Positions 1 through 64,000 of a stretch of 64,000 nucleotides of DNA are shown in pieces. The DNA comes from Sorangiineae bacterium NIC37A_2 (GTDB lineage: Bacteria > Myxococcota_A > Polyangia > Polyangiales > Polyangiaceae), in NCBI GenBank assembly GCA_002085155.1, contig NASX01000021.1, positions 1 through 64,000 on the forward strand, written 5' to 3'. The translations under genes and the position numbers were made by a program. The stretch's first letter is position 1, and every line of letters begins with the position of its first letter. The notes beneath the pieces are model-generated. The model searched no databases. It was given only the letters and a program-made list of their open reading frames with translations, and was not told where the DNA came from.

Positions 1-27
1 CTCCTCGATAGGCTCGGCTTCGAGTAA
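1..27 (+). CDS. C-terminal tail of a truncated upstream gene
   Basis: The first nine codons read LLDRLGFE and then a TAA stop, three bases before the next start codon. Codon choice (ctc, gat, ggc, ttc, gag) resembles the high-GC genes of the window, so this is plausibly the end of a gene starting outside it. Eight residues allow no functional statement, and chance is not excluded. Confidence 0.3.
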   Translation, partial: LLDRLGFE

Positions 28-30
28 CCC

Positions 31-1305
31 ATGCAATACAGAAGACTCATCGCTTTCTCACTCGCCCTCGGAGCGGGCTGCAACGGTCAAACGACGGAGG
101 GGCTTCAGCCCCTGCCGGAGGACGAGGCGAAGAAGCATGAAGCGCCGGGCGCGGACGGGAGATGCCGCGGTTTACGGAGCGAGTCCGAATCGTGGGTCGC
201 TCCCCTATACGCAGGAGACCTTGATCCTCGCACGGACCTCCGCCTTGCCCGAGATCCGTGCGGCAATGTTGTCGTTACCTGGATTCAACGACTTTTGGAC
301 GAAGTACCTACTCCCCATAGCGTACTCGTAAGATTATTCCGAGATGGTGCTACCGACTGGGCCGCGGGAACGCTCGGAGCTCGAAGCTATCTCCGACCGT
401 CGATGAATCCGAGCCTCGCCATCGACCAATTCGGAAATACCTTAATCCTCACACAGAGCTGGCTTCAGGTCTTCACTGCTGCCGGGGAAATTCACCCGAC
501 GATGCCGCTCGCCGGGCTAGGGCCGGGTGGCACGGGCCTCGTAGAGATCAGTTCCGGCTGGCTTGTAGAAGGGCCAATCATGCGCGTCCTTGCGCTACCA
601 AGCGGGACGATCCTCTTCGAGCGTCCTGAAACCAATCACTCCTTTCTCGAAAGACATTCATTTCTCCATGTCGGGGAGGATCGAGTCGTTTGGAATCAGG
701 TAGCCAATGGTGTGGACCAACATGAAGACATCTTCTACGGGACTAACTTCTACGTGTTTGAGAGAACTCCCGAACGTGTAACCTCGCTCTTCTCCTTGGC
801 TCTTAGCAAGCCCGGGATCTACGCCGACGCTGCTCTCTTAGCGAGCGATGGGGAACGCATCTTGATGGGCTCGACCTACTACATCGCTGATCCGATAACG
901 CTTGAACATATCGAGTGCTCGGAATCTGTGCTCATTGATATCCGCGACCAGAACTGGAAGCCGGATCCCCTCGGTTTTTGCGGAGCGATCGAGGCGATGG
1001 CGCTCGTCGATGGTTCCCTCTTCTCTTTGTGGTCCGTCCCCGTCGATCCGCTCGATCCCGAGTATCATCCCTTCGAAGCGGTTCCGATCTTGATGCGCCA
1101 CGATCTCGACGGACGCGAGACTGGCCGCTTCGAACTCGAGAGTATCATCGGTCGCACCCATCAAGATGGAACGGGCGCCCTCGATATGGCCATCACCGAC
1201 GACGGCAAGGCGGCTATCGTCGGCATTCTGAACGGCGGCCCCTGGAACGGCCGCTTCTATCTCTATCCTTCGACCGCGACCGTCGCTCGCGTCCCGCTCG
1301 ACTGA
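31..1305 (+). CDS. Putative lipoprotein of unknown function
   Basis: I do not recognise a family in this 424-residue protein. It opens with a short signal peptide ending in a lipobox-like LGAGC (Cys17), followed by a polar, acidic linker to about residue 40, so lipidation and an envelope location are likely. The rest alternates hydrophobic strands and Gly/Asp turns (for example DPCGNVVVTW near residue 80 and DQFGNTLILTQS near 133), which suggests a beta-propeller-like fold, but that is inference. Codon use is looser than in the neighbours, with tta, aga, gta and ata codons, hinting at low expression or separate origin. It starts four bases after the preceding stop and may be its operon partner. 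Confidence 0.75.
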   Translation: MQYRRLIAFSLALGAGCNGQTTEGLQPLPEDEAKKHEAPGADGRCRGLRSESESWVAPLYAGDLDPRTDLRLARDPCGNVVVTWIQRLLDEVPTPHSVLVRLFRDGATDWAAGTLGARSYLRPSMNPSLAIDQFGNTLILTQSWLQVFTAAGEIHPTMPLAGLGPGGTGLVEISSGWLVEGPIMRVLALPSGTILFERPETNHSFLERHSFLHVGEDRVVWNQVANGVDQHEDIFYGTNFYVFERTPERVTSLFSLALSKPGIYADAALLASDGERILMGSTYYIADPITLEHIECSESVLIDIRDQNWKPDPLGFCGAIEAMALVDGSLFSLWSVPVDPLDPEYHPFEAVPILMRHDLDGRETGRFELESIIGRTHQDGTGALDMAITDDGKAAIVGILNGGPWNGRFYLYPSTATVARVPLD

Positions 1306-1428
1306 GCCCTGAGCCCTCCGCCTCTTCTCCGTCCGGCCCTGGTCCATCACTCGAAGGACGACTCACGTCTGTGGCGAGGGCGAAGGGGCGTGTCGGGTAC
1401 CTTGCTGCTCCCGGACATCGGGGGACGG

Positions 1429-2394
1429 TCAGCGCGCCTCTCGCTGAGCGATGCGCTGCAGGAGCTCCACGGCGGCGTCGACCTCTTCTTTCCTGGTCGA
1501 GACGCTCTCGATGTTCCAGCCGAGCGAGAGCCCCAGATCGACCGCGAGAGCTCGCAGTTCGGAGTAGATCGCCATCGCCAGCTCGACGGAGCGCGCGAGC
1601 ATGTCCGGCGCGGCGAGGAGCTCAGCGCGGATCTCGGGCGCGATGTGTACGCCGAGCCACTCGAGGAACTCGAGCGTCTGTTTCGAGCCACAGGGGCTCA
1701 GAGTGACGAGGATCTGTGGGAGGGGTGACGGCGCGGAACCGTGAGAGGATTGTGCGGCGCGATGAGCGCGCCGCAGATCGCGCAGGAGAGCTCCCATTGA
1801 GCGCGGCGACCACACGGTTTGGCTCACGAAAAATCCGCACCCGCGCTCCGTCTTCATGAGCAATCGCGCATCTTCCGAGCCGAGGCCGACATGGCGTTCG
1901 GCGATCACGACGCCGCCGAGGGGGAGATGGGGAACGTGGGTGCGGCGGAGCTCCCAAGCGTCGGACAAGGTCAGCCTCGCCTGAGCGCTGCGCGATGGAG
2001 CGCCCACGAGGACGGCCCTTGCGCCCAGCTTGGACAGGCGCGTGAGCCACGTGAGGAGCGATCCCTCGTCTTGATCGGCGACCGCCCGATAGACGACCCG
2101 CGGCAGGGATCCGAGCTCGAGCTCCTCGAACGCATAGGTCAGCGGATCGATCTTGGCTGAGAATGGGAAGGGGCGCGGCCGTTCGTTGCGCAGGGTTTCG
2201 TCTTGGACGTCGTAGACGAGCAGAGCGTCGATCGGGAGCGACGCGATGCGCGCGGACTGTGCCGCGGCGATCGCGCGGCGCCGCTCAGGCAAAAGCTTCC
2301 GGCTCGGCGGTGCGATGGCGTAGGTCAGCCGAAGTTCGGAGGCGGGCGCTGGGCGCGGCCAGACGGGGACTCGGGCGAGGAGAGATGTGTTCAT
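1429..2394 (-). CDS. Methylenetetrahydrofolate reductase-like TIM-barrel protein
   Basis: About 321 residues. The N-terminal part holds a block seen in short MetF-like proteins (LLVYDVQDETLRNERPRPF near residues 60-75), followed by alternating beta/alpha segments expected of a TIM barrel and a conserved-looking LVTLSPCGSKQTLEF segment. It would reduce methylene-THF to methyl-THF, the methyl donor for MetE encoded at 4799. I chose the ATG at 2394 because it overlaps the folB stop as ATGA and is preceded by GGGAG; an in-frame ATG at 2409 would add MRELI. Family assignment rests on motif and context. The sequence is clearly divergent from E. coli MetF, so a related folate-dependent oxidoreductase is possible. 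Confidence 0.6.
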   Translation of the reverse strand: MNTSLLARVPVWPRPAPASELRLTYAIAPPSRKLLPERRRAIAAAQSARIASLPIDALLVYDVQDETLRNERPRPFPFSAKIDPLTYAFEELELGSLPRVVYRAVADQDEGSLLTWLTRLSKLGARAVLVGAPSRSAQARLTLSDAWELRRTHVPHLPLGGVVIAERHVGLGSEDARLLMKTERGCGFFVSQTVWSPRSMGALLRDLRRAHRAAQSSHGSAPSPLPQILVTLSPCGSKQTLEFLEWLGVHIAPEIRAELLAAPDMLARSVELAMAIYSELRALAVDLGLSLGWNIESVSTRKEEVDAAVELLQRIAQREAR

Positions 2395-2789
2395 GATGAG
2401 CTCCCGCAAAGGACGATCTCGACGGTTGCCTCCTCGGTCTTGGGTTCGAGGGGGACGACGGCTTTGGTGACGGCGACGCGAACGCGCTCCGCCCGAGGAA
2501 AACGAGCGGTCACTCGCTCGGCGACCAGGAGCGCGAAGGTCTCGAGCAGGACGAAGCTCCGCTCCTTGGCGCTCGCCATGACGATCTGAGCGAGGGCGCC
2601 GTAGTCAGTGGCGACCTCGAGATCGTCGAGGCGCGGGTAGAGCTCCCCGGGATGTTCGACATCGAGGGCGACGATGAGGTCCTGGAGCCGGTCCCGCTCC
2701 GCCGAGGGGACGCCCACATGGCAGGGGACCCGGAGGCCTCGGAGGCGGACCGCGTAGTTTGAGAGGGGCAGAGGGGTGGAGGCGGTCAT
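2391..2789 (-). CDS. folB: Dihydroneopterin aldolase
   Basis: A 132-residue protein of the FolB family, which cleaves 7,8-dihydroneopterin to 6-hydroxymethyl-dihydropterin in folate synthesis. Typical features are VRLRGLRVPCHVGVPSAER near the N-terminus (substrate-binding GVxxxER region), TDYGALAQIV in the middle, and the SFVLLETFALLVAERV helix carrying the pterin-anchoring Glu. Length matches the family. It overlaps the downstream MTHFR-like gene by ATGA, so both folate genes are translationally coupled. It is divergent from the LysR gene at 2885, with a palindromic site between them. Confidence 0.9.
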   Translation of the reverse strand: MTASTPLPLSNYAVRLRGLRVPCHVGVPSAERDRLQDLIVALDVEHPGELYPRLDDLEVATDYGALAQIVMASAKERSFVLLETFALLVAERVTARFPRAERVRVAVTKAVVPLEPKTEEATVEIVLCGSSS

Positions 2790-2862
2790 GGGCAGCGGCG
2801 AGGGCAGTCCCCGAACGATGCCGGCCCTCTTGAATGAACTCCATCGCTTTGTTTTCAGCTAT

Positions 2863-2881
2863 CCATGAGTAGAATTCATAA
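2863..2881. promoter_or_regulatory. Candidate MetR-like operator upstream of folB
   Basis: The sequence ATCCATGA (2861-2868), seven bases, then TCAT (2876-2879) forms an imperfect inverted repeat with the TGA-N7-TCA core of known MetR sites (TGAANNTNNTTCA). It ends three bases before the LysR start codon and 73 bases from the folB start. The same ATCCATGA-N7-TCAT occurs at the other LysR/metE divergent promoter. Function is inferred. Confidence 0.5.
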
Positions 2882-2884
2882 TAC

Positions 2885-3790
2885 ATGCTCGAGCGGGTAC
2901 ATTTGGTGGTTCTGCGGGAGGTCGCCGAGCATGGCTCCCTCACGGCGGCGGCGGAGGGACTCGGCCTGACCCAGTCCGCTCTCAGCCATTCGATGAAGAA
3001 GCTCGAGGGACAGCTCGGCGTGACTCTGTGGCGGCGGGAGGGGCGCAGCCTGCGCCTCACCCAGGCAGGCGAGGAGCTGCTCCAGGTGGCACGAGAGGTC
3101 CTGCCTCGACTGGAGGTCGCCGAAGAGCGTCTGAGCCAGTTTGCGAGCGGTCGTCGGGGCACCCTGCGCATCGGCATCGAGTGCCACCCTTGTTATCGCT
3201 GGTTGCTTCGGGTTGTGGCGCCCTTTCTCGCGAGGTTTCCGAACGTGGAGGTCGACGTCAAACAAAAGGTTCAGTTCGAAGGCGCCCCTGCGCTCTCCGG
3301 CTACGAAGTCGATCTGCTCGTGACGCCCGATCCTGTGGAGCATCCTGATCTCCGCTTTCACGGTGTGTTCGACTACGAACAAGTGCTCGCTGTGGGCCGG
3401 GGCCATCGGCTCGCCGGGCGCGCCTGCATCGAAGCGAGCGAGCTCAAGGAGGAAGTCCTCATCACCTACCCGGTCCCTCAGGATCGTCTCGACATCTTCA
3501 CCCATTTCCTCGCGCCCGCGAACCAGCGGCCGGCTGCGCAAAAAACCGTCGAAAACACGGACATTTTGATGCAGCTCGTGGCAAGCGGGCGTGGGGTCGC
3601 GGCGCTGCCGAGATGGCTCGTGGAAGAGTACGGGCCGCTGCTTGGACTCGTGGCTGTACGCCTCGGAGGTGGCATCTTCAAACAGATCTGCCTCGGGGTC
3701 CGAGAAGCGGATGAGCGCGTCGACTACATCGCTTCTTTCATCGAGCTCGCCCGGGGCGCGCCGCGCCCTTGTGAGGAGAGCGTGCTTTAG
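2885..3790 (+). CDS. LysR-family transcriptional regulator, MetR-like
   Basis: A 301-residue LysR regulator with an N-terminal winged helix (GSLTAAAEGLGLTQSALSHS, residues about 20-39) and a C-terminal effector-binding domain. IECHPCYRWLL after the linker, the LITYPV segment and GRGVAALPRWLVEEY near 240 resemble MetR, the homocysteine-responsive activator of methionine genes. It diverges from folB and the MTHFR-like gene and is paralogous to the LysR protein encoded at 3738-4706. No good Shine-Dalgarno precedes the ATG, and the candidate operator ends three bases before it, so autorepression or leaderless translation is possible. Its 3' end overlaps the convergent paralogue by 53 bases. Confidence 0.88.
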   Translation: MLERVHLVVLREVAEHGSLTAAAEGLGLTQSALSHSMKKLEGQLGVTLWRREGRSLRLTQAGEELLQVAREVLPRLEVAEERLSQFASGRRGTLRIGIECHPCYRWLLRVVAPFLARFPNVEVDVKQKVQFEGAPALSGYEVDLLVTPDPVEHPDLRFHGVFDYEQVLAVGRGHRLAGRACIEASELKEEVLITYPVPQDRLDIFTHFLAPANQRPAAQKTVENTDILMQLVASGRGVAALPRWLVEEYGPLLGLVAVRLGGGIFKQICLGVREADERVDYIASFIELARGAPRPCEESVL

Positions 3791-4706
3791 GTTTTCTCGG
3801 GCGGCGCGCGGGGGGCGGGTTGTTCTTGGCGAGGCGAATGAAGTCCGCGAGGAAGTCGACCTTGGCTTCGCCACGCCGTACGCCGACAAAGAGTTGTTTT
3901 TTGATGCCGCGTCTGCCGAGGCGAACCGGCGCGATGTCGAGCTGCGCTTGATACTCGCGGACGAGCCAATCGGGTAAAGCGGCGACTCCGCGTCCGCACG
4001 CGACCATTTGCAGCAGAATGTCCGTCGTCTCGATGATCTGCTGGCGCCTCGGGGCGGTCTCCGCCGGAAAGAAGAAGTGGCTGTAGATGTCGAGGCGCTC
4101 GGGCTCGACCGGGTAGGTGATGAGAGTCTCTTCCGCGAGATCGGGGGGCAGGACGTAGTCTTTGCTCGCGAGCGGGTGGTCACCGGGCACGACGAGCACA
4201 TGCTCGTAAGGAAACACGGGCACGAACTCGAGCCCCTTTTTCCGAAGTGGGTCCGGCGTGACGAGCAGGTCGATCTCGTGGCCGAAGAGCGCCGCGATGC
4301 CCCCGAACTGGAACTTCTGGCGGACGTCGAGATCGACGTCCGGCCAAGCGCGCAGGAACGGTCCCACGATCTGGAGCAGCCACCTGTAACAGGGGTGGCA
4401 CTCCATGCCGACTCGAAGCGTGCCGCGTTCTCCGCGCGCAAATTGATCGACGATGTGCTCGGCGTGAGCGAACTGAGGCAGGAGGCGCTCGGACACGGAG
4501 AGCAGATAACGTCCGACCGGCGTGAGGCGGAGCCCGCGGCCTTCTCGCACCCAGACCTCCGTGCCGAGCTGATCTTCGAGGCGGCGCACCGTATGGCTCA
4601 GGGCGGACTGGGTCAGGCCCATGCGCTTGGCCGCGGCTGTGAGAGAGCCGCTCTGCTCGACCTCCCGGAGCAAACGTAAATGAACCCGTTCGAGGCGCTC
4701 GGTCAT
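3738..4706 (-). CDS. metR: LysR-family transcriptional regulator, MetR-like
   Basis: LysR regulator of about 322 residues. The helix-turn-helix (GSLTAAAKRMGLTQSALSHT), ECHPCYRWLLQI, LITYPVEPERLDIY and GRGVAALPDWLVREY blocks align with the paralogue at 2885 and with MetR. It is divergent from metE, the classic MetR arrangement. The frame is open to an ATG at 4754, but the ATG at 4706 (MTERLERVHL) aligns best with the paralogue's MLERVHL; an ATG at 4715 is also possible. The C-terminal 40 residues are Lys/Arg/Pro-rich and unlike the paralogue. The 4706 start lies directly against the perfect CCATGA-N7-TCATGG palindrome, so self-binding would block its transcription or translation. Confidence 0.85.
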   Translation of the reverse strand: MTERLERVHLRLLREVEQSGSLTAAAKRMGLTQSALSHTVRRLEDQLGTEVWVREGRGLRLTPVGRYLLSVSERLLPQFAHAEHIVDQFARGERGTLRVGMECHPCYRWLLQIVGPFLRAWPDVDLDVRQKFQFGGIAALFGHEIDLLVTPDPLRKKGLEFVPVFPYEHVLVVPGDHPLASKDYVLPPDLAEETLITYPVEPERLDIYSHFFFPAETAPRRQQIIETTDILLQMVACGRGVAALPDWLVREYQAQLDIAPVRLGRRGIKKQLFVGVRRGEAKVDFLADFIRLAKNNPPPARRPRKPKARSPHKGAARPGRAR

Positions 4707-4725
4707 CCATGACATGTTATCATGG
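4707..4725. promoter_or_regulatory. Candidate MetR operator upstream of metE
   Basis: Perfect inverted repeat CCATGA-CATGTTA-TCATGG with a TGA-N7-TCA core. It lies 73 bases from the metE start, exactly the distance of the matching site from folB, and touches the LysR start codon. A second short palindrome, TGAAAATTCA, lies at 4731-4740. Assignment to MetR is inferred from context and core sequence. Confidence 0.55.
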
Positions 4726-4798
4726 AACCCTGAAAATTCACCATTATTCGTCACATGTCCCGGCCATTACGTTCTCTTGAACAAGACAAGGAGAACAG

Positions 4799-7075
4799 AT
4801 GGCACGAACTCACAACTTAGGATTTCCTCGGATCGGCGGCGCGCGCGAGCTCAAGTTTGCCCTCGAAAAGCACTGGAAAGGCGCGCTCCCCCACGCGGAG
4901 CTCGAGGCCCTGGGCGCGAAGATCCGGCGCGAGAACTGGGAGCGTCAGGGGCGGCTCGACTTCGCGCCTCTCGGAGACTTCTCCTTCTACGACCAGGTGC
5001 TCGACTGGAGCTTCCTCCTCGGCAATGTGCCGCAGCGGGCGCGGCCGCACGAAGGGCACCCTCTCGACGCCTATTTCCGGCTGGCCCGTGGGCGGGCAGC
5101 GGGGGAAACCGGCTCAGGCATCGCTGCCGGCGAGATGACCAAGTGGTTCGACACGAACTACCACTACATCGTCCCTGAGCTCTCTCGGCGCACGACCTTC
5201 CGCCTCGACCCCTCGCGGCTGCTCGCGGAGCTCCGCGAAGCGCAGGCGGCGAACGTACACGTGAAGCCCGTCCTGATCGGCCCCGTCACCTATCTCTGGC
5301 TCGCGAAGGCGAAGGACGGATCGGACCGCCTCGCGCTGCTCTCGGAGCTGCTCGGCGTCTACCGGGAGCTGCTCCAAGAGCTCGCCCGAGAGGGCATCGA
5401 CTGGGTCCAGGTGGACGAGCCGGCGCTCGTGACCGAACTCGATGACAAGTGGCGGGCAGCTTACCGGACGGCCTATGAAGCCCTGCGCGGGAGCGGCTGC
5501 CGGCTCCTGCTCACGACCTACTTCGGCCGCCTGGGGGAGAATCTGGAGCTCGTGGCGTCGCTCCCAGTGGACGGGATCCATCTCGACGCTGTGAGTGCCC
5601 CGGGAGAGGTCGCGCCACTGTTTGAGCGGCTCGGCCCCGAGCGTGTGCTGTCCCTGGGAGTCGTGAGCGGACGCAACATCTGGCGGGCCGATCTCGACAA
5701 GATCCTCGATCGACTGGAGCCGATCCACGAAGCTCTCGGCGACCGGCTCTTGATCGCTCCGTCCTGTTCGCTCCTCCATGTCCCGGTCGATCTTCAGAGT
5801 GAGACGAAACTCGATCCGGAGCTTCGGTCCTGGCTCTCCTTCGCCGAGCAGAAGCTCGAGGAGATCGAGATCCTGGGACGAGCGCTCCGGGAGGGGAGGG
5901 GCGCGGTGCGAGAAGAGCTCGAGGCGAGCGCCGCGGCCCAAAAGAGCCGAAGAAACTCGGCCCGGGTCCACGACCCCAGGGTGCGCGCGGCCCTCGAGAC
6001 GCTCACTCCGGGACGCGCTCGCCGCGCGTCGCCCTACGCCGAACGAAGAAAGCTCCAGGCCGCGCGCCTCGGGCTCCCCCTGTTTCCGACGACCACGATC
6101 GGCTCCTTCCCGCAGACGCCCGAGATCCGAAAGGCGCGCAGCGAGTACAAGGCGGGAAAGCTCGAACGGGCCGCCTACGAGCGCGCGATGCAAGCGGAGA
6201 TTGAGCGCGCCGTGCGCCACCAAGAGGAGCTCGAGCTCGACGTCTTGGTGCACGGGGAAGCGGAGCGGAACGACATGGTCGAGTACTTCGGTGAGCAGCT
6301 TCAGGGCTACGCGTTCAGTGAGTTCGGCTGGGTGCAGTCGTACGGATCGCGCTGCGTCAAGCCGCCCATTTTGTTCGGAGACATCCGTCGACCGGAGCCG
6401 ATGACGGTCGAGTGGATCCGTTACGCCCAGTCCCTCACGAAAAAGCCCATGAAAGGCATGCTGACGGGACCCGTCACGATCCTCAACTGGTCGTTCGTGC
6501 GTGACGACGTGCCCCGCAGCGTCTCTTGTTATCAGCTCGCCCTCGCCATCCGCGAAGAAGTGCTCGATCTCGAGCGAGCCGGCGTTCAGGTCATTCAGAT
6601 CGACGAAGCGGCCCTGCGCGAAGGGCTGCCGCTGCGTCGCTCCGAGTGGCAGAGCTACCTCGACTGGGCCGTCGATGCCTTCCGAGTGGCTGTGAGCGGA
6701 GTCCGGGACGAAACCCAGATCCATACGCACATGTGTTACTCGGAGTTCAACGACATCATCGAAGCGATCGCGGCGCTCGACGCAGACGTCATCACCATCG
6801 AGACCTCCCGCTCCGACATGGAGCTGCTCGACGCCTTCGATCGCTTCGAATACCCGAATGAGATCGGCCCCGGCGTCTACGATATCCATTCGCCGAACGT
6901 CCCGACGGAAGAACAAGTGGTCGGCTTGATACGGAAAGCCGCGAGCAAGATTCCTCCTCGGCGCCTGTGGGTGAACCCGGACTGCGGGCTCAAGACGCGG
7001 AGTTGGGACGAGGTGCGTCCCGCGCTCGAGAACATGGTGAGCGCTGCCAAGAAGCTGCGGGCGGAGTTCAGTTGA
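4799..7075 (+). CDS. metE: Cobalamin-independent methionine synthase
   Basis: A 758-residue 5-methyltetrahydropteroyltriglutamate-homocysteine methyltransferase, full length for MetE. The N-terminal barrel starts with [20 protein letters not shown]. The C-terminal catalytic barrel has [17 protein letters not shown], the zinc ligands in HTHMCYSEF (His and Cys) and PDCGLKTR (Cys), and the conserved [13 protein letters not shown]. The ATG follows a clear AAGGAG. It makes methionine from homocysteine using the polyglutamylated methyl-folate supplied by MTHFR. It diverges from a MetR-like gene, with a palindromic site between. Its last eight bases overlap the convergent acyltransferase gene. The leader is too short for a cobalamin riboswitch. 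Confidence 0.97.
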
Positions 7076-7943
7076 ACGGCGTGGGGAGCGTGCGCTCCTC
7101 TTCCGCCAGGCGCGCGATCTCGGCCATGCAGCGCTCCGAGATCGCCGCCTGGACCTTCTTGGAGCTGGGCTGAGCGAGGAGGTCGCCGAAATCGATGGGC
7201 GCGCCGTAGACGATGCGAATCGGTTCGCCGCGTCCCGTGAAATTCCCCTTCACCTGGGCCCAAAGGTCGTTCTTCAGGCCGCGGATGAAGACCGGGACGA
7301 CGCGCACGCCCGCTTCGTGGATGACGCGACCGACGCCCGGGCGCGCGGGCAGGAACGTGTAAGGGTCATCATCGAGCTTGCGTGTCCCCTCCGGATGAAG
7401 ACCGACGAAGAGCTGCCTTTTCCGCAAGAGCGCGCCGAGCTCGTCGAGGGACGCGAGGTTCAGCGCCAGGCGCTCCCTTTGCCTGTAGAGCGGCGGATAC
7501 ATCGAGAGGAAGCTCATGAAGAAGTTCACGAGCAGCCCGAGCCACGACGTGAAGAAGAAGTCGGCGCGGACCGGGAACAAGATCCGATGAGGCAAGCCGC
7601 GCCGGACTAAGCTGGCCGTGATCACGTAGAGGTCGAAGAAGCTGCGGTGGTTGGCGACGACGATGACGCTCTCGGGACTCTCGAGGATCTGGCTCCGCTC
7701 GAGGCCATATTCCTGCTTGAGGTTCTTGGTCGAGTGATGGATCCAGGCCTGACCGACGGTGCGCTGACAAAAGCGCATGGCGCGGTCGAAGAGTCCTTCT
7801 TCGAGGCTCGCGCGCACGATGCGCAGGATGAGATGTTCACTCCGTGGCAGGCGCTTCTTGCTGGCGCGGATGAGCGCGGTGTCGGAGGCGCTTTGCGCGG
7901 AGGGGCCGGAGACAGTGGAGCCAGGAGAAGTCGGAGCGGACAC
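7068..7943 (-). CDS. 1-acyl-sn-glycerol-3-phosphate acyltransferase-like protein
   Basis: A 291-residue PlsC-type acyltransferase. [10 protein letters not shown] carries the catalytic NHx4D box and [11 protein letters not shown] the EGTR box that binds the phosphate of the acyl acceptor; [14 protein letters not shown] is a further family block. It is expected at the inner membrane, transferring an acyl chain to lysophosphatidate or a related acceptor. It uses a GTG start two bases after the stop of the SseB-like gene upstream, so the pair is probably one operon. Substrate specificity cannot be read from the sequence, and glycolipid or ornithine-lipid acylation is an alternative. Confidence 0.85.
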
Positions 7944-7945
7944 GT

Positions 7946-8764
7946 TCAGTTCGGAGCGTCCTTGAACACGAGATCAGCGTAGCCGGGCGGGGGCAGGAGC
8001 GGATCGACGAGCCCCATGACCTCTTCAGCGATGGCGCCGCGCGGGGCGTCGGGGCGCGCGAGGTAGAGAGTGATCGTGAGGTGAGGTTCGCGGTCGCGCT
8101 CGGGGTGGAAGGTCGTGTCCACTCGGTAGCCGACGAGGTCCTGGATCTTGGACTTAGCCTTGTCGAGGGCCGCGATGAGCTTCGGGTCGGGAGGCTCGGC
8201 GCCTTCCACGATCGGCAGATCTTCGTCGCTCTCGGGGAGCTCTTCGATGTAGCCGACGAGGGGAATCGCCTGGCCGGCCAAGATGTGCTGGACCTCTTCG
8301 CGGCTCAGGACGAGCTCACGATCGGTGCTCGGATCGATGGCGATGCCTCCGACGTTGACGTCTTCGAGCTCCGTCAGTGCGAGCTCGAAGACCGAGCGGG
8401 CGGGCAGGCGGACGAACTTCAGCTCGTCGTCGTCTGTGGTCCAGGAGAGGGCCTCTTGAACGTTTTCGACGAGGGCCGGCTCAGTGAACGCTACAGCGTA
8501 TGCATTCTCGTCGTTGTCGAGGAGCATGTGGGGGCGGAAGGAGAGTTCGTCGAAGGTCTCCTCCTGGTCCTCGGGGATGTCGGGGATGTCCTCGGCGAGG
8601 GGCACGTAGAGAACACCATCGTCGAGCGTGTCGATGACGCGCTGGACCAAGCTGCGCAGACCGCCGCGGGCGGCGTCGAGGGCGTCCCGGAGCGCCTGTA
8701 CCCCCTCTTCGTCCTCCTCCTCGTGGTCGTGGTCGTGGTGGTGATTCGAGTCGCTGTCGGCCAT
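7946..8764 (-). CDS. Acidic SseB-like protein with a His/Asp/Glu-rich N-terminus
   Basis: A 272-residue, very acidic cytosolic-looking protein. The central part (LYVPLAEDIP, FRPHMLLDNDENAYAVAFTEPAL, then GGIAIDPSTDRELVLSREEV) matches the pattern of the SseB N-terminal domain: a start at LYVP, FT-type strands and a final xxxINP-like turn. The C-terminal third, with TTFHPERDREPHLTITLYL, resembles the SseB C-terminal domain. The first 22 residues contain HHHDHDHEEEDEE, a plausible metal-binding tail. It shares an upstream region with the divergent P-type ATPase gene at 8917. Family call is moderate and function unknown; SseB-like domains also occur in polymorphic toxin immunity and secretion contexts. 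Confidence 0.65.
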   Translation of the reverse strand: MADSDSNHHHDHDHEEEDEEGVQALRDALDAARGGLRSLVQRVIDTLDDGVLYVPLAEDIPDIPEDQEETFDELSFRPHMLLDNDENAYAVAFTEPALVENVQEALSWTTDDDELKFVRLPARSVFELALTELEDVNVGGIAIDPSTDRELVLSREEVQHILAGQAIPLVGYIEELPESDEDLPIVEGAEPPDPKLIAALDKAKSKIQDLVGYRVDTTFHPERDREPHLTITLYLARPDAPRGAIAEEVMGLVDPLLPPPGYADLVFKDAPN

Positions 8765-8916
8765 CGCTTCTCGAGTTCATAGCGACGATCTGCTCACCCT
8801 CAAAGGGCGGCAGATCCCGAGGGGCACGGGGGCCCTTTGCGCCTCGGGCTCTGCCGGCTCCAAACGCGCTCTCGATTCGCAGTTCGCCCGGAAGCCGGTT
8901 AAGCTGAGCGCGCCTG

Positions 8917-11900
8917 ATGAGAGCCGATGAGCTTTTCGCCATACTCAAGAAGAACCTAGCGCGCCGCGAGCGACACGTTTGGATCGGAGGAGATCGGGCA
9001 CACGTCGAGCTGAGTCGTCTCGACTCCGGTGAGCTCGTCGATGTCGCGCGGATCTTGAAAGAAGAGGCGGCGCGCCACCCGGAGATCTTGTGGGCCGAGG
9101 TTCACCAAGGGACCTCACGCGCCGTGATCTGCGGACGGAAGGGAGAGCTGACCCGTGAGCTCGCGCTCGCGCTCGTGATCGAAGCGGAGCTGCGCGCAGG
9201 GGTGCACCGCGCGGAGCTGCCTCGCACGTCCCATCCGATGGACAGGTCGAGGGAAGAGCAACATCTCCTCGAGCTGATCGGCGAAGCGATCGGCATGCTG
9301 ATCGGGACCGGCCTGCTCTTCAGCATTATCCCGAAGAGTCGGAGCTTCGGCCTGCTCGCTTCGGCGCTCACGGCGGTGCGCAATGTGCCGCGGCTCCGCC
9401 GCAAGCTGGACGAGCGTTTTGGCTTCGAACGCGTGGACTTGGTGCTCGGGCTTCTGAGTTCCCTTGCCCTCGGGCCGGCCCAGCGTCCACTGCAGAACCT
9501 GGTCGGCATCGTGGAACATGCGGTGCTTGGCTCGGAGCTGGCTGTGCGGCGGAACCTCTTTGAGTCCCGCGAGGCGGAGCTCGGACGCATCGTGGAAGCT
9601 CCGCCGATTCGCCCGCGCCCGGAGCGCCCCGTGCCGCTCCCGCCCGGACCGATCGAAGAGTACTCGGATCGCGCCTGGGCGATCGCTCTCGGCTCCTTCG
9701 GTTTCAGTCTCCTCTCGACCCGAAGTGTGCAGCGCGCCTTCGGCGCGCTCTTCGGCGCGATCCCGCGCCCCGCGCAGCTCGGACGCGAAGTGTTCGTCGC
9801 CTCAGCGCATCGGTTCCTCGCGGCGCGGCGCATGCTCGTGCTCGATGATCAGGCTCTCCGTATCCTCGATCGCGTCGACTGCCTTGTGATCGAAGGCGGC
9901 ATCGTGCCCGAATCGAAGACGGTCTTCGGCCGCGTGGAGGTCGCTCAGGGCCGCAACGAAGAGCGCCTGCTCGCCGTGGCCAAAGAGCTCTTTGATCCCG
10001 AAAACCCGCTGCGCGTGGCGCGGCGCGGTGTGGTCGCCCTTGGACCCGTGGGAGCATTGGGGCTCTCGCTCGATCCTCGCCTCAAGGAGACCGCGGAGCA
10101 GCTCGCCAGCGGCGGTGAGGTTGTGCTGGGGCTCGCCGAGGAACAGGAGGTTGTTCTCCTGATCGAGGTGCGCATGAGGTCCCGCGTCGGGATCGAGGAG
10201 CTGGTTGCCCTCGCTCATGAGGCTGAAATGCGCGTGATTGTAGCGACCGGCGATCGGGAGATCCTCCAGACGATTCCGGCGGACGACACGCTGTTACCTG
10301 GTGAAGATCTCTGGCGTGGTGTGAGGCAGCTGCAGCGTGACGGTCACGTGGTCTGTGTCTTGTCCCACGGCGACAGCCGAGCGCTCGACGTAGCAGATCT
10401 CGGCATCGCGCTGCTCTCACCGGGCAAGCCGGTGCCCTGGTCAGCGCATGTGATCGCCCACGACGATCTCGACGATGTGCGCGCCTTGATCGAGGCGGCG
10501 CGGGGCGCGCGTTTGGCGAGCCGTCAGAGCGTGAAGGTGGCCCTGGTTGGCGCCGGAATTGGCGCTGTGGCCTCCGCGGGCGGCATTTTGCCGCTGTCCG
10601 GCGGGCGTGTGCTCACCATCGTCCACTTGGGGGCGCTCGCGGCCATGGCGAACAGCGCGCGCCTCTACGCAGAGCTTGTCCGGCGTCAGCTTCCGCCGGC
10701 TCGTGATCCGACGCCCTGGCACGCCCTCGCGCCGACCGGCGCCCTGACGCGTCTCGGCAGTTCTCTCGAAGGACTCACACAGGCTCAGGTCATCAAGCGT
10801 AGCCCCCGCCGCATGGCCCGCCCGCGCCCGGTTCTCGAGCTTCTGAGCGCGATGGGCGATGAGCTCTTGAACCCGCTTGTCCCGCTGCTCGCCGCGGGCG
10901 CCGGCGTCTCAGCCGCAGTCGGCTCGACCTCCGACGCGCTCATGATCACAGGTACCGTAGCCTTGAATGCCGCGATCGGCGGCTATCAGCGCTACTACAC
11001 CGAGCGCGCGGTGCGCGCTCTGCAGAGGGGGCGAGAGGTGAACTGTCTCGCGCTGCGCGACGGCAGGACCCAGGAGCTCCGAGCTGAGCAGCTCGTGGTC
11101 GGCGACGTGATCCTGCTCGCCCGCGGTGACGCGGTCCCGGCCGACTGCCGCATTTTGACGGCGGAGGCTCTCGAGGTGGACGCTTCGGGGCTCACCGGCG
11201 AATCGCTCCCGGTCGTGAAGAGCGCGGCGGCGTCCTTCGCAGAAACCGCCGCCGATCGAAGCTCGATGCTCTACGCCGGAACGGTTGTGACCTCCGGGAA
11301 GGCCACGGCGGTAGTGGTGGCGACCGGGACCGCCGTCGAAGCTCGCCGCGGCAGCGTTGGTGTGCGCAGCCGCGTGCGCGAGACGGGCGTTGAGCGCCGT
11401 CTGCGCGAGCTCATGGACATGACGGCCCCCGTCGCGCTTTTCGCGGGAGCCGGTGTGGTCGGTACGGGCATCTTGCGCGGCCGAAAGATGAGCGAGCTGA
11501 TTTCTTCTGCGGTGAGCTTGGCTGTTGCCTCGGTCCCCGAAGGGCTTCCCTTGCTCGCGACCGCTGCGGAGCTCGCTGCTGCGCGGCGTCTCTCGAGGCA
11601 CGGCGCCATCGTGCGCAATGTGCGGGCGCTGGAGTCCTTGGGCCGCGCGGACACTCTTTGCCTCGATAAGACCGGGACTGTCACCGAAGGCTCCGTGGAG
11701 CTCCGGGAGGTGCTCGCGGACGATCCGGACGATGCCTTGGCGATCGCGCTGCTCGCGAGCCCGCTCCGGGTTTCCGGATTTGAACACACAGATCCGATCG
11801 AGCGCGCTCTGCATCGCCGCGCCGAGTCCCACGACCAGGCTTCTTTCGGCGTGTTCGAAGAGCGGCGCGGTGAGCTGCCCTTCGAAGCGAACCGCACCTA

Positions 11901-13287
11901 CTCCGCGGCCTATGGAAAGTACCGCGGTCGCCTTTTGTTCGCGGTCAAAGGCGCGCCAGAAGCGATCTTCTCCGCGATCCGAGCGGAGGACGCGGAGGAC
12001 GCGGAGGCGCTCGCGCGCGCCCGAGAGCAGGCGGAGGAGCTCGCTCGGAGCGGCAGGCGGGTGCTCGCCGTCGCGCGCAAATGGCTGCCGGACGACGCGG
12101 TTCCGAGCCACGAAGACGTCCGAGACCTGGAGCTCGTGGGGCTGCTCTCCTTCCACGATCCGATCCGAAAGTCGGCGCGCCGTGCGCTCGAAGATCTCAG
12201 GCGCGCAGGCCTGCGCTCGGTGCTCGTGACCGGAGATCATCCGAGCACCGCGCGGGCGGTCGCGATTGAACTCGGCATCTCTGTTGAGCCCTACGTTGTC
12301 ACCGGAGCTGAGCTCTCGGTGATGAGCGACGACGAGCTGAACGCTCGCGCGGGGGACGTCGATATCTTTGCCCGCGTGGTTCCGTCCCAGAAGGTCCGCG
12401 TGGTCCGCGCTTTGACGCGCGCCGGGCGCACCGTGGCGATGGTGGGCGACGGAGCCAATGACGCCCCCGCCATTCGCTTGGCGAGCGTGGGTATCGCGAT
12501 CGGTGCCCGCTCGGCTCAAGCTGCCCAGAACGCGGCGGACATCGTGCTCACTGAGCCGAAGATTGAGACCCTGCTCGAGGCGGTGGTCGAAGGGCGGGCT
12601 CTTTGGGACGCTGTGAAAGACGCCGTTTCCATCCTCGTGGGCGGGAACCTCGGGGAGATCGGCTTCACCCTGGGCGCTGGGCTTGTGTCCGGGCGGCCGC
12701 CCCTCTCTCCCCGTCAGCTCTTGCTCGTGAATCTTTTCACGGACGTCGCGCCAGCGATGGCGATCGCGGTGCGTCCGCCGAAGGCCGCCGAGCTCAAGGA
12801 TCTGCTCGCTCACGGCCCCGAGGCCTCCCTCGGCGTGAAGCTCACGCGCGACATCGGCTCGCGCGCTGCGATCACGGCTCTCGGCACCGGCGCCGCTTGG
12901 TCGATCGCGAGCCTGATCGGAGATCGGAGGGGCGCGAGCACCACCGCGCTTTTGTCTTTGGTCGGAACCCAGCTTGGTCAAACCTTGAGCTCAGGTGACG
13001 AGAACCGCGAGGTCGTGGTCACGAGCCTCGTCACGCTCGCGCTGCTCGGCATGGTCGTGCAGACTCCGATCGTGAGCGGGATGTTTGGCTGTAGGCCGCT
13101 CGGTCCTGTTGGACTCGGGATCGCCTTCGGCTCGAGCCTGTCGGCGACGCTGATCGGGCGATATGCGCCCGATCTCTTCTCCCAGGAGGGAATCAGGGGC
13201 ACGGCGAGCGCCGCTTTGAATCAGGCGCCGCTCGCGCTGCCTCCCGGTGAGCCGGTCCCCCAGGAGCCGCTCATCCAAGAGGCGTGA
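8917..13287 (+). CDS. Very large P-type cation ATPase, CtpI-like
   Basis: A 1456-residue P-type ATPase, about 500 residues longer than usual P2 pumps. An HMA-like N-terminal domain (residues about 10-95) is followed by membrane segments and a degenerate extra region to about 600. The canonical core then has TGES (about 763), ASVPEGLPLL with the PEGL of P2-type pumps (about 872), the phosphorylation site DKTGTVTEG (about 917), VTGDHPSTARA, MVGDGANDAPA (about 1177) and a C-terminal LLLVNLFTDVAPAMA helix. The architecture resembles mycobacterial CtpI; the ion is unknown, with Ca2+ or Mg2+ possible from the P2 signature. Its 3' end overlaps the convergent ilvE by 17 bases. Confidence 0.88.
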   Translation: MRADELFAILKKNLARRERHVWIGGDRAHVELSRLDSGELVDVARILKEEAARHPEILWAEVHQGTSRAVICGRKGELTRELALALVIEAELRAGVHRAELPRTSHPMDRSREEQHLLELIGEAIGMLIGTGLLFSIIPKSRSFGLLASALTAVRNVPRLRRKLDERFGFERVDLVLGLLSSLALGPAQRPLQNLVGIVEHAVLGSELAVRRNLFESREAELGRIVEAPPIRPRPERPVPLPPGPIEEYSDRAWAIALGSFGFSLLSTRSVQRAFGALFGAIPRPAQLGREVFVASAHRFLAARRMLVLDDQALRILDRVDCLVIEGGIVPESKTVFGRVEVAQGRNEERLLAVAKELFDPENPLRVARRGVVALGPVGALGLSLDPRLKETAEQLASGGEVVLGLAEEQEVVLLIEVRMRSRVGIEELVALAHEAEMRVIVATGDREILQTIPADDTLLPGEDLWRGVRQLQRDGHVVCVLSHGDSRALDVADLGIALLSPGKPVPWSAHVIAHDDLDDVRALIEAARGARLASRQSVKVALVGAGIGAVASAGGILPLSGGRVLTIVHLGALAAMANSARLYAELVRRQLPPARDPTPWHALAPTGALTRLGSSLEGLTQAQVIKRSPRRMARPRPVLELLSAMGDELLNPLVPLLAAGAGVSAAVGSTSDALMITGTVALNAAIGGYQRYYTERAVRALQRGREVNCLALRDGRTQELRAEQLVVGDVILLARGDAVPADCRILTAEALEVDASGLTGESLPVVKSAAASFAETAADRSSMLYAGTVVTSGKATAVVVATGTAVEARRGSVGVRSRVRETGVERRLRELMDMTAPVALFAGAGVVGTGILRGRKMSELISSAVSLAVASVPEGLPLLATAAELAAARRLSRHGAIVRNVRALESLGRADTLCLDKTGTVTEGSVELREVLADDPDDALAIALLASPLRVSGFEHTDPIERALHRRAESHDQASFGVFEERRGELPFEANRTYSAAYGKYRGRLLFAVKGAPEAIFSAIRAEDAEDAEALARAREQAEELARSGRRVLAVARKWLPDDAVPSHEDVRDLELVGLLSFHDPIRKSARRALEDLRRAGLRSVLVTGDHPSTARAVAIELGISVEPYVVTGAELSVMSDDELNARAGDVDIFARVVPSQKVRVVRALTRAGRTVAMVGDGANDAPAIRLASVGIAIGARSAQAAQNAADIVLTEPKIETLLEAVVEGRALWDAVKDAVSILVGGNLGEIGFTLGAGLVSGRPPLSPRQLLLVNLFTDVAPAMAIAVRPPKAAELKDLLAHGPEASLGVKLTRDIGSRAAITALGTGAAWSIASLIGDRRGASTTALLSLVGTQLGQTLSSGDENREVVVTSLVTLALLGMVVQTPIVSGMFGCRPLGPVGLGIAFGSSLSATLIGRYAPDLFSQEGIRGTASAALNQAPLALPPGEPVPQEPLIQEA

Positions 13288-14269
13288 GCCACGAGCGTCG
13301 CTCGGGATCTTTTCCAGTCGCAGCCCGCAAGTAGGCGTGCCCGAGCTGTGCTCCGAGGGTGCCGCGTCCGGTCTCGAACCTCATGCCATCGAGCTCGGAG
13401 ACGGGGGTGACCTCCGCGGCCGTTCCGGTCATGAACACCTCGTCGGCGCGCATCAAGTCTTCACGGGTGAAGGCACGGATCTCGACAGGGATGCGGAGCG
13501 TTTCCCGAGCGAGCGTCAGGATCGAATCCCGCGTGATGCCGGGGACGATGCTCGAAGTTTCGTCGTTTGTGATCAAACAGCCTTTGCTGACGAAGAAGAC
13601 GTTTTGACCGGTGGCCCCGGAGATCGTCCCGTCGCTGTTCAAGAGGATCGCGTCGTCGTAGCCTCGATCCATGGCCTCGTGGGCGGCGAGAACGGCGGAC
13701 GCGTAATGCCCGCTGGCTTTGGCCATCGTGGGCAACATCGTGTGATGGGTGCGGCGCCAGCTCGAGATGGTCACACGCACGCCGTTGCGGAGCGCGCCTT
13801 CGCCGAGGAAGGTGCCGAGCTCTCGGACCGCGATGAAGGCGTGAACCGGACAGCCTCGCTTCGGGCGCAGGTCGATGGGCCCTGCGCCGAAGTAGATGAC
13901 CGGGCGCAGGTAGCCGTCCTTGATGCCGTTCGCTTTGGAAACTTGGATGCACCCGGCCTCGAGCGTCTCGACATCAAACGGATGCTGCATGCCGTAGATG
14001 CGTGAGGCAAAGATGAGTCGCTCGATGTGATCGCGCAGGCGAAACAGAGCGGGTCCCCCTTCCGCTGGGTAACAGCGGATGCCTTCGAAGACGGAGGTGC
14101 CGTAGTGGAGGGCATTGGCGTAGTAGTGGACGTGTTGGCGCTCGGCTTCCCTCAGCTCTCCGTTCCACCAAATGTAGCGAGTCAGGGCCTGACCTTTGGG
14201 GCGGGCCGAGGTGAGGGAATCTTCACCTGGTACGTCGGTGAGGCTGGGCCACTCGTTATCCATGAACAT
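13271..14269 (-). CDS. ilvE: Branched-chain amino acid aminotransferase
   Basis: About 332 residues of the class IV PLP-dependent aminotransferase fold, catalysing the last step of leucine, isoleucine and valine synthesis. Visible features are LHYGTSVFEGIRCY near the N-terminus, LRPVIYFGAGPIDL, the PLP-lysine block TMAKASGHYASAVLA, GTISGATGQNVFFV and FMTGTAAEVTPV. The frame stays open to 14653 through an 11-bp tandem repeat, but that extension is a low-complexity peptide, so I place the start at ATG 14269 (MFMDNEW) or 14263. Confidence 0.93.
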   Translation of the reverse strand: MFMDNEWPSLTDVPGEDSLTSARPKGQALTRYIWWNGELREAERQHVHYYANALHYGTSVFEGIRCYPAEGGPALFRLRDHIERLIFASRIYGMQHPFDVETLEAGCIQVSKANGIKDGYLRPVIYFGAGPIDLRPKRGCPVHAFIAVRELGTFLGEGALRNGVRVTISSWRRTHHTMLPTMAKASGHYASAVLAAHEAMDRGYDDAILLNSDGTISGATGQNVFFVSKGCLITNDETSSIVPGITRDSILTLARETLRIPVEIRAFTREDLMRADEVFMTGTAAEVTPVSELDGMRFETGRGTLGAQLGHAYLRAATGKDPERRSWLTPLG

Positions 14270-14362
14270 GGATCTTGCCCGAGGTGCGCCCCTGTTTGAA
14301 GCCCAGAAAGGCGCGGAACGGGGGTCCAGGTTCTGGGGGAAGTGCACCCTCGCGCGGGCGAC

Positions 14363-14450
14363 GACGTGCGGGCGACGTGCGGGCGACGTGCGGGCGACGT
14401 GCGGGCGACGTGCGGGCGACGTGCGGGCGACGTGCGGGCGACGTGCGCCC
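14363..14450. repeat. Tandem repeat, 11-bp unit, about eight copies
   Basis: The unit GACGTGCGGGC is repeated seven times without a mismatch (14363-14439), followed by a degenerate eighth copy. It lies between ilvE and the small membrane-protein gene, upstream of the ilvE start, and would be transcribed if ilvE is read from further upstream. The 11-bp period keeps no reading frame, which argues against coding and fits a variable-number repeat. Confidence 0.95.
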
Positions 14451-14456
14451 CCTTGT

Positions 14457-14735
14457 TCAGCGAAGCAGTGAGTCGAACAGACCGAGCAGGGCCGCTGCGA
14501 CGATGAGCAGGAGCGTCGCGGCGCCGAGCAAGAGCACCGTCGGGTCCCGGTAAGTGCGCCTGTTTCCGCTGAAATAGCGGCCGCGGGTCTGCCGCCGGAT
14601 GTGGGCTTGGATGTTCGGTAAGAGGCTGCCCTCGAGGGGAGGCGGGTCGCCACTCGCGTTGCGCAAGAGCTGCGCGAGCTCCTGTTCCTCCTTCTCCTCG
14701 AGGGGCGCCTTTTCGTTCATGCGCTCGCTGCTCAT
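14457..14735 (-). CDS. Small single-pass membrane protein, possible sigma-factor partner
   Basis: A 92-residue protein with a charged N-terminal half (residues 1-60, including EEKEEQELAQLL) and one hydrophobic segment near the C-terminus (PTVLLLGAATLLLIVAAALL). Its start overlaps the stop of the ECF sigma gene as ATGA, so the two are translationally coupled, the usual position of an anti-sigma factor. It has no cysteine and lacks the HxxxCxxC zinc motif of ZAS anti-sigma factors, so the role as a regulator of the sigma factor is inference from position and topology only. Confidence 0.75.
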   Translation of the reverse strand: MSSERMNEKAPLEEKEEQELAQLLRNASGDPPPLEGSLLPNIQAHIRRQTRGRYFSGNRRTYRDPTVLLLGAATLLLIVAAALLGLFDSLLR

Positions 14736-15337
14736 CGGATGACCTCCCCGGTGGCCGCTTCGATCTTCTGGCGCAAAGTCGCGCGAGCACGATGGAGCCG
14801 GCTCTTGAGTGTGCCGATGGGAAGCTCTGCGATCTCCGCGACCTCCTCGTAGCTGAGCCCTTCAATGTCTCTCAGGATCACGAGTGTCCTATGTTCTTCG
14901 TCGAGGGAGTTGAGCGCTTCTTTGACGATGCGTTCGATCTGGCGGCCTACGGCCTGCTCTTCGGGCGCGGGCATCTCTCCGGAGGTCACGCCGCTGGCCC
15001 CTTGGGCCTCGAAGCCGAGCGCCTCATCCAGCTCAGAGTGGTTCTTCTTCTGACGGCGCGCCAGATATTTGTTCTGGTTCTTCGAGAGGTTGACGGTGAT
15101 GCGGAACAGCCAGGTGCTGAGCTTCGAATCACCACGAAAATTCTCGATACTACGGAAGACCTGGACGAAAACTTCCTGGCAAAGGTCGCGCGCATCCTCG
15201 GGGCTCCCGAGCATACGGAAGGCCAGACGATACACCTGGGCCTCATAGGTCAAAACCAGCTCATTGAAGGCCGCCTCGTCCCGCTTGCGGAGAAGCTGGA
15301 TCAGGCGCGCTTCGGGATGAGCCTTACTGGAAAACAT
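14732..15337 (-). CDS. RNA polymerase ECF sigma factor, RpoE-like
   Basis: ECF sigma factor of about 201 residues. Region 2 shows FNELVLTYEAQVYRLAFRML, DARDLCQEVFVQVFRSI and LSTWLFRITVNLSKN. Region 4 shows LDEEHRTLVILRDIEGLS and LPIGTLKSRLHRARATL, the helix-turn-helix for the -35 element. The frame reaches a TTG at 15358, but a GGAACTT-N16-GTC promoter ends inside that extension, so the ATG at 15337 (MFSSKAHPEARLI) is the better start. The gene is followed by a coupled small membrane protein. It probably directs envelope-stress or similar genes and its own transcription. Confidence 0.93.
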   Translation of the reverse strand: MFSSKAHPEARLIQLLRKRDEAAFNELVLTYEAQVYRLAFRMLGSPEDARDLCQEVFVQVFRSIENFRGDSKLSTWLFRITVNLSKNQNKYLARRQKKNHSELDEALGFEAQGASGVTSGEMPAPEEQAVGRQIERIVKEALNSLDEEHRTLVILRDIEGLSYEEVAEIAELPIGTLKSRLHRARATLRQKIEAATGEVIR

Positions 15338-15353
15338 CTCGGGCTCAACTTCC

Positions 15354-15379
15354 GACAACTCGAGGCAAGCTGAAGTTCC
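15354..15379 (-). promoter_or_regulatory. ECF-type autoregulatory promoter of the sigma gene
   Basis: On the minus strand GGAACTT (15379-15373), a 16-base spacer and GTC (15356-15354) match the general ECF promoter (GGAAC-N16/17-GTC). It sits just upstream of the sigma factor's ATG at 15337, leaving a leader of only about ten bases. ECF sigma genes commonly read their own promoters. Confidence 0.5.
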
Positions 15380-15457
15380 CGTGCCGTCGCCGAACGACGC
15401 TCGAGGGTGCCTCGGGTCGCTCCTTCGCGGCGGCTCCGCCGAGCGTTGTTTTGCCGC

Positions 15458-15958
15458 TCACCGGTAGCCCTTCCGACTCCTGTCCATCTCGGCGCGGGCT
15501 TCGCGCTCCGCAGTCCTCGTCTTGATGGCCTCGCGCTTGTCGCTCTTTTTCTTACCTCGTGCGACGGCGACCTCGAGCTTGGCGCGCCCCTTCTTGAAGT
15601 AGATCTTGGTCGGAACCAGGGTCATCCCCTCACGCTCGACCGCCGCGCGCATCTGATCGATCTCTTTGCGGTTCAAGAGAAGCTTGCGAGGGCGGGTCTC
15701 GGAGTGCGCGAAGGCGGCGTGCCGGAGCGGCTGGATGCGCATATGCATGACCCAGGCCTCGCCCCGGCGATCGATATCCACGAAGGAGTCGACGAGGCTG
15801 GGCGCGGCATCCCTCAGGCTGCGCGCCTCGCTGCCCATGAGCGAGAGGCCTGCTTCGTACCGATCGCCGAGCTCGTAGTCGAAGCTGGCGCGACGGTTCT
15901 GGGCGAGCAGGCGATCTTGGCTCTTGTCGCCTTTCGACTTCGGTTTCTCGGCCGCCAT
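15458..15958 (-). CDS. smpB: SsrA-binding protein SmpB
   Basis: About 166 residues, the tmRNA-binding partner in trans-translation and ribosome rescue. The family signature is present in order: LLAQNRRASFDYELGDRYEAGLSLMGSEARSLRDA, ERVMHMRI-type strand (AWVMHMRIQPL), RPRKLLLNRKEI and LVPTKIYFKKGRAKLEVAVARGKK, with a basic C-terminal tail. The ATG at 15958 (MAAEKPKS) fits the family better than the in-frame GTG at 15982, although neither has a strong ribosome-binding site. No tmRNA gene was found nearby. Confidence 0.95.
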   Translation of the reverse strand: MAAEKPKSKGDKSQDRLLAQNRRASFDYELGDRYEAGLSLMGSEARSLRDAAPSLVDSFVDIDRRGEAWVMHMRIQPLRHAAFAHSETRPRKLLLNRKEIDQMRAAVEREGMTLVPTKIYFKKGRAKLEVAVARGKKKSDKREAIKTRTAEREARAEMDRSRKGYR

Positions 15959-16012
15959 TTTTCGGGAGCGCGAATATGCCACGTCTCGCGGCGAAAAGCG
16001 CTCCCAGAAATA

Positions 16013-17881
16013 TCAGGGGGATTCGGCGCCTCCGACCACTCCGAAATTCGCCTCGCCTGGCCCGTGTAGGGACGTTGCTTGGGTGCTGAGCTTGTGGAGC
16101 GCGGCGTAGAGCCCGCCACGGGCCACGAGCTCGGCGTGGGTGCCGCTTTCGGCGACGCGCCCTTTCTGCATGACGACAATGCGACTAGCGCTTTGGATGG
16201 TACTCAGGCGGTGGGCGACGATGAGCGCGGTGCGGCCGCGCACCAGAGCGCTGAGCGCCTTCTGCATGCGGGCCTCGGTGGCGCTGTCGACGCTCGCGGT
16301 CGCTTCGTCGAGGATGAGTATGGCGGCGTCGCGGTAGAGCGCGCGAGCGAAGGCGATCAGCTGGCGTTCGCCGACGGAGAAGTTGACGCCGCCAGCATCG
16401 ACGCGCGTCTCGAGTCCTCCTGGACGCGGCAAGAAAACGTCCAGCACGTCCATCTGCGCGAGCACCGCGCGCACCTTTTCGAGGTCCGGCGTTTGTCCTG
16501 CCGCGATGTTGTCAGCCAAGGTGCCCTCGAAGAGGAAGATGTCCTGAGGCACGACGGCAAAGTTTCGGCGAAGCTCGCCCTTGGGCAGGCTGCGGATGTC
16601 TCGGCCTCGGAGCTTGATGGTGCCGTTCTTCGCTTCATAGAGCCGAAGCAGAAGTGAGGTGATGGTGGTCTTCCCGGATCCGGTCGGTCCGACCAAGGCA
16701 ATGACTTCTCCGCGCTCCGCGCGCAGGCTGACGTCGATGAGCACGTCTTGTTCGGGCTTGTAGCCGAAGGTGACGTGGGAGAACTCGATCTCAGGGGCGT
16801 CTTGCACCTCCTGGGGGTCAAGGGGACGCGGCGGGATGTCCCCTTCGGGCGCGTCCCGCTCCTCGACCTGGAACAGAGAAAATACCCGCTCTGCGCCCGA
16901 AAGCGCGCTTTGGAGCAGGGTATATCGCTGCGCCAGCATGCTGATGGGCATGAAGAACTGGGTCAGGTAGGCGGAGATGGCGACGACGGTGCCGAAGCTC
17001 GCGGGCTGGTACCCGAGCGCGACAATCAAGCTCGCCATGCTCATGGCGCTGACGGTGTCGATGGCCGCATCCTGGATCGCGTCATACTTGATCGAGCTCA
17101 TGTTCGCGTTGCGGTACGCGACATTGATCTCGTCGAACTCGGCGGCTTTCTGGGCCTCACGTCGGTAGGCCTGGATGACGGAGATGCCCGAGACCTGTTC
17201 GCTCATGTTCGCGTTCATGCGCGCTGTTTCGGCGCGGATCGCGCGGAACGCCTCGCGGGAACGCCGGCGAATGAGCGCGACGAACAGGCCAATGAAGGGA
17301 ACGAAAATGAACGCGCTGAGGGAGAGCTTCGCGTCCAAGGAAATCATGAGCACAACGGCGCCAAACAGGCTGACCAGGTCCCCGAGTGCGCTCAGAGCCC
17401 CCGACGTAAAGAGCTCGAGGATGGCGTCGACGTCGTTCGTAACGCGAGTGACGAGGCGGCCGATCGGCTGACGATCGAAGAAGCGGAGCGGGAGCCTCCC
17501 GAGAAAGGCGAAGATGGCCGAGCGCAGGTCCGCCATCGAGCGCGCACCGAGCATCTGTACCGAGTAGATTTGCGCGAAAGAGACGGCTTGCTCGAGCAAC
17601 GTCACGAGCAAGAGCAGCGCCCCGCCCATCAGCATGACCTCCGGGTCGCGACTTTCGATGGCGCGGTCGACGGCCTGCATCATGATGAGCGGCCGGAGCA
17701 GGGTGAAGCCGGAGCCGAGGAAGATCGTGACGATCGAGATCGCGAGCCACTTTTTGTGAGGCTTGACGAAAGGCCAGAGGCCAGCGAGAAGAGTCCGATC
17801 GGAGCCGACCTTCGAGAGGGTCTCGATGTGATACTCGCGGAGCGTCGCCCGCGCTGCTGGGTTCGGCAGAGGTCGATTCAT
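16013..17881 (-). CDS. ABC exporter half-transporter, catalytically complete subunit
   Basis: A 622-residue fused membrane/ATPase half-transporter. Residues about 30-330 hold six membrane segments of the type I exporter fold. The ATPase domain has Walker A GPTGSGKTT, a deviant signature FSVGERQ, Walker B ILILDEATAS with the catalytic Glu, and switch His in AHRLST. Its start overlaps the stop of the partner at 17878 as ATGA. The deviant signature here pairs with the Glu-less Walker B of the partner, which predicts a heterodimer with one degenerate ATP site. Substrate unknown; drug, lipid or peptide export are all possible. Confidence 0.92.
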   Translation of the reverse strand: MNRPLPNPAARATLREYHIETLSKVGSDRTLLAGLWPFVKPHKKWLAISIVTIFLGSGFTLLRPLIMMQAVDRAIESRDPEVMLMGGALLLLVTLLEQAVSFAQIYSVQMLGARSMADLRSAIFAFLGRLPLRFFDRQPIGRLVTRVTNDVDAILELFTSGALSALGDLVSLFGAVVLMISLDAKLSLSAFIFVPFIGLFVALIRRRSREAFRAIRAETARMNANMSEQVSGISVIQAYRREAQKAAEFDEINVAYRNANMSSIKYDAIQDAAIDTVSAMSMASLIVALGYQPASFGTVVAISAYLTQFFMPISMLAQRYTLLQSALSGAERVFSLFQVEERDAPEGDIPPRPLDPQEVQDAPEIEFSHVTFGYKPEQDVLIDVSLRAERGEVIALVGPTGSGKTTITSLLLRLYEAKNGTIKLRGRDIRSLPKGELRRNFAVVPQDIFLFEGTLADNIAAGQTPDLEKVRAVLAQMDVLDVFLPRPGGLETRVDAGGVNFSVGERQLIAFARALYRDAAILILDEATASVDSATEARMQKALSALVRGRTALIVAHRLSTIQSASRIVVMQKGRVAESGTHAELVARGGLYAALHKLSTQATSLHGPGEANFGVVGGAESP

Positions 17882-19692
17882 GGGCTCACCGGGAGGGGGG
17901 CAGCGGGGATTTCGAGTTCGGCGAGGCGAGCGAGCTCGCCTTCGAGGCGTTGCTCGCGGGCGAAGGCGGCGTAGAGGCCATCATGGGCGAGGAGCTCGGC
18001 GTGAGTACCGCTCTCGACGATCTTTCCTTCGTCAAGGACCAAGATGCGGTCGCAGCGCTCCGCGGCGACGACGCGGTGAGTGATCAGGATCACGCCTCGT
18101 TCCGCGCGCTGCTCGTCGATCGCCTCGAGAATGCCGCGTTCGGTCCTGGCGTCGACGGCGCTCAGCGGATCGTCGAGCACGAGGATTTGGGGGCCGAGCA
18201 CGAAGGCGGCGCCGAGCGCAACTCGTTGCTTCTGGCCTCCGGAGAGCTGCACGCCGCGCTCTCCGACCACGGTGTCGAGGCCATCGGGGAGCGATAAGAG
18301 CTCGTCGAGGACGTGGGCCCGCCGAGCCGCCTCTTTCACGATCCGCTCCTTCTCTTTCGGATCGACATCTTCGAGAGCGAGCGCGATGTTCTCTGCGGCA
18401 GTGGTCGAAAATAGGAACGGATCCTGCTGCGCGTAGCCGATCGCTTTGCGCACTGTGCGGAGGGGAAGATCGCAGACGTCGACTCCGTCTAAGAACACCG
18501 TGCCAGGTGGGGTCGGAAGGAGCCGCGGTAAGAGGCGCGCGAGGCTCGACTTCCCACAGCCAGTTTTCCCCACGATGGCGACACTGGAGCCAACCGGGAG
18601 CTCGAAGCTCACGTCCCGCAGGATGGGCCGGTCGCCGATGGAGTACGAGAGGTGCCTGACAGACAAGCTGCCCTTCACCTCCGCGGGGGCGGGCAAGGGG
18701 CCGTCTTCGATGTCCGGCTGCGTCGCGAAGATCTCGCTGAGTCGGCTGTAAGCGGCGCGCCCCCGTTGCACGAGGCCGACCAGGAAACCAAGCGCCATGA
18801 GCGGCCAGGTGAGGCGGCCGAGGGCTCGGAAGAAGGCGAGGAAGCCGCCGCCATCGATTTCTCCGCGCACCAAGAGAATTCCCCCGTACCAGAACACAAC
18901 CAGGAGGCCGATCGAGGTGATCCCCTGCATGACCGGACCCATCGAGCCGCGCACGCGGGCAAGGTCGAGACTCTTCTCGAGGTAGTCACTGTTGACCTCT
19001 TCGAAGCGAGCCGTTTGGTCCGCCTCGAGATCAAAGGCGCGCACGACGCGAGCGCCACTGATGCTGGTCTGGACCATGGCGCTCATTTTCCCGAGGGCGT
19101 CCTGGTTGCCCTTCTGGCGACCGTAGAGGTTCAACGAGAAGCGTCGTGTCACATAAAAAAGCAGCGGAATCGGTGACATGGCTGCCAGCGTCAGCGGCAC
19201 CGAGATCGAGAGCGTGACAGCAGCCGCGCTCACCAGCGCGAACACCGTATTGACCGCGTTGAGCGCGCCAAACCCGAGCAAGAGGCGCACATGGGTCAGG
19301 TCGTTGGTCGCTCGGCTCATCACTTCGCCGACCGGCATGCGCTGGAAGAAGCTCGGCCCGAGTTTGTGGATGTGACCGAGCAGTGCGCTTCTGAGCTCAT
19401 ACTCAGAGATCCGTCCAGCGTTGAAGACGACGACGCGGGAGAGGACCCGGATGCCGAAGGCGACGAGAGAAACGGCGGCGAGCCAGATGCCGATCTCGAG
19501 CGCGGCGGAGCTCTCTCCGCTGGTCGCGAGGTTGATCGCGTGGGCCAGGCGCGTGTCAAACCAGTACTGAGAGTATTGGTAGAGACCGAGCAAGACGATC
19601 CCGAACAAATAGCGCGGGATGTTGCGGCGCATTTGCCCGGTCAGGGTCACCGGAATCGAATCGGTCCCGGGCGAGGGAACGGCGGTAGTCAC
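17878..19692 (-). CDS. ABC exporter half-transporter, degenerate Walker B subunit
   Basis: About 604 residues with an N-terminal six-helix membrane domain and an ATPase domain: Walker A GKTGCGKSS, canonical signature LSGGQKQR, Walker B ILVLDDPLSAVDA with Asp where the catalytic Glu normally sits, and THRVVAAE. The open frame runs to 19905 inside the barrel-protein gene; I prefer the GTG at 19692 (VTTAVPSPGTD), eight bases after that gene's stop. An internal ATG at 19632 (MRRNIPRYLFG) is an alternative. It is coupled to the second subunit and lies directly behind the Omp85 gene on the same strand. Confidence 0.9.
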   Translation of the reverse strand: MTTAVPSPGTDSIPVTLTGQMRRNIPRYLFGIVLLGLYQYSQYWFDTRLAHAINLATSGESSAALEIGIWLAAVSLVAFGIRVLSRVVVFNAGRISEYELRSALLGHIHKLGPSFFQRMPVGEVMSRATNDLTHVRLLLGFGALNAVNTVFALVSAAAVTLSISVPLTLAAMSPIPLLFYVTRRFSLNLYGRQKGNQDALGKMSAMVQTSISGARVVRAFDLEADQTARFEEVNSDYLEKSLDLARVRGSMGPVMQGITSIGLLVVFWYGGILLVRGEIDGGGFLAFFRALGRLTWPLMALGFLVGLVQRGRAAYSRLSEIFATQPDIEDGPLPAPAEVKGSLSVRHLSYSIGDRPILRDVSFELPVGSSVAIVGKTGCGKSSLARLLPRLLPTPPGTVFLDGVDVCDLPLRTVRKAIGYAQQDPFLFSTTAAENIALALEDVDPKEKERIVKEAARRAHVLDELLSLPDGLDTVVGERGVQLSGGQKQRVALGAAFVLGPQILVLDDPLSAVDARTERGILEAIDEQRAERGVILITHRVVAAERCDRILVLDEGKIVESGTHAELLAHDGLYAAFAREQRLEGELARLAELEIPAAPLPVSP

Positions 19693-19700
19693 GGGGTTTC

Positions 19701-22700
19701 TCAGAAGTAGCCGATGCTGAAGCTGAAGGCGCCCAGATCCTCCCAGGACCTTTGGCGGGGACGATCGGGGAAGAGGGTGTCGAGCACGCGATCCACGTTG
19801 AACCCGTAGTCGAAGACGAGGGGCCCGATGGGCGTCTGATAGCGCAATCCGGTCCCGACGGCATAGCGCATCGCAAAGAGATCGAAGGCGGCTCGATCCA
19901 CCCAAAGATTTCCGGCGTCGAGGAAGATCGCTGTCTCGAGGTTGCGCGCGATGGGAATACGCAGCTCGAGGCGAGGGTTCCAGAACAGGTCGCCGCCGCG
20001 GAGGACGACCTCATTGATAGTGAGACCAGAATCGGGGTCGAGCAGGAGCTCGGCCACGTCCTGGGGCACCATGGAGTCCTGGGTGAAGCCGCGGATGGTC
20101 TCGACCCCGCCCATGAAGAAGAGACGGTCGGGATAGGTACGGGAGTCTTGGTCCAGGTGTTGGATCATCCCGGCGCGCAAACCGAAGGCCACGACGAGCC
20201 CGGAGTCCCCCAGCGGAATGTAGCCGCCGAAGCGACCGCTCAGGCGCAAGAGCTCGCTGCAGGTGGGGTCGAAGGGACTCGCGGCGCCTCCTGTACAGTT
20301 GTCGGTGCCCTCTGTCGGAACGGCAGTCACGTGCTCGACGCCGAGGGAGAGGATGGTCCCTCGCGTGGGGCCGAGGGCGCGATCGCGCCGGTCCCAGGTC
20401 CCGCTCAGCTCTTGAGCGAAGGCGATACTCTCACCTTCAGGCACGCGGATGTTCGGGTTGTCGCGGATGATCTCCTCGAGGTCTTCGAGGTCGCCGGTGA
20501 GCGCGAGCAGGGAGACGTCGTTGCGCTCGATGGAGGCGCGCAAGCTGTAAGTGAAAAGGCGGCTCGGGCGATAGAGGAGCCGCGGCTGGAAAGCGTCGCG
20601 TGTGATCGAGTAGTCGCGCTGGTTGTCGCGGAAGTCGAGCGCCTCGAGCTCGAAGCGGAAGCGGGGACCGAGCCCAGTCTCTGGGAGCGACAGCGAGATG
20701 CTGTTGCGTCGCTCCAGGAGCTCCGCGAGGTCGAGCGCTTCGTAACGGGAGCGGACGTCGGATTCGACGATCAGAAACGGCGGTCTGAGGCCGAGCTGGG
20801 AGCGAACGACGAGCTGAATGGCGCGGCCTCCGATGTTTCGGTGTCCATACTCGAAGCCGATACGGAAGCCGTCGCCCGTCGAGAAGCCGCCTTTGATGTC
20901 GAGGTACTGCGGCATGCGCTCGCTGACCGAGACGACGACGACTTTCTCTCGCGCGGGGACACGCGGATCTTCGAGGCCGACCGCGACGCTGGTGAAGACG
21001 CCGAGGGCCTCGATCTGGTCTTGAGTGGAGCGGATCAGGCTCTTTCGGTAGAATCCCCCGGGCTTGAGCGTGATGCGCTTGCGGATGAGCTCGGCATGGG
21101 TCCGGCTCGCGCCCTGGATGACGATGCGCGATACGCGGACCTGTTTGCGTTCGGCGACGACGATCTGGAGCCTGGCGCGGGTCCCGTCGCGAGAGAGTTC
21201 GATGGAGCTCTCGATGTCCGCGAAGGCGAACCCCTCTTCGAGATAGAGGTCGCGCAGGCGGGCCACGGCGCGCTCGACCTCGGAGCGACCGAGGGGTGCG
21301 TTCTTTTCGAGCCCCAGCGCCTCCTCGACCCGCTGGCGGGTGAAGTGTTCGTTGCCCGAGATGGCGATCTCGTAGAGGTAAGCGCGCGGGCCCGGGATGA
21401 TCGGGAGCGAGAGGAGCGCTTCTGTCTCACAGCGCACGCGCGGCCCCGGGACACAGGTCAAGATCTCGGCTGTTTCTTGTTCTTTGGGCGCTTCGCAGCT
21501 CGCCTTGGGCACCAGGCGAGGTCCCGAGGTTCGGCACTCGCCGGGCTGGGTCCCCGGAAGACACGCGCGCCTCGAGAGCGTCACGGGGCCGACCCGCGCG
21601 CTCAAATAGCCTTCGGACTGGAGCAGTGAGCGCAAATGTTCACTCACCTTGTCATAAGCGTCCCGTGAATAGCTGGTGTACGGCGCCGCGCGCAGCGGAC
21701 TCGGCTCCGAACTCGGTCGTCCTGTGAGCTCCCGCTCGACGCTCCCGGGGTGGACTGCGCTCAGGATATCCGGTTCGGGGAACTGCTCCCGAAGGACGCC
21801 ATCGATCTCGTTTTCGATCTGGCGCTCTGTCTTGATCCCTTCGAGACAAGGAAAGCGGCGGGCGACGACAGTGACCCTCTCGCCTTCGCTGACGCGCACG
21901 TAGAGCGTGCTCTCGAGGCCATCCTTCGAGTCGAAACGGCGAGAGTTCGTGCGCACGTCGAAGAACCCATGCTTGGCATAAAAGTCCCGAATTTCGCCTT
22001 CGAGGAGATCGAGGGAGGCTTGACCCTTGTCGGCCAAGTCGACCATGTCGATCAGGGTCTTCGCGTCGAACGTTCGATTCCCTTCGAGATGGACCCGAAA
22101 GCGGGGGCCCGGCCAGAGCATGACGGAAACGACGCGCCCCGGCTTGGCTTCGACTTCGACGCGGGCTTCGAAAAAGCCGCTCTCCCTGAGCTTCTTCTCG
22201 AGCTCTTGGCGCGCCTCGGTGAGCGCCTCCTGGTCGAGGACGTCCCCTACCCGAAGTGAAAAGTCGCGGACCAATCCGCCGAGCGCCGGGTGATGGGCCT
22301 CTGTGTCCACGCGCATCGAGATTTTCGCGATCCGATCAGGCTCACCTGCCTCGACCTGCACTCGGAGCACGACCTGCATCGGATCGTCAGTGGGCTCGGG
22401 GCGTGCTGTGATCTGGGCGCTGCCGAATCCGATACGCTCGTGAGCGAGGCGGAGTGACTTGACGGCCTGGGTAAGGCTACGGCTCGTGACCTCGTCGCCG
22501 TCCTTGAGTCCGAAACTTTGAAGCGACGCGGAGCCATCGAGCCGTGAACCTTTGATGTCGACCGTGCTCACGATGCGACGCGGTTCAGCCCAAACGACGA
22601 GCGCAATGCCTTCGGACGAGATCTGGTACTCCGCGCGCACCTCTGCGAAGCGCCCGGTTTGAGTGAGCTCGATCATGGCGCGGCGTGCCGTTTCTCCGGT

Positions 22701-22904
22701 GGACAGGTCGCCCGGCTGAACGCTGCGCAAGGTGAGCCGCTCCGGCCAAAGGGGCCCGATCGTCTCCGCGTGGACGGCGCTGATGGGGCGGCCTTCGAGG
22801 ATCTCGTCCTCAGCCATGGGCTCGAGCTCGAGGCGCGTCTCCGCGTGGCCTGAATGGGCGAGCGTGAGAAGCGCTAGGAAAGCCGCTTTTCCGAAGCGCG
22901 CCAC
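19701..22904 (-). CDS. Omp85-family outer membrane protein, BamA/TamA-like, with Cys-rich insert
   Basis: About 1067 residues. A GTG at 22904 preceded by GAGGA gives the signal peptide VARFGKAAFLALLTLAHSGHA; the open frame to 23165 would cover the divergent gene's start. The N-terminal half contains several POTRA-like repeats (for example FRVHLEGNRTFDAKTL, YEIAISGNEHFTRQRVEEAL, SRIVIQGASRTHAELIRKR). The C-terminal half is a surface-antigen barrel ending in FSFSIGYF, a Phe-terminated beta-signal. It inserts or assembles outer membrane proteins. It is longer than typical BamA (about 800), partly through a Cys-rich stretch encoded at about 21400-21620. BamA and TamA cannot be separated with confidence. 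Confidence 0.88.
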   Translation of the reverse strand: MARFGKAAFLALLTLAHSGHAETRLELEPMAEDEILEGRPISAVHAETIGPLWPERLTLRSVQPGDLSTGETARRAMIELTQTGRFAEVRAEYQISSEGIALVVWAEPRRIVSTVDIKGSRLDGSASLQSFGLKDGDEVTSRSLTQAVKSLRLAHERIGFGSAQITARPEPTDDPMQVVLRVQVEAGEPDRIAKISMRVDTEAHHPALGGLVRDFSLRVGDVLDQEALTEARQELEKKLRESGFFEARVEVEAKPGRVVSVMLWPGPRFRVHLEGNRTFDAKTLIDMVDLADKGQASLDLLEGEIRDFYAKHGFFDVRTNSRRFDSKDGLESTLYVRVSEGERVTVVARRFPCLEGIKTERQIENEIDGVLREQFPEPDILSAVHPGSVERELTGRPSSEPSPLRAAPYTSYSRDAYDKVSEHLRSLLQSEGYLSARVGPVTLSRRACLPGTQPGECRTSGPRLVPKASCEAPKEQETAEILTCVPGPRVRCETEALLSLPIIPGPRAYLYEIAISGNEHFTRQRVEEALGLEKNAPLGRSEVERAVARLRDLYLEEGFAFADIESSIELSRDGTRARLQIVVAERKQVRVSRIVIQGASRTHAELIRKRITLKPGGFYRKSLIRSTQDQIEALGVFTSVAVGLEDPRVPAREKVVVVSVSERMPQYLDIKGGFSTGDGFRIGFEYGHRNIGGRAIQLVVRSQLGLRPPFLIVESDVRSRYEALDLAELLERRNSISLSLPETGLGPRFRFELEALDFRDNQRDYSITRDAFQPRLLYRPSRLFTYSLRASIERNDVSLLALTGDLEDLEEIIRDNPNIRVPEGESIAFAQELSGTWDRRDRALGPTRGTILSLGVEHVTAVPTEGTDNCTGGAASPFDPTCSELLRLSGRFGGYIPLGDSGLVVAFGLRAGMIQHLDQDSRTYPDRLFFMGGVETIRGFTQDSMVPQDVAELLLDPDSGLTINEVVLRGGDLFWNPRLELRIPIARNLETAIFLDAGNLWVDRAAFDLFAMRYAVGTGLRYQTPIGPLVFDYGFNVDRVLDTLFPDRPRQRSWEDLGAFSFSIGYF

Positions 22905-23024
22905 AAGTCCTCGGCGCAGCCGAACCGCCCAGCTCTCCGTCCGCGCGAGCGAGCTGCCTAGCCGAGAAACAGCCGGAAGAGCTCCATCCCCCAAACCTTT
23001 TGCCACCTTGACGGCCCTGTCGTA

Positions 23025-24383
23025 GTGGGTCACTTCGTGGAAGCCGTCTCGTCCGGACCCGAAACCCTCCCCCAGAAGAAACGCCGCTCGAAGCGGCTTC
23101 TGGTCCTCATCGCTCTGTTCGGCCTGATCCCGTCCGCGATCTTGGGGCTTTGGATCTTCGTGCATTCAGTGCCCTGGGCGGGTCCACTCGTGGCGAACTC
23201 GCTGCGCCGCGTCATCGGCAAGGACAACGTCGCACGACTCGAGGATTTCGTCTATGCGATCGAGGACCGTATCAATCGCTCGACGAAGGCCAATGAGCGA
23301 CCACGGAGCTATTGGAAAGTTCCCCCGACGCCGCCTCCGGCTCCGGTGGCGCCCGCTCCGCCGCCGAGTGACGAGAGCGCTCAGGCCGAAGCGAGTGAGC
23401 CGGCTACGCCTGAGATTCCGCCTTTTGCTCCTGAATCGAAGGGGCCCTTTGCGGGAGGCTACGGCGCTGAAGGCGATGGCGTGTGGGTTCCGATGGTCGA
23501 CCCCAGGAGGCCGAACGAGTCGCCCCGCCTGTACAAGACCTTGATCCATCCGGATAAGAGCCGGAGCTGGGCGGAGCTCTTCGTCGTCGCTGTCGATCTC
23601 AGACAGGTCGAAGTGCTCCCCGTGCTAGGTTACCAAGAGCCCCGTACCGAGAAACCCGAAGCGGCAGGATACGTGCGCACAGCCAAGATCCCCGAGAAGC
23701 ACTACGACGCGCTGCTCGGGGCGTTCAACGGTGGCTTCATGGCGGAGCACGGCGGATACGGCTTCTTCTTCGACGGCATCACCTTCCTCGATCCGAAGCC
23801 GGAGGCGTGCACGCTTGCCCGCTTCAAAGATGGCTCGATCGAGATCGCGACCTGGACCCGCATCGCCGAACGCGCCTCCGACATGGTTTGGTACCGTCAG
23901 GCTCCCGCCTGCATGATTGAGGATGGCGAGATGCATCCGTTCCTGAAGGTCCACCAAGCTCGCAAATGGGGCGCGACCCTCGACGGCAATACGGTGATTC
24001 GGCGGAGCGCCGTGGGTTTGAGTGAAGACAAGAAAATCCTCTACGTCGGCATCACGAACCACACGACTGCGAAGGTGCTCGCCGCGGGCATGCAGCACGT
24101 GGGCTCCCACGTCGTAGCCCAGATGGACGTGAACTGGTCCTATCCGAAGTTCGTCACCTACGAGCCGGATAAACAGGGCGTCTTGCGCCCGATCGCCCTC
24201 GCGGAGGGCTTCGAGTTCTCCCAGAACCTCTACCTCCGTGAGCGTTCGATGCGGGACTTCTTCTACCTCGCGCGCAAGGAAGAGGTCGCGAGCGAAGAGC
24301 CCGAAAAGAAGACGGACACAAACGAAGCCGAAGAGAGTGCGAGCCAGGATTCAGGGAGCGAAGCGGCGGCGCCCGCTCCCTGA
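23025..24383 (+). CDS. Membrane-anchored NAGPA-like phosphodiester glycosidase domain protein
   Basis: A 452-residue protein with one N-terminal membrane helix (LLVLIALFGLIPSAILGLWIF, residues about 25-45), a Pro/Ala-rich linker (about 100-145), and a domain carrying GAFNGGFMAEHGGYGFFFDG, RSAVGLSEDKKILYVGI and MDVNWSYPKFVTY, the pattern of the NAGPA/phosphodiester glycosidase family. An acidic, disordered C-terminal tail follows. It should act at the outer face of the inner membrane on a glycan or glycolipid, but the substrate is unknown. The GTG start lies 120 bases from the divergent Omp85 start. It separates that gene from ompH/skp. Confidence 0.8.
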   Translation: MGHFVEAVSSGPETLPQKKRRSKRLLVLIALFGLIPSAILGLWIFVHSVPWAGPLVANSLRRVIGKDNVARLEDFVYAIEDRINRSTKANERPRSYWKVPPTPPPAPVAPAPPPSDESAQAEASEPATPEIPPFAPESKGPFAGGYGAEGDGVWVPMVDPRRPNESPRLYKTLIHPDKSRSWAELFVVAVDLRQVEVLPVLGYQEPRTEKPEAAGYVRTAKIPEKHYDALLGAFNGGFMAEHGGYGFFFDGITFLDPKPEACTLARFKDGSIEIATWTRIAERASDMVWYRQAPACMIEDGEMHPFLKVHQARKWGATLDGNTVIRRSAVGLSEDKKILYVGITNHTTAKVLAAGMQHVGSHVVAQMDVNWSYPKFVTYEPDKQGVLRPIALAEGFEFSQNLYLRERSMRDFFYLARKEEVASEEPEKKTDTNEAEESASQDSGSEAAAPAP

Positions 24384-24430
24384 ACGATCATCAACTGGCT
24401 GTCCGCGGCGCCTCCCGCCGAGAACTTGTC

Positions 24431-25069
24431 TTACTTCTTGGGAGCGGCGGGAGCCGGCGCCGCCGGAGCGGGTGCGGCAGGGGCCGGGGTGCTCGCCTTC
24501 GGCGCGGGGGCCGGAGCCGGTTGCGCGCTCGGAGCGGCGCCGCTGTTGTACATGGTGATGACGCGATCGGTGACCTCAAGGTCGCTGCGCACGTAGGGCA
24601 CGGCCTGGTGGTCGACGATCATGTCGTACCCTTCCTGGGTGGCGAGGCGGCGGATCAGACCGAGCGTCTTTTCGTAAATCGGCTTCGTGAGCTCGTTCTG
24701 CTTCGCCTGGAGCTCTTGGTTGAACTGAACGAAGAGCTGCTGGAGCGCGACCATCTCCTGCTGCCAGGTCTCGGCTCGGCGCTGCAGAGCCTCGGCGCTG
24801 AGGACACCGCGCTGCTTCTCGATGTCAGCGCGCTCAGCCTCGAGCTCCTGCTGCTTCGCGTTCAGCTCGCGCTGCTTCGCCTCGAAGATCTTCTTGAGGG
24901 TAGCCTGCATGCGGAGGCCATCTTCCGTTTCCATCATGGCCCTTTGGGTGTCGACCACGGCGATGCGCATCTCAGCGAGAGCAGATCCGCTCAGGGAGAG
25001 TGCGACGAGCGCGGGGCTCATGAGCCCAAGAAGACGGCGAAGGGAGCGAGGGGAGCGAAGGAGGTTCAT
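24431..25069 (-). CDS. OmpH/Skp-family periplasmic chaperone
   Basis: A 212-residue protein with a signal peptide (membrane stretch LLGLMSPALVALSLSGSALA), MRIAVVDTQRAMMETEDGLR at the start of the mature chain, a long coiled coil (KKIFEAKQRELNAKQQELEAERADIE) and the C-terminal LIRRLATQEGYDMIVDHQAVPYV block typical of OmpH/Skp. The last 40 residues are an Ala/Pro low-complexity tail not found in E. coli Skp. It would hold unfolded outer membrane proteins for the Omp85 machine. Its gene reads in the same direction as the Omp85 gene but with the NAGPA-like gene inserted between. Confidence 0.88.
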   Translation of the reverse strand: MNLLRSPRSLRRLLGLMSPALVALSLSGSALAEMRIAVVDTQRAMMETEDGLRMQATLKKIFEAKQRELNAKQQELEAERADIEKQRGVLSAEALQRRAETWQQEMVALQQLFVQFNQELQAKQNELTKPIYEKTLGLIRRLATQEGYDMIVDHQAVPYVRSDLEVTDRVITMYNSGAAPSAQPAPAPAPKASTPAPAAPAPAAPAPAAPKK

Positions 25070-25109
25070 GCGAAGGACGGCTTAGCCATCGCTCGCCCCT
25101 ACAGTCAAA

Positions 25110-26251
25110 TCAGCCGTCCTTTTTGGGTCGGTCCTGGGGCGAAGCCTCTAAACCCTTGTCCTCGTTCAGGTTCCTCATCGCCGTGGCCATGTTCTCGACG
25201 AGGGAAACCAGCCCCGGATAGTTCATTTCTCGCGGTCCGAGCACGCCGAGGGCCCCCTGGACCCCGGCTTCTTGCTCGAACCCGGCCGCGATCAGGCTGA
25301 GGGACTCATCCGGGGCCATTTCGGCCTCACGCCCCAGAAATACCTGAACTCGCTCTGAGCCGAGGACGCGGTCGAGCAGGCGGATCAGCCGCTCGCGGTC
25401 TTCGAGGACGATGAGCAGCTGCCGGGTGCGCTCGGCGTCGCCCCCCTTTTCGAGCAGGCTGCCCCGGCCCGTGATGATGAGCTCCTGGGAGGGGCCGAGC
25501 TCGGCGACAGTCTTTCGAAGAAGGGCGTCGCCGAGCAGTCGCAGCTCGGCGACGTCGCGGGTGTCGCGCTCGGCAAGGGCTGCCAGATGTGCCCGAACCT
25601 CAATGAGGGTTCGGCCTCGGGTGAGTTTTTTTTTTCGTCGAGCAAGTTATGGAGGCGCTCGAGAGAGGGCGGGTCGAGGGGAGAGTCGAGCCGGATGAAA
25701 CGGTTCTCGACGGTGGCGTCGTCGAGCACAATCACTGCTAACAATTCGCTCGGTCGTGTGGGGATGAAGCGGATTGTGCGGATGGTGCTCGAGGTGGTCC
25801 GGCTGCGGAGCACGAGGGCCGGGCGATGGGACAGGTCGGCGAGGAGCCCCCCGAGCGCTTCGGCGAAACGGGCTTCGAGGGCCGCGCCGCGGTGTGCCTG
25901 GAAAAAGGCGCGAATCCGCTCCGCGGTCTCGGGCGGGACATTCTCGACGCGCATGAGCGCGTCGACGTAAAGGCGAAGGGCCCGCTCCGTCGGTAAGCGG
26001 CCCGCCGATGTGTGGGGCTGTGTAAGGAAATCTTCTTCCTCGAGCTCCTTCAGGACGTGCCGAATCGTCGCAGGTGAAAGATCGAGGCCATATGTTTCCG
26101 CAAGAGTGCGGCTTCCGCTCGGTAGGCCCGTTCTTATGTATTCGGTGACGACGGCATAAAGAACCTGCGTGCGTCGATCAGAGAGGCCTTTCGAAGCTCT
26201 GTCGAACTTCGAGGCGAGAGGGAGCCGAGGACCTGCTTTGCTTTTGGCCAA
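25110..26251 (-). pseudogene. hrcA: hrcA heat-shock repressor gene, frame broken at an A10 run
   Basis: The gene for heat-inducible repressor HrcA spans two frames. The first (26251 to about 25636) has the winged helix with GSRTLAETYGLDLSPATIRHVLKELEEEDFLTQPHTSAGRLPTERALRLYVD. The rest continues in another frame: AELRLLGDALL-like sequence, LIITGRGSLLEKGGDAERTRQLL, FLGREAEMAPDESLSLIAAGFEQEAG and GPREMNYPGLVSLVE to the stop at 25110. The switch coincides with ten A residues on the coding strand (25635-25626); one extra A restores an open frame of roughly 380 codons. Sequencing error, mutation, or transcriptional slippage are all possible. No CIRCE element is seen in the window, and no dnaK/grpE neighbour. 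Confidence 0.88.
25626..25635 (-). other. A10 homopolymer inside hrcA
   Basis: Ten consecutive T on the plus strand (A on the hrcA coding strand), by far the longest homopolymer of A or T I noticed in this GC-rich window. It sits exactly where the HrcA homology changes frame, encoding DEKK before the shift. Runs of nine or more A are known transcriptional slippage sites and also mutational hot spots. Confidence 0.9.
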
Positions 26252-26274
26252 AGGAGAAGAACTCTTCCGAAATC

Positions 26275-26303
26275 TTGACAGGGTTTGTAGGGGCCAGGAT
26301 GAT
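26275..26303 (+). promoter_or_regulatory. Sigma70-like promoter for the receiver-protein operon
   Basis: TTGACA (26275-26280), a 17-base spacer and GATGAT (26298-26303) lie 40 bases upstream of the GTG start at 26344, which is preceded by AGGAG (26334-26338). The -35 box is perfect and the -10 box matches TATAAT at four of six positions. Confidence 0.5.
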
Positions 26304-26343
26304 TTGAGCCGGATTCGAGAGACACGTTCGTTCAGGAGACCCG

Positions 26344-27171
26344 GTGACCATTAAGCTTTTAGCCGTTGACGATAGTAGCACCATGCGCAAAGTCCTCGGC
26401 ATCACCTTCGCCGGCGACGGCTTTCAAATCACGACCTGCCAGAATCGCGCTGAAGCGCTCGAGGCTGCGCGGACGGATGCTCCCGCGATCGCCCTCGTCG
26501 ACGCCTACTTGGCCGGCGATAGCGGCTATGAGCTTTGTGCTGAGCTGCGCAAGACGGTCCCGGGCCTGCCCGTGGTCATCTTGACGAGCAAGCAGCGTGG
26601 CTATGACGAGGCCGCGGCGAAGGCCGCGGGAGCCATCGGGAATTTCGACAAGCCCTTCGACTCGCAAAAGCTGATCGACAAGGTTCACTCGATCGTCGGA
26701 GAAGGAGCGCCCGCCGCTGTGCCGGAAGCCCGCGCTCCTCAAGCCACCCTCGCGGGTGGACTTTCGGCTCCGTCGACAGGCGCTGTAAGCATCGGCCGCG
26801 TCAATCTGACTTCCGCTCAGGTTCCGGCGCCGGCGTCTTCTTCTGCTTCTGCTTCTTCTGCAGCGCGCCCTGCGCCGCAGGCGGCACCTCGTCCGCTCGC
26901 TCCCGCTCCTTTCGCTTCCGAGGCGCCTCCCGTGAAGCCTGCGGCGGCGGCTCCGGTCGCTGCCTCGGCACCCGCGGCCGCGAAGTCGAGCGCGGCCCAG
27001 GCGGATTTCTCCGCGAAGCTGAGCGGGCTCGGTCTGTCCGCGGAGCAAGTCCAAGGTGTGCTCGCGCTCTCGAAGGACGTGATCGAGCAGGTCGTCTGGG
27101 AGGTCGTCCCGGCCCTTGCGGAGACGCTCATCCGTGAAGAGATCCGTCGGCTCACTGCCGACGCGAAGTGA
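26344..27171 (+). CDS. Response regulator with Ala/Pro linker and conserved C-terminal helix
   Basis: A 275-residue protein. Residues 1-120 form a receiver domain: acidic pair in LLAVDDSSTMRKV, phospho-acceptor Asp in ALVDAYLAGDSGYE, Thr in VVILTSKQ, Lys in NFDKPFD. About 100 residues of Ala/Pro/Ser-rich linker follow. The last 45 residues end in VIEQVVWEVVPALAETLIREEIRRL, an amphipathic helix recalling other deltaproteobacterial receiver proteins. No DNA-binding domain or enzymatic output is visible, so it probably acts by protein contact. Its stop overlaps the GTG of the FHA-GGDEF gene, suggesting a shared signalling pathway. Confidence 0.85.
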   Translation: MTIKLLAVDDSSTMRKVLGITFAGDGFQITTCQNRAEALEAARTDAPAIALVDAYLAGDSGYELCAELRKTVPGLPVVILTSKQRGYDEAAAKAAGAIGNFDKPFDSQKLIDKVHSIVGEGAPAAVPEARAPQATLAGGLSAPSTGAVSIGRVNLTSAQVPAPASSSASASSAARPAPQAAPRPLAPAPFASEAPPVKPAAAAPVAASAPAAAKSSAAQADFSAKLSGLGLSAEQVQGVLALSKDVIEQVVWEVVPALAETLIREEIRRLTADAK

Positions 27172-28097
27172 CGGGCGGTCCTTTGACCTCGAAATTCGAC
27201 TTCGACGATGAAGAGCTCACGGCGGTAGTGAACGCTGCCGATCTTCGTGCGCCTCGTTCTCGTCGCTCCAAGCACCACTTGCTCGTCCACGCCCAAGGGA
27301 CCGAGATGGGGCGGGTGCGGATTTTGGAGGGACGCGAGGTGCTCGTGGGCCGGAGCGTTGAGTCGACATTGGTTCTGACGGACGACGGCGTCAGCCGGCG
27401 TCACGCTTTGTTCACCCTCGACGGACCCACCTATTCGGTGAGGGATTTGGGGTCCGCGAACGGCACCTTCGTGCAGGGCGTGCGAGTGGTCGGAACCCGG
27501 GTGCTCGCCGACGGCGACCAGATCCAGGTCGGCCCGACCGCGCTGCTGCGGTACACGGTGACCGATGAGGACCAGCGAGCCCTGCTCGAACAGCTCTACG
27601 CGACGAGCGTGACCGACGCGCTCACTGGCGCGCGCAATCGCGAGTACATGGAGTCCCTCCTCGCGAGTGAAATCTCGTACGCGAAGCGCCACGGATCACA
27701 CCTCGCGTTCGTTCTGTTCGACCTCGACCATTTCAAGCGCATCAACGACACCCACGGGCACCCCGCGGGTGACGCCGTCCTGATCGCCGTCGCCGCGGCC
27801 ATTCGGGACGAGGTCCGCAAAGAGGACGCCCTCTGCCGTTACGGTGGGGAAGAGTTCGCGCTCGTGCTCCGCGATATCGACCTTTTGGGCGCGCGGGCGA
27901 TGGGCGAGCGGGTCCGCTCGGTGATTGAGGGGCTCAAGGTGACCCACGAGGGCCAGGAGATCCCGGTGACCGCGAGCGTTGGCGTCGCGATTCTGAAAGA
28001 AGTGCCCGAGGCGAACTCGGTGAGTATCGTTCGGCTGGCTGATCAGCGCCTTTATCGAGCCAAGGAGCTCGGGCGTAATCGTGTGGTGAGCGCCTAG
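27168..28097 (+). CDS. FHA-domain diguanylate cyclase
   Basis: A 309-residue protein. Residues about 45-125 are an FHA domain (VLVGRSVESTLVLTDDGVSRRH, then LGSANGTFVQG), a phosphothreonine-binding module. Residues about 140-305 are a GGDEF domain with DALTGARNREYME, the active site RYGGEEF, and an RKED inhibitory-site motif five residues before it, so c-di-GMP synthesis with product inhibition is expected. It overlaps the receiver-protein gene (GTGA) and shares one base with prmA. The FHA domain suggests control by a Ser/Thr kinase and by the PP2C phosphatase class encoded at 41626, but no kinase is in the window. Confidence 0.93.
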   Translation: MTGGPLTSKFDFDDEELTAVVNAADLRAPRSRRSKHHLLVHAQGTEMGRVRILEGREVLVGRSVESTLVLTDDGVSRRHALFTLDGPTYSVRDLGSANGTFVQGVRVVGTRVLADGDQIQVGPTALLRYTVTDEDQRALLEQLYATSVTDALTGARNREYMESLLASEISYAKRHGSHLAFVLFDLDHFKRINDTHGHPAGDAVLIAVAAAIRDEVRKEDALCRYGGEEFALVLRDIDLLGARAMGERVRSVIEGLKVTHEGQEIPVTASVGVAILKEVPEANSVSIVRLADQRLYRAKELGRNRVVSA

Positions 28098-28969
28098 TGA
28101 AAGAGGCGCTTTTTCGCGTCACCTTTCCAGTGGACGACGAGCTCCGGGACGCGCTCTCGGAGTGCCTGCTCGAGCACGGCGCTGAAGGACTCGTCAGCGA
28201 ACCCGGTGCGCTAGTTGTGTACGGAGACGAGAGCCGGGCCTCCGCTCTTGAGGCAGCATTTGCGCTGTTTCAGGAGATGGCGGCGCTCGCGGTCCCCGAG
28301 TTCGTTGCGGAGTCGCCGAAGCGCGAGCCCGTCGACGCCGACTATCACAGGCCGTGGCTCGAGCGGCTTCGCCCGGTTCAACTCACCGAGCGCATCGTCC
28401 TCTGCCCTCGAGGGAAAGAGTCCCTTGTGAAGGGGGCGGACAAGGTTCTGTTCTTCGAACCTCAGCCGAGCTTCGGCAGCGGCGAACACGAGACGACCCG
28501 CATGGCCGCGCGCGCGATTGAGCGTCTTGTTCTCTCCCGGGAGGAGCGCGCGCGGAGGGAAGTGCGGCTGCTCGACGTGGGAACGGGAACAGGCGTGCTC
28601 GCTTTGGTCGCTCTGATGAGTGGCGCAGGGGGCGCGGTCGGAACAGACATCGATCCGATCTCAGTCGCGGCAGCGCGAGCGAACGCCGCTGCAAACGGGC
28701 TTCTGGACCGGCTCGAAGTCCTCCTCGGCACGTTCCCCGATGCGGGCGAGAAATTTTCGCTGGTTGTCGCCAATATCGACCGAAAGACGCTGATTTCTGA
28801 GGCTGGTTCGATCGGGGGTCAGGTTGCGTCGGGGGGGGAACTTCTGCTGACGGGCTTTCTGCTCGAAGACGTCGCGGACGTCGAAGCTCCTTATCTCGCT
28901 CAGGGCTTCGTGCGTCAGGAACTCGAGGAGGGCGTCGAGTTCGCGCGCCTTTCGCTTCGCCGCCCCTGA
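28097..28969 (+). CDS. prmA: Ribosomal protein L11 methyltransferase
   Basis: A 290-residue SAM-dependent methyltransferase. The N-terminal substrate-recognition part is followed by FFEPQPSFGSGEHETTRM (PrmA signature, here FGSGEHETT instead of FGTGxHxTT), motif I LLDVGTGTGVLALVALM, TDIDPISVAAARANAAAN and VVANIDRKTLI. It methylates ribosomal protein L11. The GTG start shares the G of the preceding TAG stop, so it is coupled to the FHA-GGDEF gene, an unusual partner for a ribosome-modifying enzyme. Confidence 0.9.
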   Translation: MKEALFRVTFPVDDELRDALSECLLEHGAEGLVSEPGALVVYGDESRASALEAAFALFQEMAALAVPEFVAESPKREPVDADYHRPWLERLRPVQLTERIVLCPRGKESLVKGADKVLFFEPQPSFGSGEHETTRMAARAIERLVLSREERARREVRLLDVGTGTGVLALVALMSGAGGAVGTDIDPISVAAARANAAANGLLDRLEVLLGTFPDAGEKFSLVVANIDRKTLISEAGSIGGQVASGGELLLTGFLLEDVADVEAPYLAQGFVRQELEEGVEFARLSLRRP

Positions 28970-29043
28970 GCCGACGCAGCTTCGGCTCGAGATCGCCGCT
29001 CACGACAGCTCTCTCGACCGCTTCGCCGCTGGTCACTCGCGTC

Positions 29044-30585
29044 TCACACGCCGCTCACTCGATCCCTCGTGAGATGAAGTTCAAGGGCGTCGAGGGCGCC
29101 GTCGATGGTGTATTCACGGGCCTCCACGTGGACCGTAAGACCGAGCTCGCGAGCTGTCGCGCTTGTGACGGGTCCGATCGAAAGAATCGTCTTGTCTTCG
29201 AGGAGCGACGTATCAAAACCGATGGCCTGCACTAAGGAGCGCACGATGGAGCTCGAGGTCAGAAGGACCGTGGTGGAGCTCTCGAGAGCCTTTTTGAGCT
29301 GCTCAGCTTCGTCGCCGCTGACGAGCTCCGTTCGGTAGGCGAAGGCGATCTCGACGAAGATACCCGCTTTCGTGAGCGCCTCCGGGAGCACTTCTCGCGC
29401 TTCGAGGGCGCGAGCGAGGAGGACGCGCTCTGGGCGGGGAGAGAGCTTCAGGAGCTCTTCGGTCAAGCTCTCGGCGATGTACTCGGGGGCGACGAGATCG
29501 GAGCGGAGTCCGTAGCGCGTAAGGGCCGATGCGGTCTTTGGTCCGATGGTGGCGATGCGTGCTGAGCCGAACAGGCGCGCGTCGAGTCCGAGCTCTTGGG
29601 CCGTGTGGAAGAAGGAGTCGACGCCGTTTTGACTGGTGAACACGACCCAATCGAAGCTCTTCGCGCGGCGCACTGCGTCTTCAAAGGCGCTGGGATCAGG
29701 TGGAGGCGCGATCCGGATCGCCGGCGCGACGAGAGCGAAAGCGCTCCGCGCGCGGATCTTGGAGACCGTCTCTGCCGCCTGGGCGCGGGGGCGCGGTACC
29801 AGAATTCTCTGGGAAAAAAGCGGCTTTGTGTCGTACCAGGCCAGGCGCTCGCGCAATCCGACGACCTCGCCGACGATGATGATCGCGGGGCTCCTTAGGC
29901 CCTTGGATTCAACGAGATCTGCGATGCCGTGGAGAGGTCCGGTGAGCGTCTGCTGCTCGGGGCGAGCGGCCCAACGGACGACCGCCGCTGGCGTGTTCGG
30001 ATCGCGCCCGCCTTCGATGAGCGCGGAAGTGATCTCGCGAATGCGCCGCATCCCCATGAGCACACAGATGGTCCCTGTGGCAGTAGCGAGGCGAGTCCAC
30101 GCTTCTTTGGTCCACTCCCTTCCCGCTTGATCGCTTCCGGTGATGAAGGTGACGCTGGAGGAGAGATCGCGGTGCGTGAGGGGGATTCCTGAGAACTCCG
30201 CGGCAGCTACGGGGGAGGCGATCCCGGGCACGACCTCGAAAGGAATTCCAGCTTCTTCGAGCGCGAGAGCCTCCTCACTGCCTCGCGCGAACAGCATGGG
30301 GTCGCCGCCCTTCAGGCGCACGACACGCTTGCCCTTTTGCGCGTGGGCGATGAGCTCACGGGTGATGGTCTCTTGGGCGGGAGACCTCTCGCCGTAGCGC
30401 TTGCCGACGTTGATGAGCTCGGCGCCGGGCGCATATTCGAGAAGCTCCGGATGACTCAAAGCATCGTAGAGAACGACCTCGGCCCGCTCGAGGACTGTGC
30501 GTCCCCGGCAGGTGATGAGATCGGGATCGCCAGGGCCCGCCCCTACGAGCCATACCTTTCCACGGGATCGTTCGAGCGCAGCCAT
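29044..30585 (-). CDS. Fused uroporphyrinogen-III methyltransferase and uroporphyrinogen-III synthase
   Basis: A 513-residue fusion. Residues 1-250 are the CobA/SUMT domain: VWLVGAGPGDPDLITCRG, VVRLKGGDPMLFARG, EVVPGIASPVAAAEFSGIPLTHRD, GTICVLMGMRRI. Residues about 255-510 are HemD, with FDWVVFTSQNGVDSFF, IATIGPKTASAL and LLTSSSIVRSLV. The product closes the tetrapyrrole ring and methylates it at C2 and C7 towards precorrin-2 for siroheme or corrinoids. No hemC, cysG or cob genes are adjacent. It converges on prmA. CobA-HemD fusions are known in several bacterial lineages. Confidence 0.95.
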   Translation of the reverse strand: MAALERSRGKVWLVGAGPGDPDLITCRGRTVLERAEVVLYDALSHPELLEYAPGAELINVGKRYGERSPAQETITRELIAHAQKGKRVVRLKGGDPMLFARGSEEALALEEAGIPFEVVPGIASPVAAAEFSGIPLTHRDLSSSVTFITGSDQAGREWTKEAWTRLATATGTICVLMGMRRIREITSALIEGGRDPNTPAAVVRWAARPEQQTLTGPLHGIADLVESKGLRSPAIIIVGEVVGLRERLAWYDTKPLFSQRILVPRPRAQAAETVSKIRARSAFALVAPAIRIAPPPDPSAFEDAVRRAKSFDWVVFTSQNGVDSFFHTAQELGLDARLFGSARIATIGPKTASALTRYGLRSDLVAPEYIAESLTEELLKLSPRPERVLLARALEAREVLPEALTKAGIFVEIAFAYRTELVSGDEAEQLKKALESSTTVLLTSSSIVRSLVQAIGFDTSLLEDKTILSIGPVTSATARELGLTVHVEAREYTIDGALDALELHLTRDRVSGV

Positions 30586-30641
30586 CTTGTCTCGGCCCGG
30601 AGGCTACCACCCTTGGGCGGGCCCGTGATAGCGTCGGGCGC

Positions 30642-31124
30642 GTGAATCGTCCTGTGTTTCGCTCAAAGGCGGCTCGTTTGCTCGGACCTTGCCTCGCCTT
30701 GGCTTCCGGTCTCGCCATCCCCTGCGCGTCGTCTTTGACCGTAGCGTGTAGCGCGTGCAATCCGACCGGCCGTGAGCCGATTGTGTACAGTGCGGGGCGC
30801 ACTGTAGGAGCGCTCTATGAGAGCGGTGGGGTCAACGAAGAAATGCTCCATTTCCCCTCCGGTCGAACGTACGACTTCGAGCACGGACTCGGAGTCTGCC
30901 CGTCCCAAATCACCCCCTACATCAGCTTCGTCGCGGAGCCTTTTTCGGATGAGTCGCGTGGGCAGCTCAGTAACGTCGCGCTTGCAGCGGGAAACGAGGC
31001 GCTCATCGAAGACTGTAACGAACGCACGTTTCGCGTGCGCAACGACACCTGCGCTGAGTTCTATCTGCGCGTCGTCGCCCTCTCGGCCTCTCCGGGGCTC
31101 GGGGGTGCGGGCCCGTTGGACTGA
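30642..31124 (+). CDS. Small secreted Cys-containing protein of unknown function
   Basis: A 160-residue protein from a GTG start, divergent from the cobA-hemD gene. The N-terminus is basic then hydrophobic (LLGPCLALASGLAIPCASSL), a signal peptide; LAIPC or LTVAC could be lipobox-like but neither is clear. The mature part contains six or so cysteines (ACSACN, GVCPSQ, DCNERTF, DTCAEFYL), which may form disulfides in the periplasm. I do not recognise a family. Confidence 0.65.
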   Translation: MNRPVFRSKAARLLGPCLALASGLAIPCASSLTVACSACNPTGREPIVYSAGRTVGALYESGGVNEEMLHFPSGRTYDFEHGLGVCPSQITPYISFVAEPFSDESRGQLSNVALAAGNEALIEDCNERTFRVRNDTCAEFYLRVVALSASPGLGGAGPLD

Positions 31125-31171
31125 CCAGAAGGCTAGAGCGTTTTCGGGCGGGGCGGAGTCCGCGGACGCCC

Positions 31172-32140
31172 CTACTCGGCGATCTCAGAGGGCGCCGGTT
31201 CGGGCCAGAGCTGCAGCATGACAAAGGCGACAGCCGCTTCAGTGTATTGAGCCACTCGCACGAGGAGCGCGATGGACACAGCACGAGCAGACGAATCCGC
31301 GAGCCCGAGGGCTGGCGCGAAGTAGAGGTAGGAGCTCTCCACGGTGCCGATCTGGCCGGGGATGAACTCGCCTGCCGTGGAGCCGACGACATGAATGCCG
31401 TTGGCGAGGAGCGCCTTGACCGGGCTGAGGGGCACCGAGAGCGCAAGGAGTACAACGGCGTACTGCGAGAGCTCCGAGACCCGGGCGAGGACACAGTACC
31501 CGGTGCCGACGAGGTAGTCTTCGCTCGGGCTCTTGATGGCCTTATCGAAGGCCTTGGCGCCCTCGGTGAGTCGGGGGAACCGGCGGAGAAGAGTGTTTCC
31601 GACCGCAACATTGCGGGTCATCACGAGCATCAGCGTGGCGAAGCCGAGACTCACGAGACAGTGCACGAGCACCGCGAGGGTGAGAGGATTCAAGGCGCCG
31701 AGGCTGAAGAAGGCCGCGCCGAGGATGGCGACGCCCAAGATGCCGATCCCGTACATGGCCGGGATCTGAAAGGCGGCGGACGCGGCCGAAGCGCGCGGGG
31801 TCCCGACGTAAGGGGCGAGGACGCTCGCGCGGACAACCTCTGCCCCTGCGCGACCCAGCGGGAATAGGAGAGAAGTGACGAAGCCGGACAACATCGCGCG
31901 CACAAAGGCGCTTATCGGGACAGCGCGTCGCGCATGAGCGCCGAGCATTTGCCTGTGACCGAGCGCTTCGAGCACATAAAAGCCGACGTTGAACAGCATG
32001 ATCAGCGGCAAGAACGGCAGAGCGCCCTTGGCCGTGTTCAGGATGGTGAGCGGGCCGGTCTTATAGATCGAGTAAGCGAGGAGCGAGACTCCGAGCAGTA
32101 AGAGCGCCGTCCGGAGATGACGCCTCCACTTCTCATTCAC
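31172..32140 (-). CDS. LPG-synthase-like (flippase-like) integral membrane protein
   Basis: A 322-residue protein with about eight membrane segments, matching the lysylphosphatidylglycerol synthase transmembrane (UPF0104/AglD-like) family: LSGFVTSLLFPLGRAGAEVVRASVL near residue 90 and GIHVVGSTAGEFIPGQIGTVESSY near 255 are its conserved loops. The soluble synthase domain is absent. Its ATG overlaps the stop of the glycosyltransferase gene (ATGA) at the end of the rhamnose operon, so a role in moving or attaching a glycolipid intermediate is plausible. The family is also linked to hopanoid and glycolipid transport, so substrate remains open. Confidence 0.82.
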   Translation of the reverse strand: MNEKWRRHLRTALLLLGVSLLAYSIYKTGPLTILNTAKGALPFLPLIMLFNVGFYVLEALGHRQMLGAHARRAVPISAFVRAMLSGFVTSLLFPLGRAGAEVVRASVLAPYVGTPRASAASAAFQIPAMYGIGILGVAILGAAFFSLGALNPLTLAVLVHCLVSLGFATLMLVMTRNVAVGNTLLRRFPRLTEGAKAFDKAIKSPSEDYLVGTGYCVLARVSELSQYAVVLLALSVPLSPVKALLANGIHVVGSTAGEFIPGQIGTVESSYLYFAPALGLADSSARAVSIALLVRVAQYTEAAVAFVMLQLWPEPAPSEIAE

Positions 32141-33030
32141 TCACTACTCCCGGGCGCGGGCCGAAAGATGGCACTCGGGACGCCCCGTCCGGAGAGCTGA
32201 AACGGGCTCTCAAGATATGCCTCCCGGGCCATCGTCGACTCAAGCGCCTCCCACATGGCCTTGTGGGCCGGGCGTCCGTCGAGATGCTTCCGAATTTTCC
32301 CTTCGATGCGCATCCCCTGGCGAAGCAGACTCGTGACCCAGGTTGGCCAGTGCTTCGAGGAGAGGTAGATGAACCCGCGCTGTTCTTCGAGGCGGAGCAG
32401 CGGGCTCTTTCCGGTGGATCCGCCACCGACGTGGACCATGGAGACCGGCAAGATTTCGAGGCGGAAGCCGAGCGACTTAGCCCGGTAGCACCAGTCGAGC
32501 TCCTCGTTATAGAGGAAGAAGTTCTCGTCGAAGGCGCCTACGGCTTCGTAGGTCTCGCGCCTCGTCATGATGCACGCGCCGCTCAGCACGGGCACCGAGG
32601 TGGGCTTCGTGATCGGCTTCCAGGTAGGCCAGTACCAGATGCCGAAGAGCGCCTGTCGCGTACCGTCTTCGTTGTTGAGCATCGGTGCGACGGCGGCGAC
32701 CTCGCGCGAGAAATGGAGGCGGTTGCGCATGGCCGTGAGGGCCTCACGCGTGATGAAGGCGTCGGAGTTCAGGCAGAGCAGGTAGGGGCGCTCCGCGAGC
32801 TCGATACCCCGATTGGTCGCGTGGGCCCAGCCGTGGTTGCGCACGGAGCGCAGCCGGACGCTCGGAAACTTGTCTCGCACGAGCTGCGCTGAGCCGTCCG
32901 TCGATTGGCCATCGACGACAATGACCTCAGCATCGGGGGCTTCGCTTGCGAGCGTCGAAAGACAGCGCTCGAGGTGCTTCCGCCCGTTGTATGAAGGGAT
33001 GACGACGCTGACTTCAGACGAGTAATTCAT
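32137..33030 (-). CDS. Family 2 glycosyltransferase, rhamnosyltransferase-like
   Basis: About 297 residues from the ATG at 33030 (MNYSSEVSVVIPSYNG); the frame is open to 33333 but that part overlaps rmlD. It has the GT-A fold of GT2 enzymes: SVVIPSYNGRKHLERCL, VIVVDGQSTDGS, LLCLNSDAFI carrying the metal-binding acidic residues, and GACIMTRRETYEAVGAFDENFFLYNEE with the catalytic region FDENFFLYNEELDWCYR typical of WbbL-type rhamnosyltransferases. Position behind rmlBACD supports dTDP-rhamnose as donor. The acceptor is unknown. Confidence 0.88.
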   Translation of the reverse strand: MNYSSEVSVVIPSYNGRKHLERCLSTLASEAPDAEVIVVDGQSTDGSAQLVRDKFPSVRLRSVRNHGWAHATNRGIELAERPYLLCLNSDAFITREALTAMRNRLHFSREVAAVAPMLNNEDGTRQALFGIWYWPTWKPITKPTSVPVLSGACIMTRRETYEAVGAFDENFFLYNEELDWCYRAKSLGFRLEILPVSMVHVGGGSTGKSPLLRLEEQRGFIYLSSKHWPTWVTSLLRQGMRIEGKIRKHLDGRPAHKAMWEALESTMAREAYLESPFQLSGRGVPSAIFRPAPGSSE

Positions 33031-33151
33031 GACCGACGGTGCGGTTCTTCCCGCCAATGCTCTTTCCCCTATCACGGGCGTCCGGATGGAGCAAAAAGAC
33101 GCACACCCTTTTACATCGGAAGACATGGCCCCGACGGTTCGGGGGGGAGCT

Positions 33152-33973
33152 TCAGAGACCGAGTGCGGCGGGCAAATGTTTACGGAAGTCAGGGAGAGCC
33201 TCGCCGATGCCACGTCCGCTGGTACTAGAAAGGACGCTGTAGTGAGGGCGGGGCGCCGGGCGAGGGAAATCCGCGCTCGGAACAGGGATAATTTGAGCGT
33301 CGGAGCCCTGGGCCTCTTGGATGGCGACAGCAAACTCGTACCAACTCACGGGGGGGCCGTTCGTGACGTGCGCAACCCCCCTGACATTTGACTCATAGAG
33401 GGCAAGGGCCCGCGCCGCGAGATCCGGGGCGTACGTTGGACAGCCCACCTGGTCGGCGACCACTCGCACCTCCGGGCGGGTGCGGAGGAGCTCGCCCATT
33501 GTCCTCACGAAGTTCCTCCCCCAGGGGGCGAAGACCCAGCTGGTGCGTACGATGAGAAGTTCGGCTCCGCTTTGGAGAGCCAGATCTTCCCCGTCGGACT
33601 TCGTCTGTCCGTAAACGTTGATGGGCCGCTTCGGGGCATCGGGTTCGTAGGGCACGTTGGCCGAGCCGTCGAAGACGTAGTCCGTACTGAAGTGAATCAA
33701 ACCCGAACCGACACTCTGACAGGCCTCCGCGAGCTTTCCGACGGCTGCGGCGTTCACGAGGTGGGCTCGTTCGGGCTCCGCCTCGGCTTTGTCGACTTCA
33801 GTGTAGGCGGCGCAGTTGATGACGAGCTGGGGCCGCTGCCTCTCGAGGAGCTCGAATGGATCGGAATGGCCGAGCTCGAAGTCCTCTCGGCGCAAGGAGC
33901 GGAGCTCGGAACGCCCGAGTCCGGCGAAGGCCCGTCCGAGCATGCCTGCTCCGCCGAGCACCAAGAGGGTCAC
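33152..33973 (-). CDS. rmlD: dTDP-4-dehydrorhamnose reductase
   Basis: A 273-residue short-chain dehydrogenase/reductase. TLLVLGGAGMLGRAF is the nucleotide-binding loop, VINCAAYTEVDKAE and HFSTDYVFDG are RmlD blocks, and INVYGQTKSDGE carries the YxxxK catalytic pair. It reduces dTDP-4-keto-L-rhamnose to dTDP-L-rhamnose. Its ATG overlaps the rmlC stop by ATGA, and the glycosyltransferase start lies 121 bases downstream. Confidence 0.95.
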   Translation of the reverse strand: MTLLVLGGAGMLGRAFAGLGRSELRSLRREDFELGHSDPFELLERQRPQLVINCAAYTEVDKAEAEPERAHLVNAAAVGKLAEACQSVGSGLIHFSTDYVFDGSANVPYEPDAPKRPINVYGQTKSDGEDLALQSGAELLIVRTSWVFAPWGRNFVRTMGELLRTRPEVRVVADQVGCPTYAPDLAARALALYESNVRGVAHVTNGPPVSWYEFAVAIQEAQGSDAQIIPVPSADFPRPAPRPHYSVLSSTSGRGIGEALPDFRKHLPAALGL

Positions 33974-34527
33974 CGAAGGTCTCCGAAGCTCGGCAGGGCC
34001 CCCGCGCTCCTGAGTTCGGCGAGAGAAGGAGCGCCCGCGTCTCGCGGCGAGAGGATCGGATCTTGAACAGGCCAGGCAATCCCAAGCTCGGGGTCGTTCC
34101 AGCGCAGCGTCACCTCTGCGCCCGGAGTATAGACATCGTCACACTTGTAGATGACGTGAGCGGATTCGGAGAGGACGACAAACCCGTGGGCGAATCCGCG
34201 AGGGATGAAGAGCTGAACGCCGTTTTCGGCGCTGAGCTCCTCGGCGACCCACTGGCCGAAGGTCGGTGAGCCGACGCGCACGTCGACGGCCACGTCCCAA
34301 ATAGCTCCTGTGACCGCGAAGATGAGCTTTCCCTGGCTGTGAGGGTTCTGAAAATGAAGACCGCGGAGGACTGACTGCCGGGAGACCGAGAGGTTGTCCT
34401 GGACGAAGTCATTGGTTCCCGTAGGCCACTTCCCAGCGACCCATGTCTCTTGAAATGAGCCCCGGGCGTCAGGGAAGCGGCGGGGAGTTAAGCGAAGAAC
34501 ATCGGGAATTCGGAGACGTTCGAACAC
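33970..34527 (-). CDS. rmlC: dTDP-4-dehydrorhamnose 3,5-epimerase
   Basis: A 185-residue cupin-fold epimerase. Recognisable blocks are FPDARGSFQETW, QDNLSVSRQSVLRGLHFQ with the catalytic His, QGKLIFAVTGAIWDVAVDVR and FIPRGFAHGFVVLSE, then YKCDDVYTPGAE with the active-site Tyr/Asp region. It epimerises C3 and C5 of dTDP-4-keto-6-deoxyglucose. It is coupled to rmlD and begins four bases after the rmlA stop. Confidence 0.95.
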   Translation of the reverse strand: MFERLRIPDVLRLTPRRFPDARGSFQETWVAGKWPTGTNDFVQDNLSVSRQSVLRGLHFQNPHSQGKLIFAVTGAIWDVAVDVRVGSPTFGQWVAEELSAENGVQLFIPRGFAHGFVVLSESAHVIYKCDDVYTPGAEVTLRWNDPELGIAWPVQDPILSPRDAGAPSLAELRSAGALPSFGDLR

Positions 34528-34531
34528 GGAC

Positions 34532-35404
34532 TTAAGACCTCTGGGTCAGCATTTCAGAAAGGAAGCGGGCGTAGCGAGTCTTCCCGAGACGCTCGATCTG
34601 CGCCGAAAGGTCGTCAGCAGAGATCCAGCCATTGCGGAAGGCGATTTCCTCAGGGGACGCAATGATCAGACCTTGCCGCTCTTGGACCGTCTGAACGAAT
34701 TGAGCCGCCTGGAGCAGGGCTTCAGGGGTGCCCGTGTCGAGCCAAGCGACGCCGCGTCCGAGCTCCACCAAGTCGAGCAAGCCTTCATTCAGGTAGAGTC
34801 GATTCAGATCAGTGATTTCAAGCTCGCCGCGAGCGGAAGGTCGCAAGGTACGGGCCAGGTCGCAGACCTGACTGTCGTAGAAGTACAGGCCTGTGACGGC
34901 GATTTTGCTCTTGGGCTGGGTAGGCTTTTCTTCGAGGCCACAAATGCGACCCCTTTCGTCAAACTCAGCGACTCCATAGTCGCTCGGGTTGGCGACGGGA
35001 TAGCCGAAGATGCGCGCGCCCTTCTTGAGCTGACCTGCCTCGCGGAGTGTGCGCTGCAGGCCGTATCCGTAATAGATATTGTCCCCGAGGATGAGCGCGG
35101 AACTCTCGCCGCCGATGAAATCGCGCCCCAAGAGAAACGCCTGAGCGAGGCCGTCGGGTGAGTCTTGGATGACGTATTCGAACGTGAGCCCCCACTGGCG
35201 TCCGTCACCGAGCAGGCCTTCGTAGGCGGCGCGCGCTTCCGGAGAGGTGATGAGCAGGATGTCGCGAATCCCCGCGAGCATCAGGACGCTCAGCGGGTAG
35301 TAAATCATCGGCTTGTCATAGACCGGCACGAGCTGCTTGCTCATGGCCCGGGTGATGGGAAACAAGCGCGATCCTGTCCCTCCTGCCAGAATGAGGCCCT
35401 TCAT
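34532..35404 (-). CDS. rmlA: Glucose-1-phosphate thymidylyltransferase
   Basis: A 290-residue sugar nucleotidyltransferase. MKGLILAGGTGSRLFPITRAMSKQLVPVYDKPMIYYPLS is the dTTP-binding signature with catalytic Arg and Lys, and ILGDNIYYGYG, EEKPTQPKSKIAVTGLYFYD and WLDTGTPEALLQA are family blocks. It makes dTDP-glucose, the first step to dTDP-rhamnose. Length is typical for RmlA, and it follows rmlB after 34 bases. Confidence 0.96.
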   Translation of the reverse strand: MKGLILAGGTGSRLFPITRAMSKQLVPVYDKPMIYYPLSVLMLAGIRDILLITSPEARAAYEGLLGDGRQWGLTFEYVIQDSPDGLAQAFLLGRDFIGGESSALILGDNIYYGYGLQRTLREAGQLKKGARIFGYPVANPSDYGVAEFDERGRICGLEEKPTQPKSKIAVTGLYFYDSQVCDLARTLRPSARGELEITDLNRLYLNEGLLDLVELGRGVAWLDTGTPEALLQAAQFVQTVQERQGLIIASPEEIAFRNGWISADDLSAQIERLGKTRYARFLSEMLTQRS

Positions 35405-35438
35405 GTCCGTCCCACTCTACGTGCTCGCTCTCCGCGTT

Positions 35439-36596
35439 TCAAAGCGAGGCTCCTGACCCGATCCGGGCCTGGTAATTCTTCTCCAGCCATGCCTTGTGAT
35501 CTTGGTGGGAGCAGGCTTTGACCCAAGCGTCGTGCGCGAGATACCAGCGGACGGTCCGCTCGAGGCCTGTCTTGAGTGACTCGGTGGGCCGCCAGCCGCA
35601 CTCGGTTCGGATCTTGGTAGCGTCGATCGCGTAGCGGAGGTCGTGGCCGGGCCGGTCGGGAACGAAGCGGATGAGGGAGCGCACCTTGGCCGGATCTTGC
35701 TCAGTCGCTTGGGCCACCAGGTCGCAGATGCTTTGGACGATATCGATGTTGCGAGCCTCAGCGTTGCCCCCGATGTTGTACGTCTCGCCGTCGCGTCCGC
35801 GGCTGAGCGCTGCCCACAGCGCGCTCACGTGGTCGGTGACGAAGAGCCAATCTCGGACGTTCGTTCCCTGTCCGTACACGGGGAGCTCGCGCCCGTCCCG
35901 AGCGTTCAAGATCATGAGGGGAATGAGCTTCTCGGGGAACTGGTAGGGACCGTAGTTGTTCGAGCAGTTCGTGATCCGAGTGCGCAGGCCGTAGGTGCGC
36001 GCGTAAGCTCGTACGAGGTGATCGCTGGATGCCTTGGAGGCCGAGTAAGGACTCGAAGGATCGTACGGAGTGGTCTCGACGAAGTAGCCTTCCTCGCCGA
36101 GGGAGCCGTAGACCTCGTCGGTGCTCACGTGATGAAACACCGGCGTTTTTGCGAGGCCGCGAGCGGCTTCGAGCAGGTGGAACGTGCCGAGAACGTTGGT
36201 CTCGATGAAGGCCGCCGGAGCCGCGATCGAGCGATCGACGTGGCTCTCAGCGGCGAAGTGGAAGATGATGTCGGGCGCGAACTCGCGCACGATCTCCTGG
36301 GTCCTCTCCCGCTCTCGGAGGTCTGCGCGGACGAAAGAATAGTTCGGCAGAGCGGCGAGGGGGATCAGGCTGTCCGGGTGCGCTGCGTAGGTGAGCGCGT
36401 CCAAGTTCCGAAAGGAAGTCTCGGGCAGCTCGGGTACGGACTCGAGGAGGAAGTTCGCGCCGATGAAGCCGCTGCCTCCGGTCACGAGCACACGTCGCCC
36501 CTTGAGCGATTCCTTGACGTCTTCGGGGAGACGCAGGCGCGCGCTTGAACCTACCGGCCAGTCTTGGTTGTCAAGAGAGCTCACCCGCCGCGGCAT
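35439..36596 (-). CDS. rmlB: dTDP-glucose 4,6-dehydratase
   Basis: About 385 residues from ATG 36596 (MPRRVSSLDNQ), which has AGGTGAG upstream; the frame runs to 36692 but that start lacks support. After a non-canonical 35-residue N-terminal extension come VLVTGGSGFIGANFL (NAD loop), HFAAESHVDRSI, HHVSTDEVYGSLG with the catalytic Thr-Asp-Glu, YSASKASSDHLVRAY with YxxxK, and NCSNNYGPYQFPEKLIPL. It converts dTDP-glucose to the 4-keto-6-deoxy sugar and is the first gene of the rmlBACD operon. Confidence 0.96.
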   Translation of the reverse strand: MPRRVSSLDNQDWPVGSSARLRLPEDVKESLKGRRVLVTGGSGFIGANFLLESVPELPETSFRNLDALTYAAHPDSLIPLAALPNYSFVRADLRERERTQEIVREFAPDIIFHFAAESHVDRSIAAPAAFIETNVLGTFHLLEAARGLAKTPVFHHVSTDEVYGSLGEEGYFVETTPYDPSSPYSASKASSDHLVRAYARTYGLRTRITNCSNNYGPYQFPEKLIPLMILNARDGRELPVYGQGTNVRDWLFVTDHVSALWAALSRGRDGETYNIGGNAEARNIDIVQSICDLVAQATEQDPAKVRSLIRFVPDRPGHDLRYAIDATKIRTECGWRPTESLKTGLERTVRWYLAHDAWVKACSHQDHKAWLEKNYQARIGSGASL

Positions 36597-36708
36597 AGCC
36601 AGCTCACCTAGGGTGTGTCCATGGGGCCGGCCCGCGGGCCTCTCTTTTTCTGCTTTGCCCGCCGCGAGGGGCGAGCGTTTCGGCTCAACCAAGCCAGATT
36701 CCGCACAT

Positions 36709-38301
36709 TTATGAGCTGCAGCTCAGCATGGAACAGCCCGCTCGGTTCCGAGCCCAATCGGGCCGCCTTGCCGCCCACTCCTCGTGTTCCGGTTGTTCGT
36801 CGTAGGGGCGGCGGAGGAGTTCGAGGAGCTCTTGAACGAGGGAGGGGTCACCCGTCTCCGCGCGGTCGATGGCCAGCTGGGCCATGTAGTTGCGAAAGAT
36901 GTACTTCGGATTGGAGCGACGCATCGCTTGGCGCCGCTCCTCGGGGGAGCGGCCGGACTCGGCGAGGTCCCGTACGACCCGTGCGCCCAGTCGATCCAAG
37001 AAGCGGTCGAGGGTCTTGAAGTAATCCGGCTCGCGGAGCAGAGGAGAGTAGTAGGCGGGCTCGAGCGGCGCTCGCCGCTCTTGCGGTGAAAGGCTTGGAT
37101 CGAAGTCGATGTCCGCGAGCTTGCGGAAAAAGATCGTCATGTCCGTCTCCACCATGCTGAGCAAGACGAAGACCTCTTCGCTGAGGAAGCGGTCTTCGTC
37201 TTCGTCCCAGCGCGTGAGACCGAGCTTCTTGAGCATCATCTCACGCTGACGGCGGTCGAGCTCCTCGACGTAGGCGCCGAGCGCTTCCTCCAGAGGCTCT
37301 ACGCTGCCGACGAGCGGGTAGAGAGCGTTCCCGAGCTGAGCCAGGTTCCATTCGCCGACGCGCGGCTGGGCTCCGAAGCGATACCTGCGTCCGTGGGCGT
37401 CCGTAGTGTTTGGGGTGAAGGAAGGGTCGAAATCCTCGACCCAACCGTAGGGACCATAGTCGATCGTGAGGCCGAGGATCGACATGTTGTCTGTGTTCAT
37501 GACGCCGTGGACAAATCCGACGCGCATCCACTCCACCATGAGCGCCGCCGTCCTCACGCAAACTTCGCGATAGAAGCGGACGAACTCGTCCGGGCCCGGG
37601 GACTTCCCTGGGCTCAGAAGCTCAGGGAAGAAGTGTTTGATGGTATAGGTCGCGAGACGTCGCAGCGTGTCCTCGTCACCGCGATAAGCAAAGATCTCGA
37701 AGTTTCCGAAGCGAAGGAAACTCTCGGCAACGCGGCAAACGATCGCTCCGGGCTCAAACTTGGGCCGGCCATCGTAGAACATGTCCCGCTCGACCTGATC
37801 TCCGGTCTGGACCAGAGAGAGCGCCCGGGTCGTCGGAATGCCGAGGTGGTGCATCGCCTCGCTACACAAGAACTCACGAACGCTCGAGCGCATGACGGCG
37901 CGCCCGTCGGCCCGCCGAGAGTAAGGCGTCCGCCCCGCCCCTTTGAGCTGGAGCTCAAGCCGCTGACCTGATGGGGTGCGGACTTCGGTGAGCGTGATCG
38001 CGCGCCCGTCGCCGAGTTGTCCCGCCCAATTGCCGAACTGATGTCCCCCATAACAGGCCGCGTAGGGATCCATGCCCTCGAGGACCTCATTGCCGCCGAG
38101 CACAGGCTCAAACGGGCCCCGAAGGTCAGCCTCTGAAAGCCCGAGCTCCTCGGCCATCTCGTGGCTGAAAGCCAAGAGGCGCGGCGCGCTCACCGGAGTC
38201 GGCAGCACGCGGGAGGCGCAGGCTTTCTCCACCTGGCGGAGCCTGGGTCCGGTCTCGGGGTCGACCGGGAGCTCGCGGAGGAACGTGCTTTCGAAGCGCA
38301 T
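36709..38301 (-). CDS. selO: Protein adenylyltransferase SelO
   Basis: A 530-residue pseudokinase-fold enzyme of the SelO/YdiU family, which AMPylates proteins in redox control. Motifs: ACYGGHQFGNWAGQLGDGRA, ELQLKGAGRTPYSRRADGRAVMRSSVREFLCSEAM (nucleotide-binding Lys/Arg), GFVHGVMNTDNMSILGLTIDYGP (catalytic Asn/Asp) and GWVEDFDP. The chain ends SMLSCSS; the family's last residues are C-U-S-S in human SELENOO and Cys-based in bacteria, so the penultimate redox position is kept. An extra Cys lies six residues from it. Confidence 0.95.
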   Translation of the reverse strand: MRFESTFLRELPVDPETGPRLRQVEKACASRVLPTPVSAPRLLAFSHEMAEELGLSEADLRGPFEPVLGGNEVLEGMDPYAACYGGHQFGNWAGQLGDGRAITLTEVRTPSGQRLELQLKGAGRTPYSRRADGRAVMRSSVREFLCSEAMHHLGIPTTRALSLVQTGDQVERDMFYDGRPKFEPGAIVCRVAESFLRFGNFEIFAYRGDEDTLRRLATYTIKHFFPELLSPGKSPGPDEFVRFYREVCVRTAALMVEWMRVGFVHGVMNTDNMSILGLTIDYGPYGWVEDFDPSFTPNTTDAHGRRYRFGAQPRVGEWNLAQLGNALYPLVGSVEPLEEALGAYVEELDRRQREMMLKKLGLTRWDEDEDRFLSEEVFVLLSMVETDMTIFFRKLADIDFDPSLSPQERRAPLEPAYYSPLLREPDYFKTLDRFLDRLGARVVRDLAESGRSPEERRQAMRRSNPKYIFRNYMAQLAIDRAETGDPSLVQELLELLRRPYDEQPEHEEWAARRPDWARNRAGCSMLSCSS

Positions 38302-38318
38302 TCCGCTGTCTTAGGACA

Positions 38319-38338
38319 CGCTCGCGAAATGGCGAGCG
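38319..38338. other. GC-rich perfect stem-loop
   Basis: CGCTCGC-GAAATG-GCGAGCG is a perfect seven-pair hairpin between the M20 gene stop and the selO start, both on the minus strand. There is no U-run after it, so it is not a clear intrinsic terminator; processing or attenuation are possible. Confidence 0.4.
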
Positions 38339-38378
38339 CGCCCCGGTGAGGCCCCCCCTCGCGCCGCTCCCGATTCGT

Positions 38379-39707
38379 CTAGCGACCGAGGATCTCGAGG
38401 CCGACCTCGATGTGGACGGCGATGGCGGCCTCGAGCGCGCCGGGCATTTCGGGCTTGTAGGTGCTACTATGTAAAGGATCGAGGCTGGGTCCACCGGCGC
38501 GGGCCTTTGCGACAGCGGAGGGAGCTGCCGTGCCCACCATGAGCATCACCGTGGGCAGGTGCGCGCGGGAGTATTCGGCGAAATCTTCCGAGCCCATCTC
38601 AGGCGGCAGCTCGCTGATCTCGAAACCTCCGAGGCGCTCGGTGAGGCGCTTCGCGAGACGCCGGGTGAGCTCAGGTTCGTTCACCGCGGCAGCGACGTCG
38701 CGGTGAGCTTCGACCCGCGGTGCTCTTGGGGCGCTCTTGCTCTGGGCGACGGCGCGCGCCCTGCGTTCGATGGCGGCGAGGACCGTCTCGCGCGTCTTTT
38801 CTTGGAAAGTGCGGACGGTGAGCTCGAGTCGAACTTCGTCGGGAATGACGTTGTTCTTGGCGCCGCCATGGATCGAGCCGACCGTGACCACAGCGGACTC
38901 GAGCGGACTCACCTCCCGCGAGACGATGCTCTGGAGGCTGAGCACGAACTCCGCAGCCATGACAATCGGATCGACACTTGTCTCAGGATAGGCGCCGTGG
39001 CCGCCTTTACCGTAAAGGGTGACCGTAACCGAGTCTGCGGACGCCGCGAAGGGTCCGGGAGTGAAGCCGACCGTACCCACTGGGAGTTGATCGTGAGCGT
39101 GAATGGCGAAGACGAGGTTCGGCGGGGGCAGTGAGCTCAAGATCCCGCTTTCGACCAGGGCGCGCGCTCCCTTGAGCGTTTCTTCCGCGGGTTGCGCCAA
39201 CAGGACGAGCGTTCCCTGCCAGAGGTCCCGGTGGGACGAGAAGAAACTCGCCGCCCCGAGCCACGCGGCCATGTGGAGATCGTGGCCGCAGGCATGCATG
39301 ACTGGCGTCATAGAGCCGCCCGCGGCAGAGGCTGACTTCTTGCTCGCGTAGGACAGGCCCGTCTGTTCCCGGACCGGCAGAGCGTCGAGCTCCGTGCGCA
39401 GGAAGAGAGTTTTCCCCGGGCCGTTTTTGAGCGTCGCGACGAAGCCGTGTCCTGCCACCTGTGAGCGCACGCTGAACCCGAGTTTCTTCACCTCGCGGGC
39501 GAGATATTCGGAGGTCTTCTGTTCCGAGCCCGAGAGCTCAGGGTGACTGTGAAGCCACTCGTAGTGGCGCTTCTGGGCCGCCGCGAGATCCTGGGCCCAG
39601 GTGGCCCGAGTTTCTCCTGCTGGGGGAGGGAGCGTCTCGGCGCTCGCGGTCCCGCCGCCGAGGCTCAAAATGGCGGCGAAGGCGACCCAAGTCGCCGCTT
39701 TCACCAT
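38379..39707 (-). CDS. Exported M20D-family amidohydrolase
   Basis: About 442 residues with a signal peptide MVKAATWVAFAAILSLGGGTASA from ATG 39707; the frame is open to 39770 but that extension adds a poor N-terminus. The catalytic domain has YEWLHSHPELSG, LRTELDALPV, VMHACGHDLHMAAWLGAA (metal-binding Cys/His), LLAQPAEETLKGA (catalytic Glu) and, near the C-terminus, LHSSTYKPE with a final metal-binding His. A dimerisation domain inserts around residues 210-320. It hydrolyses an N-acyl or peptide-like amide in the periplasm; actual substrate is unknown. Confidence 0.9.
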   Translation of the reverse strand: MVKAATWVAFAAILSLGGGTASAETLPPPAGETRATWAQDLAAAQKRHYEWLHSHPELSGSEQKTSEYLAREVKKLGFSVRSQVAGHGFVATLKNGPGKTLFLRTELDALPVREQTGLSYASKKSASAAGGSMTPVMHACGHDLHMAAWLGAASFFSSHRDLWQGTLVLLAQPAEETLKGARALVESGILSSLPPPNLVFAIHAHDQLPVGTVGFTPGPFAASADSVTVTLYGKGGHGAYPETSVDPIVMAAEFVLSLQSIVSREVSPLESAVVTVGSIHGGAKNNVIPDEVRLELTVRTFQEKTRETVLAAIERRARAVAQSKSAPRAPRVEAHRDVAAAVNEPELTRRLAKRLTERLGGFEISELPPEMGSEDFAEYSRAHLPTVMLMVGTAAPSAVAKARAGGPSLDPLHSSTYKPEMPGALEAAIAVHIEVGLEILGR

Positions 39708-39873
39708 CTGAGGGAGACAGTGAGAAAAGAGCCGGAAGGACGCCAATGAGGCGCGGCGAGAGCGGTGCATGAGATCCCGAGGGTGGACTCTAAGCCCAGG
39801 GCCCGGGCTCGCGGAAGTGATGAGTGTACCTGGGCGAGCCTCGGCGCTCGGGTCTCTCGCGATTCACTTTACC

Positions 39874-39896
39874 GGCCTAGGTAGTGGCGCTAGGCC
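39874..39896. other. Inverted repeat upstream of fpg
   Basis: GGCCTAG (39874-39880) and CTAGGCC (39890-39896) flank a nine-base loop in the 243-base gap between the divergent amidohydrolase and fpg genes. It lies about 55 bases from the fpg start, where an operator could sit. No regulator can be named. Confidence 0.4.
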
Positions 39897-39950
39897 AGAG
39901 CTCGGACATGGGACGCGCGCCGCTTGAGTGTGCACGAGCTAGGGACGGCG

Positions 39951-40757
39951 ATGCCTGAGCTGCCGGAGGTTGAGGTGACGCGCCGGCAGATTGCCCGCGT
40001 GCTCGTCGGGCGGCGCATCGAGACAGTCTGGGTCGCCAGCCCCAGCTACTTCTTCGTCACCCCGCCGGCGCAGCTCAAAAAAGTCCTGCTCGGACGGGTG
40101 GTGAAGGAGCTCGGGCGAACCGGGAAGTATCTTCATGCCGAGCTCGACGACGCGTCGTCCCTCGTCGTTCACCTCGGAATGACGGGGCAATGGAGCGCGG
40201 CGGGTCTGAGTCGCTCGGACCATATTCAGTTTCGCCTGGGCCTCGATTCGGGGACAGAGCTCGTGTTCCGAGACGTACGGAAGTTCGGCAAGGTCGAGTG
40301 GGTCCGCCCCGGGGGCAGCTCGGCTCGTCTCGCGCGCCTTGGCCCCGACGCTCTCGAGATCGGACTCGGCCCGTTTTATGAGCGTCTGCAAAGTCGCGCC
40401 ATCCCCATGAAGAGCGCGCTCCTCGATCAGAGCATCCTGGCCGGCGTGGGGAACATCTATGCGGACGAAGCCCTCTACCAAGCGCGCATCGTCCCGACGC
40501 GCAGGGCCCGCGATGTGACCCGGGCCGAAGCGGCGACGCTCCTCAGGGCGATTCGTTCCATCCTTCGTGCCTCGATTCGAGGGGGCGGCAGCACCATCAA
40601 TGACTACCTGCAGCCCGACGGCGAGCTCGGGGGCTTCCAGAACTGGCACAAGGTCTACGGAAAAGGCGGCGCTCCCTGCCCCCGCTGCAAGACTGTCCTC
40701 AGCCGGGTCGTTCTCGGCGGGCGCTCGACCCATTTTTGCGCCCGGTGTCAGCGCTAG
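39951..40757 (+). CDS. mutM: Formamidopyrimidine-DNA glycosylase
   Basis: A 268-residue base-excision repair enzyme removing 8-oxoguanine and formamidopyrimidines. The ATG at 39951 gives MPELPEVEVTRRQI, leaving the catalytic Pro at the mature N-terminus, and is preceded by AGGGA. Other blocks: GRTGKYLHAEL (catalytic Lys), HLGMTGQW, LAGVGNIYADEALYQARI, GGSTINDYLQPDGELGGFQNW and the zinc finger CPRCKTVLSRVVLGGRSTHFCARCQR with four Cys. Full length. It reads into rpiA after 92 bases. Confidence 0.97.
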   Translation: MPELPEVEVTRRQIARVLVGRRIETVWVASPSYFFVTPPAQLKKVLLGRVVKELGRTGKYLHAELDDASSLVVHLGMTGQWSAAGLSRSDHIQFRLGLDSGTELVFRDVRKFGKVEWVRPGGSSARLARLGPDALEIGLGPFYERLQSRAIPMKSALLDQSILAGVGNIYADEALYQARIVPTRRARDVTRAEAATLLRAIRSILRASIRGGGSTINDYLQPDGELGGFQNWHKVYGKGGAPCPRCKTVLSRVVLGGRSTHFCARCQR

Positions 40758-40849
40758 GCCCCTCGCCGGAGCCGGGTTTTTCGAAGCCCGCAGATCGCTG
40801 GTCCTTTCGGCTCGCGCCCGGGGATCGTTTTTTGGTACGAGGGGCCCCC

Positions 40850-41542
40850 ATGGCTGAGCAAGATGAGGTCAAGCGAAGAGCGGCCCGGGCGGCCCTCGCC
40901 CACTTACCCGAAGAAGGAGTGCTCGGCCTCGGCACCGGCTCGACTGCCTGCCATTTCGTCGATGCGGTCGGGGAGCTCGTTCGCGCGGGTCGAAAGTACG
41001 CAGGGGTTCCTACCAGCGAGCGAAGTCGCCAGCAGGCCCTCTCTCTCGGGATCCCGCTCCTCTCCGACGAGGGGCCCTGGGAGATCGACGTCTGCGTGGA
41101 CGGTGCGGATGAGGTGAGCGCAGACCTTGACCTGATCAAGGGCGGCGGCGCCGCGCACACGCGCGAGAAAATCGTCAACTACGCCTCCCGCCTGAACATC
41201 ATCGTCGTGGACAGCTCCAAGCTGAGCACCCGGCTCGGCGAGAAGTGGCCCATCCCTATCGAGGTCCTGGCCTACGGCCATAAGGCCACCGAGCGGCTCC
41301 TTGCCGCCTACGGGCGACCGGTCCTCAGGATGACCGGGGGGCAGCCGACAAAAACCGACGCCGGAAACGTCATTTACGACCTGCACGTCGAGCCCATCAA
41401 GGATGCTGGGGGACTGGCCGGTCTGCTGGCTCTGGTGCCAGGTGTTGTTGGAACGGGGCTCTTCGTCGGACGGGCCGACATTGTCTTGGTCGCAGGGCAG
41501 GACGGAATTCGGACCCTGGAGCGGCCCCGGGGCGCCCGGTGA
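40850..41542 (+). CDS. rpiA: Ribose-5-phosphate isomerase A
   Basis: A 230-residue enzyme of the pentose phosphate pathway, interconverting ribose-5-P and ribulose-5-P. ATG 40850 (MAEQDEVKRRAARAAL) has GAGGGG upstream; the open frame to 40736 overlaps fpg. Motifs: GVLGLGTGSTACHFVDAV, PTSERSRQQALSLGIPL, DVCVDGADEVSADLDLIKGGGAAHTREKIV with catalytic Asp and Glu/Lys, and a C-terminal GLFVGRADIVLVAGQDG. Confidence 0.96.
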   Translation: MAEQDEVKRRAARAALAHLPEEGVLGLGTGSTACHFVDAVGELVRAGRKYAGVPTSERSRQQALSLGIPLLSDEGPWEIDVCVDGADEVSADLDLIKGGGAAHTREKIVNYASRLNIIVVDSSKLSTRLGEKWPIPIEVLAYGHKATERLLAAYGRPVLRMTGGQPTKTDAGNVIYDLHVEPIKDAGGLAGLLALVPGVVGTGLFVGRADIVLVAGQDGIRTLERPRGAR

Positions 41543-41625
41543 TTGACAAGCTCCCGGCAAACCGTGTCAGGATAGGGGAACTAGTGCTGGCGCCTCGCCG
41601 CTTCACCTTCTGAAGAGAGTTCCCT

Positions 41626-42387
41626 TTGCGCATTGAGATAGCTGGCCAAACAGACGTCGGACGAAAGCGAACCCACAACGAAGATAACTTCGCCATTTTC
41701 GGTGACTTTGGTCTCTATCTGGTCGCCGACGGGATGGGTGGGCACGCCTCCGGCGAAGTTGCATCCCAGTTGGCGATCGACACCATGCGGGAGTTCTTCG
41801 CCACGACCCAGGACGATCCAGACAAGACCTGGCCGTACAAAATGGATCGGACCAAGGGCTACGAGGAGAATCGCTTGGTCACTGGCATCAAGCTCTCCAA
41901 TCTTCGGATCTTCGAGACCGCTCGGAACAACCCCGCCCAGCGAGGCATGGGTACGACCATCGTCGCGCTGTTCGTCACGCAGCAGGGCGTTTACCTCGCG
42001 CACGTCGGCGACAGCCGCATCTATCGGCTGCGCGACGGAGTCCTCGAGCAGCTCACCGAGGATCACTCGCTCCTGAACGACTACAAGAAAATGAAGCACC
42101 TGACGGACGAGGAAATCGCGAATTTCCCTCACAAGAACGTCATCGTGCGGGCGCTCGGTATGAAGGAGACCGTCAAGGTCGACACGCGCTTCGAAGAGCC
42201 GCGCCTCGGGGATATCATGGTGCTCTGTTCGGACGGTCTCGCCGGACCCGTGAGCGACGAAGACATCCAGGCAATTCTGATGAGTTCGCCGGACCTCAAG
42301 ACCGCTACCCAAAGACTCATCGACCGCGCCAACGAGAACGGCGGCCCGGACAACGTGACGTGTGTCCTGGCTCGTTGGGTTCAGTGA
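41626..42387 (+). CDS. PP2C-family Ser/Thr protein phosphatase
   Basis: A 253-residue PPM phosphatase from a TTG start with GAGAG upstream. Metal-coordinating residues are in DVGRKRTHNEDNFAIF and LVADGMGGHASGEVA, with further conserved GMGTTIVAL, HVGDSRIYRLRDG, LCSDGLAGPVSDEDI and NGGPDNVTCVL. Length matches a bare bacterial catalytic domain such as PrpC/Stp. It would reverse Hanks-type kinase signalling, which is relevant to the FHA-domain proteins in the window. Confidence 0.94.
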   Translation: MRIEIAGQTDVGRKRTHNEDNFAIFGDFGLYLVADGMGGHASGEVASQLAIDTMREFFATTQDDPDKTWPYKMDRTKGYEENRLVTGIKLSNLRIFETARNNPAQRGMGTTIVALFVTQQGVYLAHVGDSRIYRLRDGVLEQLTEDHSLLNDYKKMKHLTDEEIANFPHKNVIVRALGMKETVKVDTRFEEPRLGDIMVLCSDGLAGPVSDEDIQAILMSSPDLKTATQRLIDRANENGGPDNVTCVLARWVQ

Positions 42388-42412
42388 AAGGCTCGTGAGC
42401 CAAAGGCTCGCC

Positions 42413-42493
42413 TCTCTCAGGCCGAGCGGCTCGCGTTCCTCTCTCAGGCCGAGCGGCTCGCGTTCCTCTCTCAGGCCGAGCGGCTCGCGTTCC
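42413..42493. repeat. Triplicate of a 27-bp unit
   Basis: Three exact head-to-tail copies of a 27-base unit (42413-42439, 42440-42466, 42467-42493), beginning TCTCTCAGGCCGAGCGGCTC. Each copy contains the palindrome CCGAGCGGCTCG-like core able to form a short hairpin. The array fills the gap between two convergent genes and ends 12 bases before the stop of the next, so a bidirectional termination or mRNA-protection role is possible. Confidence 0.95.
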
Positions 42494-42505
42494 TCGGACC
42501 CCTTC

Positions 42506-43153
42506 TCAGAAGGGATCGCGCCCGAGGTGTTCGGCGATCAAGTCGAGGACCGCGGCGCGCGTGTTCATGTCGGGCGGCAGGTGGAGCGCGTCCAGGCAAG
42601 CGTTCGCCTCAGCGGGATCGTGGTCCCAGCCGGCGCGGAAGAGCCAACTCGCGCGCTGCACGAGGCTTGTTGGCCAGGTGCGGAGCGGCGCTTCCTGCAT
42701 CAGCACGAGGAGCATCGCCCTCTGCAGTGAGCGCGCCTCGCGAGCGGTGAACTGACTCGAAATTTCGAGTTCGCCGGTCGTGAGCCAGCGGAACGCTCCT
42801 TGTCGCACCTCTTCAGGGACGCTGATGCGGCTGCTCAAGGTGCCTTGAGAAATGTCAGCTTCGAGCAGCGGCGGTTCGCTGGGAGCGGCCCTGCCATTCG
42901 GATCAGCAGGTATCGTCGAGCTCGGAGGAGGCGTACTGATGATCTCTTCGCTTTCGGGCCGCAGCGAGTAACGGCCAGCCGTTTGTTGCGGATGGAAAAC
43001 TCCGCTTTGCACGGTGCGTCGCGGACGGCTCGGAGTCTCCACGCGAAACGGGTCCGGATGCGCTCGGGCCGAACCCTCCGTGGGAGTGATTCGGTCGAGC
43101 ACCGGAGGCTCGGGAGTCGTGTCCACAGGGGGGGCAGTTCGGTCCGGGTTCAT
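42506..43153 (-). CDS. Hypothetical protein with disordered N-terminus
   Basis: About 215 residues from ATG 43153; the frame stays open to a TTG at 43243. Residues 1-110 are Pro/Ser/Thr/Arg-rich and probably disordered (for example PPPSSTIPADP). The C-terminal part, from about residue 120, is helical-looking and well conserved in character: VRQGAFRWLTTGELEISSQF, REARSLQRAMLLVLMQEAP and CLDALHLPPDMNTRAAVLDLIAEHLG. I do not recognise the family; no membrane segment or signal is present. Confidence 0.6.
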   Translation of the reverse strand: MNPDRTAPPVDTTPEPPVLDRITPTEGSARAHPDPFRVETPSRPRRTVQSGVFHPQQTAGRYSLRPESEEIISTPPPSSTIPADPNGRAAPSEPPLLEADISQGTLSSRISVPEEVRQGAFRWLTTGELEISSQFTAREARSLQRAMLLVLMQEAPLRTWPTSLVQRASWLFRAGWDHDPAEANACLDALHLPPDMNTRAAVLDLIAEHLGRDPF

Positions 43154-43243
43154 CGGTGAGCGGGAGAGGGGGTTACCCCAGGGTGAGCCGAGTGAGGCCC
43201 ACACCCAACCACCTACATATAAACCCGAATGGCGGTTCGTCAA

Positions 43244-43551
43244 ACGACCTTCGGGGGGAAAATCTCTGCCGCCTCCCGGGTGTTCAGGGGCGCGGCGGGG
43301 GGGCGCGCCGTCATGGGGGCGGAGTCTGGCGCGGAATTTCTTCGATGTGTTGATGACTTCCCGTTCGCACGGGTCTTGTCCTGCAGGCCTCCGGCGAACT
43401 TCTCAGAGCCTACTCGGACCCTCAAGATGCGCGTTTTTTTGCGGCGTGAGGACGAAACACCCATGCCGCGCCTGCGTCTACCCGATGAGGTCTAGCCAAG
43501 ATGAGCTAGCGCTGTCGGGGCCCGGAGCCGGAAGAGGCGCAGGGGTTTCGT
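43244..43551. other. Intergenic region with no recognised feature
   Basis: About 300 bases between the hypothetical gene and the FAD-linked oxidase stop. It contains poly-G and a run of T near 43434, but I see no tRNA, terminator or coding signal. Short open frames here lack codon bias and ribosome-binding sites. It should hold the promoter of the hypothetical gene. Confidence 0.5.
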
Positions 43552-44991
43552 TCAGCAAGCGCCATGGCCGGTGCGGCCGCCGGGCTCGCTCGGGAAGATC
43601 TTTCCCGGATTCATGATGCCGAGCGGGTCGAAGGTCGCCTTGATGCGCTGCTCGAGATCGAGGAGAGGTCGAGGGTGCTCAAGAGGCAAGAATTCGGCCT
43701 TGAGCAGGCCAATGCCGTGTTCTCCGCTCAAGGTCCCACCGAGCGAAAGGGTGGTCACGAAGAGCTCACGAACGGCAGCGGCGACCTTCGTCTCTTCTTC
43801 GGGGTCGTTCCACAGGAAGTTTACGTGGAGATTCCCGTCGCCCGCGTGGCCGTAGGAAAGAGCGTCGATCGAATACTTGTCTCCGAGCTCCCGGACACAA
43901 TCGACGAGCCTCAAGAGCTCTCGCCGCGGAACCACGACGTCTTCGCTGATCTTGTGACGAGCCCTCGCGCGCACAGCCCGGCTCATCTGCTTCCGCGCGT
44001 CCCAGAGCTGCGCCCGCGCGGTGGCGAGAAGCGCGACCTGGACCTCAATGGCTCGGCATTGCTCGCAGATCCCGAGGATCCGTTCCGCCTGGTGTTCACA
44101 CTCGGCTTCGCTGCCATCGACTTCGATGATGAGAAGCGCTTCGGCGGAGGGAGCGAGGGGGACCCCGCTCTGGCGCATGACGGCGAGCGTCTTTTCGTCG
44201 AGGAACTCGAGGCAGCGGGCGGGAACTTGAGCCTGGACGAGGGCACCGACGGCTCCGAGCGCGTGCGAGAGGCTCGGGAAGGTCGCGGCGAGCGTCAGAA
44301 CCTCCTCCGGCTTCGGGATCAGCTTGAGCGTGACGTCGCCGAAGGCAGCGAGAGTTCCCTCGCTGCCGACCAGGAGCGAAACCACGTCATAGCCGGTCAC
44401 GCCCTTGCGCGTCTTACGACCGGCGAAAAACTTCTGTCCTCCAGGCAAGATTGTCTCGATGCCGAGGACGTAGTCGCGCGTTGCGCCGTACTTGAAGGCG
44501 CGGGGACCTGCGGCGTTTTCTGCGACGTTCCCGGCGATGCAGCAGAGCTCAGCGGAGTTCGGATCGGGAGGATAAAACCATCCCTCGCGTTCGACCGCAG
44601 CTTGGACCTCGGAGAGGCGCGCGCCGGGGCCAACTCGTACGAATCCCTCCCGCCCGTCGAGCTCGTGGAGCTCGCTCATGCCCGCCGTAGCGAGCACGAT
44701 GCCGCGGCAGAGCGGAACCGCGCCTCCTGTGCGCCCGGAGCCGCCGGCCCGGGGAACGACGGGGATCTTGTGCGCTTTTGCGATGGTGAGCGCCGTTTCG
44801 ATGTCGGAGCTCGACTCGGCGAGCACGACGGCGAGCGGCTTTTCGCCGAGGATGCGCGAGTCGTCGGAACGATAGTCTTCGCTGATTTCGTCGTCGAAGA
44901 GGACACGCGAGCCGAGGGAGCGGAGGAGCTCGGCCTTGCCGCTGTCGAGCTGGCCCTGGCTGGGCCCGGGGAGCTCAGGTGCCCGAAACAT
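43552..44991 (-). CDS. FAD-linked oxidase, glycolate oxidase GlcD-type
   Basis: A 479-residue flavoprotein of the VAO/PCMH family. The FAD-binding domain has IPVVPRAGGSGRTGGAVPL, VGPGARLSEVQAAVEREGW, CCIAGNVAENAAGPRAFKYGATRDYV and SLLVGSEGTLAAFGDVTL. The C-terminal cap shows ALSYGHAGDGNLHVNFLWN and TLSGEHGIGLLKAEFL, the conserved His-containing blocks of D-lactate/glycolate dehydrogenases. It should oxidise a D-2-hydroxy acid; D-lactate or 2-hydroxyglutarate are as likely as glycolate, and no glcE/glcF neighbours are present. Its start overlaps the orn stop by 17 bases. Confidence 0.9.
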   Translation of the reverse strand: MFRAPELPGPSQGQLDSGKAELLRSLGSRVLFDDEISEDYRSDDSRILGEKPLAVVLAESSSDIETALTIAKAHKIPVVPRAGGSGRTGGAVPLCRGIVLATAGMSELHELDGREGFVRVGPGARLSEVQAAVEREGWFYPPDPNSAELCCIAGNVAENAAGPRAFKYGATRDYVLGIETILPGGQKFFAGRKTRKGVTGYDVVSLLVGSEGTLAAFGDVTLKLIPKPEEVLTLAATFPSLSHALGAVGALVQAQVPARCLEFLDEKTLAVMRQSGVPLAPSAEALLIIEVDGSEAECEHQAERILGICEQCRAIEVQVALLATARAQLWDARKQMSRAVRARARHKISEDVVVPRRELLRLVDCVRELGDKYSIDALSYGHAGDGNLHVNFLWNDPEEETKVAAAVRELFVTTLSLGGTLSGEHGIGLLKAEFLPLEHPRPLLDLEQRIKATFDPLGIMNPGKIFPSEPGGRTGHGAC

Positions 44992-45538
44992 CGCGAAGCA
45001 TCACGCGGCGGTAGTGCAAGAGCTCCGCGATCGATTGGCGCACGTCGAAGAGAGCGTCGTGCTCCCCGCTGTCCGGCTTCTGATACTGAGACGTGGAAGG
45101 GAGCCAGAGCTGGCTCAGAACCTTCAGGCTGCTCACGTCCACCATTCGGTAGTGGAGGTAGGTGGCGAGGCCAGGCATGTAGCGATCGATGAACTTCCGA
45201 TCCGAGTGAATCGTATTCCCACAGAGGACCGCCCGCGCGGGACACCAGCCGCTCACCCGGTCGAGCACTTCGCGCTCGACCTGCCGGAGCTCGACGCCCT
45301 CGGCGATGCGCGACAAAAGGCCCGTTTTCGTGTGCATCTTGCGTACGAAGGGAGACATCGAAGCGAGCGCCGCTTCCGGCTGAAACACATCGCTCACGTA
45401 CTCTTCGAGAGTATTCAGATTCTCGTCCGTGATGATGGCGGCGACCTGGAGGATGCAGTCCGTCTCGGGGTTCAGGCCTGTCATCTCCAGGTCCATCCAC
45501 ACCAAGTTCCTGGGGGATTGGACTCGTTTGATGCTCAT
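44975..45538 (-). CDS. orn: Oligoribonuclease
   Basis: A 187-residue DEDDh exonuclease that degrades two-to-five-nucleotide RNAs, including pGpG from c-di-GMP breakdown. NLVWMDLEMTGLNPETDCI holds the first Asp and Glu, LCGNTIHSDRKFIDRYMP the second Asp, and HDALFDVRQSIAELLHY the catalytic His and last Asp. Full length. The ATG overlaps the yhbY stop (ATGA). Its role in pGpG removal ties it to the three diguanylate cyclases of the window. Confidence 0.96.
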   Translation of the reverse strand: MSIKRVQSPRNLVWMDLEMTGLNPETDCILQVAAIITDENLNTLEEYVSDVFQPEAALASMSPFVRKMHTKTGLLSRIAEGVELRQVEREVLDRVSGWCPARAVLCGNTIHSDRKFIDRYMPGLATYLHYRMVDVSSLKVLSQLWLPSTSQYQKPDSGEHDALFDVRQSIAELLHYRRVMLRDVSGT

Positions 45539-45879
45539 GGTGCGCTCGCTTTCGCGGCCCTCGGTAGCTCGATCTTCGGCTTTTTGGGGTGGCGACGGTA
45601 AAGGATAAAGACGCGGCCGACGTGTCCGGCGACGGCGGCTCCGATCGACTGGGCCGCTTCCGTGAGCTCGGAAGTCTCGATGTCCGCTTCACGCTCCAGG
45701 CGCACTTTGATGAGCTCGTGAGCTTCGAGGGCGCGAGCGACTTCAGCGAGCGCCCCGTCCGTGATCCCCCCTTTTCCGAGACGAACCACGGGATCGAGGG
45801 AGTGCGCGAGACCTCTCAAGTAACTCGCCTGTTTGGAGGTCAGCTTCGGAGGAAGCGGCTTTTTGGATGCGCTGGTCAT
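45535..45879 (-). CDS. YhbY-family CRM-domain RNA-binding protein
   Basis: A 114-residue single CRM domain, usually bound to pre-50S ribosomes. LTSKQASYLRGLAHSLDPVVRLGKGGITDG and ALEAHELIKVRLE are the signature, and GHVGRVFILYRRHPKKPKIELPR carries the C-terminal strand. The gene overlaps orn by four bases, giving an RNA-metabolism pair. Confidence 0.93.
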   Translation of the reverse strand: MTSASKKPLPPKLTSKQASYLRGLAHSLDPVVRLGKGGITDGALAEVARALEAHELIKVRLEREADIETSELTEAAQSIGAAVAGHVGRVFILYRRHPKKPKIELPRAAKASAP

Positions 45880-46033
45880 AAAAACTTAGGAGCGTCTCGG
45901 GAGGGGAATCTCATAGCTCAAGTGCGGCAGCAAGCCGGCCGAAAGGGGTGAGCGGGCAGCAAACACGCCGGAGCGCTGGGCGGAGCGTGGGATGGCCCCG
46001 AGTCCCGAGGGCTCTTGGGGCAATTCGGGGCGT

Positions 46034-47260
46034 CTAACGCACCGTTTTCGGCGGGCCCGGGTCGCTTCCAGGATGCAAGTGGCCTGAGAGCTCTGGGGCC
46101 TCGCCCCTTCGCGCGCCCCCGAGCAAGGGGAAACCTTCAATGATCTCGCGGGTGGGCTTCGGCTCTTCGCTGGCCCGGGGGGCCACCGAGATCCGGTTTC
46201 GCCCTTTCTGCTTGGCGCGATAGAGCGCGGCGTCGGCGCGCGCCACCCACGCGTGGGGCGCTTCTCCCCGGGCGAGCTCGGCGATGCCGAAGGAGACCGA
46301 GAGGCTGATCGGTCGGCCTCCAATTTTCAGGCCCATCACCGCCTTACGCAGTCGCTCGGCGCGCTCGCGAGTGGGCTCGAAAGAGGCGTGTTCGCACACC
46401 ACACAGAACTCCTCGCCGCCGTAACGAGCCACGAAGTCTTCACGCCGGAGAAACGAGCGCACGATCGTATCGGCGACTTGCTTGAGGACCTCATCGCCGA
46501 CCACGTGCCCGAAGGTGTCGTTGATGGCCTTGAAGTGATCCAAGTCGACCATCACGAGACAAGCGGGTGAAGCGGAGAGGAGCGCCTGGTCGGTGACATC
46601 TTGGAGATGCAAGTCGAGAGCTGCTCGGTTGTAGACCTGAGTCAGGGCGTCGGTGGTCGCTGCTTTGCGCGAATGATCGAGCTCGGCGCGCAGGGCTCGG
46701 ATGGTCCCTTCGAGGGCCTGAATCGTCTCGAGCTCGCGGGTGCGATGGAACTCGATCTGCTGGCGGGCGAGCCTCGAGGTGCGCTCCGCCGTCGCGCGCA
46801 CCTCTTCATGATCGTTGACGACCAGAGCTCGATCGAGAGAGTCGAGTTCTTCCGAGAGCCGCTCGTCGTGCGCTCTGTCGGTCCGGATCGAGTAGGTCGT
46901 CGTGCGCACCAGTTCCCGCACGGCGTCGCGCAGGTTCGTGAGAGCTTGCTCGACGTAGAGCTTCTCTTCGCGGCGATGAGCCTCGACAAAACGGCGCACT
47001 CCGCCCCAATCGCGCCGCAGTGTGCCATCGGCGCTTCGCACCGGGCGGGTCATGTCTCCGAGCAAGAGCGTGCGCGCCCAGCGCTCGAAGGTCTCGGCGA
47101 TCTCTTCGCGAGTGCGCCCTTCGATGTCGAAGGCGTGGCGACCTAAGCTACGCAAGAGGGCGGCGGTGGTTTCGAGCGCCTCGCTGGCGTCGTCTCGCAG
47201 AGAAGGAGCGGGTTCGGACCGAGGAGAGGACGCCGGAGATTTGTCTTTATTGAAGAACAT
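46034..47260 (-). CDS. GGDEF-domain diguanylate cyclase with helical N-terminus
   Basis: About 408 residues from ATG 47260 (MFFNKDKSPASS), which has AGGGG upstream; the frame is open to 47326 inside the pseudouridine synthase gene. The N-terminal 210 residues are predicted helical with a coiled-coil-like run (VRATAERTSRLARQQIEFHR) before the domain, a possible sensory or dimerisation part without membrane segments. The GGDEF domain shows DALTQVYNRAALDLHL, the active site RYGGEEF and RRED five residues upstream, so an active, product-inhibited c-di-GMP synthase is expected. The C-terminal 40 residues are Pro/Gly-rich. Confidence 0.92.
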   Translation of the reverse strand: MFFNKDKSPASSPRSEPAPSLRDDASEALETTAALLRSLGRHAFDIEGRTREEIAETFERWARTLLLGDMTRPVRSADGTLRRDWGGVRRFVEAHRREEKLYVEQALTNLRDAVRELVRTTTYSIRTDRAHDERLSEELDSLDRALVVNDHEEVRATAERTSRLARQQIEFHRTRELETIQALEGTIRALRAELDHSRKAATTDALTQVYNRAALDLHLQDVTDQALLSASPACLVMVDLDHFKAINDTFGHVVGDEVLKQVADTIVRSFLRREDFVARYGGEEFCVVCEHASFEPTRERAERLRKAVMGLKIGGRPISLSVSFGIAELARGEAPHAWVARADAALYRAKQKGRNRISVAPRASEEPKPTREIIEGFPLLGGARRGEAPELSGHLHPGSDPGPPKTVR

Positions 47261-47268
47261 GGACGCCC

Positions 47269-48165
47269 CTACGTCCCTCTTGGAACGGGCGGAGCGGGCA
47301 AATGTTGAGCCCCGAGCCTCTCCCAATAGGAGCGCATGTCGTCCGGCATCGGACTCTCGACCTCGAGGGGCGTGCCGCGCTCAGGATGGCTGAGCCCGAG
47401 GCGGGTGGCGTGGAGGAGGAGCCTTGGACTTGAGGGGACCGCTCCTTGCGCGCCGAGCGCGCGCCCGTAACGGCGGTCACCGACGATGGGGCAGCCGAGC
47501 TCGGTGGCATGAATGCGCACTTGGTGCGTGCGACCCGTCTGAAGGCGCGCCTCGACAAGGCTCACTCCGCTGCGACTTTCACGCAGAAGGAACTCGGTCG
47601 CCGCGGGCTGCCCATCAATGGCAATGGTGATGCGCGCTGAGGGAGACGGGGGACGTCCGAGGACGATGGCGAGATAGTCGCGCCCCATGCTGTGGTCCTG
47701 GAGGGCCTGACTCAGACTCCGAGCTGCCCCTTTTGTCTTGGCGAAGACGATGAGGCCGCTTGTGGGTCGGTCGAGCCGATGGACGAGCCAGAGGGGACGT
47801 CCAGCGCGCTTTTGGGCCAAGCTGTGGAGGTCAATCTGATCGGTCTCTTGGCTCGGCGCGGAGAGGAGACCGCTCGGCTTGTCGAAGACGACGAGAGCGT
47901 CGTCTTCGTAACGGATCATTGCATCGAGGGCTGGGAGCTCGGTCTCTGGGGAGATGAGCTCGAGGGAGGTGATGAGGATCTTCTGGCCGGCGCGGATGGC
48001 GCGGGAGGCGACCTTGGTCCTCTTCTTGTCGACGTAGACGCTGCCCTGTTCGATGAGGGCGCGCGCCTTGCGCCGGGAGAGGTCGGGGATGTGCCGACCG
48101 AGCAGCTGATCGAGGCGCAGCCCTGCGTCACTTTCCGGCGTCGTGAACGAAATGCGGTGTCCCAC
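47269..48165 (-). CDS. RluA-family pseudouridine synthase
   Basis: About 298 residues. An N-terminal S4 RNA-binding domain (GLRLDQLLGRHIPDLSRRKARALIEQGSVYVDKKR) precedes the catalytic domain with VVFDKPSGLLSAP, the active-site Asp in LWLVHRLDRPTSGLIVFAK, RDYLAIVLG, EARLQTGRTHQVRIH and CPIVGDRRYG. It isomerises uridines in rRNA or tRNA; specific position unknown. The frame is open to 48249, but that overlaps the divergent ruvC start, so I suggest a GTG near 48165; the start is uncertain. Confidence 0.9.
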   Translation of the reverse strand: MGHRISFTTPESDAGLRLDQLLGRHIPDLSRRKARALIEQGSVYVDKKRTKVASRAIRAGQKILITSLELISPETELPALDAMIRYEDDALVVFDKPSGLLSAPSQETDQIDLHSLAQKRAGRPLWLVHRLDRPTSGLIVFAKTKGAARSLSQALQDHSMGRDYLAIVLGRPPSPSARITIAIDGQPAATEFLLRESRSGVSLVEARLQTGRTHQVRIHATELGCPIVGDRRYGRALGAQGAVPSSPRLLLHATRLGLSHPERGTPLEVESPMPDDMRSYWERLGAQHLPAPPVPRGT

Positions 48166-48223
48166 GCAGCAGAGGCCATCGCACGAGTCCGAAGACTTCG
48201 CCAAGCCTAAGAGCTCTGGTAGG

Positions 48224-48784
48224 GTGAGCTCCGTGCTCGTGCTCGGCATCGATCCAGGAACGATCCATCTCGGATGGGGCGTCGTCGAGCGCAGGGGGCC
48301 GAAGCTCGTTCACATCGGCCACGGCGTGATCCACGCGCGCCCGAGCGAGTCCCTCTCGGACCGGCTCGCCGTGATCGCGGCAGAGCTGGAACGTGTCATC
48401 GCCGAGCACCGGCCGGCGCTCGGCTCCGTGGAGCAGCTCTTTTTTCACAAGGACCCTCAGGCGGCGGCCAAACTCGGGCACGCTCGCGGGGTCGTTCTTC
48501 TCTCCCTGGCCCGAGCGGGGGTCCCTTTGCGTGAACACGCGCCCGCGCGCATCAAGCGCACCCTCACTGGAAACGGCCGCGCCGAAAAGTCTCAGGTCGC
48601 CCAAATGGTCTCCGCCATTTTGGGGATCCGTGAAGCGCTGCCCCCTGACGCCTCAGACGCCCTCGCGATCGCGATCACCGAGCTCCGGCTCGACCCGCTG
48701 ACTCCGCAAGTGGTCCAGAAACCGCGGCGAACTCGCTCGAAGACCCTCCCGCCCCACGTGACCCGCCTCGTCCGCGCGCCCTGA
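48224..48784 (+). CDS. ruvC: Holliday junction resolvase RuvC
   Basis: About 186 residues, the endonuclease cutting four-way junctions with RuvAB. LVLGIDPGTIHLGWGVVE holds the first catalytic Asp, LGSVEQLFFHKDPQAAAKLGHARGV the Glu, and PPDASDALAIAITEL the last two Asp. A GTG at 48224 or 48233 is the likely start; AGGGTGAG precedes the latter by about five bases, and the open frame to 48143 overlaps the divergent gene. The C-terminus carries a basic tail. No ruvAB is adjacent. Confidence 0.95.
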   Translation: MSSVLVLGIDPGTIHLGWGVVERRGPKLVHIGHGVIHARPSESLSDRLAVIAAELERVIAEHRPALGSVEQLFFHKDPQAAAKLGHARGVVLLSLARAGVPLREHAPARIKRTLTGNGRAEKSQVAQMVSAILGIREALPPDASDALAIAITELRLDPLTPQVVQKPRRTRSKTLPPHVTRLVRAP

Positions 48785-48919
48785 GCGAAATCGGCGTAAT
48801 TCTTGGGCCCTTGTGCCTGAGACCGACTTTCTTCTCGCCTTTCGGGGGGAGGCGCGGCTTGCCCCACCCGTAACCTGATCGTAACTCTCTGAGTCGGCCC
48901 TCCGCCGTGCCCCTGAATT

Positions 48920-49624
48920 ATGATCCACCGTCCTGCTTCTCGTCCGCTTCTGGCCGCTCTGGCCATTGCTGGTTTGCTGTCCGCAGCGCCGCTCTCTTCC
49001 GCCTTCGCTGAACAGAAGGCGCCAGCTGCGGCCCCCGCTGCCATGACCGCGCTCGAGCTCGCCGACAAGGTTCAGGCCGTCTACGACAAGAGCCAAACGT
49101 ACCGGGCGACCTTCAAGCAGCGCTACTACATCGCCGCGTACGACAAGTACAAAGACTCCAGCGGTTCCGTCGTGTTCCAGAAGCCGGGCAAGATGAGCTG
49201 GCGCTACGAGAACAACGGCAACCGTGTTGTCTCGGATGGAAAGCAGATCCGCGTCTACGAGAAGGAAAACAAGCAGATGTTCGAGCAGAGCATCGAGAAG
49301 AGCCAATATCCGGCGGCTCTCTCCTTCTTGCTCGGCGACGGTCAGCTCAAAAAGGAGTTCCACCTGACGAAGCTCGAGGCAAAGGACCTCGGATTCGAAG
49401 GCGGCTACGTCCTGCTCGGAACTCCCGTCTCGCCGACCCCCGCTTACCAGAAGATCCTCCTCTACATCGACGCGGGCACGTTCCAGGTTCGACGCGTCTT
49501 GATGATCGACGCTCAGCGGAACCGCAATCGCTTCGACTTCGGCGATCCGGTTGTGAACCAGCCGGTGGATCCGAAGGAGTTCACCTTCACGCCGCCTCCG
49601 GGAACCCAGGTGGTGCGGCCCTAA
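48920..49624 (+). CDS. lolA: Outer membrane lipoprotein carrier protein LolA
   Basis: A 234-residue periplasmic protein with signal peptide (LLAALAIAGLLSAAPLSSAFA). The mature chain has the LolA fold pattern: KVQAVYDKSQTYRATFKQRY, SSGSVVFQKPGKMSWRYENN with the conserved Arg/hydrophobic core, ISDGKQIRVYE-like SDGKQIRVYEKENK and YIDAGTFQVRRVLMIDAQRN. It shuttles lipoproteins from LolCDE to the outer membrane. It is followed by a strong terminator and forms its own unit. Confidence 0.93.
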   Translation: MIHRPASRPLLAALAIAGLLSAAPLSSAFAEQKAPAAAPAAMTALELADKVQAVYDKSQTYRATFKQRYYIAAYDKYKDSSGSVVFQKPGKMSWRYENNGNRVVSDGKQIRVYEKENKQMFEQSIEKSQYPAALSFLLGDGQLKKEFHLTKLEAKDLGFEGGYVLLGTPVSPTPAYQKILLYIDAGTFQVRRVLMIDAQRNRNRFDFGDPVVNQPVDPKEFTFTPPPGTQVVRP

Positions 49625-49634
49625 GAAGGACGTT

Positions 49635-49666
49635 CGGCCCGAGCAACCCTCGGGCCGTTTTCGTTT
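49635..49666 (+). terminator. Intrinsic terminator after lolA
   Basis: CGGCCCGAG-CAACC-CTCGGGCCG, a perfect nine-pair GC-rich stem, is followed by TTTTCGTTT. It starts 10 bases after the lolA stop and is the clearest rho-independent terminator in the window. Confidence 0.9.
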
Positions 49667-49706
49667 GCGCGAACGGTGCTGAAGTCAGCTCGTCTGGGGA
49701 GGACGC

Positions 49707-50852
49707 TCAAGTCGCTTCGAAACGCCTGAGCTCGTGATGACCATCTTCGCGGAGGACGAGGTACGGGCGAGCTCTTCGCGCCACACCAAAGGAGCCGAGG
49801 TTGACGTATCCGGGTTCCTCATGAGCTGAGTGCGTGTGGCCGAAGACGACGAGCTCTGCGCCGAGGAGCTCTCGAATCTTGTGCGCGGCTTGTCGCGCCG
49901 CTTCGTTCATGCGCTCGTGGTAGTCGATGGGCTCGAGCTTTCGCTTGATGAAGAGCCCCGTGGCGACAAGAGCTGGCGGCAGGCTCAAACCGGGATTCGA
50001 GAGGGCCTGCGTCGCTGCGAAGGTAAAAAGGGCGCCGGCGGAGACTTGGTCGAGGTAGAGGCGATGCCAGGTTTCTTTCGCGGAGAGGTGCGTCGGGCTC
50101 TCGCGAAGTTCGGCCAGGGCGCGCAGCTGCTCTTCGGGGAGACCCGTCTTTCGCGCGAGCTCCTTCAGGGCGCGCTCCCCCTCTTGCTCGTCGGCATGAA
50201 GCTCGTCTTTCCGTGCTGCGCGGAGACACAGGGCCAAGGCGACACGGAAGTAGAGGAGGATGATCTGTGGTGCGCGGGGACCGAACTCGCGGAACGCTCG
50301 GACGAGGCCGCGCACGGGGCTCGTCTCGTGGGCGTGGGCGAAGGAGAGGGCGCCGGAGGGGCCGACGAAGTCGCGCATGAGGGCGGTTCCGAGGGGCTCG
50401 GCCCCGATGCGAAAGGGCGCGAGCGGATGCGCGAAGGCGTTGTCGGCGTCGTACAGGTGCCCGTGTTGGATGTGGGCTGGGCCGAAGTTCGTGAACCAGT
50501 CGCGAACCGAGAGCGCCTCATCTCTGGGAGGCTCAAGGCTTTTCAGCAGCTCGCCGGCGGTCTCTTCTTGTTTGAGGGCGGCGTCGTGGTTGCCGGGCAG
50601 GACGGTGACGCGATTGCCGCGCCCCAGGTGCGCGCGAAGTGCCGCCCGCACCGGCTCATGGTGCGCGAGGATCCTGCAGAGCGTCTCGCCGGTGGACTCG
50701 GTCTTCGGGCCGAGCGTGAGATCGAAGGTGTCTCCCGCGAAGATCAAGTCTTTGTGTGTATGTTCAGTGAGCAAACGGGCGAGCGCACAACCTGCGTCGC
50801 GGCCATGACCCTCACCGAGGTGGACGTCGCTCAAGACCAGCGTGCTTTTCAC
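49707..50852 (-). CDS. Calcineurin-like metallophosphoesterase
   Basis: A 381-residue protein. Metal-binding motifs occur in order: LVLSDVHLGEGHG, FAGDTFDLTLG, TVLPGNHDAAL, IQHGHLYDADN and, after a long gap, VVFGHTHSAHEEPGYVNLGS. Between the last two His motifs sits an insertion of about 170 residues (roughly 160-340) with helical, partly hydrophobic segments (ILLYFRVALALCLRAA, LFTFAATQAL), absent from LpxH-size enzymes of about 240 residues. Substrate unknown; UDP-2,3-diacylglucosamine hydrolysis or a nucleotide phosphodiesterase are options. Confidence 0.88.
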   Translation of the reverse strand: MKSTLVLSDVHLGEGHGRDAGCALARLLTEHTHKDLIFAGDTFDLTLGPKTESTGETLCRILAHHEPVRAALRAHLGRGNRVTVLPGNHDAALKQEETAGELLKSLEPPRDEALSVRDWFTNFGPAHIQHGHLYDADNAFAHPLAPFRIGAEPLGTALMRDFVGPSGALSFAHAHETSPVRGLVRAFREFGPRAPQIILLYFRVALALCLRAARKDELHADEQEGERALKELARKTGLPEEQLRALAELRESPTHLSAKETWHRLYLDQVSAGALFTFAATQALSNPGLSLPPALVATGLFIKRKLEPIDYHERMNEAARQAAHKIRELLGAELVVFGHTHSAHEEPGYVNLGSFGVARRARPYLVLREDGHHELRRFEAT

Positions 50853-50906
50853 GTGGGACTTCTATAGCCCACTTTCGAACCAGCGCTCTTGGGCTAACCT
50901 CGCGTC

Positions 50907-52784
50907 ATGAGTCGACCCGCGGCGCTCCGGCGCATTTTTTCGCACCCGAAGGTCTTGTTCGAGACGAACCTGGGGCGGCTCTCCGGCACGGCGTTTTCGC
51001 TCCTCGCGCGGAGGCCTCGCACCTCGGGAGAACGGGCCAGCCCGGCCTGGGCTGGGCAGAAACTGGCGCGCCCCTCGGAGAAGACGAAACCGCCCCTCGG
51101 CTGGCCGCGCACCACGGACTCCCTCTGCCCTGAGTGCGTGAAGGCGGCGCGTGCGGCTGTGGTCTCTGGGGAGATGGATCTGAATCGCTTCCTCCATGCC
51201 CATCCCGGCCTGATCAAGGCGGAGATCTTCGCGCGCGACGGACAGGTCTGGATGAGGAAGACCTGCCCGGTGCATGGGGAGGTCGAAGATTTATTATCGA
51301 TCGACGAGAAGTTTCTCGAGCGTATCGAGGGGCTCTTCCCTGGACGCGATTTAGCGGGGCTTCGCACGAACTTGCGCGAGCACGGTCCGAGTTCGATCCA
51401 ATACGGACGTGGCTCAGTGCTCACGATCGATCTCACGAATCGGTGCAACATGATGTGCGATCCGTGCTTCATGGACGCCAATCAAGTCGGTTACGTCCAC
51501 GAGCTCAGCCTCGACGAGGTCAAGAAGCTGCTCGACGACTCCCTCACGATCAAGCCGCGGCGCCAGCTCAGCGTTCAGTTTTCCGGCGGTGAGCCCACGC
51601 TGCACCCCGACTTCCTCGAGGCGGTCCGTTACGCGCGTCAGGTGGGCTATTTTTCGGTGCAATGCGCTTCGAACGGCATCAAGTTCGCCGAGTCCCTCGA
51701 GTACGCGAAGGAAGCAAGGCGGGCCGGTCTTCGGCTCTGCTACTTGCAGTTTGATGGGGTGACGAACGAAGCGAACAGTCACCGCAAGGTCGGGAATCTG
51801 TTCGACGTGAAGCTCCGGGCGATCGATCATCTCGCTCAGGCGGGCATCGACGTCGTGCTGGTGGTGACGGTTGTGCGCGGCGTGAACGATGACCAGGTCG
51901 GCTCCGTGGTCCAGTTTGCCATCGACAACATCGACAAAGTGACCGTCGTATCGTTTCAGCCGGTGAGTTTCACGGGCCGCGACGAAGACATCTCGGAGAA
52001 GGAGCGCCGCGAGAAGCGCTACACCCTCAGCCACCTCGCCCACGACGTGAGCAGTCAGCTCGGCATCACGGAGCCCGGTCGCGATTGGTTCCCGCTCAGC
52101 TCGATGAATCCGCTGTCGGACGTTGTCGATCTCCTGCAAAATCCCGCTGAAAAGTTCGGCGCATTGAACTGCGGCTGCCACCCGAACTGCGGCATCGGCA
52201 CGATCCTGCTCGTCAACAAGAAGACCCGAGAGACGGTCCCGCTCGCAGAGTTCCTCGACGTCGAACAAGTCCTGAAAGACTTCACGACGATCGCCGAGGT
52301 GAGCGAAGGGCGCGCGGAGCGCTACGCGATGATGGCGCTCTCCCTCTTCAAGAACTTCCGTCCCGATCGGGCGCCCCTCGGCTACAGCGCCTTTGAGATG
52401 ATCCGTCAGGCGATGAGCCAGATGGGCGCGAAGGGGAAGAAGGTCGGAGATAGCGAGGGTGACGCGCAACAGTTTGAGTGGCGCTTCCTATTTGTCGCAG
52501 GCATGTGGTTCCAGGACGTCTTCAACTACGACTTCCGCCGTACGGAGATGTGCATCATCCCCTACGCGACGCAGCTCGGTGAAATCAGCTTCTGCGCCTA
52601 CAATACTGGCGTCGGCTTTCGCCAAATCGTCGAAAAGATGTTCCAGACCGCGAGCGTCGCTGAGTGGTACAAGAAGTACGGGCGCCATCCGGTCTACGCC
52701 AAGGGACGCGATTTGCCGCTTCCGCCCGGAGAGCCCAACGTGATCGTGCGACAGCGTCGCCGGCTCCCGCTCGCGATGAATTAG
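50907..52784 (+). CDS. Radical SAM protein resembling tetraether/membrane-spanning lipid synthase
   Basis: A 625-residue radical SAM enzyme. The SAM cluster is CNMMCDPC (Cys180, 184, 187), then QFSGGEPTLHPDF (about 225-237). An N-terminal cysteine domain has CPEC (74, 77) and CPVHG (120-124). Further cysteines occur as CGCHPNC (422-428) and at 549 and 563, enough for auxiliary clusters. This layout recalls the MJ0619/Tes family, which joins lipid tails through C-C bonds, but the match is from motif pattern and length. No membrane segment is visible. It faces the luxC-like gene tail-to-tail, with 22 bases between stops. A methyl- or other lipid-modifying radical SAM activity is an alternative. 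Confidence 0.72.
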   Translation: MSRPAALRRIFSHPKVLFETNLGRLSGTAFSLLARRPRTSGERASPAWAGQKLARPSEKTKPPLGWPRTTDSLCPECVKAARAAVVSGEMDLNRFLHAHPGLIKAEIFARDGQVWMRKTCPVHGEVEDLLSIDEKFLERIEGLFPGRDLAGLRTNLREHGPSSIQYGRGSVLTIDLTNRCNMMCDPCFMDANQVGYVHELSLDEVKKLLDDSLTIKPRRQLSVQFSGGEPTLHPDFLEAVRYARQVGYFSVQCASNGIKFAESLEYAKEARRAGLRLCYLQFDGVTNEANSHRKVGNLFDVKLRAIDHLAQAGIDVVLVVTVVRGVNDDQVGSVVQFAIDNIDKVTVVSFQPVSFTGRDEDISEKERREKRYTLSHLAHDVSSQLGITEPGRDWFPLSSMNPLSDVVDLLQNPAEKFGALNCGCHPNCGIGTILLVNKKTRETVPLAEFLDVEQVLKDFTTIAEVSEGRAERYAMMALSLFKNFRPDRAPLGYSAFEMIRQAMSQMGAKGKKVGDSEGDAQQFEWRFLFVAGMWFQDVFNYDFRRTEMCIIPYATQLGEISFCAYNTGVGFRQIVEKMFQTASVAEWYKKYGRHPVYAKGRDLPLPPGEPNVIVRQRRRLPLAMN

Positions 52785-52806
52785 AGCGTCGGACCGCGAA
52801 GCCCGC

Positions 52807-53901
52807 TTAAGTCTCGCCGATGATCTCAGGACGGATCCCGGAGCGCAGATCGACGGGACCGTCGAGAGGTGGTCTCTGCAGCTGCCCGAAAGGGACCATG
52901 CGGCGCTCGCCGATCGCTTCGAGGAGCAATCCAGGCAAATGGGGCTGTCCATGGTGAGCGACGGCGGTCAGGGCAGGGCCGAGTTCCTCGAGCCGGTCGA
53001 GGGCGGCCGCGGTGCGGGTGATGTGGAGGTGGCGCCCGATGGGCGGGACGATGAGCCGCTCTGGCTCCGGATCGAGGGTCACGGAGCCCTGCCCCGCGTG
53101 GAGGAGGCCGCCGACGTACTCGAACGTCATCACGTAGCGCTTTTCGGCCGCGGCCTCTTCGGGGCTGAGCGAGCCGCGAGGGACCTGGGTTTCGGCGTCT
53201 TCGAGGGCCCTTTGCAGGCGACCTTGGAAGTCGCGAGCGAAGTCCTCGGAGCCCTGGAGGAGCAAGATGCGCGGGCTCAGGCAGCCCCTTTGGTCGAACA
53301 GAATGATATCGGTCGTGAGGTCGCAGGCGAGCTGATCGAGTTCCTCTTCGGGGGCTTCAATGAGCGGCTCAAAGAGCACAGCTGCGGCCATGCCGCTGCC
53401 GTGAGCGTGAAGGCGAGCTCCCTGCGGTAGGCTCTTTCTGAGCTCGTCGAGGGTGCTGTCGTGGGCGTAAGCCCAAACGTGGTCGCCCGGTTCGACTTCG
53501 AGCTCCTGAACGAGCTCAAAGGCCCCGTCCGATCCTTCCGCGAGCAAACGCGCCATGGTCTGGGCGCGCCGCGATGCGCGCACCTGGCACGTTTGGCCCT
53601 GGAGGATGCCGATCAAGATGGCTCGGTAGGCGGCGACGAAGACGTTCGCTGAGAGGAGGACATGACTTCGCTCGGAAGAAGGAAGACGCGCTCCCAGCTG
53701 GAGAATGGTGGCGCGGCTCGCCTCATGTTCGAGAGAGAAAAGGAGCGCGAGGTCGACGTTCTCCGGAGACAGGCCTGTCTCTTCGGCGAGCTCCCGGCGC
53801 GCGCGCTTTCCGATTTCTGTCGAGCCATCGGCGATGAGCTCAGCGGCGCGCGCGAGCGCAAAGGCGCGCGCGGCCTGATCGTCGGTCACGCGGTGACTCA
53901 T
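52807..53901 (-). CDS. LuxC-like acyl reductase
   Basis: A 364-residue member of the LuxC acyl-CoA reductase family, which reduces acyl thioesters to aldehydes with NADPH. The catalytic Cys is in DIILFDQRGCLSPRILL (Cys207), matching the family's QxxCLSP block; the cofactor-region HAHGSGMAAAVL (about 166-176) and N-terminal helical domain also fit. The length is some 100 residues shorter than luminous LuxC. Its ATG overlaps the LuxE-like stop (ATGA). No luciferase genes are present, so bioluminescence is not indicated. Confidence 0.82.
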   Translation of the reverse strand: MSHRVTDDQAARAFALARAAELIADGSTEIGKRARRELAEETGLSPENVDLALLFSLEHEASRATILQLGARLPSSERSHVLLSANVFVAAYRAILIGILQGQTCQVRASRRAQTMARLLAEGSDGAFELVQELEVEPGDHVWAYAHDSTLDELRKSLPQGARLHAHGSGMAAAVLFEPLIEAPEEELDQLACDLTTDIILFDQRGCLSPRILLLQGSEDFARDFQGRLQRALEDAETQVPRGSLSPEEAAAEKRYVMTFEYVGGLLHAGQGSVTLDPEPERLIVPPIGRHLHITRTAAALDRLEELGPALTAVAHHGQPHLPGLLLEAIGERRMVPFGQLQRPPLDGPVDLRSGIRPEIIGET

Positions 53902-55088
53902 AACTTTCCTCCTCCGAGCAAGCTCTCATAGGTGAGGCTGCAGCCACGAGGGGGAGCCGCGGGAGCGCGACCGAGGAGCTGAATGCCTCCGTCTATCTCT
54001 AGGATGCGGTCTTCGGTGAGCACGGTCAGACACGAGTCGATGTTGCCGAGGTCGATGAAGGCAGCGAGCCCTTCAGTCCCTCTGCGGACGCGAGCGTGGG
54101 TCACAGGATCGACGGCGAGCACCCGAAGCCAAGGGGGCGCGTGATAGAGGCTCGCGCGCCCTCTGGCGGGGAACCACGCGCTCTTGGGCTCGTCCTTTCC
54201 TTCGGAACCCCAGGCTTCGTAGAGCTGGCTCGTGAGCTCTGTCATCCCGTACTCGCCGAGCACTTGTTCTGGCTCGGCGGAGAATGCTCGGGCGATCTGC
54301 GCCCGGATCTCTTGCTCGGGAACCTCCCGCGCGCGTCCTTTGAAGCCGCCGGTGATCATGAGGCGTACCAAGGGAGCTGGGGGAAGTCGTTCGTCGCCGA
54401 GAGCTTCGAGCAGAGCGACGTAAGCGAAGCTGGTTCCGAGCACGACGAGGGGCTCTTGGCGATGCCGCGCGAGGCGCACGGCGCGCCTCAGGCCTTCGAT
54501 ATCGACGCCGCGGGGCCCGATCAGAAAGCGGCCGGCGTAGTCGAGCTCCGCGGGGACTGGGTCGGTGCTCAAGCTGCGGCCGTCGATCTCACGCATGAAG
54601 AGTTCCATCATGTACGTGAGAGAGGAGGTGGGCCGAGGGCCAGGTTTCGGCTCGGCGAGGGCGACGATGATGGGACGGGCGCTGAGACCCCGGAAGAGCG
54701 TGGAGCGAGCGAGCAGGAGCGCTAAGTGGTCGTAGGTCGACAGCGTGCGGGTCGGATGGACGCCGGTTTCGCGCTTTGTGGTCCCGCTCGTCTGAAAACG
54801 GGCCACGTCGAGCTCGGCCGGATAGGTGGCGACGCGAGTGAGCCGAAAGACCTCCGCCGGAACGAGAGGAAGCTCCTCGAGCGAGCTCGGAGGAGCAGGG
54901 ATCAAGCGCTCGAGGCCCGGACATTCCTGGCGCTGGAATGCCGCGATGGCGAGGGCGAGCTCTTCGAAGGACTCGGAGGGTGTCGCGCCTTCGACCACAC
55001 TCGACGCAAACGCGCGCACCCGCGCGTGGAGCGACTCGCTCTGCTCGAGGGCGCGGGGGCGCATGACGCGCGCGATCGGGTCCGTCAT
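53898..55088 (-). CDS. LuxE-like acyl-protein synthetase
   Basis: A 396-residue LuxE-family adenylating enzyme. VARFQTSGTTKRETGVHP carries the phosphate-binding SGTT loop (about 101-104), VLGTSFAYVALLEAL and RLMITGGFKGRAREVPEQEI are middle blocks, and VLGEYGMTELTSQLYEAWG is the adenylate-binding EYGMTE motif. It would activate a free fatty acid as acyl-AMP and pass it to a Cys of LuxE or to the partner LuxC-like reductase. Both flanking genes overlap it by ATGA, so the three products should form a complex. Confidence 0.85.
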   Translation of the reverse strand: MTDPIARVMRPRALEQSESLHARVRAFASSVVEGATPSESFEELALAIAAFQRQECPGLERLIPAPPSSLEELPLVPAEVFRLTRVATYPAELDVARFQTSGTTKRETGVHPTRTLSTYDHLALLLARSTLFRGLSARPIIVALAEPKPGPRPTSSLTYMMELFMREIDGRSLSTDPVPAELDYAGRFLIGPRGVDIEGLRRAVRLARHRQEPLVVLGTSFAYVALLEALGDERLPPAPLVRLMITGGFKGRAREVPEQEIRAQIARAFSAEPEQVLGEYGMTELTSQLYEAWGSEGKDEPKSAWFPARGRASLYHAPPWLRVLAVDPVTHARVRRGTEGLAAFIDLGNIDSCLTVLTEDRILEIDGGIQLLGRAPAAPPRGCSLTYESLLGGGKL

Positions 55089-56395
55089 CGCGCTCCTTTT
55101 CGCTGCTGGAGAGCGTCGCGGAGGGCTTCGGCGAGAGCGTCCAAGTGTTCCTCTTCGATGGTGAGCGGCGGTGTCAGGACCAAGACGTCCCTTTGTCCGC
55201 CGCCGGTCGTCGTCATAAAGCCCCGCTCGAGGAGGCGCTGCCGGAGCCCGGATGCGCCTCCCGCCGCGAGCCCGACCTCGAGCCCCACCATGAGGCCTCT
55301 TCCGCGTAGCTTGAGGCCGGGGAACTCTTCGGTGAGGGGCTCGAGACGTTTAATGAGCCGGCCGCCTTTGCGCAGGCTTTCTTCCGGGAGCCGATCGCGC
55401 TCGAGGATCTCGAGCGTGCGGAGCGCCACAGCAGCGGAGAGAGGAGCTCCAGCGAAGGTCGAGGTGTGCACGACCTCGTCCGGTCGGCTCCAGTTCTCCA
55501 TCAGGCGCTTGGGACCGAGGCAGGCGCTCACGGGAAGACCACCACCGAGCCCCTTGCCGAGACAAATCAGATCCGGCAGCGCGCCATCGTGGACACAGCT
55601 GAGCCAAGCGCCCGAGCGCCCGAGGCCCGTCCAGATCTCATCGGCAATGACGAGCGCACCTCGCGAGTGAGCGAGTTCGAAGAGGGCTGAGAGATAGCCA
55701 GCAGGCGGAACCACGACGCCGCCGCGCCCGAGGATCGGTTCGATGAGGACGGCGCCGACGTTGTCGTCGATGAGCGCCCGAGCGCGCTCGAGCGATTCTT
55801 CGCCGTCCCCCTCCGGATAGGGAGCGACGCGGACGTGAGGAGAGAGCTGAGCCAAAAAGGGGGTGCGATAGCTTTGGCGCAAGTCCGAGTGCGCGAGGGG
55901 GCCGTAGGAGAGGCCGTGATAGGAGCCGGAGAAGGCGAGCACACCGGGACGCCCCGTCGCGAGCAGCGCCGTCTTGAGCGCAGCGGTGATCGCATCGGCG
56001 CCACTCAGTCCGAGTAGGCCCGTCGCATCGCCGCTCGGGTGGAGTCTGGTGAGCTTCTCGAGAAGCTCGATCTTCTTCGTGCTGGGAGAGACATCGCCGA
56101 GCGCTTGCCAGAGTTCGGTGCTCTGCTCGGAGAGGACCTTCTCGAGCTCGGGGTGAGCGTGTCCGAGCAGAAGTGCGCCGAAGCCGGCGGCGAAATCGAC
56201 GTAACGATTCCCATCGACACAATAGACGTTGGATGCGCGTCCACGCTCAAACACGACCGAGTCGAAGGGCTGTCCGTTCGGAGCCTTCGGTCCCATGGGG
56301 GCCGCTTGGGCGCGATGACGCGCGGACCAGGCGCGGGAGTTTGGGCCGGGCGGAGGGACCCGGACGTCCGGCGGCTCGGTCTTCGATTCCAACAT
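55085..56395 (-). CDS. Class III PLP-dependent aminotransferase
   Basis: A 436-residue aminotransferase of the acetylornithine/omega-aminotransferase class. The N-terminal YVDFAAGFGALLLGHAHPEL, SGSYHGLSYG, ADEIWTGLGRSG (Asp252 for the PLP nitrogen) and LICLGKGLGGGLPVSACLG (PLP Lys281) are present. In family members the amino acceptor is an aldehyde or keto acid. Coupled to LuxE- and LuxC-like genes, it could transaminate a long-chain aldehyde to a primary amine; this is inferred from order only. It is the first gene of this three-gene set and lies 76 bases behind the FHA-GGDEF gene. Confidence 0.9.
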   Translation of the reverse strand: MLESKTEPPDVRVPPPGPNSRAWSARHRAQAAPMGPKAPNGQPFDSVVFERGRASNVYCVDGNRYVDFAAGFGALLLGHAHPELEKVLSEQSTELWQALGDVSPSTKKIELLEKLTRLHPSGDATGLLGLSGADAITAALKTALLATGRPGVLAFSGSYHGLSYGPLAHSDLRQSYRTPFLAQLSPHVRVAPYPEGDGEESLERARALIDDNVGAVLIEPILGRGGVVVPPAGYLSALFELAHSRGALVIADEIWTGLGRSGAWLSCVHDGALPDLICLGKGLGGGLPVSACLGPKRLMENWSRPDEVVHTSTFAGAPLSAAVALRTLEILERDRLPEESLRKGGRLIKRLEPLTEEFPGLKLRGRGLMVGLEVGLAAGGASGLRQRLLERGFMTTTGGGQRDVLVLTPPLTIEEEHLDALAEALRDALQQRKGAR

Positions 56396-56471
56396 AGGCG
56401 CGCGCCTCTATAGCATCTCGGAATCGAGGCGGGGCTCTTCCGCTGACCGTGGCTGGGCCTTTACGCCTCGC

Positions 56472-57497
56472 TCAGAGACAGACGCGGTTGCGTCCGCTGC
56501 GCTTGGCTTCGTAGAGCTTCTGGTCAGCGGCGGCGATCAGCTCAGCGCCGGTCATCTTGGGCGCTAGGGCTGCTCCGCCCATCGACATGGTTACGGCGAT
56601 ACGCTCACCCTGGAAGACGAAATCGTGGGCCTCGATGCGCATGCGCAGGGTTTCGGCCAGCTGGCGTGCACCCTCCAGAGAAGTCTCAGGCAGCACGAGC
56701 GCGAACTCCTCGCCGCCGTAGCGCGCGAATACCTCATCCCTCCGGATCCGCTCCGAGATGACGCGAGCGAGCTCGCGCAAGACGTGGTCGCCCGCGAGGT
56801 GCCCGTAGCGATCGTTGATGCTCTTAAAGTGATCGATATCGAACATGAGCACGCTGAGGTCGCGTGTATGGCGGCGAGCGCGTGTTACCTCGCGGTCGAG
56901 GGCCTCGACCAAGTGCCGCTTGTTGTAGATCTGCGTGAGACCATCCATGATGGTCATCCGGTAGATCTCCTCGTGGTACTTGGCTTCGGCGTCCGCGCCG
57001 GAGAGGAACTTCAGGATGGTCGGGCCGATCTTGATGCGGTCGCCGTTGTCCAGGCGAGCCTCGCTCTCGACCTGCTCCTCGTTCACGTAGGTCCCGTTGG
57101 TGCTCTTGTCGTCGACGATATACCAGCTGCCGGGGCCGCGGCGCTCGAGGTGCGCGTGGCGGCGGCTCACGCTGTCTCCTTCGAGGATCAGGTGGCTCTC
57201 GTTGCCGCGGCCGATGCGCAAAACGGGCTGTTCGAGAACGATACGCTTACCGAGCAGGGCCGGTTCGGTCGTATAGATGACAACGAGGCACTCGGCGGTC
57301 GCGTTCGTCTCCGGCATGGCCGGCTGGACGACTTCCGTCACTCGAGTCTTCTCGTCTTGTTCGTTCTGCTCGCTCAAACGGGCCCTCTTCGCCTCGACCG
57401 CCTCGGCAAACTTCGGACTCCGCGATCCTGAGGGGAGGCGGAGCGGTCCTGGCCGGTCAATTGAAACCAGTTTCCCTCGAAAACACCACAGCTTCAA
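56472..57497 (-). CDS. FHA-domain diguanylate cyclase with altered inhibitory site
   Basis: Up to 341 residues; the N-terminal 60 may be overcalled, with a later start near SEQNEQDEKTRV possible. An FHA domain (VLRIGRGNESHLILEGDSVSRRHAH, then DDKSTNGTYVNEE) is followed by a GGDEF domain: MDGLTQIYNKRHLVEAL, MFDIDHFKSINDRYGHLAGD and active site RYGGEEFALVL. Five residues before GGEEF the motif is RRDE, not RxxD, so product inhibition may be lost. The protein resembles the one encoded at 27168. It lies upstream of the aminotransferase-luxE-luxC genes on the same strand. Confidence 0.93.
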   Translation of the reverse strand: MKLWCFRGKLVSIDRPGPLRLPSGSRSPKFAEAVEAKRARLSEQNEQDEKTRVTEVVQPAMPETNATAECLVVIYTTEPALLGKRIVLEQPVLRIGRGNESHLILEGDSVSRRHAHLERRGPGSWYIVDDKSTNGTYVNEEQVESEARLDNGDRIKIGPTILKFLSGADAEAKYHEEIYRMTIMDGLTQIYNKRHLVEALDREVTRARRHTRDLSVLMFDIDHFKSINDRYGHLAGDHVLRELARVISERIRRDEVFARYGGEEFALVLPETSLEGARQLAETLRMRIEAHDFVFQGERIAVTMSMGGAALAPKMTGAELIAAADQKLYEAKRSGRNRVCL

Positions 57498-57632
57498 GCG
57501 CCCTGGCCGGAAGCCATCGTTTCCGGGCCGGCGGGGGCTCGAGGGCGCGGCGGGTCACCCTGTGCGACAAGGTAGACGGCCCGGCCTGAGCGGAAAGATC
57601 CTGTCGTGGCGCGCAAGCCCGATTTGGCTAGC

Positions 57633-58394
57633 TCATTGACGAATCCGGTAACCGGTCTCGAGCAACCACAAGACGAGAGCGAGACAGGCGCCGCCGAAAG
57701 CCGCGAGCAGCGCGAGGCTCAAGGTCGGCCCGAGGTCTCCCTGTCCGTAGAAGCTGTAGCGGAAACCGCTCATCAAGTAGACGACCGGGTTGAAGAGCGT
57801 GAGCGTCCGAAAGGGCTCCGGCAGCATCTGAATCGAGTAAAAACTTCCGCCCAAGAAGGCGAGCGGCGTCACGATCAGGGCCGGCACGATCTGCATCTTC
57901 TCCCACCCATCTGCCCAAAGCCCGATCGAAAAACCGAGCAGGCTGAATGAGACGCAGGTCAGCAGGAGAAAGACGATCATCCACAGCGGGTGTTCGATCG
58001 AGTAGGGAACAAACAGCCGGGCCGTGGTCATGATGATCAGGCCCAAAATGAAAGATTTCGTCGCCGCGGCACCGACGTAGCCGAGGACCATGTCGAGGCT
58101 CGAGATCGGCGCCGAGAGCACCTCATAAATCGTTCCCGAGAACCGCGGCATGTAGATGCCAAAGGAAGCGTTGGACACGCTCTCGGTGAGCACGGAGAGC
58201 ATCGTCAGGCCCGGCACGATGAACGCACCGTAGGGCACGCCGTCGATCGCTTCGATGCGCGAGCCAATCGCGGACCCAAAGACGATGAAGTAGAGGGACG
58301 TGGAGAGCACCGGAGTGAGGATGCTCTGGGCGATGGTGCGGAACCAACGCGCCATTTCGAAACGGTAGATGGCAATGATGGCTCCCGTGTTCAC
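57633..58394 (-). CDS. ABC-2 type transporter permease
   Basis: A 253-residue membrane protein with six predicted helices, beginning with a cytosolic [65 protein letters not shown] and [34 protein letters not shown] are ABC-2 family blocks. Its ATG overlaps the stop of the ATPase gene (58391). Export of a lipid, polysaccharide or drug is possible; the substrate is not visible. Confidence 0.92.
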
Positions 58395-59329
58395 GACTGA
58401 TTCGTCCCCTTGAGCAAGTTCAGAAAAATCTCTTCGAGGGAGCTCTGTTTCGTCTGGAGGTCTTTGAGGGTGACCTTCGCCTCGTCCAGAGCTCTCAAAA
58501 TCGGCTCGAGCGGCGCCTTTTCCGCCTTGGCGTCGTAGGTATAGATGAGCTTGAGCCCGCCCGCAGCGAGCTCGACCCCGGCGGACGCCAGCGCCTCCGG
58601 AAGGGCCAAGAGTGGTTCCTCGAGCTCGACGAAGAGCTTCTTCTGTCCGAGCTTTTTCATGAGGGTGCTCGTCTCTTCGACGAGAACGATCTGTCCGCCG
58701 TGGATGACTCCCACGCGGTCCGCCATCTGCTCGGCTTCTTCGATGTAGTGGGTCGTGAGCACGATCGTCATTCCGCCGCGGCGCAGCCTATCGACGACCT
58801 TCCACATGTCGCGGCGGAGCTCGACGTCGACGCCCGCGGTTGGCTCATCCAAAAAGAGCAAACTCGGCTCGTGACAGAGCGCCTTGGCGATCAGGACGCG
58901 GCGCTTCATGCCCCCTGAGAGGGTCATGATTTTGGCGTTCTTTTTGTCGTAAAGAGACAGATCCCGCAGGATCTCTTCGAGCTTTTCGGGGTTTTTTGGC
59001 TTGCCGAACAGGCCACGGCTGAAACAGAGCGTGTCCCAGACGGTCTCGAACATGTCCGTGCTGAGCTCTTGAGGCACGAGGCCGACGTGAGCGCGAGCGC
59101 GCGCGGGGTCGCGATCGATGTCGATGCCGGAAACGAGAACCGTGCCGCTCGTTTTCTTGACCAGGCCCGTCACGATCCCGATCAGTGTTGTCTTGCCGGC
59201 GCCGTTCGGCCCTAACAGCGCAAAGAGCTCGCCCTGATGCACCTCGAGAGACACTCCCTTCAGCGCATGGTGCCCCGTCTTGTAGACCTTTTCGACGCTC
59301 GCGAGGGAGAGGATCGGGACCCGAGACAT
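58391..59329 (-). CDS. ABC transporter ATP-binding protein
   Basis: About 312 residues from ATG 59329 ([11 protein letters not shown]); the frame extends to 59365. Walker [15 protein letters not shown], signature [12 protein letters not shown], Walker [13 protein letters not shown] and switch His in [10 protein letters not shown] are intact. The C-terminal 90 residues ([21 protein letters not shown]) form the accessory domain of DrrA/NodI-type ATPases. It pairs with the ABC-2 permease immediately downstream. Confidence 0.95.
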
Positions 59330-59394
59330 CGAGGGGCCCTTAACCCGGCTCCCCGGGCGGCACAATGCGCGATGTGCTTTTCGATTCTCTGGCG

Positions 59395-60015
59395 CTATTC
59401 GCCTGGTCTGGTCTCGGCGAATCGGATTTCGATACGTTCGAAACCGAGGGATTCGAGGAGCGAGCGGACCGTCTTGTCGGCGTTGGTTTCCGCGATCGAG
59501 AGCAAGTGTTGGTTCTTCGCGGCCTCGAGGAAGCCGCGTTCAGCTTCGCGGCGCGCCTCGGTCTCGAGAGATTCTCGACGCGTTGCGAGAACATCCGTCT
59601 TGCGCGTGTGGACGTAGGTGCGCTTTTCGTCCAGGGCCACGGAGAAGACGCTCGCCGGAGGGAGGGTGATCGAGATCGATTTGCTCGGCCAATCGACGCG
59701 CGCGCTCGATTCTTCCATCTGGGTAAAATCGATGCCCGCTGACACGGTGCCGGCGGCGACGAGCAAGATGGCATCCTGCGCTTCGATGGTCCCCATGAGG
59801 CGCTTCTGTTGATCCTTGAGGTCGATGACGCGCTCGAGGTTGAATTGGGCTGTCTCGAGGCGTGCCAGGCGGCGGACGGCCGTGAGCGCCGTGGGGGTCG
59901 GGGTGAGCTCGAGGGTCGATGACTCCGGTTCGACTTCTTTCTCCGCCTTCTTTCCGAAGTGATAGGCGACTGCGGCGACGAGAGCGATGACAAGGAGCGT
60001 CCCGAGCCGCTTCAT
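59395..60015 (-). CDS. DUF4230-family membrane-anchored protein
   Basis: A 206-residue protein with one N-terminal membrane helix (LGTLLVIALVAAVAYHFG) and a soluble domain. LETAQFNLERVIDLKDQ, TVSAGIDFTQMEESSARVDWPSKSISITLPPASV and the C-terminal ESLGFERIEIRF are the DUF4230 pattern. Function unknown. Its ATG overlaps the stop of the M48 protease gene by four bases, so it belongs to the lemA-protease operon. Confidence 0.8.
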   Translation of the reverse strand: MKRLGTLLVIALVAAVAYHFGKKAEKEVEPESSTLELTPTPTALTAVRRLARLETAQFNLERVIDLKDQQKRLMGTIEAQDAILLVAAGTVSAGIDFTQMEESSARVDWPSKSISITLPPASVFSVALDEKRTYVHTRKTDVLATRRESLETEARREAERGFLEAAKNQHLLSIAETNADKTVRSLLESLGFERIEIRFAETRPGE

Positions 60016-61901
60016 GTCACCGCTCCCGGTTCCGTCTCAATGAGACGTGTCCTGGTCGCGACGTTCAGACAAACGGCGAAGGTGTGGATGAGCTCACTTT
60101 CGAGGGGCTTCAAGACGCCATCGAAGGATGCCACGCTTTCGAGCGCATCCAAGACCGAGCGCCGCTCGGAGAGGGGCGCCTCGAGAAGCGTGAGGAGAGC
60201 TCGGTCGAGAGCGTCGAGGGTGAGGGCGCGCGGGGCGGGGAAGGCGAGCTCGGGGACGAGGTGAGCCAGGCGCGATTTTCCGTGGGCAAATGCTGATGCC
60301 GCTTGGGTCTCGCTCTTTTGGCCCCGGCGCGCGAGCACGCCGAGCAGACAGGCAATGGCTTCGGCGCGGTCGGAAGGAGAGCCGTGTGTCCTTTGCTGCA
60401 GCTGACCGGGCGGCACGAGGTGCCGCTGGCCGAGGCGGAGCACGGCGAAGGCCCGATGAGCAAAAGGACTGAGCCCTGCGCGCGCTTGTTCGAGCAGAAG
60501 GTAGAGCTCGTCGGCTTGGCGGCGGGAGAGGGCCGCGAGGGTCCCGAGCGCGAGATCGATGAGCGGTAAGCGCTCCCCGGGCGGAACGGCGAGGTAGTTT
60601 TGGTGGATGCTCGGGAGCAGACCAGCGATCGAAGGATCGGCGAGCTCGAGATTGGCGAGCTGCGCGTTGCGGGCTTCGAGGTTCTCGTCGAGGGACGCTG
60701 CGAGGAGGAGGAGGCGCGCGAAATAGGGCTCGCGCGCGCCGTCGATCATGTGCCTTTGCGTGCCCTGGAAGGGAGAGAGGTTCGGCTCATCGGAGGCGTC
60801 GCGGAGATCAGCCGAGCCTCCTTGTGCATGCGTGGCGCCCGAAAAACCCATCGCGCCCGAAGCAAGCCCGAAAGAGCCGCCTCCAAGAGAACCGAGAGAG
60901 GTTGCGCCGAGGGGACTACACAGGCTCGTAAATTCCCCGTTCCAGCTGGGTACCAGACGACGGATGCGCTCCTTCAGAGGTGGATGGGAGGCGCGATCGA
61001 AGAAGCCCGGCGGCGATGCTTCGGCGATGAGCAAATGGTTGGCGGGTCGAGCGGCGCTGGAACCCAAGTAGGAAGAAACCAGGCCAATTTTCGCCAGAGC
61101 CCCGGCGATCCCGGTCGGATCGCGGGTGAACTGAACAGCAGAAGCATCGGCCAAAAACTCCCGCTCTCGGGAAACTGCCGCTTGGATGAGCTCGGCGATG
61201 AAGGCTCCGACCGATCCCAGGAGCCACAGAGCGATCCCAATCATCGCAAAGGGCGCGGCGTCGCGTTTCCGGTTCGACGAGCGGACGGTCATCAGGAAGC
61301 GGCCGACTAGGCTGAGCGCGACGATGCCATGCAAGACCCCGAGCATGCGCATGTTGAGCGCCGAGTCTCGGTTCAGGATGTGGCTGAACTCGTGGGCCAC
61401 AACTCCTTGGAGCTCACTGCGGCTCAAGTGTTCCACGGCCCCCCTCGTCAGCCCGATCACTGCATCGTCCGGGGACCAGCCTGCCGCGAAGGCATTGATG
61501 CTCGTTTCGCGGCGAAGCAGGTACACCGGCGGCACCGGCATCCCCGACGCGAGAGCCATCTCTTCGACGACGTTGAGCGCACGTTTTTCGGCGAGATCAG
61601 CAGTTTGATGGTTGAGGAGCGTGCCTCCGAGGGATTCGGCCACCACGCGCCCCCCCTGACCGAGGCGCATGGTTCGAATCGCTGAGCCCAAGAGGACGAC
61701 ACCCCAAGTCCCGATGGCCCCGGTGGCGACGAGCGAGAAGTGCGCCTCGCTCATGTTGTCGAGGGTGCTTCCGTCGAAGCTCAGGGCAAAGTGAATGGCG
61801 AGGCCACTCAGCAGTCCGAGGAAGAGCACACCGAGGCCGTAGAGGACGACGAGACGTGTTGTCTTGGCTCGGGCTTGGGCTTGGTGCTCAAAGAACCTCA
61901 C
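60012..61901 (-). CDS. M48-family membrane metalloprotease, HtpX-like, with long C-terminal extension
   Basis: A 629-residue protein from a GTG with AGGAG upstream. Two N-terminal membrane helices are followed by the zinc protease domain, with GVVAHEFSHILNRDSALNM (HExxH, residues about 165-175) and a downstream EREFLADASAVQFT supplying the third ligand. A second pair of membrane segments lies between them. After residue 300 a roughly 320-residue, Ala/Leu-rich helical region is added, not seen in HtpX (about 290 residues). It follows LemA as in many bacteria and is coupled to the DUF4230 gene. Confidence 0.9.
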   Translation of the reverse strand: MRFFEHQAQARAKTTRLVVLYGLGVLFLGLLSGLAIHFALSFDGSTLDNMSEAHFSLVATGAIGTWGVVLLGSAIRTMRLGQGGRVVAESLGGTLLNHQTADLAEKRALNVVEEMALASGMPVPPVYLLRRETSINAFAAGWSPDDAVIGLTRGAVEHLSRSELQGVVAHEFSHILNRDSALNMRMLGVLHGIVALSLVGRFLMTVRSSNRKRDAAPFAMIGIALWLLGSVGAFIAELIQAAVSREREFLADASAVQFTRDPTGIAGALAKIGLVSSYLGSSAARPANHLLIAEASPPGFFDRASHPPLKERIRRLVPSWNGEFTSLCSPLGATSLGSLGGGSFGLASGAMGFSGATHAQGGSADLRDASDEPNLSPFQGTQRHMIDGAREPYFARLLLLAASLDENLEARNAQLANLELADPSIAGLLPSIHQNYLAVPPGERLPLIDLALGTLAALSRRQADELYLLLEQARAGLSPFAHRAFAVLRLGQRHLVPPGQLQQRTHGSPSDRAEAIACLLGVLARRGQKSETQAASAFAHGKSRLAHLVPELAFPAPRALTLDALDRALLTLLEAPLSERRSVLDALESVASFDGVLKPLESELIHTFAVCLNVATRTRLIETEPGAVT

Positions 61902-61978
61902 GCTTCGCTCCTCGGCGCTCTTTGGGGCTCATGCTCGTCCGGCCCCTCGGCCTGGTGACAGCGTCGCCCCGGCGCAGA

Positions 61979-62584
61979 TCAGAAATTGAGCTTCGGAGCA
62001 ACGGCGGTCGGCTCGCTGTCGGAGAACTTGAGCAGGGTTGCGTCTTCGGCGAACCCGAACATGCCCGCCAGGATGACCTGGGGGAAGAAACGCTTGTAGG
62101 TGTTGAAGTCGGTGACCGCGTCGTTAAAGGCCTGGCGCGCGAAAGCAATTTTGTTTTCCGTGGAGGTGAGCTCCTCGGTGAGCTGGGCGAAATTCGAGTT
62201 CGCCTTCAGGTCGGGGTAAGCCTCGACGACGACCGACAGACGGCCAAGAGCGCTCTGCAGCATTCCTTCCGCGGCTCCGAGCTCCGCCATTTGCTGGGCG
62301 TTGCCCGGAGCGTGTTTGAGGGCTTCGAGTCCGCTCAGGGCTCGGTTGCGTGCGGCGATCACGGCTTCGAGTGTCTCCCGCTCGTGCTTCGCGGCTGCTT
62401 TAACGACCTCGACGAGGTTCGGAATGGTGTCATAGCGGCGCTTCATCTGAACCTCGATCTGGGAGAAGGCGTTCTGGAAGCGCCCTCTCAGCGTCACGAG
62501 TCGGTTGTAGACGCCGACACCCCAAAAGATCGCCCCCAGGACGAAGACCAAGAAGACGATCGCGATCACCACCAAAGTACCCAA
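61979..62584 (-). CDS. LemA family protein
   Basis: A 201-residue protein from a TTG start with one N-terminal membrane helix (LVVIAIVFLVFVLGAIFWGV) then the LemA helical domain: YNRLVTLRGRFQNAFSQIEVQMKRRYDTIPNLVEVVKAAAKHERETLEAVIAAR. The last part FNDAVTDFNTYKRFFPQVILAGMFGF is also typical. Function is poorly known; the family pairs with M48 proteases, as here. Expected topology is N-terminus outside, domain in the periplasm or cytosol depending on species. Confidence 0.93.
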   Translation of the reverse strand: MGTLVVIAIVFLVFVLGAIFWGVGVYNRLVTLRGRFQNAFSQIEVQMKRRYDTIPNLVEVVKAAAKHERETLEAVIAARNRALSGLEALKHAPGNAQQMAELGAAEGMLQSALGRLSVVVEAYPDLKANSNFAQLTEELTSTENKIAFARQAFNDAVTDFNTYKRFFPQVILAGMFGFAEDATLLKFSDSEPTAVAPKLNF

Positions 62585-62831
62585 GCTTGTCCGCCTTTCC
62601 TCACGGCGCGGGAGATCCGCGCCCTATCGATCAAGGTCCGGTCAAAGTCCGCTCCTGTCAATTGGCGCGTCGCTTCCTGCCGTCCTGGCGAAAGCCGCGA
62701 GGTGTGTGGCCCTCTCTCACAAGCTCGCCGTCACAAGGAGGCCGCGGCCGCCGAGGCGCGCTCATGGGGAAGCCGGCTCTCCGGTTTTCGCGCTTGCCCG
62801 GACCTTTGGGCGCATTCGAGAGCGCCTCTGA

Positions 62832-63239
62832 CTAGGCGACGCTCTTGAGGATGTCCGCGACGAGCCGGGTCAGGTCGACTCCGACGAAGGGCTTGGGTTG
62901 GAAGAAGAACTGAGGGCAGCGATGGACGCGCCTCAGCTGGGAGTCGTCCAAGTAGCCGCTGATGAGCAGGACGTGGAGCCGAGGAAAACGCTCGCTCAGC
63001 TGTTCGGCGAGTGAGATCCCATCGAGGCCGGGCAGGCGAACGTCGCTGATGAGGAGGTCAGGTTCGAAGGCCTGCGCGTCGAGTAAGTCGAGGAGGTCTT
63101 CGGCGCAGCCAAACTCGAGCACTCCGTAGCCCTGCGTGGCGAGGGAGCGACGCAGCGCACCGCGCACGAGTGGGTCGTCCTCGACGAGGATGAGCCGACG
63201 GTTGATCGTGGAATATGGCGGCTCCGACTCTTCGGCCAT
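62832..63239 (-). CDS. Single-domain response regulator
   Basis: A 135-residue receiver domain with no output. LILVEDDPLVRGALRRSL has the acidic pair, LLISDVRLPGLDGISLAEQL the phospho-acceptor Asp, VLLISGYLDDS the Ser, and FQPKPF the Lys. The pattern with ISDVRLPG resembles FixJ-type receivers. The ATG follows AGGGA. No histidine kinase is near, so the partner is unknown. Confidence 0.92.
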   Translation of the reverse strand: MAEESEPPYSTINRRLILVEDDPLVRGALRRSLATQGYGVLEFGCAEDLLDLLDAQAFEPDLLISDVRLPGLDGISLAEQLSERFPRLHVLLISGYLDDSQLRRVHRCPQFFFQPKPFVGVDLTRLVADILKSVA

Positions 63240-63453
63240 GATGATTCCCTTTCGCTCCCGTCATTGTGACCTTCGGGCAAGGAGGTCGCCACGCGCACGA
63301 AATGCAGGCAAATTTCCCGAGAGAACTGGCATCTCGCCCGACTGGACGAAGGTCCTGGCGCGCCTTCCGGGGCCGAAGCCCGCGGAAGGCGTTTGCTCGC
63401 GCTCGGGATTTGGGGGGGCGCGTTTCGAAGGGGAGACGCGCCTCGAGAGCGTC

Positions 63454-64000
63454 TCAGAGAACGCTCACGATGGCTTGGCAGAGCGAATCCATGGTCGCGC
63501 GGTTCATGCCGGCCACGTTGATGCGACCAGAGCCGACGATATAGATGCCGTACTCGGCCTTGAGGCGTTCGACCTGGTCCTTGTTCAGGCCTGAGAAGCT
63601 GAACATGCCCTTTTGGCGCGTGATGAACGAGTAGTCGCGCGTCGCGCCCGCTTTCTTGAGGCCCTCGACGAAGGCCGAGCGCATCTCGGCGATGCGCGTC
63701 CGCATGGCCGTGAGCTCCTGCTCCCAGAGCGCGGTGAGCTCAGGGTTCGTCAAGATCGTCGCGATGATCGCGCCGCCGTGAGCCGGAGGGTTCGAGTAGT
63801 TCACGCGCGCGCACACCTTGAGCTGGCTCAAGATGGCCGCGCCTTCATCCGCCGTGCGAGCGACAGCGGTGAGGGCGCCGGTGCGCTCGTTGTAGAGGCT
63901 GAAGTTCTTCGAGAAGCTGGAGCAGATGAGGGCCTCGTCGACCTGCTCGAGGAGCTTCTTGAGTCCGACCGTGTCTTCCACGAGGCCGTCGCCGAAGCCC
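63454..64000 (-). CDS. Aspartate/aromatic aminotransferase, C-terminal part
   Basis: The gene runs off the window; about 180 C-terminal residues are present. ALICSSFSKNFSLYNERTGALT contains the PLP lysine (SKNF), followed by ARVNYSNPPAHGGAIIATIL, WEQELTAMRTRIAEMR and SGLNKDQVERLKAEYGIYIVGSGRINVAGM with the substrate-carboxylate Arg region. The order and wording match E. coli AspC/TyrB closely. It would transaminate aspartate or aromatic amino acids with 2-oxoglutarate; AspC and TyrB cannot be told apart here. Confidence 0.93.
   Translation of the reverse strand, partial: GFGDGLVEDTVGLKKLLEQVDEALICSSFSKNFSLYNERTGALTAVARTADEGAAILSQLKVCARVNYSNPPAHGGAIIATILTNPELTALWEQELTAMRTRIAEMRSAFVEGLKKAGATRDYSFITRQKGMFSFSGLNKDQVERLKAEYGIYIVGSGRINVAGMNRATMDSLCQAIVSVL

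Follow-up and report, generated by a model that had tools for sequence, protein, structure and literature searches.

A widespread aminotransferase-LuxE-LuxC operon predicted to convert carboxylic acids into primary amines

Introduction

LuxE and LuxC are known from bacterial bioluminescence, where they make up the luciferase acid reductase complex (PDB: 7xc6). Homologues of both have also been described outside bioluminescence, in flagellin glycosylation islands, but there they are accompanied by ACP, FabG, an AMP ligase and glycosyltransferases, and no aminotransferase-LuxE-LuxC triplet is reported (PMC7874193, PMC4875605). The conversion of an acid, through a thioester and an aldehyde, into a primary amine by means of a class III aminotransferase is known from TamA/TamH of tambjamine YP1 biosynthesis, which were reconstituted with ATP, NADH and L-Glu to turn a C12 acid into the C12 amine; TamA joins an ANL ligase to an ACP, and in TamH an aminotransferase is fused to a thioester reductase of another type (PMC9594044). 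PigE, of prodigiosin biosynthesis, likewise carries a class III aminotransferase that acts on an aldehyde, as part of a fusion with a reductase. In the phenazine (griseoluteic acid) pair EhpF/EhpG, a short, LuxE-shaped ANL ligase adjoins a gene of the ALDH family, and the substrate is aromatic; we know of no aminotransferase partner of this pair. Activation, reduction and class III transamination also follow one another in ArgB-ArgC-ArgD and LysZ-LysY-LysJ, which activate their small amino-acid substrates with phosphate and not as an adenylate or thioester.

Here, we analyse a three-gene operon in a 64,000-nucleotide stretch of DNA (the window) from Sorangiineae bacterium NIC37A_2 (contig NASX01000021.1). 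Its features are:

55085..56395, minus strand: class III (PF00202) PLP-dependent aminotransferase (AT), ORF of 436 aa, assigned by Pfam
53898..55088, minus strand: LuxE-like acyl-protein synthetase with an ANL fold, ORF of 396 aa
52807..53901, minus strand: LuxC-like acyl-thioester reductase with an ALDH fold, ORF of 364 aa
55085..55088, minus strand: ATGA overlap of AT stop and LuxE start (tcat on the plus strand)
53898..53901, minus strand: ATGA overlap of LuxE stop and LuxC start (tcat on the plus strand)
56472..57497, minus strand: FHA-GGDEF diguanylate cyclase directly upstream of AT, from Pfam and synteny

As in bioluminescence, the LuxE and LuxC genes adjoin, both proteins are homologous to their counterparts over nearly their full length, and the acyl cysteine of LuxE and the catalytic cysteine of LuxC are conserved. 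The locus is not a lux operon, however, as no LuxD thioesterase or LuxAB luciferase occurs among its flanking genes (Pfam) and an aminotransferase is present instead. It also lacks the fused architecture of TamA/TamH: the genes are separate, there is no ACP domain and the reductase is of the ALDH type, and whereas TamA/TamH belong to one pigment gene cluster, the set in the window is a widespread stand-alone operon. The original prediction knew of no described pathway of this kind. For the chemistry this does not hold, since TamA/TamH, the only case found in the literature searched, already perform it (PMC9594044); for the enzyme set it does, as no description of a LuxE-LuxC-AT version was found there, so that the combination appears to be new.

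Results

Layout and neighbourhood of the operon

Read along the minus strand from 56395 to 52807, the genes follow in the order AT, LuxE, LuxC, and the stop codons of AT and LuxE each share four bases with the start codon that follows; the open reading frames and the tcat on the plus strand thus bear out the coordinates, order and two ATGA overlaps originally proposed. The GGDEF-FHA gene lies on the strand of AT and ends 77 bases before it; it is syntenic with the triplet in 13 of 13 loci from this bacterium's own family, so the transcript may be longer than three genes. Since most other families lack it next to the triplet, we regard it as probably a neighbour or a member of a shared transcript, not a pathway enzyme.

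Apart from this own-family synteny, no conserved fourth gene was found beside the triplet. The surrounding genes differ from family to family across the compared loci, and the triplet is therefore an isolated operon. Neither a luciferase nor a decarbonylase nor an alcohol dehydrogenase is found among the flanking genes (Pfam), as the original prediction had noted, and the compared loci share no adjoining gene for a carrier, a transporter or a tailoring enzyme, so that nothing in the neighbourhood names the product. A convergent Tes-like radical SAM gene was considered as a partner and rejected, because it has no counterpart adjoining the triplet in any other locus.

LuxE and LuxC are relatives of the luciferase acid reductase

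Taken alone, the LuxE-like protein of the window has no Pfam match, matches the NCBIfam LuxE model only weakly at its C-terminus (E=1.4e-4) and reaches 20.9 bits against NF052244, the bioluminescence LuxE equivalog, whose cut-off is 550. A search of its own genome with the PF04443 profile finds no match, because the protein is divergent. However, 44 of the 45 aligned relatives do match PF04443, and the profile of the family matches the Photobacterium phosphoreum LuxE chain (7xc6_E) with E=6e-38 over profile positions 31-361, which speaks strongly for family membership. The protein carries a TSGTT ATP motif and an invariant C-terminal RGC with Cys383 (codon at about 53940-53942); SG and GCS are invariant in all 45 sequences, and the latter aligns with the GCS of 7xc6_E. 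By this analogy, Cys383 is presumed to be the acyl acceptor.

For LuxC the assignment is more direct. Its middle part (residues 79-255) matches PF05893 with E=8.4e-15 and 55 bits, above the gathering score of 21, its family profile matches 7xc6_A across 28-425 (E=8e-40), and this same chain is the best PDB match (TMq 0.79) of its AlphaFold2 model (mean pLDDT 86.3). Cys207, within the motif DQRGCLSP (codon at about 53281-53283), is invariant in alignments A3 and A5 and aligns with the DQ..C.S of 7xc6_A. From what is known of LuxE and LuxC, we take Cys383 and Cys207 to be acyl carriers. By their profiles, both proteins are true relatives of the luciferase acid reductase.

The AlphaFold2 model of LuxE (mean pLDDT 85.5) is that of an ANL ligase and points in a partly different direction. 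Its closest structures include PaaK (Z 24.6) and EhpF (Z about 20.7), with long-chain fatty-acid ligases lower (about 15.7), and 7xc6_E, the best match by sequence profile, is absent among the matches listed by Foldseek or VIA. The acid could thus be aromatic, polyketide-derived or amino-substituted, with the same three steps leading to a short or aromatic amine; this reading is a sub-case of our preferred one as far as the steps are concerned and rivals it over the product. We consider it doubtful, although the resemblance extends to salicylate-type ligases, the AMP-binding gene EhpF adjoins the ALDH-family gene EhpG in phenazine clusters, and the AT is as close to GABA, putrescine and acetylornithine transaminases as to PigE. 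Against it, profile searches rank the fatty acid reductase proteins LuxE and LuxC far above all others, and the compared loci share no gene of aromatic or polyketide metabolism near the operon.

The conserved activation machinery also bears on the direction of the pathway. Transamination and ALDH-fold reactions are reversible, and the operon could in principle degrade an amine to an acid. Such degradation, however, would need just an AT and a plain aldehyde dehydrogenase, whereas here LuxE is kept with its ATP motif and acyl-accepting cysteine, which argues for an energy-driven reduction and leaves the reverse direction the least probable of the explanations considered.

An aminotransferase with a putatively rearranged donor site

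The AT matches PF00202 (Aminotran_3) with E=2.9e-84 and 283.6 bits, as a class III enzyme should, and its catalytic Lys281 (codon at about 55553-55555) is invariant among the aligned relatives. The Arg of '[I/L]R.xPP' normally binds the carboxylate of glutamate. In the AT, and throughout the LuxE-linked clade, this residue is V or L, while R224 takes the place of the usual Glu in the motif 'GRGG', so that the Myxococcota-type clade is marked by 'GRGG' and 'VL.LTPP' and does not show the combination expected of glutamate/2-oxoglutarate-type enzymes, this Arg together with its partner Glu in 'EPI.GE'. This exchange within the charge pair points to another mode of amino-donor binding, and with the usual carboxylate-binding Arg missing, the donor is uncertain.

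Alanine/serine and broad amino-acid racemases are the best PDB sequence matches of the AT, and it might accordingly be a racemase or a keto-acid transaminase that merely shares the operon. This we find quite improbable: the racemases, as well as GABA transaminase, keep the α-carboxylate-binding Arg of '[I/L]R.xPP', the LuxE-linked clade never does, and the latter has the Arg for Glu at 'GRGG'. In overall similarity the AT is about as near to GABA, putrescine and acetylornithine transaminases as to PigE; against the PigE model it scores 228 bits over the AT part of PigE, the cut-off being 850.

Its closeness to putrescine aminotransferases, together with the lack of a strong SpeA match in some LuxE-positive genomes (Bradymonadia-like, Manganitrophus), could also be read as a sign of diamine or polyamine synthesis by the module, such as a route from GABA to putrescine. 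We judge this very unlikely, since the triplet coexists with a full SpeA in its own genome and in G116, G052 and G178, and neither SpeA nor the spermidine synthase family varies in step with LuxE.

Distribution and co-inheritance of the three genes

A search of other genomes for the triplet, proposed with the original prediction, found it across the phylum and beyond. A LuxE homologue is present in 227 of 284 genomes of the phylum, and in 33 of the 40 phylum loci that we compared (up to 20 kb each) an AT lies directly upstream of LuxE, with LuxC next in most. A genome scan gave 80 named loci, of which 43, some of them from Verrucomicrobiota and Planctomycetota, hold the complete AT-LuxE-LuxC triplet; in 6 further loci the upstream AT is cut by a contig end or comes from another clade, and in two it lies downstream. 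The triplet is not a local accident, as it recurs in most relatives.

The association extends to presence and absence (best E below 1e-100 taken as presence; six AT candidates scored per genome). Across the 284 genomes, 220 have both LuxE and the specific AT, 7 LuxE without AT, 3 AT without LuxE and 54 neither (Fisher p=2e-46, a value that ignores shared ancestry). Two of the 7 LuxE-positive genomes without a strong AT match have only marginal LuxE matches, and several of these genomes are incomplete. In genomes examined singly, the LuxE-linked AT clade scores at least 478 bits, except for one frame-broken copy, and the best AT of LuxE-negative genomes reaches at most 312. LuxC was found in 10 of 10 LuxE-positive genomes tested, unlinked cases included, and in 0 of 12 LuxE-negative ones.

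Co-inheritance persists where linkage is lost. In seven genomes (Bradymonadia-like and of other families) the AT is missing from the LuxE locus but present at another site, and Gemmatimonadota and Chloroflexota genomes with a lone LuxE-LuxC pair likewise carry an AT of the same clade elsewhere. Linked and unlinked ATs form one clade (support 100/99), and the starred branches of the tree require linkage to have changed four times or more; the context of the unlinked ATs shows no informative partner gene.

The LuxE-LuxC pairs without an adjoining AT, which also occur among the 80 loci, could mean that the aldehyde goes mainly to another fate, such as an alcohol or luciferase-like oxidation, with the AT serving a separate reaction. 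The original prediction regarded genes for such a fate beside the triplet as speaking against it. One candidate was seen: in four close MAG loci (L104, L110, L113, L118), a luciferase-like monooxygenase is encoded upstream, as is a second AT. These come from one lineage, however, a gene on the opposite strand lies between monooxygenase and triplet, and another fate is not demonstrated there. As the specific AT is still present in most unlinked genomes tested, and neither an alcohol dehydrogenase nor a decarbonylase was seen recurring among the loci, we consider this explanation unlikely.

A second aminotransferase lineage beside the same reductase

In Methylomirabilota (L121, L137 and L147, and L142 by score), the AT upstream of LuxE-LuxC belongs to a different clade, and a relative of it lies downstream of LuxE-LuxC in Nitrospirota (L115, L139). 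This clade is separate from the LuxE-linked one (support 100/99) and retains both canonical residues, Glu in 'GEAG/SEGG' and Arg in 'VIR.APP'. With two class III clades beside the same reductase pair, the sequences indicate that amination was joined to LuxE-LuxC at least twice, and we regard this as the best evidence in support of aldehyde amination. In two Methylomirabilota-type genomes, G289 and G296, no AT of either type adjoins LuxE-LuxC, and there is no strong match to the first clade.

Discussion

The operon is real and widespread, and by prediction it turns a carboxylic acid into an aldehyde and this into a primary amine. We give this reading a probability of roughly 60%; it is supported by the conservation of the triplet, by co-inheritance even where the genes are unlinked, and by the independent recruitment of a second AT. 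We infer catalysis, direction, cofactor and complex formation along the following lines. LuxE would adenylate the acid with ATP and then load itself with the acyl group at the C-terminal Cys383; LuxC, bound to LuxE as in the luciferase reductase complex, would receive it on Cys207 and reduce it with NAD(P)H to the aldehyde; and the class III AT would convert the aldehyde into R-CH2-NH2. A separate carrier protein would not be needed, and amination would keep the reactive aldehyde from accumulating.

The three-step logic of the original proposal is thus upheld, and its long chain is put in question, as ligases shaped like PaaK and EhpF take aromatic acids. 'Fatty' is a reading of the homology, because LuxE also resembles these aromatic-acid ligases: the acid may be a medium- or long-chain fatty acid, for which the one basis is LuxE/LuxC homology, and a fatty amine as the product is put forward tentatively, at somewhat less than even odds. 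As genes for transport, PKS or regulation are missing from the operon, the amine could belong to core metabolism, as a lipid or the precursor of one.

More broadly, and with still greater reserve, we suggest that an unrecognised primary-amine, probably fatty-amine, pathway may belong to the core metabolism of much of Myxococcota, Gemmatimonadota, Methylomirabilota, Nitrospirota and Chloroflexota and of some Verrucomicrobiota, with one AT clade having a rearranged donor site (Arg for Glu, aliphatic for Arg). If so, many environmental bacteria of several phyla, most of them known from metagenomes alone, would produce a primary amine outside the scope of lipid surveys, and the core-metabolism reading would imply that a class of amine lipids or amine-derived metabolites still awaits description. 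LuxE and LuxC would then be used for a purpose other than light, which would account for the frequency of luciferase-type acid reductases in dark bacteria, and the operon would offer a ready-made three-gene acid-to-amine cassette with no separate carrier protein.

The triplet is kept in many bacteria without known light production.

Neighbours of the triplet in the window

Two genes flank the aminotransferase-LuxE-LuxC triplet in the window:

56472-57497, minus strand: FHA-GGDEF diguanylate cyclase, immediately upstream of the aminotransferase gene and on its strand
50907-52784, plus strand: radical SAM protein, carrying an HMPTM zinc ribbon at its N-terminus

The FHA-GGDEF gene adjoins the triplet in all 13 loci from the organism's own family, and the two may possibly share regulation. 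The radical SAM gene is convergent with the triplet. Its protein reaches 351.6 bits with the model for tetraether lipid synthase (Tes), short of the cut-off of 450, and is a candidate for a bacterial enzyme that couples lipid tails to form membrane-spanning lipids.

Variation in other genomes

Loci of other genomes (L numbers; coordinates within each locus) show further arrangements:

L110:1998-4160, upstream of the triplet: second class III aminotransferase, then luciferase-like (PF00296) monooxygenase
L034:768-1820 and L035:6504-7550, strand as aminotransferase-LuxE: separate LuxC
L058:11754-13148, plus strand: GT87-family glycosyltransferase, overlapping the LuxC end by four bases

The aminotransferase/monooxygenase pair is limited to four close relatives (L104, L110, L113, L118), in which an opposite-strand gene separates it from the triplet. 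In two sister genomes (L034, L035), LuxC lies several kb from aminotransferase-LuxE yet still nearby, its strand unchanged. The GT87/LuxC overlap occurs in one genome, which has no linked aminotransferase, and could hint at a glycosylated product in that genome. Beside the unlinked aminotransferase of four Bradymonadia-like genomes (L209, L211, L212, L216) lies a small gene that appears Nudix-like when its sequence is inspected by eye.
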